Assembly: GCA_021807085.1 (NCBI GenBank)
Contig: JAKAPM010000006.1
Coordinates: forward strand, 1 to 42,739
Length of the DNA: 42,739 nucleotides
Reading direction: 5' to 3'
Origin: Nanobdellota archaeon
GTDB taxonomy: Archaea; Nanobdellota; Nanobdellia; Parvarchaeales; Parvarchaeaceae
How positions within the stretch are numbered: the first letter of the stretch is position 1; each line of letters opens with the position of its first letter. The translations under genes and the position numbers were made by a program. Positions 1 to 42,739 of this stretch are shown here, piece by piece. The notes below the pieces were generated by a model, which was given only the letters and a program-made list of their open reading frames with translations, had not been told where the DNA came from and ran no database searches.

Positions 1-905
1 ACATAACTAAGATAACTGCCACTGGAAACGGTGGAACCGCCTCATTTACCGGTAACTCCACATTTGACCCCAACCCCGAGATATCGCCAGATGGAACCTA
101 TACCTTTTCGTTGTCGAACATATGCCCCTCGGCAGGATCAAGGTTCTCCGTGTCATTCAGCATCAATTACACAGAACCCGGACAGACATTCCCGGGACCA
201 TACTTCTCTAGCGGTACAGCCTCAGGAACAGTTTCTTCCATAGCGATGCCTCCCTGCGTCGCCCTTTTTAGTACAAGTTCTATAATAAATATCATAAGCT
301 CAAATCTGAACTTTCCGAATACCACTAGTGTTAGTTTTGTGGTATGGCTAAATGTTGGTAAAGAGACTTTTAACTCTGCAAATGCCCAATTTAGACCCGT
401 CTCTTTAGGCAATTCAACAGTTTGTGGTTTTTCTTGCGGGGAATTAAGATTCAATAGTGCGTATATAACGGGGGGACTCTGGTCCATAGAGATGGTACAC
501 GGCGGCTCACAACCAAACGATTTTCTTCCAAACATCAGTACATGGTATCTAATAGTTGGCGTTTACAATGGCTCTTCTGATTCTGCATCACTATTTTATA
601 ACAATGGTATAAGTGCTGGTGGTGGGAATGCAGGGACTAGCAAAGGTAGTGATAGTGTATTTATAGGTTCAGCCGCGAACGGGCACGTCACAGACGTTTT
701 GTTATCCGGCATCCAAGTATATAAAACTGCACTCAGTACCTCCCAGATAATCTCAATATATAATAGTGGCTTAATTTCGTATAAGGCGACTAATCCTATA
801 TTTGGTTGGTGGCCTTTGAATGGAACTGCAAAAGATTATAGCGGCAATGGCAATAACGGAGTGGCTAATAATGTAGTTTATACAACTAATTATCCCGCGC
901 CTTAG
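1..905 (+). CDS. C-terminal part of class III signal peptide / LamG-like surface protein (5' truncated by window edge)
   Basis: Frame is open from base 3, upstream of the listed start at 111: ITKITATGNGGTASFTGNSTFDPNPEISPDGTYTFSLSNICPSAGSRFS..., closely matching the 14470-15642 protein. Contains TEPGQTFPGPYFSSGTASGTVSS and the C-terminal WWPLNGTAKDYSGNGNNG motif. Confidence 0.85.
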   Translation, partial: ITKITATGNGGTASFTGNSTFDPNPEISPDGTYTFSLSNICPSAGSRFSVSFSINYTEPGQTFPGPYFSSGTASGTVSSIAMPPCVALFSTSSIINIISSNLNFPNTTSVSFVVWLNVGKETFNSANAQFRPVSLGNSTVCGFSCGELRFNSAYITGGLWSIEMVHGGSQPNDFLPNISTWYLIVGVYNGSSDSASLFYNNGISAGGGNAGTSKGSDSVFIGSAANGHVTDVLLSGIQVYKTALSTSQIISIYNSGLISYKATNPIFGWWPLNGTAKDYSGNGNNGVANNVVYTTNYPAP

Positions 906-1264
906 TGCCAGTACCCAAATTTTGAGATGGGCAGTCTAGCGGAAAGGATATGTTCGATGAGCTTTGAAGAGGCTAATAAGTTGGGTATCATTAGATATGG
1001 AATCCAAATTAACCCACTTATTGAAAAACTCAGTTTATTTGAATAAACGTTAATTCCAACATCGTATAAAAGATTAGATGACCTCTTTTTGCCTATAAAT
1101 AAACTTTTTTGGACTATAAACTGACTTTTTGTTTTATTATTAGGCTTGAATTCTTTTCGTAGAATTAGTCCCATTTCTGGTAGATAGCATTATCCTCCCA
1201 TCCCCGTACTAGGCTTGCGCTGTAGGCAGCCCACGCTTTGGAGATAATCAACATACTCCGACGG

Positions 1265-1825
1265 TCAGCCGAGATACATGCTGAATTTCAGCATCTCTGC
1301 ACCGCTGTACGAGAAGCCGTTCCCCGACAGCGTGTACGGCAGTAAGAGGGTAAAAGTGTAGTTTCCCCGCTCTGTAATGTTGAGCCGCTGCGGGTACGGC
1401 CATATGCCGCTGCCGCTGCTGCCGGAGGACACGGATATGGAGACTATCGCGTCGCACGCTGCGCCGGTCATGTACGTGGCGTTTATGACCGCGCCGTCAT
1501 AGCGCGTCACGCCGTCAAAGGGTGAAAAACACCCGCCGGAATAGTGTATTGTGTAATTTGTGGGGTTTTCGAAGAGCACGGTGAACCTTACGAGGCTGCC
1601 GTTTGAATCGAACGACGGTGTAATATTCAGGAACTTGATAGGATAAGCCGACTGGGTGCCCGACATGCTTATCGAATAACTCCCCGCGGAAGCGTTTTCT
1701 GACGCGTATTCTACCGGACCCGTTAGTCCACCGCTGTAAAGAGCCAATTCCGCGATGAAAGTTGCCACGAGCAATGCGGATATTATCACTGCAAAAATAG
1801 CTGCGTTTTCCGTTTCGTTCTTCAT
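1265..1825 (-). CDS. Hypothetical membrane-anchored secreted protein (single N-terminal TM, Ser/Thr/Asn-rich ectodomain)
   Basis: 186-aa ORF starting MKNETENAAIFAVIISALLVATFIAEL, then an extracellular-looking sequence. Confidence 0.7.
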   Translation of the reverse strand: MKNETENAAIFAVIISALLVATFIAELALYSGGLTGPVEYASENASAGSYSISMSGTQSAYPIKFLNITPSFDSNGSLVRFTVLFENPTNYTIHYSGGCFSPFDGVTRYDGAVINATYMTGAACDAIVSISVSSGSSGSGIWPYPQRLNITERGNYTFTLLLPYTLSGNGFSYSGAEMLKFSMYLG

Positions 1826-1935
1826 ATTTGATCTTTTTCCGCTGATTACTAGACGGAGCGGCCGTTTATAAAAATGAATCCGTGTATAATAATATTTATA
1901 TCGATAGCATTCTCTTCGATATTATACTGCTGGTT

Positions 1936-1955
1936 TATAGTAAACTATTTATATA
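1936..1955 (+). promoter_or_regulatory. BRE/TATA-like promoter element for the 1991-5937 operon
   Basis: TATAGTAAACTATTTATATA, identical over 20 nt to 8825-8844 upstream of the kinase-like gene. Confidence 0.55.
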
Positions 1956-1990
1956 AGTTAAGACATAGGTTTATCATAAACAGGCTAATT

Positions 1991-2476
1991 ATGGACACTC
2001 TGCCGGATGAGTTGATGGATTGCGTTTTCGATGTCATAAAAAAGAAGGACAAGACCTACGTAATCCTTAAGGACGATGACAAAAAGAGCGAGGAAAAGGT
2101 CAAGGAAGTTTTCAGTGGCAAGGACACTGAAGTGGTGGATTTATTCGAGCTCTTCCAGAACAGGATGCTCGGCGAACTGCTCGGGGGACTGAGCATATTC
2201 GACAGCGAACCAATCTTCAACAAACTCGGTTTTCAGGAAGTCACCGAGATATTTTACGATCTGACGAGACTCAACCAGAGCAGGAAGATGCTCTTCAACT
2301 ACGCCCTGTTGGGGAGGAGGGGCAACGACGGTCTTCTGCAGTCGATAGGCGGCGGCAGACTGACGAAGAGTGCGATATACGTCCCTTCCGAGAACGAGGG
2401 CAAAGCGGAGCATTTCATAAAAGAATGGGGTGTCGGATACACAAAAAGAACGATATTCGTTTTTGAGGAGGTTTGA
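1991..2476 (+). CDS. Hypothetical protein, first gene of the Cdc48-ScpAB operon
   Basis: In-frame ATG at 1991 (MDTLPDELMDCVFDVIKKKDKTYVILKDDD...). The track ORF starts at 1874, but that 5' part overlaps a promoter-like element. Confidence 0.65.
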   Translation: MDTLPDELMDCVFDVIKKKDKTYVILKDDDKKSEEKVKEVFSGKDTEVVDLFELFQNRMLGELLGGLSIFDSEPIFNKLGFQEVTEIFYDLTRLNQSRKMLFNYALLGRRGNDGLLQSIGGGRLTKSAIYVPSENEGKAEHFIKEWGVGYTKRTIFVFEEV

Positions 2477-2478
2477 AT

Positions 2479-4761
2479 ATGAACGGCGATAATCCGGTTA
2501 TAGAAGTCGTGCTTAAGGTCGCGGAGGCACAGCAGGACGCGATAGGTCTGAACACCGTTAGGATAGGCACCTCGTGGATGAAACAACTGGGGGTCAGGCC
2601 CGGCGATTTCGTAGAGCTGGAGGGTGGAAGGAAGACCATCGCCAAGGTCGAGAGGGCGTATCCCGGGGACCTGAACCTCAACATAGTCAGGATAGACGGG
2701 ACCACTAGAAAGAACGCTAAGGCGGCGATAGGCGAGAACATAATAGTAAGAAAGGCCGACGTTTACGAAGCCGAAGTCGTCAATCTCTCCCCTCTCTCTA
2801 ATTTCTCGATAAGGGGTGGGGAAGAGTTCGTCGGCAGGCTGCTCCTAGACAGGGGACTGACGAAGGGCGACATCATCACGCTCGGCAACAACGGGAAGAG
2901 TTCTTTCGGGTCGTTCTTCGGCGAGGACATACTCGGTATATTCGAGAACGGTTTTCCCGGCTTCCAGTTCGGCCTGGAACTCAGATTTATGGTCACTTCC
3001 ACGTCGCCCAAAGGATACGTGGTGATAACTGAGAACACAGAAGTGAACATATCACAGGAACCGGTAAAGTTTTCGGAGGAGGCGCGCGTCAAGCACGTAA
3101 GCTACGAGGATGTCGGCGGGTTGGACGAGGAAGTGTCAAAGATAAGGGAAATCGTGGAGATTCCCCTCAAGCACCCGGAAATATTCATGAGACTCGGCAT
3201 AACTCCTCCAAAAGGAGTGCTCCTGTACGGCCCACCAGGGACCGGTAAGACACTGCTCGCAAGGGCGGTTGCAGACGAAAGCGACGCGCATTTCATAACC
3301 ATCAACGGTCCGGAGGTAATGAGCAAGTGGGTAGGGGACGCGGAGAAGAGGCTTAGGGAAATGTTCGACGAAGCGGAGAAGAATGCACCGACAATAATAT
3401 TCATAGATGAGATAGATGCGATAGCCACGAAGCGCGAAGAGAGCATAGGGGAAGTCGAGCACAGAGTTGTCTCCCAGCTACTTACGCTGATGGACGGGCT
3501 GAAGAGCAGGGGTAAGGTCATAGTGATAGCCGCGACGAACCGGCCGAACGCAATAGACCCTGCGCTCAGGAGACCCGGCAGATTCGACAGGGAGATAATG
3601 TTCGGCGTGCCGAACGAGAAAGGTAGGCTTGAGATATGGAAGATACACACGAGAAACATGCCAATAGACAAGGACGTGGATTTGAGGTACCTGGCCGCGA
3701 TAACCCACGGTTTCGTCGGTGCCGACATAGAGTCTCTGATAAAGGAAGCGGCCATGAATGTGATAAGAAGGAACATAAACGAGCTGAATGTCAAAGAGAA
3801 CGAGAATATCCCCAAGGCCGCACTGGAGAAGCTAGTGGTCACTATGGACGATTTTAGGGAAGCCCTGAGATTCGTTAGACCGAGCGCGATGAGGGAAGTT
3901 ATGGTCGAGAGACCCAGCGTAGGGTGGGACGATGTGGGGGGGCTCGAACAGGTAAAGGCCCAGCTGAAAGAGGCGATAGAGTGGCCCCTAAAGCACCCCG
4001 ATTCCTTCAAGAAGGTGGGGATACTCCCGCCCAAAGGCATACTGCTGTACGGCCCCCCAGGGACTGGTAAGACTCTGCTGGCCAAGGCTGTTGCGAACGA
4101 GACAGAATCCAACTTCATAGCCATAAAGGGACCTGAAATATATAACAAATTCGTAGGAGAGAGCGAGAAGAGGCTGAGGGAGATATTCGACAAAGCGAGA
4201 CAGGTCTCGCCTTCAATAATCTTCATAGACGAACTCGACAGCGTAGCGTCGTCCAGATCCACCTACGAGGGGAACAACGCATCCGAACAGGTGGTCAACC
4301 AGCTGCTGACGGAACTCGACGGTATAGAGCCGCTAAAGAACGTAGTGGTGATAGGCGCTACCAACAGGATTGACAAGATAGACCCAGCCATACTCAGGAC
4401 AGGTAGGTTCGACAACATAGTCTTCGTTCCGCCCCCAACCGCAGAGAGCAGAAGGGCGATACTCAATGTGTATATAAAGCGCATGCCGGTAGAAGGCGGC
4501 AAGGACGAACTTCTCGAGTACCTGACAGGCAGGACAGAAGGATTCGTCGGCTCCGATCTGGAAAGGCTCACTAAGGAAGCGGGAATGAGTGCGCTCAGGA
4601 ATAACATAGGTGCCGACAAAGTTTCCAAGGATGACTTCGATAGGGCGCTCGAGATAGTCAAGCCGAGTCTGACCCCGGAGGAAGCTAAGAAATACGAGGA
4701 GATGGCCAAGAAGGTATACACCAAGAAGGAGAAGGCCGGAGAACTCAACTACTTTGGTTAG
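2479..4761 (+). CDS. cdc48: Cdc48/VAT-type AAA+ ATPase with two AAA domains
   Basis: N-domain, two GPPGTGKT Walker A motifs, Walker B IIFIDEIDA and IIFIDELDS. ATG at 2479 is preferred over the upstream TTG at 2473. Confidence 0.97.
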   Translation: MNGDNPVIEVVLKVAEAQQDAIGLNTVRIGTSWMKQLGVRPGDFVELEGGRKTIAKVERAYPGDLNLNIVRIDGTTRKNAKAAIGENIIVRKADVYEAEVVNLSPLSNFSIRGGEEFVGRLLLDRGLTKGDIITLGNNGKSSFGSFFGEDILGIFENGFPGFQFGLELRFMVTSTSPKGYVVITENTEVNISQEPVKFSEEARVKHVSYEDVGGLDEEVSKIREIVEIPLKHPEIFMRLGITPPKGVLLYGPPGTGKTLLARAVADESDAHFITINGPEVMSKWVGDAEKRLREMFDEAEKNAPTIIFIDEIDAIATKREESIGEVEHRVVSQLLTLMDGLKSRGKVIVIAATNRPNAIDPALRRPGRFDREIMFGVPNEKGRLEIWKIHTRNMPIDKDVDLRYLAAITHGFVGADIESLIKEAAMNVIRRNINELNVKENENIPKAALEKLVVTMDDFREALRFVRPSAMREVMVERPSVGWDDVGGLEQVKAQLKEAIEWPLKHPDSFKKVGILPPKGILLYGPPGTGKTLLAKAVANETESNFIAIKGPEIYNKFVGESEKRLREIFDKARQVSPSIIFIDELDSVASSRSTYEGNNASEQVVNQLLTELDGIEPLKNVVVIGATNRIDKIDPAILRTGRFDNIVFVPPPTAESRRAILNVYIKRMPVEGGKDELLEYLTGRTEGFVGSDLERLTKEAGMSALRNNIGADKVSKDDFDRALEIVKPSLTPEEAKKYEEMAKKVYTKKEKAGELNYFG

Positions 4762-4766
4762 CTGAC

Positions 4767-5429
4767 ATGGACTATGACGAGCTTTACCGGCGCATACTGG
4801 ATGATGAGTTGGGGTGGGAGCACCTCATAACATCGATAATAAGGGAAGAAGGTATGGATCCAATGGACATCGACCTGATAAAGATAACCGACAAGTTCAC
4901 TACCCTCGTGTCAAAGATAAACGTTGTGGACTTCCGTTTCGGCGGTAAGTTCATCTATACTGCTGCCATCCTCCTAAAGATGAAATCCGACAGGGTTGTC
5001 GAAGAAATGCTCTATAGGGACAGACAGAAGGAAGGAAGCAGGAAATCCACTTACGTGAAGTCCACACCGTTCGACATAGTGGTGAGCTCAAAGTTCCCCT
5101 TCATAAGGAAACGCAAGATGACTATCTCAGAGCTAATAAGCACCATAAGGGACGCTATGCGCGCCAGCATAAAGTCCACGATAAACTTCGAGCTGAAGCT
5201 CAAGGAAGTGAGGATAGAGGACAGGATAGTCTTCCTCTTGGAGAGGCTGTCTAAGCTCTTCTCCAGCAATGATTCCGTTCCTTTTTCGCAGCTCATCACA
5301 AAGAAAGGCCGGAAGGAGTTCGTATACACCTTTCTGCCGCTGTTGTTCCTGGCCAACATGGATAAGATAGACCTGGAGCAGCAGAACCCGTTCGAGGAGA
5401 TATATGTCAAAAATAGGAGAATACGTTGA
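4767..5429 (+). CDS. scpA: Segregation and condensation protein A (kleisin)
   Basis: Kleisin-type sequence DKFTTLVSKINVVDFRFGGKFIYTAAILLKMKSDRVVEEM; directly upstream of and overlapping scpB. Confidence 0.85.
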   Translation: MDYDELYRRILDDELGWEHLITSIIREEGMDPMDIDLIKITDKFTTLVSKINVVDFRFGGKFIYTAAILLKMKSDRVVEEMLYRDRQKEGSRKSTYVKSTPFDIVVSSKFPFIRKRKMTISELISTIRDAMRASIKSTINFELKLKEVRIEDRIVFLLERLSKLFSSNDSVPFSQLITKKGRKEFVYTFLPLLFLANMDKIDLEQQNPFEEIYVKNRRIR

Positions 5430-5937
5430 AGCGCTGATATTTTCGTACGGAGACGGCATACAGCTCGGCGAGCTCGCCAAAAAGACCAAGTCCGACGAGC
5501 TGATAATAAAGAAGGCAGTATCGTCTCTGAATAAAGTCTATCAGGAGAGAAAGAGCGCTTTCTACATAGTCAGCGAGGGCAATCTCTACCGTATGAGGCT
5601 CAGGCCCGACCTAGCGCACCTCGTCCAGGACAGGCTGCAGACCGACATGGGCAAGGGAGTTCTGATGACGCTCAGTATGATAGCGGTAAATAAGAAGATG
5701 AAACAGGCAGACCTTGTCAAGAGGAGGGGCAGCATAGTGTACCAACACCTCAAGGAACTGAAATCGAGGGGTTTCGTGAACGTAACGGAGGAGGACGGGC
5801 ACAAGGTTGTAAAAATATCCCCATCGTTCTACGACTATTTCGACGTGGACGCCAAGGAGTTCAAGGACCTCACGGATAGCATAAAGGACGAGTTGTCAAA
5901 GGAACAAGGGCAGACCGTCGAGTACGTCGGCAACTAG
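5404..5937 (+). CDS. scpB: Segregation and condensation protein B (winged helix)
   Basis: EYVEALIFSYGDGIQLGELAKKT...LALI-type wHTH organisation; overlaps scpA by 26 nt. Confidence 0.8.
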   Translation: MSKIGEYVEALIFSYGDGIQLGELAKKTKSDELIIKKAVSSLNKVYQERKSAFYIVSEGNLYRMRLRPDLAHLVQDRLQTDMGKGVLMTLSMIAVNKKMKQADLVKRRGSIVYQHLKELKSRGFVNVTEEDGHKVVKISPSFYDYFDVDAKEFKDLTDSIKDELSKEQGQTVEYVGN

Positions 5938-6482
5938 AACACAACCGTCTTCTTGCTTATTTCCCGCGGTTTTTCCTCCTCTTTTGGAGGCTCTTCCGGT
6001 TTCTTCTTTGGTTCTTCCCGCCTGCTCTCTTTCTGAGCTGCTGACTGGTCGTTTGCCTTGACTTTCTCTATGGTCGCGGTTATGCTGTCGGCTATCGCGG
6101 TCATCTCCTCCTCCGACACGTTCTGATGGGCCCATGCGTAGCTGACGCTGTCGTCGTCGTATCTGGGTATCAGGTGGATTAGCGCGTGCGGAGTGACGTT
6201 TCCCTTTACCAGCTCCTTTGTGTATAGCATATCAACGTTGTTGGGGGCCTGTGCGAGCATTATTGAATATCCTATGGCGTCTGCAACTGCCATGAACTGC
6301 AGGAACTGGTTCTGTGGCATCTCGTACACGCTTCCGTAGTGCTGTTTCGGTATGACGAGGGTGTGGCCCTTTCCGGCGGGGTTTATGTCGAGAACGGCGG
6401 TGATTCCCTCGTCCTCATAGAGCACCTTGGCAGGCATCTGCTTGTTGGCTATGGAACAGAATACACACTTCTCCTCAGTCAT
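5934..6482 (-). CDS. HIT family protein with altered histidine triad and charged C-terminal tail
   Basis: MTEEKCVFCSIANKQMPAKVLYEDEGITAVLDINPAGKGHTLVIPKQHY...PHALIHLIPRY. ATG at 6482 is preferred over the longer ORF start at 6515. Confidence 0.85.
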   Translation of the reverse strand: MTEEKCVFCSIANKQMPAKVLYEDEGITAVLDINPAGKGHTLVIPKQHYGSVYEMPQNQFLQFMAVADAIGYSIMLAQAPNNVDMLYTKELVKGNVTPHALIHLIPRYDDDSVSYAWAHQNVSEEEMTAIADSITATIEKVKANDQSAAQKESRREEPKKKPEEPPKEEEKPREISKKTVVF

Positions 6483-6566
6483 TAAATAATGGAGGAAATC
6501 GTAGTATAAAAACAAAATAATACTCTACCAGAAAGCCTTTTAAATATGGTTTGTATATTATTCGCT

Positions 6567-6827
6567 ATGAAAGCGAAAGGAACGACAAAATTCCGCGATG
6601 AGGAAAAACTGCTCGTCGACGCCGCACTGGGTCTGGTACTGTTTGCCTTCGGGTTGGTACTGGTCGTTCTGGGGGTATTGGGCATAATAAACAACGCACT
6701 GATATCCTCGGGAGCGAACACGGCCGGTTCTGGAGTGCGCGCGCTCTACCTGTACAACCTCTCAGAGGTCATAATAGGTGCAGTGGTTTTCATAGCCGGC
6801 ATCGCAATGTTCAAGGTAAGAGTCTGA
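6567..6827 (+). CDS. Small hypothetical membrane protein (two TM helices)
   Basis: MKAKGTTKFRDEEKLLVDAALGLVLFAFGLVLVVLGVLG...VIIGAVVFIAGIAMF; TATA-like TTTTAAATATGG about 25 nt upstream. Confidence 0.65.
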   Translation: MKAKGTTKFRDEEKLLVDAALGLVLFAFGLVLVVLGVLGIINNALISSGANTAGSGVRALYLYNLSEVIIGAVVFIAGIAMFKVRV

Positions 6828-6877
6828 ACGGTTATAACTTTTGTTTTTTTACTTTTTGTTTCAGTGAAAAAGAAAGT

Positions 6878-6885
6878 TTTAAATA
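6878..6885 (+). promoter_or_regulatory. TATA-box candidate for the TrmB-family gene
   Basis: GAAAGTTTTAAATACTTT upstream of the ATG at 6930; a G-rich SD-like stretch (AAAGGGGGT) lies just before the start. Confidence 0.5.
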
Positions 6886-6929
6886 CTTTGTCTACTTAGT
6901 GAATAATTATAGCAAAAGGGGGTACTTAC

Positions 6930-7730
6930 ATGGCATTGACTTTCAGTGAAGATTATATAGCGAAGATAAGGAGGATGTTCGGGCTCAACCTGTACGAGGC
7001 GAAAGTCTGGCTTGCTCTCCTGTCGCAGGGTAAATCCACGTCTGGAAAACTAAGCGAGATAGCCAACGTTCCCAAGTCCAGGGCTTACGACATACTCGTT
7101 TCGCTGGAGAATGGGGGCTTCATAATAAGGGAGCTCGGCAGACCCATAAGCTACAAGGCGATACCCCCTAGCGAACTCATAGAAAAACTCGAAGAGAAGG
7201 CGAAGGAAGGACTCGACCAGAAGATGGATAAACTCAAGAAATTGAAGGATAGCGCCGTCGTGGGCGACCTGCAGAACCTTTACAGCAAGGGTGTGAAGTT
7301 CGTTGAGGAAGGAAGGGTTGCGAGTTCCTACCAGGGGCTGGATTCGATATACTTCAGAGTTAAAAAAAGCATAAAGGGCGCCAAGAACGAGATAGTCTTG
7401 ATAACAACCGAGAAGTCGCTGGAGAAAAAGATAAACGCGCTAGGCAGGGCACTCAAGCAGGCAAAGGCCAGCAATGTGGTCGTGCACGTCTACGCGCCTG
7501 TTAAGGACGTCAACGAGACGGTAGCAGCGGAAATCAAACAGTTCGGCAGGCTCAACAAGACCGATATCGATATAGGTAGGTTCGTAATTGTCGACAGCAA
7601 CGAGGTTTTTATTTTCACCGAGAACGAAGAAGAGACGCACCCAAGCAATGAGATAGTGCTGCACATAAGGGGTAAATACCTGCCCGAGAAGCTCAAGAAG
7701 CTGGTAATGGCCCACACAGTCAAGGAATGA
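6930..7730 (+). CDS. TrmB-family transcriptional regulator
   Basis: N-terminal wHTH: FGLNLYEAKVWLALLSQGKSTSGKLSEIANVPKSRAYDILVSLENGGFI, typical of TrmB; PLD-like effector region follows. Confidence 0.88.
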   Translation: MALTFSEDYIAKIRRMFGLNLYEAKVWLALLSQGKSTSGKLSEIANVPKSRAYDILVSLENGGFIIRELGRPISYKAIPPSELIEKLEEKAKEGLDQKMDKLKKLKDSAVVGDLQNLYSKGVKFVEEGRVASSYQGLDSIYFRVKKSIKGAKNEIVLITTEKSLEKKINALGRALKQAKASNVVVHVYAPVKDVNETVAAEIKQFGRLNKTDIDIGRFVIVDSNEVFIFTENEEETHPSNEIVLHIRGKYLPEKLKKLVMAHTVKE

Positions 7731-7785
7731 ACGTCCCGGCAACCAACTTATTTAAGGGCGTACATACTATCGTTCATTGGGAACT

Positions 7786-8304
7786 ATGGCGGTTTTCTCC
7801 AGGGACGCGATTCTGAAACTCATAAAGGAGAAGAAACTCAAGATATCTCCCTTCAATAAGTCGCAGGTAGGCCCTGGCTCCGTCGACCTGACGCTTTCCA
7901 ACGTTTTCAGGGTGTTCATCAAGACGAACTCGCTGCTCCAAATACACGACGATACTGATTACAAACCAATCACCAAGACCGTCAGGGTTGCCAAGGGGAG
8001 TTACCTTCTTATGCAGCCAGATGAACTAGTGCACGGAATAACCGTCGAGACCGTAAGCCTGCCGGAGAATGTATCTGCCAGAATAGAAGGGAGGTCAAGA
8101 TTCGCGAGGATGGGGCTTCTGACCCATGTGAGCAGCGGGTTCATGCAGCCTGGTGCTTCCGGGAGGATAGTCCTAGAAATAGCGAATCTCTCGCCGTTCG
8201 CCCTAGCAATTCACCCAGGCACCAGAATATGCCAGATAATATTCGAAGACGTGAAAGGCTCCGCCAAGTACACGGGTAAATTCAAAGACCAGAAAAAACC
8301 TTGA
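7786..8304 (+). CDS. dcd: dCTP deaminase / dUTPase-like protein
   Basis: GPGSVDLTLSNVF, EGRSRFARMGLLTHVSSGFMQPGASGRIVLEIANLSPFALAIHPGTRICQIIFE. Confidence 0.9.
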   Translation: MAVFSRDAILKLIKEKKLKISPFNKSQVGPGSVDLTLSNVFRVFIKTNSLLQIHDDTDYKPITKTVRVAKGSYLLMQPDELVHGITVETVSLPENVSARIEGRSRFARMGLLTHVSSGFMQPGASGRIVLEIANLSPFALAIHPGTRICQIIFEDVKGSAKYTGKFKDQKKP

Positions 8305-8367
8305 GTATTTCACGCGCCCGGAACTGACAGAATAAGATTCGCCGGTGCCCCTTTGTCCGCTGCTTCC

Positions 8368-8463
8368 TCAAATCCTTGATGCCAGAGAGTTATTCCTGAA
8401 TATTATGCCGAGAAGTATCAGCATATAGACGATTATCACTCCGACAATCACTATGTTTAACAT
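8368..8463 (-). CDS. Putative 31-aa single-TM microprotein
   Basis: MLNIVIVGVIIVYMLILLGIIFRNNSLASRI*, preceded on the minus strand by AAGAAGGAGGGGGAA(ATG) and an upstream A/T-rich AAATATTTATTC element. Not in the ORF track because of its length. Confidence 0.5.
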   Translation of the reverse strand: MLNIVIVGVIIVYMLILLGIIFRNNSLASRI

Positions 8464-8824
8464 TTTCCCCCTCCTTCTTATACTATATTATAGAATGCAA
8501 CTTGAATAAATATTTTTCTGTCTATCTCAATCCCTTTTCAGCATAGTTCGGAACGTATACCTTTATTATATATAAGAGATGTCGGCCTTTCTGAATCCGT
8601 ACATTACTACCCACCTTGCTTAGAACGGAACGTTCTTCCACGGGACTACTCTGTCGTTTTCTTCTGTCGAATATACGGACAGTGCCCTCATTATGTCAGT
8701 CTTGAAGATCCTCTTTCTAGCTTTCCTTGCACAAGCTGCACTCCCCTCCGGCACCACACCATGATAGAGGATATTTTCTATATAATCCTTTGTTGGATTA
8801 CTTTAAAATTAAGTACTACTAATG

Positions 8825-8844
8825 TATAGTAAACTATTTATATA
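8825..8844 (+). promoter_or_regulatory. BRE/TATA-like promoter element for the kinase-like gene
   Basis: TATAGTAAACTATTTATATA about 25 nt before the ATG at 8865; identical to 1936-1955. Confidence 0.6.
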
Positions 8845-8864
8845 CTCTCCTCTCTAATAACAGT

Positions 8865-9392
8865 ATGTCGGATTACGATAGGAAGCTGGATGATATAGTA
8901 AGGAGCAAACTCAAGGAGGATTACACCAGTGACTACTTTTTCAAGCCCTATACAGGCGATGAAGCCGGGATACCGGACAAGTACACCATGCGGGATCAGT
9001 TCAAGCTGATGAAGCGGGTATATCACCTTGACCCGGATAGAATAGTCAAGCCGCTGGCGATGGTATCGGAGGGGAAGTCGCTCAGGGGTTTCATACTGGA
9101 AAAAATAGATGGAGAGACACTCAACGAAGCCCGTTTAAAGGAACATTTTTGTAATTACCGATACGACATAGCAGGTCAACTGGAAGAGACCGTGCAGAAA
9201 ATGCACGAGAGGGGCTTCGTGCACGGGGACCTTCACTCAGGTAACGTTATGCTGACAAAATCAGGCATAAAACTCATAGACATGATCTATGTGCCGAAAA
9301 ACCACAGGTCGTTTGCAAAGTACGCGAGATATGATGATGAGCACCTGTACACAATAAGACGTGTAGTTTCCTCCCATAAGAAAGGACAGTGA
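8865..9392 (+). CDS. Small RIO/Kdo-kinase-like protein kinase
   Basis: Catalytic loop HGDLHSGNVML followed by KLIDMIYV (HxDxxxxN ... D). Confidence 0.75.
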   Translation: MSDYDRKLDDIVRSKLKEDYTSDYFFKPYTGDEAGIPDKYTMRDQFKLMKRVYHLDPDRIVKPLAMVSEGKSLRGFILEKIDGETLNEARLKEHFCNYRYDIAGQLEETVQKMHERGFVHGDLHSGNVMLTKSGIKLIDMIYVPKNHRSFAKYARYDDEHLYTIRRVVSSHKKGQ

Positions 9393-9454
9393 CGCACCAT
9401 AAATGTTCGAGTTTCTTTCCCAACATTTATAACTTTTGATATAGTTTACTTAAG

Positions 9455-10564
9455 ATGAGAAACGGACAGGCACAGTCAGCTTTGGAGTACATGATGACGT
9501 ACGGCTGGGCCATCCTCATAATCGTGATAGTGGCAGCCGTCCTCTATTCTATGGGTATATTTAATCCGTCGAGTTCGGCTTCTGCAACTGTGACCGGTTT
9601 TGCCGGTCTGGGGAGTGTACAGGCAAAATGTTTATTAAGCGGCACGTTGGCGATATCATTCGGCAACAATGAAGGCTCTCTGATAAATATAACGAGAATT
9701 AACAGTACCGATTCGTTCGGTTACCAAACATCTTCATATTTCTCTGTTTTGATAGCCCCAGACTCGAATGCAGTAGTGCTCCTGCCCAAAGGTTCCTGCT
9801 CAAATGCATCCTCTGATTCTGTGACGGTTTCGGTATCTTATACTATACCGGGGCAAACTTTTCCAGGACCATACTTCTCTAATGGAAATATAAAAACGAC
9901 TTCTGTTCCAACCTCGAAATCGTTTGCACAAAACTATTATCTTGATTTAAGTGGGTCGCAAACGGGTTATGTACCACCGTGTATAAACGGCACATTTAAT
10001 TATAATCTTAATGCTATCACAATCTCAGCTTGGGTTTACAATAACGGCCAGGGTCCGTACTGGCAGAACATAGCAGAGGTTTTCAATTCAACCGCTGGCA
10101 GTCTTTTAGATATAGGAGTAACATCTGCGGGAGGGTCTGCCGTAGTAAGATGGAATCCGCCCGCTGACGTTATCCAGCCATCTGGAGGTGCAGTGCCTAT
10201 AGATACATGGACTTTAGTCACAGGAACGTGGAATGCGGCAACAAATAACCTAACAATTTATGTAGACGGGGTACAAAAAAGCAGCGCGACGGGAGACGGC
10301 ACAGCATCTATAACAGCCCAAAAATTCAATATAGGGGGCGGATATGCTGGCATGGCAACATTCAACGGTTACCTCAGCGATATACAAGTATACAGCACTG
10401 CACTAACATCTTCTGAGATTAGTACCTTATACTCTGAAGGAGAATACGGCATGCCTATATCAAACGTGGGAATAATATCCTGGTGGCCATTAAGTGGGAA
10501 TGCAAATGACTATAATAATAACAATAACGGAAAAGGTTATCTAATAGGCTGGGGCCCCTCGTAG
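9455..10564 (+). CDS. Class III signal peptide (pilin-like) protein with LamG-like domain, copy A
   Basis: MRNGQAQSALEYMMTYGWAILIIVIVAAVLYSMGIFNPSSS; TIPGQTFPGPYFSNG; LamG-like ITISAWVYNN...YLSDIQVYSTALTSSEISTLYSEG...IISWWPLSGNANDYN. Confidence 0.88.
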   Translation: MRNGQAQSALEYMMTYGWAILIIVIVAAVLYSMGIFNPSSSASATVTGFAGLGSVQAKCLLSGTLAISFGNNEGSLINITRINSTDSFGYQTSSYFSVLIAPDSNAVVLLPKGSCSNASSDSVTVSVSYTIPGQTFPGPYFSNGNIKTTSVPTSKSFAQNYYLDLSGSQTGYVPPCINGTFNYNLNAITISAWVYNNGQGPYWQNIAEVFNSTAGSLLDIGVTSAGGSAVVRWNPPADVIQPSGGAVPIDTWTLVTGTWNAATNNLTIYVDGVQKSSATGDGTASITAQKFNIGGGYAGMATFNGYLSDIQVYSTALTSSEISTLYSEGEYGMPISNVGIISWWPLSGNANDYNNNNNGKGYLIGWGPS

Positions 10565-10566
10565 CC

Positions 10567-11658
10567 ATGGGAAAATCCCAGTCGGCCCTGGAATACATGA
10601 TGACCTATGGATGGGCCATCCTCATAATAGTGATGGTCGCCGCTGTCCTGTATTCGATGGGCATATTCTCTCCTTCTTCATCAGTTTCAGCAACGATAAC
10701 AGGCTTCACAGGTCTTGGAGTGACGCAGGCTGCCTGTGTCAACTCGGTAAACAATCAAATACTGGCGCTTTATGTCTCGAACACAGTGGGCTACACTGTC
10801 AATGTGACAAAGATAAACGTAACCGGCAGCAGCAACGGAATATCTCTATCGCAAAATGTAAGTTCTCTTCTAGGCGCAGGACAGTCCGGTATCTTCTATG
10901 TAAACAGTGCTTGTAACAAGTCTTCATCATCCTATTCCGGCTCGGTTACCATAACTTACACAGAACCAGGACAGGCTTTCTCTGGGCCGTTTTTCTCTAA
11001 CGGAAGACTTTCTGGTATATCTACTAAAAATATTCCTAATTCTGTCGCAAGTTTTAACGGACAGGCATCAACAAATATAAGTGAAATACCTCATTCTACA
11101 TTCCCATCTGGCAGCAACGCTCTTACAATTGTAGCTTGGGTAAAAACGACCCAAAGCACTACATACCCCTTCATTTTTAATTATGGCTTGTACGGCACAT
11201 CGGAAGATAATGCAATGATAGGTATCTACAGCGGACAGGTATGCGCAGATTTCTGGAACCAACATCTATGTGCTAGTGGTACGGTAAGCGGCGGTGCATG
11301 GGACTTAATAGCTTTTTCTTATCCAGGTGGGTCTAACTCTGCGACAACATATGTAAATGAGACGGGGACACTGAATGCTGTGAATCCTGTACCAACAATT
11401 CAAACTGGTTCAGGGACGATAGCAGTAATAGGCTCTGGTACAAACAATTTCTATGACGGTTATATATCGGATGTGCAGCTGTATAACACCGCACTTTCTA
11501 CAACACAAATGCAATCACTGTACGGTGAAGTGGTGGGCGGCGCTCCACTCTCCAACATCGGTCTTATTGCATGGTGGCCACTGGACGGCAACGCTAACGA
11601 CTACAGCGGTAACAATAACAATGGCGTAGCCATGAATGTACAATGGGCGTCTCCTTAA
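10567..11658 (+). CDS. Class III signal peptide / LamG-like protein, copy B
   Basis: MGKSQSALEYMMTYGWAILIIVMVAAVLYSMGIFSPSSS; TEPGQAFSGPFFSNG; LTIVAWVKTTQ...YISDVQLYNTALSTTQMQSLYGE...LIAWWPLDGNANDYSGNNNNG. Starts 2 nt after the stop of copy A. Confidence 0.88.
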   Translation: MGKSQSALEYMMTYGWAILIIVMVAAVLYSMGIFSPSSSVSATITGFTGLGVTQAACVNSVNNQILALYVSNTVGYTVNVTKINVTGSSNGISLSQNVSSLLGAGQSGIFYVNSACNKSSSSYSGSVTITYTEPGQAFSGPFFSNGRLSGISTKNIPNSVASFNGQASTNISEIPHSTFPSGSNALTIVAWVKTTQSTTYPFIFNYGLYGTSEDNAMIGIYSGQVCADFWNQHLCASGTVSGGAWDLIAFSYPGGSNSATTYVNETGTLNAVNPVPTIQTGSGTIAVIGSGTNNFYDGYISDVQLYNTALSTTQMQSLYGEVVGGAPLSNIGLIAWWPLDGNANDYSGNNNNGVAMNVQWASP

Positions 11659-11808
11659 CTAGAAGCTAAAATGACGTTTATAGACATTTTCTATAAGAAA
11701 CATGAAAAAGGAAGATTAGATGTAAACTTATCACCTAAATTTAGGTTATATCTATACATAAAGTATAAATACTTAGTCCATGATGCGGCGAACTCTATAT
11801 TCTCTATA

Positions 11809-11833
11809 GGGAAACTATTTAAATAAGTTTCCC
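11809..11833. promoter_or_regulatory. Inverted repeat enclosing a TATA box upstream of the ATPase
   Basis: GGGAAACT-ATTTAAATA-AGTTTCCC: perfect 8-bp arms around a TATA-like core, 13 nt before the ATG at 11847. Confidence 0.65.
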
Positions 11834-11846
11834 TCTGTATAATACT

Positions 11847-13142
11847 ATGATAAATAGAGATATATTAATTAGATTGATACGTGATTTCCAAGAGAAGAAG
11901 TTGCCAGAAATCCTAAAAAGGGATATTTCTATAGATATCAATACGCGATTGAAGCGCGTTATAACGTTGGTAGGTCCAAGGCGCAGCGGCAAGAGTTTTC
12001 TTATGTTTCAGCTGATAGAAGAATTGTTAGCAAATAAAACAGAAAAAAACAGGATTCTGTTCATCAATTTTGAAAATGATCTACTTGTTGGGTGTGACGC
12101 GGTTGATCTGAGGAACTTGCTTGATTTATTTTATGAGATGACTCCAGATAACAAAAATAACAAGGTATTCCTATTTTTCGATGAAATCCAAAATGTCTCT
12201 GGGTGGGAAAGGTTCGTCAGGACCATAATAGACAGCGAGAATGCGCAGGTAATAATAAGCGGTTCATCCTCAAAATTGTTATCCAAGGAAGTTGCAACTT
12301 CTTTGAGAGGCAGGGCATTGGTATATTATGTTTATCCATTCAGTTTTTACGAGTTTATAACCGCAAAGAATTTTAAACCTCCAAAATACCTATCCTCATC
12401 AGAAAAAGCGAGGATGCTGAATCTTCTCGGGCAGTATTTAAAAGGAAGTTATCCGGAAGCCGTTTTGTTCGAAGAGCAAAGGGATAAAATATTAAGTGAC
12501 ATACTTGATGTCGTCGTTTATAAAGACGTGATAGAGCGCTTCGGCGTAAAGAATCAAAAGCTATTGAGGCTATTACTGAAGGCGCTAATAAACTCGAAAT
12601 ACGTTTCCGTACACAAGTTTTATAATTTTATAAAAAGCATCGGCATAAAAGCAAGCAAAAACACGCTGTATACCTATCTTAGCTATCTCTTAGACTCTAT
12701 GGTGGTTTTCACTCTACACAAATATTCCAAATCGTATAAAGAGCTGGAGCAGACCGTTGCAAAAACCTATTTTTCAGACAGCGGAATGCTCTATGTAAAC
12801 GGAATAGATGATATTGGTAGAGTGATGGAAAACGCGGTTTTTTTGCAATTATTGCGTATGGGAGTAACACTGGATAGAGAGCTATTTTACTTTTCTGATG
12901 TAAGCAGCGAGATAGACTTTTGCATTAAACATGGGAGAGCCGTAACGCAGCTTATCCAGGTATGTTACGACACATCAAATTTAGAAACAAAAGACAGGGA
13001 ATTAAAAGCTCTATTGTCCTCTTCTAAGAAGTTGACATGCAACAATCTCCTAGTCATAACCTGGGATTACGAAGCTGAGGAAAAGATAAAAGGTAAGAAG
13101 ATAAAATTCATTCCGCTGTGGAAATGGCTTCTTAATATTTAA
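11847..13142 (+). CDS. Archaeal AAA-type ATPase (AAA_14/DUF4143-like)
   Basis: Walker A GPRRSGKS, Walker B VFLFFDEIQNVSGWERFVRTIID, IISGSSSKLLSKEVATSLRGRALVYYVYPFSFYEF; C-terminal nuclease-like segment FYFSDVSSEIDFCIKHG. Confidence 0.85.
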   Translation: MINRDILIRLIRDFQEKKLPEILKRDISIDINTRLKRVITLVGPRRSGKSFLMFQLIEELLANKTEKNRILFINFENDLLVGCDAVDLRNLLDLFYEMTPDNKNNKVFLFFDEIQNVSGWERFVRTIIDSENAQVIISGSSSKLLSKEVATSLRGRALVYYVYPFSFYEFITAKNFKPPKYLSSSEKARMLNLLGQYLKGSYPEAVLFEEQRDKILSDILDVVVYKDVIERFGVKNQKLLRLLLKALINSKYVSVHKFYNFIKSIGIKASKNTLYTYLSYLLDSMVVFTLHKYSKSYKELEQTVAKTYFSDSGMLYVNGIDDIGRVMENAVFLQLLRMGVTLDRELFYFSDVSSEIDFCIKHGRAVTQLIQVCYDTSNLETKDRELKALLSSSKKLTCNNLLVITWDYEAEEKIKGKKIKFIPLWKWLLNI

Positions 13143-13166
13143 ATTCGCGTAGCCGATATAACCTCT

Positions 13167-14363
13167 ATGCAAAGGAAAAGCAGCAAGAATAAGTCGCCTC
13201 TGTGCCCAGACACGCGCACAACTAAACTGCTATCTCTTCATTCAAACCATTCGCAATCAGCATTAGAGTACATGATGACCTACGGCTGGGCTATCCTAAT
13301 TATCGTAATCGTTGCAGGTGTTCTATATTCTATGGGAATATTCTCCCCTTCTTCATCAGTTTCAGCAACGATAACAGGCTTCAGCGGATTAGGTTCTCCA
13401 ACCGCATTGTGCATGTCCAATGGAGGATTGCGTTTACAACTTGGAAATAACATTGGTAGCACAATAAATATCACAATGATAAATGTTACGTCTAATGGAG
13501 TGACCCAGAAAGTGCGCCCGAACGAAACTATCGCTCCAGACGGGACTTACATTTTCTACATTCCTAATGTATGCGGAACCTCTGCGGGCGCTAAGTACTC
13601 ATTTACATCCATGGTAACATACATGGAACCCGGTCAGACTTTCGGAGGACCTTACTATACGAGTGGGACCGCATCCGGAACAGTTTCTTCAACGATTATA
13701 CCGTATTGGGCAGTAGAGCATACGAATAATAGTGCTAATAATTTTGGTTCGGCAGCAATTCCCATAAATGCTAGCACTACTTCATTTACTATCTCCCTTT
13801 TTGCTAAAATTGAAAGTAATAGCCCCAATAACGATTTTGCTTTTTCGCTTCCATTAGGTTGCTCCCAGGGGCTTTACTATTCCAATACTGTGGGTATTTC
13901 GTGGACTTGCACAAATAAATATGGTGCGCAGGATTGCACAGACATAGTTAATGCGCCAGCAGGTATGGGATATGAGTATACTTCACCGTATTCTTGGACG
14001 TTTTATACGATAATCTACAATGCTGGTTCCAAAACGTTTTCTGTTTATGTAAATGATAACCAAGTTTCTAGCGTGACTCTTAACAGCACAACCTGGTTAG
14101 AAAACCAGTTTCCTGGTGGGATAGCGGTGTTTCAAAGTGAAAGTAGTAGTTATTCATTAAGTGAAGTGTCGGATATACAAGTCTACAACGAGTCGTTAAC
14201 GCCTTCCCAAATTTCCGAGATATACAAAAATTCTACGTTCCAACCTATCTTTGGGAAAAATTTAATAGTGTGGATTCCTATGAACGGAACTGCAAAAGAT
14301 TACAGCGGACATAACCTCGGTATCGGCACTAATAAGGTCGTGTTCACTACACAGCACAGCTGA
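13167..14363 (+). CDS. Class III signal peptide / LamG-like protein, copy C
   Basis: HSQSALEYMMTYGWAILIIVIVAGVLYSMGIFSPSSS; MEPGQTFGGPYYTSGTASGTVSS; VSDIQVYNESLTPSQISEIYKN...LIVWIPMNGTAKDYSG. Confidence 0.85.
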   Translation: MQRKSSKNKSPLCPDTRTTKLLSLHSNHSQSALEYMMTYGWAILIIVIVAGVLYSMGIFSPSSSVSATITGFSGLGSPTALCMSNGGLRLQLGNNIGSTINITMINVTSNGVTQKVRPNETIAPDGTYIFYIPNVCGTSAGAKYSFTSMVTYMEPGQTFGGPYYTSGTASGTVSSTIIPYWAVEHTNNSANNFGSAAIPINASTTSFTISLFAKIESNSPNNDFAFSLPLGCSQGLYYSNTVGISWTCTNKYGAQDCTDIVNAPAGMGYEYTSPYSWTFYTIIYNAGSKTFSVYVNDNQVSSVTLNSTTWLENQFPGGIAVFQSESSSYSLSEVSDIQVYNESLTPSQISEIYKNSTFQPIFGKNLIVWIPMNGTAKDYSGHNLGIGTNKVVFTTQHS

Positions 14364-14469
14364 ACAAACTCGGGTATGCCCTGTAATCTTAATATACTAG
14401 AATATCCACACACGTGTTCCCCCTGTGTAATCGTGATATAAATAAAAAGACCGGCCAATTAGTTAAAAT

Positions 14470-15642
14470 ATGAGCCGCTTATATATTACGGACAGAAAAT
14501 TTCTAGCTGGCAAAAGAGCCCAGTCGGCCCTGGAGTACATGATGACCTATGGTTGGGCTATCTTAATCATAGTCATAGTAGCAGCAGTATTATATTCAAT
14601 GGGCATCTTCAGCCCATCCAGCAGCGTATCAACAACGATAACAGGCTTCAGCGGATTAGGCTCGGTGACAGCGCAGTGCTATGCCAACGGGGTCCTAAGA
14701 ATACAGCTGGGTAATTCCATAGGAAACACCATAAACATAACAAAGATAACGGCAACAAATACCAAAACAGGAGCATCGTCCTCGTTCTCGGGAAACTCCA
14801 CAGTAGACCCAAATCCAGAGATATCACCAGACGGTGCCTACATCTTTTCCATTCCAAACGTATGCTTATCGGCAGGATCCAGATTCTCGATGTCCGTGGG
14901 CGTTAATTACACAGAACCCGGGCAGATATTCCCAGGACCATACTATTCTAGTGGGTTTGTTTTCGGGACAGTTTCTTCCGCGGAATTACCACCTTTCGTA
15001 GCTAGTTATTCTGATGGGGCGAATAGCGAAACAATAGGGGGTTATTCTGCTCCATCACAGCTAACAATCTCCTTTTGGACGTTTATGCCCAGTCTCGTAC
15101 CCGTTGAGAGCAACGCCTGGGAAGGAATCATCGGCAATTCTGGAGGTGTTACGGGATGCTGTGAATGGAGGATAGGGCCCGTCAACAGTGATGGAAAGTT
15201 GCTTTTCGATACGGGATGGCATGATGACATGGGAACAAGCGAAAAATTCCCTACTGGGGTTTGGAATAACGTGATAATGACGGTTGAAAATTCGGGACTC
15301 GCAACTGTATATTCCCTCCTATTGAACAATGCCAACATAAGTTACGGAAACGCATCTGGAAGCACCATTACAGCCGTGTCGAACATCTATTTTGGCAGCG
15401 CTCCCGGTACGGGTTACTACAACGGCCTAATAACAAACGTGCAAATCTATTCAACAGCACTATCCAGTGCACAAGCAACACAGCTTTACTCTGAAGGCAT
15501 AATGGGGAAGCCGTTGAATGGCCCAACTCTCATAGGCTGGTGGCCGCTAAACGCTACTATAAAAGGATGGTTCAAGGACTATTCGGGTGGTTTGAATAAC
15601 GCGTCTGAAGTGCTGACAACAAGCAATTACCAGGCCCCATAA
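14470..15642 (+). CDS. Class III signal peptide / LamG-like protein, copy D
   Basis: GKRAQSALEYMMTYGWAILIIVIVAAVLYSMGIFSPSSS; TEPGQIFPGPYYSSG; LTISFWTFMPS...LITNVQIYSTALSSAQATQLYSEG...LIGWWPLN. Confidence 0.88.
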   Translation: MSRLYITDRKFLAGKRAQSALEYMMTYGWAILIIVIVAAVLYSMGIFSPSSSVSTTITGFSGLGSVTAQCYANGVLRIQLGNSIGNTINITKITATNTKTGASSSFSGNSTVDPNPEISPDGAYIFSIPNVCLSAGSRFSMSVGVNYTEPGQIFPGPYYSSGFVFGTVSSAELPPFVASYSDGANSETIGGYSAPSQLTISFWTFMPSLVPVESNAWEGIIGNSGGVTGCCEWRIGPVNSDGKLLFDTGWHDDMGTSEKFPTGVWNNVIMTVENSGLATVYSLLLNNANISYGNASGSTITAVSNIYFGSAPGTGYYNGLITNVQIYSTALSSAQATQLYSEGIMGKPLNGPTLIGWWPLNATIKGWFKDYSGGLNNASEVLTTSNYQAP

Positions 15643-15674
15643 TAGATGGGGGTGCTTCGGGTGCAGGTGAAACT

Positions 15675-16334
15675 TTAGCTGTGTTTTGAAACGCCGTTTT
15701 TCGGACAGACGCTATTCAGGATGCACTTGCTGCACAGCGGCATGGTTGAGTGGCATATCTTGTGGCCGTGGGCTTTCATCACATAGGCAATATCTTTCCA
15801 GTGCTTTTTCTCGACGATTGCCATAAGGTCCTGCTCAATCTTTTCCGGTTTGTCGCTGTCGGTCAGGCCTATCCTGTAGGACAGCTTTATTACCCAGGTG
15901 TCCACAGGTATCCCTTCCACGATACCATAGGCATTTATCAGTATGGTGTTGGCAGTCTTTCTGCCTATGCCGGGCAGATCTATAAGCTCATTCATTTTAT
16001 CAGGGACCCTTCCATTGTATTTTTCGGAGATCACGTTGCACGTCTTTATTATGTTTTTTACCTTGTTATCCGCGAACGTGACCTTTTTTGCGTAAGACAG
16101 CAATTCCGGTTCCTTTGCTCCGGCATAGTCCTTTGCTGTCTTGTATCTTCTGAAAAGCTCTGGAGTGACCGAGTTTACTACTACATCTCTAGTCTGTGCA
16201 GACAATATGGCAGCTACTACAAGATCTATGGGTGTCTTGAACTCTAAGTAGTATTTCGTGTTAGGATACTCTTTCTCCAGAGTGCCTATGGCTTCTTCGG
16301 ATTTTTTCTTGCCTAGAAGTTGCGGGTGCGCCAT
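15675..16334 (-). CDS. nth: Endonuclease III (HhH-GPD, FeS)
   Basis: LPGIGRKTANTILINAYGIVEGIPVDTWV and C-terminal Cx6Cx2Cx5C (CHSTMPLCSKCILNSVC). Confidence 0.95.
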   Translation of the reverse strand: MAHPQLLGKKKSEEAIGTLEKEYPNTKYYLEFKTPIDLVVAAILSAQTRDVVVNSVTPELFRRYKTAKDYAGAKEPELLSYAKKVTFADNKVKNIIKTCNVISEKYNGRVPDKMNELIDLPGIGRKTANTILINAYGIVEGIPVDTWVIKLSYRIGLTDSDKPEKIEQDLMAIVEKKHWKDIAYVMKAHGHKICHSTMPLCSKCILNSVCPKNGVSKHS

Positions 16335-16340
16335 TGAATT

Positions 16341-17129
16341 TTAATAGCCTTTGCGCATTAATAGCTTGGTCGGGGTCTTCCTGCACTTAAAGATTATCGT
16401 CGGTCCTATCCTCCTGACCAGTTTTCTCCTGTAGCCAGAGCCCCAGACTTTGTCGTCCGGGTCAAATGGCTCTTCAATCCTCTCCACAGCGAAGCCGTTC
16501 CTGACCAATGCGTTCACCACATCGCTCACCCTGCGTCTGTACATCACGAAAGTATGCCTGCTGCCCTCAGGCCACTTCTCTTCCTCCTCCAGTTTTCCGG
16601 TCCTGTAGTAGCTGTCTTCTATCTCCATCGTCTCCGGATCTATCAGGAGGTAGAACGGGTGATCTATGGAGAAAACCAACAACCCTCGTGTCTTCAAAAC
16701 CCTGCTCGCCCCCCTCAAGACTCTGTCAAGATCCCTTGCGTATTGCAGCGCAAAAACAGACACCACGATGTCGAAGCTGCCGTTTCTGAAACTATCCGAC
16801 GGATGCTCCAAGTCTGAGAACGATTTTTTGATGAATTCTACCGCGACGTTGTTTTTTTTGGCCAATTTTCTCGCGTGTCCAAGCTGTTTTTCGGAGATGT
16901 CTATCCCAACACACTTCGCTCCCCTTTTCGCGAGGGCTATCGACGTCTGACCGCCACCGCAGCCGAGCTCCAGTATCTTCATGCCCCTCACGTCGCCCAG
17001 CAGCCTGAGTTTCCTCTCCGTCGAGCCGAACGGCCCGTAACGGACCGTTTTCAGGTCGTCACTCCCTATCTCCTCCTGGTAATAGCTCGACACTTCATCC
17101 CACCATTCTTCTATACTTTCGTGGTTCAT
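16341..17129 (-). CDS. Class I SAM-dependent methyltransferase
   Basis: Motif I MKILELGCGGGQTSIALAKRG; FDIVVSVFALQYARDLDRVLRGASRVLKTRGLLVFSIDHP. Confidence 0.88.
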   Translation of the reverse strand: MNHESIEEWWDEVSSYYQEEIGSDDLKTVRYGPFGSTERKLRLLGDVRGMKILELGCGGGQTSIALAKRGAKCVGIDISEKQLGHARKLAKKNNVAVEFIKKSFSDLEHPSDSFRNGSFDIVVSVFALQYARDLDRVLRGASRVLKTRGLLVFSIDHPFYLLIDPETMEIEDSYYRTGKLEEEEKWPEGSRHTFVMYRRRVSDVVNALVRNGFAVERIEEPFDPDDKVWGSGYRRKLVRRIGPTIIFKCRKTPTKLLMRKGY

Positions 17130-17204
17130 ACAAGATACTCTCTCCAGTGCGTTAAATATTGCCCTGTACGCAAGATTTAAATCCGCTGATATTTTAATGT
17201 AGTT

Positions 17205-17651
17205 ATGGAAGTCAGCGAGGGCGACCAGTTTCCCAATTTTCTACTTGATAATGAGAACGGCGAGACGATATCCCTCGAGACGCTGAGGGGAAAGAATACT
17301 GTTGTGTACTTCTATCCGAAGGACAATACTCCCGGCTGCACGACTGAAGCGTGCAATTTCAGAGATAATATCGACAAATTCGTTGCGATGGGCGTTCCAG
17401 TATACGGTGTGAGCGTAGACAGCGCCGAATCGCACAAGAAATTCAAGAACAAGTACAACCTTCCCTTCATGCTTCTGAGCGACTCTAAGAAGGAACTGGT
17501 GGGCAAGCTGGGTATAAAATCGCTTACAGGCGTCGCGTCGCGCGTAACATTTGTGCTGGACAGGGATGGTAAGATACTGAAGATATACCCCAAAGTCAGT
17601 CCCGACAGCCATGCTGAGGAACTGCTTTATTATCTCAACTCCCTGAAATAG
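17205..17651 (+). CDS. bcp: Peroxiredoxin (Bcp/PrxQ-like)
   Basis: VVYFYPKDNTPGCTTEACNFRDN motif. Confidence 0.93.
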   Translation: MEVSEGDQFPNFLLDNENGETISLETLRGKNTVVYFYPKDNTPGCTTEACNFRDNIDKFVAMGVPVYGVSVDSAESHKKFKNKYNLPFMLLSDSKKELVGKLGIKSLTGVASRVTFVLDRDGKILKIYPKVSPDSHAEELLYYLNSLK

Positions 17652-17697
17652 GTAACACTTATGGAAATATGTGTAGGTCCAGCCGAGGTCGTTTGAG

Positions 17698-18066
17698 ATG
17701 GCATTCGACGTAGTGTACACGGCGATATTTGCGATACTCGCGGCAGGAGGTGTATTCTCCAGCGTCATTTCGTTTCTTACTATCTTCGCCATAGTCAAGC
17801 ACAGGAAAGACAACGCGCCGCTCCTCTCATTCTTTCTCAACAAAGACAGCGCCACGAAAGAACTTCTGATATTCAGATATCCCGGCACGTTCCTATTCTT
17901 CACAGGTCTTTTCACCCTCGTGCAGAAGCTGACGTCGTTTTATCCCTCGCTAACAGCTATCAGCGGCGCCACATTTCTACTTGCGTATCTGTCTGGCCTT
18001 GTATCCCTATTCATGATAACAGTGATAACCTGGCGCTGGTTCGTCAGATTCAAGAGGTTCCTATGA
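17698..18066 (+). CDS. Hypothetical membrane protein
   Basis: Three predicted hydrophobic segments; overlaps the next ORF by 4 nt. Confidence 0.65.
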   Translation: MAFDVVYTAIFAILAAGGVFSSVISFLTIFAIVKHRKDNAPLLSFFLNKDSATKELLIFRYPGTFLFFTGLFTLVQKLTSFYPSLTAISGATFLLAYLSGLVSLFMITVITWRWFVRFKRFL

Positions 18067-18365
18067 TATTCGACTTGTACTACGGCATGATAACCTTCAT
18101 AGAGGGGATAATAATCATGTCAGGAGTATTTGCGATAGCTAGGAAGCTAAGGAGGAACCAGATAGTGTTTCTTACCTCGTTCTACAACAAGAGGATAAAG
18201 AAATACGCTTTCCTGATGTTCTTTATAGCGGTGTTTATCCTGGCCGTCAATTACGCTATAACGACGATTGTCTCCCTTTCGAATTCCAATACTCTAGTGT
18301 GGGAGTACGGCAACGTTGCGGTTTTCGGCGCACTCGCCGCTTTCTTCGTGATAATGTCGCTGTAA
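18063..18365 (+). CDS. Hypothetical membrane protein
   Basis: Three hydrophobic segments; translationally coupled to the 17698 ORF. Confidence 0.6.
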   Translation: MIFDLYYGMITFIEGIIIMSGVFAIARKLRRNQIVFLTSFYNKRIKKYAFLMFFIAVFILAVNYAITTIVSLSNSNTLVWEYGNVAVFGALAAFFVIMSL

Positions 18366-18381
18366 GAACGCGTTGCAGACC

Positions 18382-18855
18382 TCAGTCCAGCTGGTTGAAT
18401 ACTCTGTTGTCTTCCTGGCCGTTCTGCGTGCCCCTATCTGCCGTGAAGACTTTGTAGCTCTTTGGTTTCATGACCGAAACTATGTAGTCGAAGGCCAGTC
18501 CTGGGTTGCTACCCCCCCCACAAGAATATATATCGACAGTGGCGTACCTGCTCTCCGGCCAAGTATGTAGGGATATGTGGCTCTCCTCTATCAGAGCAAT
18601 CATCGATACCCCTCCGAGATCCGGTGAATTCTGTACGTTGAACTGCTTCTCCATTATCTCTATTATATGGAGGTTGCCTATCCTAGCCGCCTCTATAACG
18701 GTGTCTCTAATCATCTTTATATCTTTGAGAATTTTCTCGTCAATGTCGTAGAGGTTTCCGAAAACGTGTTTTCCGATGACAGCTACGAGGTTTTTTTCGT
18801 AGACTTTCGCCGAACGACTCCTTCTCTTCATTGATATTTTATTGATGAACTCCAT
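18382..18855 (-). CDS. speD: S-adenosylmethionine decarboxylase-type proenzyme (pyruvoyl)
   Basis: GGVSMIALIEESHISLHTWPESRYATVDIYSCGG, including the ES self-cleavage site. Confidence 0.9.
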   Translation of the reverse strand: MEFINKISMKRRSRSAKVYEKNLVAVIGKHVFGNLYDIDEKILKDIKMIRDTVIEAARIGNLHIIEIMEKQFNVQNSPDLGGVSMIALIEESHISLHTWPESRYATVDIYSCGGGSNPGLAFDYIVSVMKPKSYKVFTADRGTQNGQEDNRVFNQLD

Positions 18856-18900
18856 TTAAATATTTATCTAAACTCCTAATTCGTGTTTACCCAGATCGTG

Positions 18901-20226
18901 CTAGATTTCTGGCAGCTTGAACTGCTCCTTTCCCTTGAATATCTCTATTTCAGAGAGGAGATCCTTCGCAGTTTCCTTGTTATCCTCTACCCTGACGTCC
19001 TTTTCCCCCTCCATGAATTCTTCAATGGTTCCGTCTGTGCCGTTCACAGTCATCTTGAAGCCGTCCTTGTAGACCGCCTTTCTGAGCTTTTCGTAGGTTT
19101 TCCTGACGTATTCCTCTCTGTCTTTGTATCCTCCTGGCAAGACTATCACTGCGCCGTACGCCTCCGAGAACGTGGCCTCCGAATACAGTGCGGAATCGTC
19201 GCCTCCCTGCATCACGTCGTCTATGAGTTTTGGTATGTATACTAAGTTCTGGTAGCCCCTCTTATTTTCGAACTTTTTTCCTCCAGGATATTTGACGATG
19301 AGAGGTATCCTGCTCAGCTCGTCGTAAAGGTACGTGCTGTGCAGCATATACCCGTGCTCATTTATCGCCTGCCCGTGGTCCGAAGTCACTATTATCATCG
19401 TGTTGTCGAATTTTCCGGCTTTCTTCATGGTAGATATAAGCCTGCCTATCTGCCCGTCAAGGTATTCCATTTCCGCTATGTACTCTCTTCTTATGTTCTC
19501 CATCGATTTTCGGCTCATCTTTCTTATACCGGTGACGTTGTCCCATACTTCCTTAGAATTGTAGTTTCTGTACGGTTCGTGCACTTCGAGGAAATTTATG
19601 AATCTGAAGAACTTCGACTCCCAGTTGCCGTTCGCAAGTATCTTGTTGGTGAGTTCCGCACCCTTGTCCAATGGGAAGTTTATAACGTCGCTTATTAGTT
19701 TCTCCCTCTTCCTGAACTTGGCGAATTCCGCTATCTTGCCGAACTTTCCCTGTTTCAGGAGCTTTATCGCTATGTCCCTAGGACTGGCGCCCAGCCGCCT
19801 CGCCTCCTGAAAAGTTTTGTCTTCCTTGCTGACCGGAAAAGGGTCTAGCGTGAAGAACATGTTGAAGCCCGTGTCGAACGCAGTCTGCGGCGACACCATC
19901 GGATTGTTTGATATCCCAAGCGTATTATACCCTTGTTTTGACAGTTTTTCCGGCAGCCTCTCTTTCTGCAAATCCAAGTTGAATCTGGTCAGGTCCAAAA
20001 GCTTGTCCTTCTCGGTCTCGTGGACCCCGTGCTCGTTAAGGTACATACCTGTGAACATAGACACGTGCGAAGGGAAGGTCCACGGGGACGGCGCTATCGC
20101 GTCGTTGTACACTACCGAGTCCTCAGTAAGTTTGGCCAGGTTCGGCGTCCTGGCTTCCCCGCCGTATATCTGCATTATATCCTTTCTCAGGCTATCACAG
20201 ACTATCAGCATTATGTCTGGTTCCAT
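18901..20226 (-). CDS. Sulfatase / alkaline phosphatase superfamily protein
   Basis: DIMLIVCDSLRKDIMQIYGGEARTPNLAKLTEDSVVYNDAIAPSPWTFPSHVSMFTG...IIVTSDHGQAINEHG. Confidence 0.88.
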   Translation of the reverse strand: MEPDIMLIVCDSLRKDIMQIYGGEARTPNLAKLTEDSVVYNDAIAPSPWTFPSHVSMFTGMYLNEHGVHETEKDKLLDLTRFNLDLQKERLPEKLSKQGYNTLGISNNPMVSPQTAFDTGFNMFFTLDPFPVSKEDKTFQEARRLGASPRDIAIKLLKQGKFGKIAEFAKFRKREKLISDVINFPLDKGAELTNKILANGNWESKFFRFINFLEVHEPYRNYNSKEVWDNVTGIRKMSRKSMENIRREYIAEMEYLDGQIGRLISTMKKAGKFDNTMIIVTSDHGQAINEHGYMLHSTYLYDELSRIPLIVKYPGGKKFENKRGYQNLVYIPKLIDDVMQGGDDSALYSEATFSEAYGAVIVLPGGYKDREEYVRKTYEKLRKAVYKDGFKMTVNGTDGTIEEFMEGEKDVRVEDNKETAKDLLSEIEIFKGKEQFKLPEI

Positions 20227-20248
20227 TATCTAAATGAATCTGACGCCG

Positions 20249-21301
20249 TTATTTAACACTATCTGCAGTACCAAGCAGCGTTCTGTAGATATCCACAACG
20301 GCTGCTCTGTTTCCGTCCCACGAGAACTCTTTCTTCACTTTTTCACTCTTGTCAGAGTATTCTTTCCTGAGTTCCTTGTAATCCAGTTTGTCTATCTCGT
20401 CCAGATTCTCTATCTCCCTTGCGTATTTTTTTACCTCTTTCGGGATAGTCGCGTCTTTGTAAACGAACGACGGCACTCCGCATGCGACTGTCTCCAGCAG
20501 TGGCAGGCCGAAACCCTCGTACGAAGTCGGGTATACGAAGTACCTGAAGGAGTTTATAGTCTTGACAAGGTCCCCCTCGGGTATCTTGTCCTTGAATAGC
20601 ACCTCTCCAAATTTTTCGTATTTTTTCTTTAGCGCGAGATAATCCCCAGTGCCGCCGTATACCACCAGATGCAGCTTGCTGCTGATGGTGGACGCTATAA
20701 AGTCCTCTATAAGTTTGTCCACCCTCTTGCGCCTGTCGAAACCGCCGAAGTATCCTATGTCTTCGCCCACTTTAACTTCTTTTAGGGGCTTGAATTTCTC
20801 CTCAACTCCGAGCGTGCTCACCCCTATCTTCTTATTATCTACGCCAAGTTTTTCCTTTAGTTCGTCCATCGTCTGAGTGCTGTTGGCCAGTATATAATCT
20901 GCCCTGTCTATCGCGAACCTAAACTGTTTCCTGAACGCCGCACCGCGCGCAGCACCGTACACTCCTCCGACTTTCATAGTGCCAAAGACAGCCAGGTCGT
21001 GCACAGTCAAGACTATCTTCCTTCCTTCCAGTGATTTCGTCTTGAACATTATCTCCGGTTGGGTGAAATGGACGAGTTCGCCAAGTTCCCCTCTCCTACT
21101 TTCCAGCAGCTTCTTCCTTCTATAACTCTTGTTGAGTATCTTGTCGATGAGTGTTTTGTTCCGCAGTTTTTCCGAGAAATTTATCACGTTTTTTATTTCT
21201 TTTATCTTTGATACCTCGAAACTGTACCGGGGTATGCCCCCCATACTAGGATCCAAGCTCTCTGTAACAAGTGTCACATCCATAATGATTGATGCATCCA
21301 T
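20249..21301 (-). CDS. Glycosyltransferase (GT4-like)
   Basis: GYFGGFDRRKRVDKLIEDF and FRYFVYPTSYEGFGLPLLETVACGVPSFVYKDATIPK. Confidence 0.88.
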   Translation of the reverse strand: MDASIIMDVTLVTESLDPSMGGIPRYSFEVSKIKEIKNVINFSEKLRNKTLIDKILNKSYRRKKLLESRRGELGELVHFTQPEIMFKTKSLEGRKIVLTVHDLAVFGTMKVGGVYGAARGAAFRKQFRFAIDRADYILANSTQTMDELKEKLGVDNKKIGVSTLGVEEKFKPLKEVKVGEDIGYFGGFDRRKRVDKLIEDFIASTISSKLHLVVYGGTGDYLALKKKYEKFGEVLFKDKIPEGDLVKTINSFRYFVYPTSYEGFGLPLLETVACGVPSFVYKDATIPKEVKKYAREIENLDEIDKLDYKELRKEYSDKSEKVKKEFSWDGNRAAVVDIYRTLLGTADSVK

Positions 21302-21334
21302 AGGCTAATATACGTTTGTCGGTATTATTGTCAT

Positions 21335-21757
21335 ATGGCGAACATGAAGGTGGAAGTGATAGTCTTCAGGCTGGATCCTGCCGTTGAGATACTCCTCCTC
21401 CACAGGCCCGCCTCCCGCGGCGGGATATGGCAGCCTGTAACGGGGAAAGTGGAAAAAGGGGAGACAGTGCTCGAGGGGGCGCTGAGGGAACTCAAAGAGG
21501 AGACGGGAATAGACGAGGAGCACATCATGAGAATAATCGATAACGTGTATTCTTTCGATTTCACGGACGGAAATGTGGAAAACAAAGAGGAGGTTTTCGG
21601 TGTGGAGGTCGACGCTGACACAGTTGTCGACATATCCAAAAATATCTACGTCGAGCACGACAGGTTCGAATGGATGGCCCCGGAAAAGGCAGAGTCTGCA
21701 ATGTTCTGGTCTACGAATGTCTCCGCTCTGAAGAAACTAATAGAAAAAATCCGATAG
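21335..21757 (+). CDS. NUDIX hydrolase
   Basis: Nudix box: GKVEKGETVLEGALRELKEETGI. Confidence 0.92.
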   Translation: MANMKVEVIVFRLDPAVEILLLHRPASRGGIWQPVTGKVEKGETVLEGALRELKEETGIDEEHIMRIIDNVYSFDFTDGNVENKEEVFGVEVDADTVVDISKNIYVEHDRFEWMAPEKAESAMFWSTNVSALKKLIEKIR

Positions 21758-21809
21758 CGCCGTGCCCCCTATCTGAAATTATTTATAACATTACCTTTCA
21801 TATAAAGGC

Positions 21810-22313
21810 ATGATTAGGGATAGGGGCGGGCTGTTTACAGTTTCCCACAAGCTAAACGAGAATACACGCACGGCCATCGGCGAGCTGGAAGGTATACTCT
21901 CAGTCATAGCGTCCGAAGAGCTGGGGAAAACATTCCTATTCCCAGAAGGGCTCTCCACGTCCTTCAGGAACATGGTATACACCAAGGTCAAGCTCCTGAA
22001 GGAAGCGGGTGCATTCCCGCTCGCAGCGGGCGAATACGCGGTGAGGCACGGCATTAGTTCCATGGAACTAGACAACGATTCGTCGCACGTTTTCTACTCC
22101 AGATACGTGCATGCCGAGAGGCACTCCACCGGAGGCGGTGTTTTACGGCTCGGCCTGATGGACGGAAACAAGATAAGGTGCTATGCCGAGATAGATTACA
22201 GGCGAAAAGAAGTCCTGTTTGACACCAATTTCATAAACTACGGGGACCGTGAAATGGCGAAGGACTTGGTTGTAGTCTCCAGCATTATGTACGCCGGCAG
22301 GCATATTATCTAA
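21810..22313 (+). CDS. Hypothetical protein
   Basis: 167-aa ORF with TATA-like TTATTTATAACATT about 28 nt before the ATG (leaderless arrangement). No family recognised. Confidence 0.65.
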   Translation: MIRDRGGLFTVSHKLNENTRTAIGELEGILSVIASEELGKTFLFPEGLSTSFRNMVYTKVKLLKEAGAFPLAAGEYAVRHGISSMELDNDSSHVFYSRYVHAERHSTGGGVLRLGLMDGNKIRCYAEIDYRRKEVLFDTNFINYGDREMAKDLVVVSSIMYAGRHII

Positions 22314-22379
22314 CCTTTGTATTTCGCGTATATTTATATGTGAATCGGTCCTGAATATTAAATTGCAATAGGAGTTATT

Positions 22380-23245
22380 ATGAGTAAGAAAAAAATCGAA
22401 GAATTGATGGCTGTCGTGAGGAGGGTGGGGTCTAACGACGAGAGCCTGGTCCTAACAAGGATTCTATCAGAAACGCAGGTAATCTGGCCGACTACGGGCT
22501 GGTCTTGGTTGATAGGGTGGTAAACGACAACTACCCTTCCGGTAACATTGCAGGTAAACTGCTCTACAATAGCCTGTATCACGACGGTGCTTTCGATGGA
22601 TATTTCAGGAGACAATATGCGCTTGTTGGGAGGATACACTCCATTATACCCAAAAACTCGCAAAAACCGTTTGCTATGCTTGTGAACTCCGACGACAAAT
22701 GCGTCGGTTACCTCGTGGATCAGATAAAGGGAGAGACGCTGGGGGCGTATCTAGAGGCAGGAGTCATCAGGGACGCCATAGAAGTCTCGGCAAGGACCTT
22801 GCAGGTCTCAAAGATAGAGGACCTTCTGAGCGAGAGCGATCTTTACAGCGTGCTTGCGAGGAAGAAACCATCCTATCTGGCGAGAGTGTCGGAGAAGCTG
22901 AAAGAGTACAGTGCGGCCTCCAAGATGTATGGGGAGAGAGCAGATATGCTCGCGCTGGTGGGCGATAAGCTGGACGAGATAGCAGACAGTCTCAAGTCAA
23001 AGGATATTTACCATAACAACATAAGCAAGGAAAATATAGTCATAAACGTGGACGATTCTGTCATTCCAACCGTCTACCTGGTGAATCCAATGAACAGCGA
23101 GGATGCGGGTTACGCAGGAGTGGCCAGAACCGACAACAAGGATGCATCCGATATTGCAGCTGTAAGGGCGCTGCTGGAAAAGAAGATAAAACGTGAAAGG
23201 GCACTGGCCAAAAAATACTCGAACAGATTCGACCGTCTTATCTGA
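22380..23245 (+). pseudogene. Kinase-like paralogue, apparently frameshifted near its 5' end (possibly functional from TTG 22505 or a sequencing artefact)
   Basis: ATG 22380 with SD-like TAGGAG reads MSKKKIEELMAVVRRVGSNDE... in a frame different from the main ORF. The main frame is open back to 22436 (...NKDSIRNAGNLADYGLVLVDRVVNDNY). Degenerate catalytic loop YHNNISKENIVI. Confidence 0.6.
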
Positions 23246-23268
23246 TTCTCCAGACCGGCTTGTTCGTT

Positions 23269-25629
23269 CTAGGGAAATTCCCAGTCGCTCTCCTTTTTGA
23301 CTTCACCGGTCGCAGCTTCTACCTCTATCCTCCTTTCCACAGACGCTACTAGTTCTCTTACATGTACGGCTACGTCTGCGTTGACGGATATGTCGTCTAT
23401 GTCTGAGCGTACCAGAAAATCGACCACCTCGTCGTACTTTGACGGCGCCTGTCCACATATCGACACTGTCTTTCCGTCCCTGTGCGCAGTTTTTATCAGA
23501 TGTCTTATCATTCTCGTGACAGCCAGGTCGCGTTCATCGAACCTGCTGCTCATAAGCGCATTGTCCCTGTCGGCCCCTAGCACCAGCATCGTCAGATCGT
23601 TCGAACCTATCGAGTAGCCGTCTATGAATCTGTTGAATTTGTCAGCTAGTATTATGTTGCTAGGTATCTCAGCCATCAGGAACACTTTGAGGTCTTCTCC
23701 GCGTTCCAGGCCGTTCTCCTTCATTATACCGAGTACCTTCTTCAGCTCGTCAACCGTCCTGGTGAACGGAATCATGACCCAGAGGTTCTTCAGGCCCATA
23801 TCTTCCCTAACCTTTTTCACGGCTTTAAGTTCCAATACAAACGCGTCTTTGTATCTTGTATCATAATATCGCGAAGCGCCCCTCCATCCGAGAAGCGGCG
23901 CCTGTTCCTTCGGTTCAAATTCTTCACCCCCCTTCAGGTCTGCGTATTCGTCCGTCTTGAAATCGCTGAATCTCATTATCACCGGCCTAGGGTTGAATGC
24001 CGAGCACACTCTCTTCATGCCGTCAGCAAGGGTATCTACTATATAACTCCCTTTCCCTTTTTTTATCAGGGAAAGGGGGTGTTCCCCTATCTGCGCCCAC
24101 AGGAATTCTTCCCTCATCAGCCCGACGCCGTCCACTGGCAGTGCAGCCACTTTCTCGGCCAAATCCGGTTCTCCTAAGTTCACCATTATTTTTGTGCCTG
24201 TTATTATCTCCCCTGTCCCTGTGCCAGTCTCCTGTTTTTTCTCCTCATTTGAAACTTCGAATTCGCCTTCGTAGACTATACCGTTTTTCGCGTCGACCGT
24301 GACCATAGCTCCATTTTGTATGGCCTCCGTGGCCTTCTTGTCCATCGAACCGGTGCCTACGACGCACGGTACTCCCATCTCTCTAGATACTATGGCAGCG
24401 TGGCATGTCATACCCCCTTCATCGGTGACTATCGCCTTCGCTTTTTTCATCGCAGGTACCCAGTCCGGTGCGGTCATCTTGGTCACCAAGACCTCACCTT
24501 CCTTGAAAGAATCTATCTCTTTCTCGCTGTTGAGTATGTGCGCCGTTCCGGACGCTATTCCCGGAGACGCCGACAGCCCTTTTACCAGTACTTTCATCTT
24601 GCTCAGGTCTTGCGCTTTTGTCTGTGCAGCTTCCTTTGTTTTCATGTTCGCCCACACCGTTTCGCTTCTTGCCTGTACCACAAATAGCTTGTGATTCCTG
24701 CTGTCTTGCGCCCATTCCATATCCATAGGTCTGCCATAATGCTTTTCTATCTCAAGGCCGTAGGAAGCAAGCTCCACGACTTGCTCATCGGTAAGGCACT
24801 GCGCTCCAGCCTTGTCATCGGGTACGGATAATTCTTTCGCCCCCCCAGATTCTTCCCTCAGAAGCATCTTATTCTTAGTCCGGGAAATTATCTTCTTTGT
24901 TATTTTACCAGTCTTCTTGTCTACGTAGTAAGTGTCCGGAGTAACCGTTCCTTGCACCACGAATTCGCCCAGACCATAGCTGGCTTCCACCATAATCACC
25001 GAGTCATCGCCGTTCGACACGTCGAGCGTGAACATGACTCCCGCTGTTTCCGAGAAAACCTGTCTCTGCACGGCGGCAGATAAGGAGATGTGCACCTTTG
25101 CGAAACCCTTTTTTATCCTGTAGTAGATGGCGCGGGCGGTGAAAAGGCTGGCGTAACACTCTTTTATCTTCTCTAGCACATTATCAGTTCCGCTCACGTT
25201 GAGGTACGTTTCCTGCTGCCCTGCGAAGCTGGCGTCTGGGAGGTCTTCTGATGTCGCAGAGGAACGTACAGCCACGAACTCCTGGCCTTCCCGTTCCACG
25301 AGTTTCTTGTAGTCTTCGGATATTTTCCTGACTAGCCCGTCCTGCAGCTTCGCGCCGATTATCAGTTCCTTTATCTTCTTGCTGGCAGTGGCCAGCTGCT
25401 GGCTGTCCTCCTCGTCGATTCCCTCGAGGACTCCGTTTATCTTGTCTTCGAGGTCGTTTGTCCTTATGAACTCGTCGAATGCGTACGCGGTGGTCGAAAA
25501 CCCGTTTGGTACCGGCACTTTCATTGAGGAGACCATCTCGCCGAGGTTCGCGGATTTTCCGCCTACCAGGGCAACGTCGTCCTTGCTTATTTCATTGAAC
25601 CAAAGAACCAATTCCTTTTTTCTTTCCAT
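23269..25629 (-). CDS. ppsA: Phosphoenolpyruvate synthase (pyruvate, water dikinase)
   Basis: N-terminal ATP-grasp-like domain VGGKSANLGEM; swivel-domain GGMTCHAAIVSREMGVPCVVGTG; C-terminal YSIGSNDLTMLVLGADRDN. Confidence 0.96.
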   Translation of the reverse strand: MERKKELVLWFNEISKDDVALVGGKSANLGEMVSSMKVPVPNGFSTTAYAFDEFIRTNDLEDKINGVLEGIDEEDSQQLATASKKIKELIIGAKLQDGLVRKISEDYKKLVEREGQEFVAVRSSATSEDLPDASFAGQQETYLNVSGTDNVLEKIKECYASLFTARAIYYRIKKGFAKVHISLSAAVQRQVFSETAGVMFTLDVSNGDDSVIMVEASYGLGEFVVQGTVTPDTYYVDKKTGKITKKIISRTKNKMLLREESGGAKELSVPDDKAGAQCLTDEQVVELASYGLEIEKHYGRPMDMEWAQDSRNHKLFVVQARSETVWANMKTKEAAQTKAQDLSKMKVLVKGLSASPGIASGTAHILNSEKEIDSFKEGEVLVTKMTAPDWVPAMKKAKAIVTDEGGMTCHAAIVSREMGVPCVVGTGSMDKKATEAIQNGAMVTVDAKNGIVYEGEFEVSNEEKKQETGTGTGEIITGTKIMVNLGEPDLAEKVAALPVDGVGLMREEFLWAQIGEHPLSLIKKGKGSYIVDTLADGMKRVCSAFNPRPVIMRFSDFKTDEYADLKGGEEFEPKEQAPLLGWRGASRYYDTRYKDAFVLELKAVKKVREDMGLKNLWVMIPFTRTVDELKKVLGIMKENGLERGEDLKVFLMAEIPSNIILADKFNRFIDGYSIGSNDLTMLVLGADRDNALMSSRFDERDLAVTRMIRHLIKTAHRDGKTVSICGQAPSKYDEVVDFLVRSDIDDISVNADVAVHVRELVASVERRIEVEAATGEVKKESDWEFP

Positions 25630-25758
25630 TACTATACAACCATTTTTTAGTATATTAAGATTTTTTATGGCACCCTGGCTTTTTTGGAAAAACTTATAAA
25701 CTATGGAAACATAACACTGTTATAATGGATTTCGAAAGGATTCCGCGGAGGTGTTTTT

Positions 25759-26370
25759 ATGTCGAACTACGATGAGCAGTACGAAGTGAAGGGATTGAAA
25801 TACAAGCAGTTGAACGGTTTCTCCGAAAAACAGATAAGCTTCCACCACGATATACACTATGCTGGATACGTGAAAAAGAGGAACGAGGTGCACAGCAAGC
25901 TGAAGACTGTCGACAAATCCACCTCTAACGCCAACTACAGCGAGTTCAGGGCGCTCAAAAAGGAAGAGACCTTCAACGCCAGCGGACAGCTTCTGCACGA
26001 GAGCTACTTCGGTACATTCGGTGGAGATGGTAAGTACACGGACGACATGGACGTGATAAAGAAGATAAACGAGGATTTCGGCAGTTTTGATGACTTCAAA
26101 CAGGACATGTTGGCGACTGCCAAAGCCGCACGGGGATGGGCCATACTCGCCATAGACCCTACCGACGGGAAGTTGAGAAACTTCCTTTCCGATATGCACA
26201 ACGATGGCGCAGTATGGGGCGCGATACCACTTATAACACTCGACGTTTACGAGCACGCCTTCTACGTGGATTACGGACCGGACAAAGGCAAGTATCTCGA
26301 GCCATTTTTCGCAAATCTAGACTGGAACGTAATAAACGACAGGTATAAAAAATTCAAGGACGTTTACTAA
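25759..26370 (+). CDS. sod: Fe/Mn superoxide dismutase
   Basis: FHHDIHYAGYV, LLHESYFGTFGG, LDVYEHAFYVDYG: all four expected metal ligands (H, H, D, H) can be placed. Confidence 0.9.
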   Translation: MSNYDEQYEVKGLKYKQLNGFSEKQISFHHDIHYAGYVKKRNEVHSKLKTVDKSTSNANYSEFRALKKEETFNASGQLLHESYFGTFGGDGKYTDDMDVIKKINEDFGSFDDFKQDMLATAKAARGWAILAIDPTDGKLRNFLSDMHNDGAVWGAIPLITLDVYEHAFYVDYGPDKGKYLEPFFANLDWNVINDRYKKFKDVY

Positions 26371-26388
26371 GCATAACAACAGCTTAGC

Positions 26389-26727
26389 ATGTGCATGGGA
26401 AAAACCACTTTCGATCGGAATAGAATATTGCCTGCGGACGGAAAAAGGCTATCGTGGGACATATCGTTGTTGGGAAAGCGCGAGGCTCAAGTGGCGTCCG
26501 CCGGTGACAGAATAAAGAACAGACTCGAGTTCCTGCTCTCTGACACCGACATAGGTATCGAGATCCAGACTGGAGAATTTAGCGACAAATACTCCTATTC
26601 AATAAAATTCGAAGCGGGTATATCACAGTACGAAGTGAAGGATGTGGTTTCTGCGACCGCAGCCAGGTACGGCCTGGGGACCTACATGAAATCCAAATTC
26701 GTAGAAGAAAACGAATCGCACTTCTGA
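26389..26727 (+). CDS. Hypothetical protein
   Basis: 112-aa ORF with no strong competing ORF on either strand. Confidence 0.55.
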   Translation: MCMGKTTFDRNRILPADGKRLSWDISLLGKREAQVASAGDRIKNRLEFLLSDTDIGIEIQTGEFSDKYSYSIKFEAGISQYEVKDVVSATAARYGLGTYMKSKFVEENESHF

Positions 26728-26745
26728 AGCGTGCGCCGGCAGCCG

Positions 26746-27246
26746 TCATTCATGTCTCTTCATTATGCTGCCGTACCTGCTCCACAAGTCATTGGACTGG
26801 TCGTAGTCGAGTACTTGGAAATCCCCGTAACTCCTTATGAGGTTGCCGTAGAACCTGTTCAGTTCCGGCAATGTATCTTTGTAGTCTATCAGTTTTTTCT
26901 CCAATAGTATCTCGAACATATCTGGAGTTGAGAGTTCGAAGTGTTTTTTCAGCAGCTTCGTTATCATGGAGAACGGCTGCAGTTTCTTTATCCTAGTGCG
27001 CACAAGTTTGTCCACATCACTCCCCTTTTTTTTCATCAGTAATTTCGACATTTTTACGACAGTATTTCGCCTCTTCGCAAGCCTAAGTTTTTCGCAGGCA
27101 GCTAGAACAGTCATAGGGTCACAACGCTGTTTTTTCCAGTCCGTCTTGATCGTCTTCACGCTCGCAGAGCCGCCGTGGCTTTCGAGTATCCTGAGCACGC
27201 CACGGATATCTTCCAAGCCGACTTCCACTGGAAATTTCCTGCTCAT
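26746..27246 (-). CDS. Hypothetical protein (helical, possibly wHTH)
   Basis: 166-aa ORF; region SVKTIKTDWKKQRCDPMTVLAACEKLRLAKR resembles a helix-turn-helix. Confidence 0.6.
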   Translation of the reverse strand: MSRKFPVEVGLEDIRGVLRILESHGGSASVKTIKTDWKKQRCDPMTVLAACEKLRLAKRRNTVVKMSKLLMKKKGSDVDKLVRTRIKKLQPFSMITKLLKKHFELSTPDMFEILLEKKLIDYKDTLPELNRFYGNLIRSYGDFQVLDYDQSNDLWSRYGSIMKRHE

Positions 27247-27312
27247 ATAACTATTAAGAATTTCATTTATAAAAGGTTAAAGTCGAGCACTGCCGGAATA
27301 ATAAAGGAGTCG

Positions 27313-27498
27313 ATGGCTGTGGACAAGAAACTTTACGTCAAGATGATTCTGCCAGTGGTGGTACTCTCCATCCTGGCAGGTGCAGCCGTGATATACGCTT
27401 TCGGCGGTGGAATATACTCGGTTGGCGTCGCACTCACAGTTGAGATGGCCATTTACATTTTCTTGTCCTATTTCTTCTTCAGGAATGGTCTCCTGTAA
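27313..27498 (+). CDS. Small membrane protein (two TM)
   Basis: MAVDKKLYVKMILPVVVLSILAGAAVIYAFGGGIYSVGVALTVEMAIYIFLSYFFFRNGLL; SD-like AAAGGAG upstream of the ATG. Confidence 0.6.
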   Translation: MAVDKKLYVKMILPVVVLSILAGAAVIYAFGGGIYSVGVALTVEMAIYIFLSYFFFRNGLL

Positions 27499-27567
27499 TA
27501 GTTTTGGCCACGGGCTCTGGTAAACTTAAATACACCGGCCGGCTTAAACGTTTTGGAGGTGGGTGTA

Positions 27568-27768
27568 ATGTCAGAAATAGCAAAGATAACCGAACTGGTA
27601 TGCACTTCGAAGGTCGGTTTCGAGGATGCGATACGCAAGGGCGCGGAAAAGCTCTCTCAGAAGGAAAAGGATGTCCGCGGTATGAAAGTAAAGAACGTCT
27701 CCGTTAGGTTGGAGAACGGAAAGGTTACGGAATGGCGGGTGAATCTGAAGGTTTCCTCCGAGCTCTGA
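27568..27768 (+). CDS. Dodecin-family flavin-binding protein
   Basis: ITELVCTSKVGFEDAIRKGAEKLSQKEKDVRGMKVKNVSVRLENGKVTEWRVNLKVSSEL matches the dodecin pattern (WEDA-like, NGKV.E.RV.LKV). Confidence 0.88.
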   Translation: MSEIAKITELVCTSKVGFEDAIRKGAEKLSQKEKDVRGMKVKNVSVRLENGKVTEWRVNLKVSSEL

Positions 27769-27775
27769 ATCATCT

Positions 27776-28354
27776 GTGGAAAAAATAAAGATAGTTGGTA
27801 TAGTGGGCAGTCTTAGGAAGGGTTCGTATAATAGGATGCTGATGGACGCAGCAATCGAAGTGAAACCAGAAGATTGCGTGATAGAGGTTGCCGACATATC
27901 CCAGATACCTCTGTACAACCAAGATAACGAATCCGAAGTTCCGCAGCCGGTAGTGGTGCTGAAGGAAAAGATAAAATCCGCCGATGCCATCTTGGTAGCC
28001 ACGCCAGAGTACAATTATTCCATCCCAGGAGTTCTGAAGAATGCGATAGACTGGGCTTCTAGGCCGTACGACCTGGATGTTTTCAGCGGAAAGGCAGTGG
28101 GGCTGATGAGTGCGTCGATAGGACAGATGGGCGGCGGCAGGGCGCAGTACCATCTCAGGCAGTCGTTTGTGTTTCTCAACGCTTTCACAATAAACAAGCC
28201 GGAAGTCATGGTGAGCTTCGCGCCGGAAAAATTCGACGGGGAGGGGAGGCTCAAGGACGATAAGACTAAGGAAGTGGTAAGGAAAATGCTGGTCAATCTG
28301 ATAGAGCTTGCGAGGATACTCAAACAGAGCGGTAAAGTCTTCGAGAAAATCTGA
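27776..28354 (+). CDS. NAD(P)H-dependent FMN reductase family
   Basis: GSLRKGSYNRMLMDAA, VATPEYNYSIPGVLKNAIDWASRPY, GKAVGLMSASIGQMGGGRAQYHLRQ. Confidence 0.93.
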   Translation: MEKIKIVGIVGSLRKGSYNRMLMDAAIEVKPEDCVIEVADISQIPLYNQDNESEVPQPVVVLKEKIKSADAILVATPEYNYSIPGVLKNAIDWASRPYDLDVFSGKAVGLMSASIGQMGGGRAQYHLRQSFVFLNAFTINKPEVMVSFAPEKFDGEGRLKDDKTKEVVRKMLVNLIELARILKQSGKVFEKI

Positions 28355-28394
28355 GATTCTAAAGCTTTTTATTCCACTACTTTTTAACAAATCT

Positions 28395-28637
28395 ATGGCT
28401 TGGCATCTTTTCAAAAAGAAGTTCAAGTGCGGTATATGCGGTGCGGTCTTCGACACGAAGGATAATCTCGATGCGCACTCTAAGACCCATGAGGTGTCCG
28501 TGACTGGAAACCAGCAGCAGAACGCTGCCTCGACTCAAGGACAGAGCGCGAACCTTTTCCAGTGCGAGACCTGCGGCCAGCAGTTCTCGACCAGGGAAGA
28601 GCTTGACGCCCATATTAAGACGCACGGAACACAGTGA
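28395..28637 (+). CDS. Small protein with two C2H2 zinc fingers
   Basis: CGICGAVFDTKDNLDAHSKTH and CETCGQQFSTREELDAHIKTH (Cx2Cx12Hx3H each). ATG at 28395 is preferred over the 28308 start. Confidence 0.88.
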   Translation: MAWHLFKKKFKCGICGAVFDTKDNLDAHSKTHEVSVTGNQQQNAASTQGQSANLFQCETCGQQFSTREELDAHIKTHGTQ

Positions 28638-28733
28638 CCCGCCCTGTATTTGGGCAGGGAAGGGATTGCACCGGTGCATGCCGGAATTAAAGACTTAAAT
28701 ACTAGTTCTTTTCATATATTATACTTTATTAGT

Positions 28734-29138
28734 ATGATAACTTTATACAAGTTATTGACTGATGACGCGATTCTGAGTGGCAACAAAGACAATCTAATGT
28801 ACATCCCACTGAACGGCGACCATCTTTACCTGGAGGAGAGCAAGACTGAACTAGGGAAGTATTCGCTGAGGGTGTCGATATCGGACAATAGAAGGATTTA
28901 TTCCTCAGATATATATTCTCGTCTGGCGGATGTCGCAGGTCTTAAGTTCATCAGGGAACCCGACGCCAACGGCGTAGTCGCGCAGCACATAATAATCGAC
29001 AAGTACAGCGGAACGGAATACATGCGCTTCCTGACGGTTTCTGAGGAAGGCACAGGTAAAGAGTATATAAGCAGCGTAACGTTCAACGACAAATCGAAGA
29101 TCCTGACCCATCTTGCAGGAGTAGTCAAAGTTCTCTGA
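28734..29138 (+). CDS. Hypothetical protein
   Basis: MITLYKLLTDDAILSGNKDNLMYIPLNGDHLYLEESK...; TATA-like ACTTAAATACTAG about 35 nt upstream. Confidence 0.6.
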   Translation: MITLYKLLTDDAILSGNKDNLMYIPLNGDHLYLEESKTELGKYSLRVSISDNRRIYSSDIYSRLADVAGLKFIREPDANGVVAQHIIIDKYSGTEYMRFLTVSEEGTGKEYISSVTFNDKSKILTHLAGVVKVL

Positions 29139-29158
29139 TATACAAGTAACGGCGTTTT

Positions 29159-30442
29159 TCAGTGTCTTCTAGGGTAGCGGTTGCGTCTTGCACCGAATCT
29201 TCCGTGTCCGAACCTGTTCCCGCTTCTGCCGCCGAAGGTTCTACCACCGTGGAATCTTCTTCTGAAACCCCCCTCTGGCGCCTCCCTGGTATCGTATGAA
29301 TACTGTATATTCTCCCCCTCGATTTTGTATTTTTTCGTGTTTAGCTCTATCTGCTGGAGTTTTATCTTAGCCATGTTCTCTATCTCCCAGATTATGTACC
29401 TGTCGCGCGGTATCAGTATGCTGAAAGCCCTTCCGTTCGCACCCATTCTCGCGGATCTACCGACTCTGTGCACGTATACCGCCGGATCCTCGCTGACGTC
29501 GAAATTTATGACGTCGGATATCCCGCTTATGTCCAGTCCCCTAGCCGCTACATTCGTGGCTATCAGGAACTTCGTCCCCTTCCTGAAATCAGACAGTGAA
29601 TACTCCCTCTTTGATTGGCTTAATCCGCCGTGCATGATGACTGCGTCGAAACCGTTGCGTTTAAGGAACCTGTATATTACATCCGCACCTATCTGTGTAT
29701 GCGTGAATATTATTGCCTTGTCCGGCTTGTACTCGTCTATGTACGCCAGCAGCGCAGCGAATTTGTCCCCCTTCTCGACTATCGCATAATAGTGCGTTAT
29801 TGTGTTCACCACTATTTCCTCCTCCCCCCCTATGCTGAGGCGTTCCGGTGAGTTCATGTGTCTGTTCGCTATCTTGACTATTGCGTCGGGCATAGTGGCA
29901 GAGAAGAGCATAGTCTGCCTGTTCCCTCGGGTCTTTGATATTATATATTCTATGTCTTCTATGAACCCCATATCAAACATTATGTCCGCCTCGTCCAGTA
30001 CGAGGAACCTTATCGCGTCAAGATGCAGTTCGCCGCGCTTGAATATGTCTATGAGCCTGCCGGGGGTTCCGACTATTATGTTCGCCCCTTTCCTGAGCTC
30101 GTATATTTGTCTCTCTATAGATGCGCCCCCGTATACCGTTACTACAGACAGCCCTGCGTCCGCAGCTAGCCGCTTCGCAACGTCCGTTACCTGCAGCGCC
30201 AGCTCCCGGGTCGGCGCTATAACTATTGCAGATGACAAGTCTTTTTTCTCTATCTTCTGTATTATCGGTATGAGAAATGCGCCAGTCTTTCCTGTTCCTG
30301 TCTTGGCTCTGACCACCGTGTCCTTGCCGGACATTATCACTGGTATGGCTTTATCCTGCACTTCCGTGGGTTTTTCAAACCCTATTTTCTTGAGCGCCGA
30401 CAGCAAAGTCGGCTTCAGGCCCATCTTTTCGAATTCTGTCAT
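29159..30442 (-). CDS. DEAD-box RNA helicase with RG-rich C-terminus
   Basis: AKTGTGKTGAF, PTRELALQ, VLDEADIMFDMGF, LFSATMP, HRVGRSARMGANG; C-terminal GGFRRRFHGGRTFGGRSGNRFGHGRFGARRNRYPRRH. Confidence 0.96.
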   Translation of the reverse strand: MTEFEKMGLKPTLLSALKKIGFEKPTEVQDKAIPVIMSGKDTVVRAKTGTGKTGAFLIPIIQKIEKKDLSSAIVIAPTRELALQVTDVAKRLAADAGLSVVTVYGGASIERQIYELRKGANIIVGTPGRLIDIFKRGELHLDAIRFLVLDEADIMFDMGFIEDIEYIISKTRGNRQTMLFSATMPDAIVKIANRHMNSPERLSIGGEEEIVVNTITHYYAIVEKGDKFAALLAYIDEYKPDKAIIFTHTQIGADVIYRFLKRNGFDAVIMHGGLSQSKREYSLSDFRKGTKFLIATNVAARGLDISGISDVINFDVSEDPAVYVHRVGRSARMGANGRAFSILIPRDRYIIWEIENMAKIKLQQIELNTKKYKIEGENIQYSYDTREAPEGGFRRRFHGGRTFGGRSGNRFGHGRFGARRNRYPRRH

Positions 30443-30661
30443 GTTCTATTCAACACAAGAACGGTATATAATGTGAATACCTATGTGTATGTGTATCATA
30501 TGCTCATCTGTTCTATATATACCTTAGTATGCGGCGTTTATTGCTCCAGATATGCTATTATGTCAGTACGCTTCGCCAGCGTCTTATCGTAATCGAAGAC
30601 CCATCTGATTTTTCCATTACACACCGCATATTCTTATATAACCAACAGGCGTAAATATATA

Positions 30662-31609
30662 ATGACTGGTCACACCCTACAAGCAGCCAACCTGTCCAAG
30701 GAATACGGGCATTTCACTGCACTGTCCAAGCTAAACCTTAAGCTGGAAGGTTCCAAGTGCATCGGTTTCCTAGGTCCTAACGGGGCTGGAAAGACCACCA
30801 CACTGAAGATATTCACTGATATGATAAGACCCACTTCTGGAGAAGCGTTCATAAACGGAATAAACGTCCACTTCGACAAGAAAAAGGCACTTGCTTCTGT
30901 AGGCACACTCATAGAGACCCCTGAGATATACGGTTCTCTCACGGCTAGGGAAGCGCTGAGCATGATAGCCGAGATAAAAGGAATCCCCAAATCTGTCGTA
31001 AAAAAAAGCATACTCAAGGTTATAGAGCGCGTCAAGATGAAGGAGTGGCTCGACAAGAAAATAAAAAACATGTCGAAAGGTATGAAGCAGAGGATAAATA
31101 TCGCCGCTGCCATACTCGGCAATCCCGACGTCATCATCCTCGACGAACCGACTTCCGGTCTGGATCCTAGGGGGATGAGCGAGGTCAGGAGCATAATAAA
31201 GGACTTGAAGAGAGAGAACAGGCTAATATTTATGAGTTCGCACCTTCTGAGCGAGGTATCGGAAATATGCGACGAGGTTGCGATGATAGACCACGGGAAA
31301 CTGCTGGCGTACGGCCCTATAGGTGAGGTGGTATCCAAGTTCTCCCACGACGGCGCGGGTGAGGTAGAAGTCAGCGTGCTCCGTCCGGTAGGGGCTGCAG
31401 TACTCAAGAGGATACGCGGCATAGGCGGCGTGGGAAGCGTAAAGCGGGTCGATGGCAGAACGTTCACAGTCAGGACGTCTGGCGGGATCAAGGAACAGGA
31501 AGCCCTATTGTCGAGGCTGGTAAAGATGAAGATAGGCGTCATAGGTTTCAAGCCATCGTCTTCGGCGCTGGAAGAGACCTATCTTAGTGTCTTCAAGGAG
31601 ACGGTGTAA
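30662..31609 (+). CDS. ABC transporter ATP-binding protein
   Basis: GFLGPNGAGKTTTLKI, MSKGMKQRINIAAAILGNPDVIILDEPTSGLDP. Confidence 0.95.
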   Translation: MTGHTLQAANLSKEYGHFTALSKLNLKLEGSKCIGFLGPNGAGKTTTLKIFTDMIRPTSGEAFINGINVHFDKKKALASVGTLIETPEIYGSLTAREALSMIAEIKGIPKSVVKKSILKVIERVKMKEWLDKKIKNMSKGMKQRINIAAAILGNPDVIILDEPTSGLDPRGMSEVRSIIKDLKRENRLIFMSSHLLSEVSEICDEVAMIDHGKLLAYGPIGEVVSKFSHDGAGEVEVSVLRPVGAAVLKRIRGIGGVGSVKRVDGRTFTVRTSGGIKEQEALLSRLVKMKIGVIGFKPSSSALEETYLSVFKETV

Positions 31610-31611
31610 AT

Positions 31612-32487
31612 ATGGCAAAGAATCCGGAGTTTGGCAATAGAAACACGGTTCCCAACAGCTTTTCCCAGACGTTCACGATGCTGAAGTACTCCTTCTTAGA
31701 ATACATAAGATCGAGGAGGTTCTTCGTTCTGCTCATAATAGCCGTCGCGGTGGGCGCAATACTAACAGGGGTGATGGGGTACTTCAGGCCGCAGGGTTCC
31801 TTTGCTTCGCCTCTAGCTTTCTACAGCGATTGGTGGGGTGAGAGCGGTACTTTCATGATAATCCTGTCTGCTATATTCTTCGGCGGAGATGCGATATCCG
31901 GAGAATTCCAGAACAAGACTGGGTATTTTATAGTAGGAAATCCCATACGCAGGTCCGCAATATACGTTGGTAAATGGCTCGCAGCCCTTACAGCTTCGCT
32001 GGCAATCTTAGCAGTATTCGCGCTCATGACCATAGGGAACGGCGTGTACTATTTCGGGGCGTCGGGACTCCCCTACCAGTTCGTAGAATCCCTGCTCTTC
32101 TCCGTCTTGTATATGGTTTCCGCTCTTGGTCTCACATTCTTCTTCAGCGCGATGTTCAAGAGCAGCACAGTGGCGATCCTGACGACAGTCATACTTCTGC
32201 TGTTCGTGTTCTCTTTGGTTCAGACGCTGGTCGCTGGCCTTGCACACGTGCAGCCGTGGTTCATAATAACCTACGGCGCGCAGATAATAGGAAACGTCCT
32301 GATGAACCCGTACCCGTCGCCAGTCACAACACGCGGCTTTACTTCCGCGTCAGGCGGGGGAACCGGCGGTCTGGCGCTCACCACGTACAACGCCACCATA
32401 CCACAAGGTATAACTATCCTGCTGGTATACTTCGCGGTCACGATAATAGCAGGGCTCGTAATGTTCGAGAGAAAGGAATTCACCTGA
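31612..32487 (+). CDS. ABC transporter permease (ABC-2 type)
   Basis: Multi-TM protein (RRFFVLLIIAVAVGAILTGVMGY...GGDAISGEFQNKTGYFIVGNPIRRSAIYVGKW) starting 2 nt after the ATPase. Confidence 0.9.
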   Translation: MAKNPEFGNRNTVPNSFSQTFTMLKYSFLEYIRSRRFFVLLIIAVAVGAILTGVMGYFRPQGSFASPLAFYSDWWGESGTFMIILSAIFFGGDAISGEFQNKTGYFIVGNPIRRSAIYVGKWLAALTASLAILAVFALMTIGNGVYYFGASGLPYQFVESLLFSVLYMVSALGLTFFFSAMFKSSTVAILTTVILLLFVFSLVQTLVAGLAHVQPWFIITYGAQIIGNVLMNPYPSPVTTRGFTSASGGGTGGLALTTYNATIPQGITILLVYFAVTIIAGLVMFERKEFT

Positions 32488-32562
32488 CGGCCAGATAATT
32501 CCAGGAAGTACTCCGTAAGCGCAATAAGGCCAGAAACTGACCCGTACTACGCGTGTGGCGAT

Positions 32563-33264
32563 TCACTCCGTGTATGGCATCCTTTTCGCCTTCGCTTCGG
32601 ACTTTTCCTTAATCTTGGTGAGGTACTTGAGAGTCTTTTCGAATGTCTTGTTTGCCGTCTTCCTGTCCTTCTTATCGAATACCAGGCTGTCTTCCGTAGA
32701 TGCCAGCAGCATGACTTTGTTTTTCGGCGTTATGTAGATCTTGCTCGCGTCGAACGCCCATGAAGGCAGGTTGGTGTACTCTCCCCTTTCCTCGAGAGCG
32801 CTTCTTATCTGCCTCAGCTGGTCCATCACGTAGCCGGCGAACGCGCCCCTTGCGTGGTAGTCGGCTGTCGTTCTGCCGCCAAAGACACTATCAAGAGTCT
32901 CCCTGATCGGCAAACTGCCGTAGGTATTCAGTATGTAACCTCTTACGTAATCCTTGTCAATGCGCTTGTCCTTAACCAAGACCACCGGTTCCGGCGTGTT
33001 GTCCGGAAGTATTGCGTGCAGCCTCTTCAGGTCGCTGTATTCTCTCTTCATATCTCTCATCGACGGGAAAGTAAGCATCTGGTCCATACCTATCAAACCC
33101 ATGCTCGACATGTAGCTGGACACGTATGCGCTGAACGCGGCGTCGTCCGCCATCCTGTAACCTTCTTTTCTTATCTTCGTACGGTCCGGAAGGTCCGATA
33201 CGTCGATTACGTCCAACTTGCGTTTGATTATGGCGTCTAGCTTTTCTTTATCATTCCTTTCCAT
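32563..33264 (-). CDS. Degenerate kinase-like (pseudokinase) paralogue
   Basis: EKLDAIIKRKLDVID and MRDMKREYSDLKRLHAILPDNTPEPVVLVKD...YVRGYIL align by eye with the 8865 and 22505 proteins; the HxDxxxxN loop is absent. Confidence 0.55.
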   Translation of the reverse strand: MERNDKEKLDAIIKRKLDVIDVSDLPDRTKIRKEGYRMADDAAFSAYVSSYMSSMGLIGMDQMLTFPSMRDMKREYSDLKRLHAILPDNTPEPVVLVKDKRIDKDYVRGYILNTYGSLPIRETLDSVFGGRTTADYHARGAFAGYVMDQLRQIRSALEERGEYTNLPSWAFDASKIYITPKNKVMLLASTEDSLVFDKKDRKTANKTFEKTLKYLTKIKEKSEAKAKRMPYTE

Positions 33265-34291
33265 CTTCCATCTTCTTCTTACTCTTTTTTGCCGTAATGG
33301 AATTCCATCTAACTAGTAACCCCCCAATGCCCACTTTACAGACGTACGAAAGCGCCTTTGCCTGAGAGGTCACCTTCTCCGCTATCGGTCCGTAGTGGTC
33401 GACGTAGGAACCGTGACCCAGTCCGACCTGGAAAGCGTACCAGTTCGCTATGTTCGCCGGGTTCGCGGATACGTTTCCCATCAGCAAGTTTACCGGGTAA
33501 TAGAAGAAGCTGTTGGCAGCCCACGCTATCAGGCTGAGGCCAACCAGTGATTTCAGAGACCTAGAGGTCTTGTTGAACAGCATTGGTATAAATCCAGCCA
33601 GCGAGAGCGCCCCAAATCTCAACAGCCCGTAGAGTGGATCAGCGCCGAGCGGAGCTGCGCTGCCGCCGATGTGCAATCCGTCCAGGTAAGACATCACTGT
33701 CGCGCCGTATCCTATCGCGAAAGCGTAAGTGGCCAGCCTGCCCATGTTGTAGTGTCGCATCTTGGGGAAAGTCTCATCGCCGAACTCTTTCGGCAGCCTT
33801 ATGTCGCTTCTTACCGCTGAGTTGTAAGCATCCAGCAGAACGTCGAAGGTCTTCTTCGGTCTTATACTAGTTCCGTACTTCTGTGCCATCTCTGATTCGT
33901 ATACGTTTTCTTCTCTCCCACCGCCAGTTATAAGCTTCTCAAGACTTTCTTCGTCGCGGGCCTTTATCGCGCTGACTGTCACGTCCGTTAGCAGTTCCTT
34001 CCCGTTTTCGTTCTTTCTGACGTTGCTTATTTTTATCCTGTAGTAACGGTCGTCGTTCTGGTAGTTTCCCACCACTATATTCATGTCCTTGTTTGCATTT
34101 TCTAATCTCTGATTGTTGTAATCTTCCGCGTCCCTTCCCTCAAATTCTATAGTTTTCGTGTAGGAGAAACCGTAATCCCTAGCCCTTTTCAGGAATCTGT
34201 CTATACCCCCATATATTTTCGAGATATCGCTGGATTCCAAATCCTTTACTACCTTCTCCAAATAGCTCGACCGAGAATTGGCCGTTTCCAT
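33251..34291 (-). CDS. Hypothetical protein with cytosolic N-terminus and several C-terminal TM segments
   Basis: 346-aa ORF overlapping the downstream pseudokinase ORF by 14 nt; hydrophobic segments in the C-terminal half. Confidence 0.7.
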   Translation of the reverse strand: METANSRSSYLEKVVKDLESSDISKIYGGIDRFLKRARDYGFSYTKTIEFEGRDAEDYNNQRLENANKDMNIVVGNYQNDDRYYRIKISNVRKNENGKELLTDVTVSAIKARDEESLEKLITGGGREENVYESEMAQKYGTSIRPKKTFDVLLDAYNSAVRSDIRLPKEFGDETFPKMRHYNMGRLATYAFAIGYGATVMSYLDGLHIGGSAAPLGADPLYGLLRFGALSLAGFIPMLFNKTSRSLKSLVGLSLIAWAANSFFYYPVNLLMGNVSANPANIANWYAFQVGLGHGSYVDHYGPIAEKVTSQAKALSYVCKVGIGGLLVRWNSITAKKSKKKMEDGKE

Positions 34292-34403
34292 ATTATACTA
34301 TGGAGATAACCTATATAAAAGCTTTTACTTTTACTATTTTATAATAGGAAATATCAACTGTTTATATCCTAAAGCGGCTTGCTTTTCAGGCGGAACATTA
34401 CAA

Positions 34404-35612
34404 TTAGAGCGTCAGCTCTTCGTTTATCAGGTCAAGGAAGGCGCCAACAGTCCACGCCTGCACGCGGCATGGCTTCACCGTCAGCCCCTTCTCATCCATC
34501 ATCCTCCCCTTTCGCGACATACCTATATATTCCAGCGGATATTTTTTCTCTATCACGTAATCCAGTATTCTTTTTCTGAGTTCGCTGTACTCGTCCGCGT
34601 AACCCCTAGTCTGCAGGCCCTTGGCTATGAACCAGTTGTCGTTGAACCACACAGAACCCTTCTGGTATTCCTTTTCGTCGAAATACGGGTCGCCTGCGGC
34701 AGTGGTCCTTATCCCGTATTTTGTCAGCATGCTGTCTCCGAACAGACTTTTCACGACCTTGTCCGCCATCGTATTGTTTATTATCCCGCTGTAAAGGAGG
34801 TGGCCCTGGCTGCTGGTCAGCGACGTTATCCTCTTGCCGTCCTTCAGCGACAGCGCGGGCGAATACGCGCCAATCTCCTCCATCCACATCCTCCCGTCTG
34901 TGCTCTCGTGGAGTTTTTTCAGCAGACCTTTCAGTATGCCTGTATTATATCCTGTGTCGAACCTCTTCGCAATCTCCATGAACCCTTCCAGTGCCCTGTA
35001 AGTGTAAGACTGCACCTCCACTGCCGCTATGTCGCCGTCCAGCCCGTCGTACACCCCCCAGCAGCCGTCTTTCCAGCACATCGATGCCAGTTGCCTGCCG
35101 TACATATCGCGGTTGTACACGAGAAGCCCGTCTTTCAACCCGTATCTCACAATCCAGTCCACCGCTGACACAATGTTGTGCAGTATCTCGCCGATCAGGT
35201 CCCTATCATGCGTCGCCTTGTAGTATTCTTCCGCCCCTATGACAAAAAGAGGAGTGCTGTCTATGGAGTAGAAATACGCGACGTCCGGCTTCGGGAATTT
35301 TTGCTTCCTGCTGATCTCGTCGTTCTTTGTTCCCCACTTCCTCGAATAGAGTTCGTGCAATATCTTCCCCGGCTCTTCGCCAGTTACGCTGTCAATCGCC
35401 CTTCCCTGGTTTTTTGCCAGGATTCTGAGGGTGTTGCCGAGTATGTTCGGAGAAACATTCAGTGTCTCCAGTGCCGAGATTAGGGAATCTCTCCCGAACA
35501 GCTCTTTGAACCTCGGTATTCCCGCTAGAAGGAATCCCTCTCTGGCCGAGAGTTTCCGCAGTAATCTTTCATAATAGGCTTTCCTCTCTCGCAGAATCTT
35601 ACGGGACTGCAT
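34404..35612 (-). CDS. Glycogen-debranching / amylo-alpha-1,6-glucosidase-like glycosidase
   Basis: GIPRFKELFGRDSLISALE, DVAYFYSIDSTPLFVIGAEEY, (alpha/alpha)6-type pattern. Confidence 0.8.
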   Translation of the reverse strand: MQSRKILRERKAYYERLLRKLSAREGFLLAGIPRFKELFGRDSLISALETLNVSPNILGNTLRILAKNQGRAIDSVTGEEPGKILHELYSRKWGTKNDEISRKQKFPKPDVAYFYSIDSTPLFVIGAEEYYKATHDRDLIGEILHNIVSAVDWIVRYGLKDGLLVYNRDMYGRQLASMCWKDGCWGVYDGLDGDIAAVEVQSYTYRALEGFMEIAKRFDTGYNTGILKGLLKKLHESTDGRMWMEEIGAYSPALSLKDGKRITSLTSSQGHLLYSGIINNTMADKVVKSLFGDSMLTKYGIRTTAAGDPYFDEKEYQKGSVWFNDNWFIAKGLQTRGYADEYSELRKRILDYVIEKKYPLEYIGMSRKGRMMDEKGLTVKPCRVQAWTVGAFLDLINEELTL

Positions 35613-35697
35613 AACATGCTTAGGTTTTCCCCATATTAATTTTTTTCAAAAATTCTGTATTTTAGCGAAAATAAAGATTTATATATGAATATTTTTT

Positions 35698-37071
35698 ATG
35701 GTTAGTATGCAAAGGACAAGTAGTGGTTACGCAGCGTCCGTAATTGTTACCGCAATAGTGGTTGCGATAATTTTCTTCTTCATAGGTTACTATTCCCATT
35801 CCCCTACAACTACGCCGGGCACAACCACAATAACCTTCTACGAGAGTCTGGCCCCAGCCGAGCAGGCTTATTTCACCAATGTCCTGATACCTGAGTTCGA
35901 GGCGCAGTATCCCAACATAAGCGTTCAATTCGTGAACCTCCCTAGCGGACAGCCTCCGTCGACTATAGCCACCCTTGTTCAGGCGAACAAAGTGGGCGCA
36001 TCGATAGTTGGTCTAGACAACCTGGCAGTGGGAGAGGACCTGTTCCCTGGATATCTCATGAACCTTTCGTCAATAGTCTCAAACATGATGCCTAGCACGC
36101 TGATATCCAGTGCAGCGAACATGGTCAGCTACGAGAAGCAGGTCTTCAACGGAGTCTATTTCATACCTTTCAGATCCAACATCCCTCTTGTCTTTTACAA
36201 CAAGACTGCGTTCACCAACGCAGGCATAACCACACCTCCGGCAACGGACACGCAGTTGTTAACCGATGCACAGACCATATACACCAAGACTGGCGTTAAG
36301 GCAGTTATGTTCCAGGGCGCAGCCAACACGGGCGGACACAGCGGTGCAAGCACCGGTACAGAGCTGTATCAGTGGATGGTACAGGACGGCGGCAATCCTT
36401 TCGTATTCAACGACACTGGAGATATACAAGCATTCGAATTCCTGTACAATCTCAGCGCGTACTTCACGCCTGGTTACACGGGAGGTTACTGGGGCAGCTA
36501 CAAAGGTCTCGCTACAGGCGTTTACGACTATCTGGACTACCAGTGGCCTTACGTATACGGAATACTCACGAATGGCACGTATAACATGAACAACAACAAC
36601 CTAGGCGTCTACGGCGGGCCATCGGGAACCAGCAACGACAACCACTTGCTAGGCGGCGACGTACTGGTGATACCTAAGGGCGCTACCGACATACCTGCTC
36701 TCGAGACGTTCGCGAAGTTCCTACTCAGCCCGACAGCACAGAAGCAGACACTGGTCCAACTTTCATGGGTCGCGATAAACTCGCAGGCGTATCAGAACCT
36801 GCCTTCCAACACCTCAGTAGTGGGAGCGGCACTCAACCAGTCGATAAGCGGCGGAGTATTTCTGAGGGACCCTACCCCGTGGATTAGTCAGTGGAATGTG
36901 TACGCCAGCGACGCCTTCACACAGATAATAGTGGACCACGCGTCGTACAGCCAGATACCCTCGATACTGAGCAGCTACAACGCGCAGATGTACAGTTACA
37001 TAGCGTCGAACTACAACTCGAGCGTTGCAAACAAGTACGAGGCAGGCTACTACAAACCGATTTCGATTTGA
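35698..37071 (+). CDS. Sugar ABC transporter substrate-binding protein, membrane anchored
   Basis: ITFYESLAPAEQAYFTNVLIPEFEAQYPNISVQFVNLPSGQ typical of family 1 SBPs; N-terminal TM VIVTAIVVAIIFFFIGYY. First gene of a transporter cluster. Confidence 0.9.
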   Translation: MVSMQRTSSGYAASVIVTAIVVAIIFFFIGYYSHSPTTTPGTTTITFYESLAPAEQAYFTNVLIPEFEAQYPNISVQFVNLPSGQPPSTIATLVQANKVGASIVGLDNLAVGEDLFPGYLMNLSSIVSNMMPSTLISSAANMVSYEKQVFNGVYFIPFRSNIPLVFYNKTAFTNAGITTPPATDTQLLTDAQTIYTKTGVKAVMFQGAANTGGHSGASTGTELYQWMVQDGGNPFVFNDTGDIQAFEFLYNLSAYFTPGYTGGYWGSYKGLATGVYDYLDYQWPYVYGILTNGTYNMNNNNLGVYGGPSGTSNDNHLLGGDVLVIPKGATDIPALETFAKFLLSPTAQKQTLVQLSWVAINSQAYQNLPSNTSVVGAALNQSISGGVFLRDPTPWISQWNVYASDAFTQIIVDHASYSQIPSILSSYNAQMYSYIASNYNSSVANKYEAGYYKPISI

Positions 37072-37086
37072 TGCCCCTGTCCCTGA

Positions 37087-37129
37087 ATATCCTTTTTTTA
37101 TTCCGCATTATTTTTTTCCCGCAACATTT
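37087..37129 (+). terminator. Possible T-tract terminator/attenuator after the SBP gene
   Basis: CTGAATATCCTTTTTTTATTCCGCATTATTTTTTTCCCGC: two T7 runs right after the SBP stop codon. Confidence 0.4.
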
Positions 37130-37163
37130 TTGCGCGTAAAATACTAACTTATTAATACAAATA

Positions 37164-38030
37164 TTGCCTATACTTGAAATGCCTCTTGTAAAGGAAAAAT
37201 ATATCCCTCTTTTCTTCATCGTCCCCGCCCTCGCGTACGAAGCATACTTTTCGTTTTATCCCACCTTCAGCGCCGTGTACGGGAGTTTTCTGACCGCCAG
37301 CGGAAAATTCTCAACAGTCAACTACAAGGAACTTGTGGGTCTCGGAGTGTACCACGCGATAACCAACACCGTAGTCGTGACGATAGGCGCCCTCGCGCTC
37401 CAGTTTCTTCTCGGTTTCGCGATAGCCAGCATCCTCATAAGGAGCTTCAGGGGAAGGAACACGTTCTCCGCCCTCTTGATGATCCCGTTCGCAACAGCCA
37501 CCGTCGTCGCGGCTTACATATTCTCTAACGTCTTCTCGCCGGTGGGGGGATATGCGAACAGCCTGCTGTCGTTCTTCGGTATGGCATCCGTGAACTGGAA
37601 CGGGGCAGGCAGCAGTTTTATAATAAACGTGCTGCAGCTGGTTGTCTCCGACAGCTGGAAGAACACTCCTATAGTGGCACTGATTCTCTTGGCGGGGATG
37701 ACCGCAATACCAAAGGACCTGTACGATGCTGCGGCGGTCGACGGCGCCGGCTGGTTCTCTAGGCTGATACACATAACCATCCCGAATCTCATAGGTTTCA
37801 TAGTGATAGCCTTGGTGATAAGGGGAGTAAGCGAATTTAACATATTCGCCATAGCGCTGCTGATTTTTCCGCACAAGCTTCTGACGACACTAGTGTACGG
37901 GCTGTTCTCACTCGCCGCCAAACCCTACCTGTCTTTCGCGGGAGCTAGCGTGCTGCTGGCATTCATACTCGTCTTTGTGGCGATAGTACTGGTGTTGAGG
38001 AAGGTGTTCGCCGCCAAGGAGGCTTACTGA
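37164..38030 (+). CDS. Sugar ABC transporter permease (MalF-like)
   Basis: Multi-TM with EAA-type motif DLYDAAAVDGAGWFSRLIHITIPNL. Confidence 0.93.
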   Translation: MPILEMPLVKEKYIPLFFIVPALAYEAYFSFYPTFSAVYGSFLTASGKFSTVNYKELVGLGVYHAITNTVVVTIGALALQFLLGFAIASILIRSFRGRNTFSALLMIPFATATVVAAYIFSNVFSPVGGYANSLLSFFGMASVNWNGAGSSFIINVLQLVVSDSWKNTPIVALILLAGMTAIPKDLYDAAAVDGAGWFSRLIHITIPNLIGFIVIALVIRGVSEFNIFAIALLIFPHKLLTTLVYGLFSLAAKPYLSFAGASVLLAFILVFVAIVLVLRKVFAAKEAY

Positions 38031-38848
38031 TGATGAAGAAAAAATCGATGGACTACTTGGTATACGTAGCCGTCATAGTTATAAGCGTGCTCTTCATGTA
38101 CCCTATATTCATCCTCTTCATGATAGCCTTCGTGCCGGCCAAATACACCGTGCAGTCCGCGTATCCCTCCCTGTACCCAAGAGGCTTCACGCTGCAGTAC
38201 TTCGAGCAGGCGTTCTCAATAAACCTGTTCGGACCGCTCCTGAAGAGCCTCGAGGTTGCGTTCATGGTAGGGGGGATAGCTATAGCGATAGGCATACCTG
38301 CGGCCTACGGGCTGAGTAAACTGAAGCCGAGCTGGGCGGGTGGCATAGCTACGCTTCTATTCCTATCAAATATGATGCCGTCGATAACAATAGCAATCCC
38401 GATAGCCGTCGAATTCCTGGAACTAGGCCTTTACGACACGGCGATAAGCCTCGCGCTGGCGCAGGAACTGGTCGTCCTGCCCCTCTCTATATTCATACTG
38501 CTCGGTGCGTTCCAGGCTCTGCCAAAAGACCTCGAAGCGCAGGCGAGGGTGGACGGCGCTGGGCTTTTGAGGACGATATATACGGTGCTGACCCCTCTTG
38601 CAAAGGCCGGCGTAGCGGCAACGTTCCTTATAGCGTGGATGATGTCGTGGGACGAATTCACGTTCGCGATATTCCTGTCGCCGATACATCCGACCCTTCC
38701 GATAATAATCTACGAGAATATAACTAGGGGGAATATACTCGCGACATCCGCCTTCGCGCTGATAGTGACCCTTCCCGTCATAGTGCTTGCGGTAGTACTG
38801 TCCAAATACCTCAAAGGTGAATATCTCGCGGGGGGCCTAAACGGGTGA
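38030..38848 (+). CDS. Sugar ABC transporter permease (MalG-like)
   Basis: EAA-type motif DLEAQARVDGAGLLRTIYTVLTPLAKAG; start overlaps the previous gene. Confidence 0.93.
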   Translation: MMKKKSMDYLVYVAVIVISVLFMYPIFILFMIAFVPAKYTVQSAYPSLYPRGFTLQYFEQAFSINLFGPLLKSLEVAFMVGGIAIAIGIPAAYGLSKLKPSWAGGIATLLFLSNMMPSITIAIPIAVEFLELGLYDTAISLALAQELVVLPLSIFILLGAFQALPKDLEAQARVDGAGLLRTIYTVLTPLAKAGVAATFLIAWMMSWDEFTFAIFLSPIHPTLPIIIYENITRGNILATSAFALIVTLPVIVLAVVLSKYLKGEYLAGGLNG

Positions 38849-38885
38849 AGCCAAAGTATTTATGAAATGGGGTGGATAAACTTTT

Positions 38886-39887
38886 ATGTCCGAATACAAA
38901 CTGGAACTGGTTAACGTCTCGAAGAGATACGGCAAGAAGGTGGTGTTCAACAACCTGAGCGTGCAGGTCAAGAACGCAGAGTTCTTCGTCATACTGGGCC
39001 CTTCCGGTACCGGAAAGTCGACTCTCCTGAAGGCGATAACCGGCACGATACCACCGGACAGCGGCAGGGTCATCCTCGACGGCAACGATATAACCGACAT
39101 ACCTATAAACAAGAGGAATATAGCTATGATGTTCCAGAACTACGCCCTCTACCCGAACATGACCGTCTACCAGAATATATCCTTTCCCCTGAGGATGCAC
39201 CACCGCGACCCTACCGACATAGACAGGAGGGTCAGGAAGGTTGCGAGAATGCTGAAAATATCTGATATAATAGACTCAAACGTCACGCAGATAAGCGGCG
39301 GACAGAAGCAGAGGGTGGCGCTGGCCAGAGCGATAGTGAGGAACCCCGCGATATTCCTGCTCGACGAACCCCTGTCAAACTTGGACGCCAGAATCAGATA
39401 CACCGCCAGGGAAGAACTGAAAAACATACAGAGGATGCTCAACCGTACTTTCGTACAGGTAACCCACGACCAGAGCGAGGCGAGGGTCCTCGCGGACAGG
39501 ATAGCCGTACTAAACGAAGGTAAGTTCGAACAGGTCGGCACCTTCGACGAGATATATAATTATCCTGTCAACACCTGGGTCGGCGACTTCGTCGGTACCT
39601 TTCCCATGAATTTCATAGACCTTCCTAAGAGCAAAGGCAAACAGATGGGCTTCAGGCCGGAATGGACAGCGATAGCGAAAGGGAAGGGAATCAAGGCGAC
39701 TGTGGTATCAACGGAGAACATAGGCGACACTGTATTCCTATTCTGTTCCGTATCCGGCTCAGCAAAACCAGTTGTCATAAAGGGCTCCCGTTTCTACAAG
39801 AACGGCGACAGGGTAAATTTCGTGATAAAGCGCTACAACACCTACGACAGGGGGAAGCTCGTCAGAAACGAGAAGCGCCGTGTCTGA
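38886..39887 (+). CDS. Sugar ABC transporter ATP-binding protein (MalK/UgpC/MsmX-like)
   Basis: LGPSGTGKSTLL, ISGGQKQRVALARAIVRNPAIFLLDEPLSNLDARIR; C-terminal OB-like region. Confidence 0.95.
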   Translation: MSEYKLELVNVSKRYGKKVVFNNLSVQVKNAEFFVILGPSGTGKSTLLKAITGTIPPDSGRVILDGNDITDIPINKRNIAMMFQNYALYPNMTVYQNISFPLRMHHRDPTDIDRRVRKVARMLKISDIIDSNVTQISGGQKQRVALARAIVRNPAIFLLDEPLSNLDARIRYTAREELKNIQRMLNRTFVQVTHDQSEARVLADRIAVLNEGKFEQVGTFDEIYNYPVNTWVGDFVGTFPMNFIDLPKSKGKQMGFRPEWTAIAKGKGIKATVVSTENIGDTVFLFCSVSGSAKPVVIKGSRFYKNGDRVNFVIKRYNTYDRGKLVRNEKRRV

Positions 39888-39982
39888 AGAACCGGTCCCC
39901 GTCCGGGCTGCACCGTATATTCTCCCTTTCTGCGAAAACAGTAAGTTAGAAATAGGAGGAAAAATATAAGTAATAATATCAT

Positions 39983-41734
39983 ATGTCGCTGACGTTCAAA
40001 GATTCCAAAAAATGGGGCATGATAAGCAACCAGCTTACAGCTTCTCTGGTGGGCTCCGACGGGAACGTCCTTTGGATGTGCATGCCGCGGTTCGACTCCG
40101 ACCCAATCATCGCCTACATGCTGGACGAGGACAACGGCGGAAAATTCTCCATAATGCCGAAGGAAGAGTACACGTCGGAGCAGAAATACGCCGCCCCGAA
40201 CATACTGAGCACAGTATTCAGGACAGCCAAAGGCACGTGCACGGTGACGGATTTCCTACCACCTGGAAAGACAATGTTGGTTAGAGACGTAAGATCCGAC
40301 ATAGAACTCGAGTTGCAGATGCAGCCGACCTTCAGTTTCGGCAACTCTGGGATAAATTACTCTGAGAACGAGGGATTCGGCGTATTCGACAATGCGTCAG
40401 GCGACGACAGAGTAGTAACAAAGATAGAGATGAACGTCGCCGAGAGGAACGGAAACGTTTACACCCTGTCTCCAGGGAACGGGCACGTCGCAATGGCTTA
40501 CTACGTATCAAGAGAGGTATTCAATTTTCCGGCCGAGAGGGAGATGTTCCAGGCGATATCAAAAATACTGGAACCGACGATAGAATACTGGAATTCAAAG
40601 ATAAAACTAGACATAGACGGAATAAAGTCCTCTGGAGTGCCGGAACTGGACCGTGTGTTCAATGCGTCGATACAGGTCGTACTGGGCTTGGTTTATTCCC
40701 CTTCTGGTGGGATAATAGCGGCCCCAACTACCTCCCTGCCAGAGGATCCTGGCGGTGTAAGGAACTGGGATTACAGGTTTGTATGGGTGAGGGACTGTTC
40801 AATAATGGCGTCTTCTCTGTGCGACGTCGAGTTCGTCGTCGAGGGGAGGAGAGCACTGGAGTTCCTTTTCGGACTGGTCGACTTCTCCGGAAAACCGTTC
40901 TACAACCTCTACAAGGTCAACGGAAGCAGGATATACGGGGAAAAATACATGAATAACCTCAGCGGCTTCATGGGCTCGAAACCTATAAAGGCCGGAAACA
41001 GGGCGTCCAACCAGATACAACTCGATATAGAAGGCGAGTTCATGGACGCTGTGTACCATTATTTTGGGAAGACAAAGGATACCGAGTTCATAAAGGCTCA
41101 TGCCAAGGCGATAGAATACATAGGTGACTGGCTTTCAGACAACTGGCAGCTGACTGATTCGAGTATTTGGGAGAAGACCGACGACAAGGAGTACACGTAT
41201 TCGAAAGTGATGATGTGGGTCGCACTCGACAGGGCGGGCAAGCTTCTGTCCGTCGTCGGGGAAAAGGACAAATGGGTAGGAGCCAGGGCGCTGATTAAGA
41301 GTTGGGTGATGTCGAACTGCGTTAAGAACGGCCACTTCGTGGTCGAACCCAACAGCCAAAGAGTCGACGCGACTCCGCTGCTTTTTCCCCTGTACGGCTT
41401 CATGGACGTGAATGACCCCGTCTTCGTGAATACTCTGTCGCTTATAGAGAAGACTCTGGTGAAAAACGATTTCGTCTTCAGGTACGTTTCGGATTCCCTC
41501 GGTAAGAGCCTCCACGCGTTCAGCCTGTGCTCCTCGTGGCTCTCCTCCGTCTATTCTAAGATGGGAAACAAAAAACGTGCGAAGGATATCCTTATCAATC
41601 TTGCAAGACTAAGCGGCCCTCTCGGTCTTATAGGGGAGGACATCGACGTCGGGGAGATGACGTTCACAGGCAACTTTCCGCAGGGCTTCTCGCACGCTGG
41701 GTTCATACAGGCCTTCCTTGAGCTCCAGTCGTGA
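39983..41734 (+). CDS. Glycoside hydrolase family 15 (glucoamylase/trehalase-like)
   Basis: GGVRNWDYRFVWVRDCS, NQIQLDIEGEFMDAVYHY, SSIWEKTDDKEYTYSKVMMWVALDRA. Confidence 0.92.
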   Translation: MSLTFKDSKKWGMISNQLTASLVGSDGNVLWMCMPRFDSDPIIAYMLDEDNGGKFSIMPKEEYTSEQKYAAPNILSTVFRTAKGTCTVTDFLPPGKTMLVRDVRSDIELELQMQPTFSFGNSGINYSENEGFGVFDNASGDDRVVTKIEMNVAERNGNVYTLSPGNGHVAMAYYVSREVFNFPAEREMFQAISKILEPTIEYWNSKIKLDIDGIKSSGVPELDRVFNASIQVVLGLVYSPSGGIIAAPTTSLPEDPGGVRNWDYRFVWVRDCSIMASSLCDVEFVVEGRRALEFLFGLVDFSGKPFYNLYKVNGSRIYGEKYMNNLSGFMGSKPIKAGNRASNQIQLDIEGEFMDAVYHYFGKTKDTEFIKAHAKAIEYIGDWLSDNWQLTDSSIWEKTDDKEYTYSKVMMWVALDRAGKLLSVVGEKDKWVGARALIKSWVMSNCVKNGHFVVEPNSQRVDATPLLFPLYGFMDVNDPVFVNTLSLIEKTLVKNDFVFRYVSDSLGKSLHAFSLCSSWLSSVYSKMGNKKRAKDILINLARLSGPLGLIGEDIDVGEMTFTGNFPQGFSHAGFIQAFLELQS

Positions 41735-41811
41735 GGATTTAGCACGGTGTACCTGCATTCAAATTAGCGCATGAAGAGAAGTTATTTATATACATAATCA
41801 GTGCTCCTACT

Positions 41812-42739
41812 ATGAAGAGTCTGTACAGGGTGGGAATAGCGCTCGCGGTCATAGTAACTGTAGTAGTCGTACTGTTCGTAGTCTCATATAAACTAGGTTC
41901 TTCTCCGACTACAAGCACATCTCCGTACGGAAACGTGCTCCTGAGCCTTACGGATCCGGCTAACGTACCAGCAGGCACCCAGAGCCTGGTAATAAACTAC
42001 AACAGTCTTTCTGTCCATACAAGCGGCGCAAACGGCAGCGGATGGACCTACCTGAACGCCAGCGGCTCTGACATCAATCTGCTTTCGCTGCAGAACTCTA
42101 GCGTAGTTCTAGACAGTTTCTCTCTTCCCAATGGCACTTCAATAAATATGATAAGGTTCAACGTTTCGAAGGCGGTGATAACCATAAACAATACGCAGTA
42201 CCTGGTCACTCTTCCCAGTAACCAGATAACCGCGCACATCAACGGTTCACAGGTCGTCAACGGTACCGTGCGCGTGCTGCTGGACTTAGCTCCTACAGTG
42301 ATTACAATCGTAACCGCCAATTCGACGGTATTCATAATGGTACCGTCCGTCAAAGCGGTGATAGTGCCCAAACCCGTCTCCGTCATAAGGACCCGTGGCG
42401 CTGTAGTCAACCTAAGCGAGAGGGAGAGAGTGGATCTTGCGGACATAACGCCCAACATAACCATAACTTCGGCCTCCCTGTCAACCCTTAACAACCTCAC
42501 CAGCCTGCAGATTACAGTCAAGGACAACTCCAACGCGAGCGTGCTGCTGAGGCATGTCAGCCTTTTCGGAAATGAGTCCGTAAGCATCCCTAGGATCAAC
42601 GTGACTAACATACGTGAAATAGGTCACGGTGAGATCAACGTCACTGAGAGGGGTAACGTTACGAGCGCACCGATTCTGCGTGCCAATGTCACCACAAGCG
42701 CTATACTGAAAACTTACGACGACGTCGTGCCTACTGACG
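41812..42739 (+). CDS. Membrane-anchored DUF4382-like secreted protein (3' truncated by window edge)
   Basis: Not in the ORF track (no stop within the window). Open frame from ATG 41812: MKSLYRVGIALAVIVTVVVVLFVVSYKLGSSPTTSTSPYGNVLLSLTDPANVPAGTQSLVINYNSLSVHTSGANGSGWTYLNASGSDINLLSLQ... TATA-like GTTATTTATATAC about 25 nt upstream. Confidence 0.8.
   Translation, partial: MKSLYRVGIALAVIVTVVVVLFVVSYKLGSSPTTSTSPYGNVLLSLTDPANVPAGTQSLVINYNSLSVHTSGANGSGWTYLNASGSDINLLSLQNSSVVLDSFSLPNGTSINMIRFNVSKAVITINNTQYLVTLPSNQITAHINGSQVVNGTVRVLLDLAPTVITIVTANSTVFIMVPSVKAVIVPKPVSVIRTRGAVVNLSERERVDLADITPNITITSASLSTLNNLTSLQITVKDNSNASVLLRHVSLFGNESVSIPRINVTNIREIGHGEINVTERGNVTSAPILRANVTTSAILKTYDDVVPTD

Follow-up and report, generated by a model that had tools for sequence, protein, structure and literature searches.

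In the antigenic variation of Neisseria pilE/pilS, a type IV pilin keeps its N-terminus constant, while the C-terminal part is recombined. In bacteria, modular pilins are also known that carry concanavalin-like or PF13385 modules (PMC9934059, PMC8179133), and PilC of Streptococcus sanguinis binds glycans (PMC9934059). Among archaea, the secreted VARTIG proteins of Thermococcales vary their C-terminal domain by recombination and are transferred between species (PMC8416519). Expansion of LamG proteins is described for Mia14 (PMC5498576), for Undinarchaeota with arCOG07813 (PMC7414124) and for nanohaloarchaea (PMC10266531, PMC9563170), so that the LamG expansion itself is not new in DPANN archaea. 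For the way in which these ultra-small organisms select and keep their hosts, LamG proteins have been proposed as candidates, but no mechanism came with the proposal. Pilus-like contacts have been reported between ARMAN cells and Thermoplasmatales (PMC4110969). Here we analyse a family of LamG proteins that are carried on a pilin-type anchor.

Gene map and insertion site

The window is one whole contig of 42,739 nucleotides (G000:C23:1-42739) from a genome of 675,293 bases in 24 contigs that is 91% complete. This genome belongs to a tiny archaeon of acid mines and, together with its genus-mates, is of the Parvarchaeota type, in agreement with the DPANN-type archaeon assumed in the initial annotation. 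The four full copies and the one partial copy read from the DNA at that stage were all recovered, and all lie on the forward strand. The first gene (P0001; 9455-10564) encodes anchor and stalk at about 9464-9886, the LamG domain at 10004-10423 and a conserved tail up to the stop codon. Gene 2 (P0002; 10567-11658, LamG 11083-11508) starts 2 nt past gene 1, and genes 3 (P0003; 13167-14363, LamG 13770-14216) and 4 (P0004; 14470-15642, LamG 15052-15474) follow. The partial copy (3-905, LamG 306-749), with its start beyond the contig end, is cut since the contig begins inside it and is not a pseudogene; over 300 aa it shares 69% identity with a gene that is complete in the genus-mate G014 (L125). 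In G014, a second nth-like gene begins directly past the stop of a LamG gene (L125:3634-4290). The description of 9455-15642 as a pilin array holds for the four LamG genes but not for the span as a whole, as an AAA_14-DUF4143 ATPase gene (11847-13142, +) sits between genes 2 and 3.

The four LamG genes, the ATPase and a small protein-kinase-like gene (8865-9392, +) form a segment of 7.4 kb (8305-15674) with a G+C content of 0.37-0.48, below most of the contig. It is bordered on the left by dcd, encoding dCTP deaminase (7777-8304, +), and on the right by an nth-like gene of the endonuclease III family (15675-16334, -). In G029, a TrmB-like gene, dcd, nth and a methyltransferase gene are found in the window's order with a dcd-nth gap of about 257 bp, and the spacing, by coordinates, is similar in eight further genomes (about 260 bp). 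Because these relatives have an empty dcd-nth site, we regard the segment as an insertion or as local growth. The same interval in G011 (L066, G011:C6:4500-10000) carries different genes, by reading hydrolase-, NUDIX-, signal-peptidase- and ferredoxin-like, and since these genes are unrelated, the site is variable. Elsewhere in the window, predicted exported proteins are encoded at 1265-1825 (-), without any family match, and at 41812-42739 (+), with DUF4382. At 34404-41734, translations read by eye suggest two glucoamylase/glycoside-hydrolase-like genes that enclose an ABC transporter of the sugar type, with a binding protein, two permeases and an ATPase, a set that is notable for a reduced DPANN genome.

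Architecture and copy number of the family

In the complete proteins (363-398 aa), a short leader is followed by the QSALEYMMTYGWAILI helix and then, over about 110 residues, by the stalk; the LamG domain and a C-terminal tail come next. The anchor sequence QSALEYMMTYGWAILI(I/V)... aligns in all window copies that reach it; the stalk ends in a P(G)Q.F.GP(Y/F).S.G motif. The two modules named earlier, TEPGQ.F.GPY.S.G and a C-terminal motif of the DYSGN type, were indeed found as T.PGQ.F.GP(Y/F) and W(W/I)P(L/M)...DY(S/N) in all copies reaching them; at the DNA level, the repeats that cover anchor and motif have identities of 65-79%. "Nearly invariant", as the N-terminus had been called, is correct for the signal/TM segment but not for the stalk, which has a mean protein identity of about 43-54% within genomes. 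A class III signal motif with Glu at +5 (QSALE) is present in nearly every copy having an N-terminus. As neither the class III signal profile nor the N-methylation profile of Pfam matched, the signal-peptide call rests on this motif together with weak UpsA matches in NCBIfam (best E 0.011). The proposed pilin-type anchor is accordingly backed by the motif and by the modelled helix, but not by the Pfam part of the HMM search suggested at the outset.

The LamG-like region was rightly recognized: Laminin_G_3 (PF13385) scores above its curated cut-off in all five window proteins (E 3e-22 to 6e-7), which gives each of them a C-terminal effector domain in addition to the pilin part. PDB profile matches of this domain are concanavalin-like lectin folds; the toxin binding domains among them have the fold in common and nothing further. 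The structure check proposed earlier likewise gave a predicted LamG-type fold, with pentraxins and laminin LG domains as the best Foldseek matches of the AlphaFold model of copy 1. This model, of modest confidence (mean pLDDT 61), consists of a helix at 9-32, strands at 44-148 and a second beta domain at 177-344; copy 3 gave a weaker one (mean pLDDT 54). The strands at 44-148, predicted at moderate confidence, correspond to the stalk, for which no sequence family match was obtained. N-glycosylation sequons are not enriched. The same pilin anchor is fused elsewhere to DUF2341 repeats or YVTN beta-propellers (L026:5821-8208, L029:3051-4646, L027), so that LamG is only one of several heads. As to the type IV pilus (T4P) machinery, this genome encodes two ATPase loci, platform proteins and one A24 prepilin peptidase. 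The T4P locus on C16 is adjoined by one LamG gene and a short pilin-like gene, and the peptidase by an anchor-bearing gene.

A profile built from the five copies found 21 places in this genome, while PF13385 alone found 13. By the same kind of search, 16 genus-mates have 7-30 places each and 12 genomes from other genera of the class 0-7 each; these numbers are approximate, as all genomes are fragmented assemblies, many of them broken inside the repeated anchor. The multi-copy repertoire put forward in the initial annotation is therefore confirmed by the genome-wide count, with copy numbers that vary among genus-mates. The ends of contigs C7, C16, C23 and C24 of our genome, and of contigs from several genus-mates, lie inside the anchor, and because assemblies break there, the gene counts are probably too low. 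Carriage by viruses was rejected, as we found no confirmed relative among viral contigs, and none was detected by DNA in phage records.

Exchange of modules and transfer of genes

For the comparison of modules we used 57 full-length genes from 12 genomes. The DNA of the signal/TM segment has a mean identity of 0.83 within genomes and 0.74 between them; the LamG DNA gives 0.36 and 0.37, which is the level of unrelated sequence. When the signal/TM segment is compared, 37 of 54 genes have their best DNA partner within their own genome (6.4 expected); in the case of LamG, 4 of 54 do. In windowed profiles, a block of about 92-100% identity opens near the promoter and runs to +400/+440, followed by an abrupt drop to about 0.35-0.45 across LamG and a climb to 0.5-0.98 over the last 100 nt; outside these limits the identity is random. 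Pairs differ in the left edge of the identical block (it lies at +140 in a G016 pair, for instance), which is what recombination tracts would produce. Indeed, mosaic pairs located on a single contig are 0.97 identical in anchor and stalk and 0.37-0.39 in LamG, and in G004 we observed the reverse, with N modules 45-50% identical and LamG 92-100% identical, hence the same LamG on a different anchor. The combination of an anchor at 0.85 or above with LamG below 0.5 occurs in 16 of 178 within-genome pairs versus 4 of 1418 between-genome pairs, and the mosaic pattern recurs in at least five genomes. Gene 4 of the window (starting at 14470) and a gene at the C16 end have stalks of 97-98% identity over 180 nt; past this stretch the identity falls to 0.45 or less, the LamG parts being unrelated. 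C23 and C24 start with a shared stalk, the same stretch of about 127 nt, and then diverge.

More importantly, LamG types a and b are both present in G004 and G012, which allows a two-by-two test. LamG groups by type and the anchors group by genome, with an anchor dS of 0.13 within G004, 0.09 within G012 and about 1.4-1.6 between the two. AU tests reject the a-a and b-b anchor clades (p 1e-33 and 4e-11) as well as the within-genome LamG clades (p 0.003 and 0.0007); these clades were picked after the trees had been seen, so that the p-values are nominal, and the log-likelihood gaps are large (84-233). Additionally, the N-module tree groups genes by genome label, with 31 changes versus a shuffled mean of 40.1 and minimum of 36; the LamG tree does not (40 changes versus a shuffled mean of 39.8). 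Because the synonymous divergence of the anchors is low, purifying selection alone is excluded as the cause of their conservation. From these sequence comparisons we conclude that the diversity arises by recombination of modules, heads as well as anchors, within the genome. The initial annotation had correctly stated that the central region differs strongly between copies; a mechanism such as module recombination had not been part of it. Frameshift phase variation was considered separately and rejected, as the apparent frame breaks in G009 and G010 fall at runs of N in the assembly (one more break is found in L120). In the openly available literature that was searched, we found no description of such anchor/LamG mosaicism.

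Both modules are at least 0.8 identical in five between-species pairs. In the G012/G016 pair, the stalk is 0.92 and LamG 0.93 identical, with block edges near the promoter and shortly past the stop codon; the nth and dcd genes of these two genomes are 0.63 and 0.59 identical. Whole genes, then, also pass between species. The dN/dS of LamG is 0.08-0.17 in five close pairs, so the heads are kept rather than diversified, and diversifying selection on LamG as a whole is not seen in these pairs. Stable orthologous copies under purifying selection, without variation in number or sequence, had been named as a finding that would speak against a recognition repertoire. What we see lies halfway: purifying selection keeps individual LamG types stable from one species to the next, while their number, locus and anchor vary. 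Near-identical whole LamG genes in different species were also seen for G012_L093 and G016_L098 and for L114 and L100, one of these with homology past the stop codon.

The ATPase and the rival explanations

The window ATPase ends ...FIPLWKWLLNI*, 24 nt upstream of gene 3. A family gene lies directly downstream of 11 of 33 such ATPases in 11 genomes, where about one would be expected (P about 1e-8 at an assumed base rate of 3.5%; the G012:C3 adjacency within this count was taken from coordinates), and several ATPases are sandwiched between two family genes. Of 79 family genes, 20 have retained the short 3' end of the ATPase gene (TGGAAATGGCT) upstream of them, also where the remainder of the ATPase has been lost; this end contains a probable promoter (TTTAAATC). 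This kept end may simply be the family promoter, or it may mark a cassette border. The ATPase matches the PADLOC candidate defence family PDC-S01 (E 1.5e-98), and a literature search on DUF4143 returned nothing relevant. G015 carries 13 AAA_14-DUF4143 ATPases, partly in tandem (L180-L186), none of the 13 with a family gene directly downstream. One may speculate, although we consider this doubtful, that the family is a diversification system for pilus lectins in which LamG heads pass as cassettes from gene to gene and from species to species between conserved flanks, the ATPase being dedicated to moving or rearranging them, by which an obligate symbiont would change the host archaeon it binds.

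The copies stand side by side in the window and LamG is their most divergent part, which would suit copies made by ordinary tandem duplication, with LamG then driven apart by rapid point mutation under diversifying selection. Yet pairs with random-level LamG (dN >1) have an anchor dS of 0.09-0.19, orthologues of the LamG types in other species show the low dN/dS given above, and the same LamG is found on different anchors. As the two-by-two test and the reverse mosaic contradict it, we hold this course of events to be very improbable. Even less credence is due to chimeric joining of repeats in the metagenome assemblies: several contigs end inside the anchor and C23 and C24 begin with the same stretch, which is typical of an assembly-graph branch, but mosaic copies with 3% anchor differences lie on one contig, the pattern is present in several genomes, and near-identical anchors and unrelated heads both exist whichever way they are paired. 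Programmed switching, in which an expressed copy is rewritten from silent cassettes in the pilE/pilS style or by a diversity-generating retroelement, would yield genes with a constant 5' part, a variable 3' part and homology at either end. The retroelement was rejected, as no reverse transcriptase match (RVT_1, PF00078) was obtained in G000, 91% complete, where control profiles matched. Silent cassettes fit poorly with full copies that keep a start codon and mostly an upstream TATA-like region, and the inspected loci contained one headless fragment (L075 7718-8171) and no library of such cassettes, so that we find programmed switching as a whole quite unlikely.

The LamG genes could also be cargo of mobile or defence islands, with the ATPase moving or protecting the cassette and the diversity being a by-product or a virus-avoidance trait. 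The adjacency to ATPases, the kept 3' end, the PDC-S01 match and the low G+C insertion at an otherwise empty site all point in this direction. Against it stand the 13 ATPases of G015, none of which directly precedes a family gene, the majority of family genes that have no ATPase remnant, the probable promoter TTTAAATC, which could by itself explain why the 3' end is retained, and the fact that neither terminal repeats nor an integrase were identified; on balance we judge the island reading unlikely. A slightly better, but still small, chance is given to an uptake-type role of the LamG proteins in place of partner recognition. Two members weakly match an NCBIfam bindosome assembly protein (best E 0.0011), and the sugar-type ABC transporter and glucoamylase-like genes in the window, read by eye, would go well with it. 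Nothing decisive opposes this role, but a large exchangeable repertoire would seem to fit partner recognition better.

Proposed function and comparison with known systems

We consider it likely that the family represents modular lectin pilins that are cassette-shuffled by recombination between conserved flanks and used for attachment. The class III signal peptide/TM helix and the pilin-like stalk would lead to processing by the prepilin peptidase, after which the protein would be anchored in a pilus-type filament or assembled into it; we infer entry into filaments, and single membrane-anchored receptors could be an alternative. The lectin-type LamG domain would face outwards and bind glycans or proteins of other cells. 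A genome keeps 7-30 such genes, whose near-identical 5' arm (promoter, anchor and stalk) and shorter conserved 3' arm (the last ~100 nt) would allow LamG or the anchor to be swapped, presumably by ordinary homologous recombination or gene conversion, and whole genes spread between species. An adhesive role is suggested by the architecture, by the T4P genes and, by analogy, by the glycan-binding PilC of S. sanguinis (PMC9934059). The attachment would be to partner cells, for ARMAN-type archaea probably Thermoplasmatales, and such a role would fit the pilus-like contacts between the two (PMC4110969). The family offers a concrete, countable set of candidate receptors in which the head can be exchanged while the pilin anchor stays constant, and it makes specificity testable head by head. 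With it, modular lectin pilins, and within-genome recombination as the source of surface diversity, gain an archaeal example.

Neisseria pilE/pilS and the LamG family share the constant N-terminus and the recombined C-terminal part. Neisseria, however, uses a single expression locus, a silent store lacking 5' ends and short minicassettes, whereas here we see neither such a locus nor such a store, and a whole lectin-type domain is swapped. Bacterial modular type IV pilins likewise join a pilin with a class III signal peptide to a C-terminal concanavalin-like lectin module, for which an adhesive role was proposed (PMC9934059, PMC8179133); they comprise one or two genes and another pilin type, in contrast to the 7-30 copies, the archaeal anchor and the exchange of the lectin module found here. 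The LamG sets of DPANN archaea are similar in that a host-dependent archaeon carries many LamG surface proteins, in Mia14 partly tied to T4P loci and a genomic island; the accessible text of these papers (PMC5498576, PMC7414124, PMC10266531, PMC9563170) describes no shared pilin anchor or module recombination. For recombined surface domains, VARTIG is the nearest archaeal parallel, with secreted proteins, a recombined C-terminal domain and interspecies transfer as in our family. VARTIG is defined by a variable C-terminal Ig domain (arCOG07710), a place that is taken by LamG in the window proteins. For VARTIG, recombination of the Ig domains was observed from one genome to another but not among the loci of a single genome (PMC8416519), whereas in the family described here exchange within the genome, on a pilin anchor, is the main signal.
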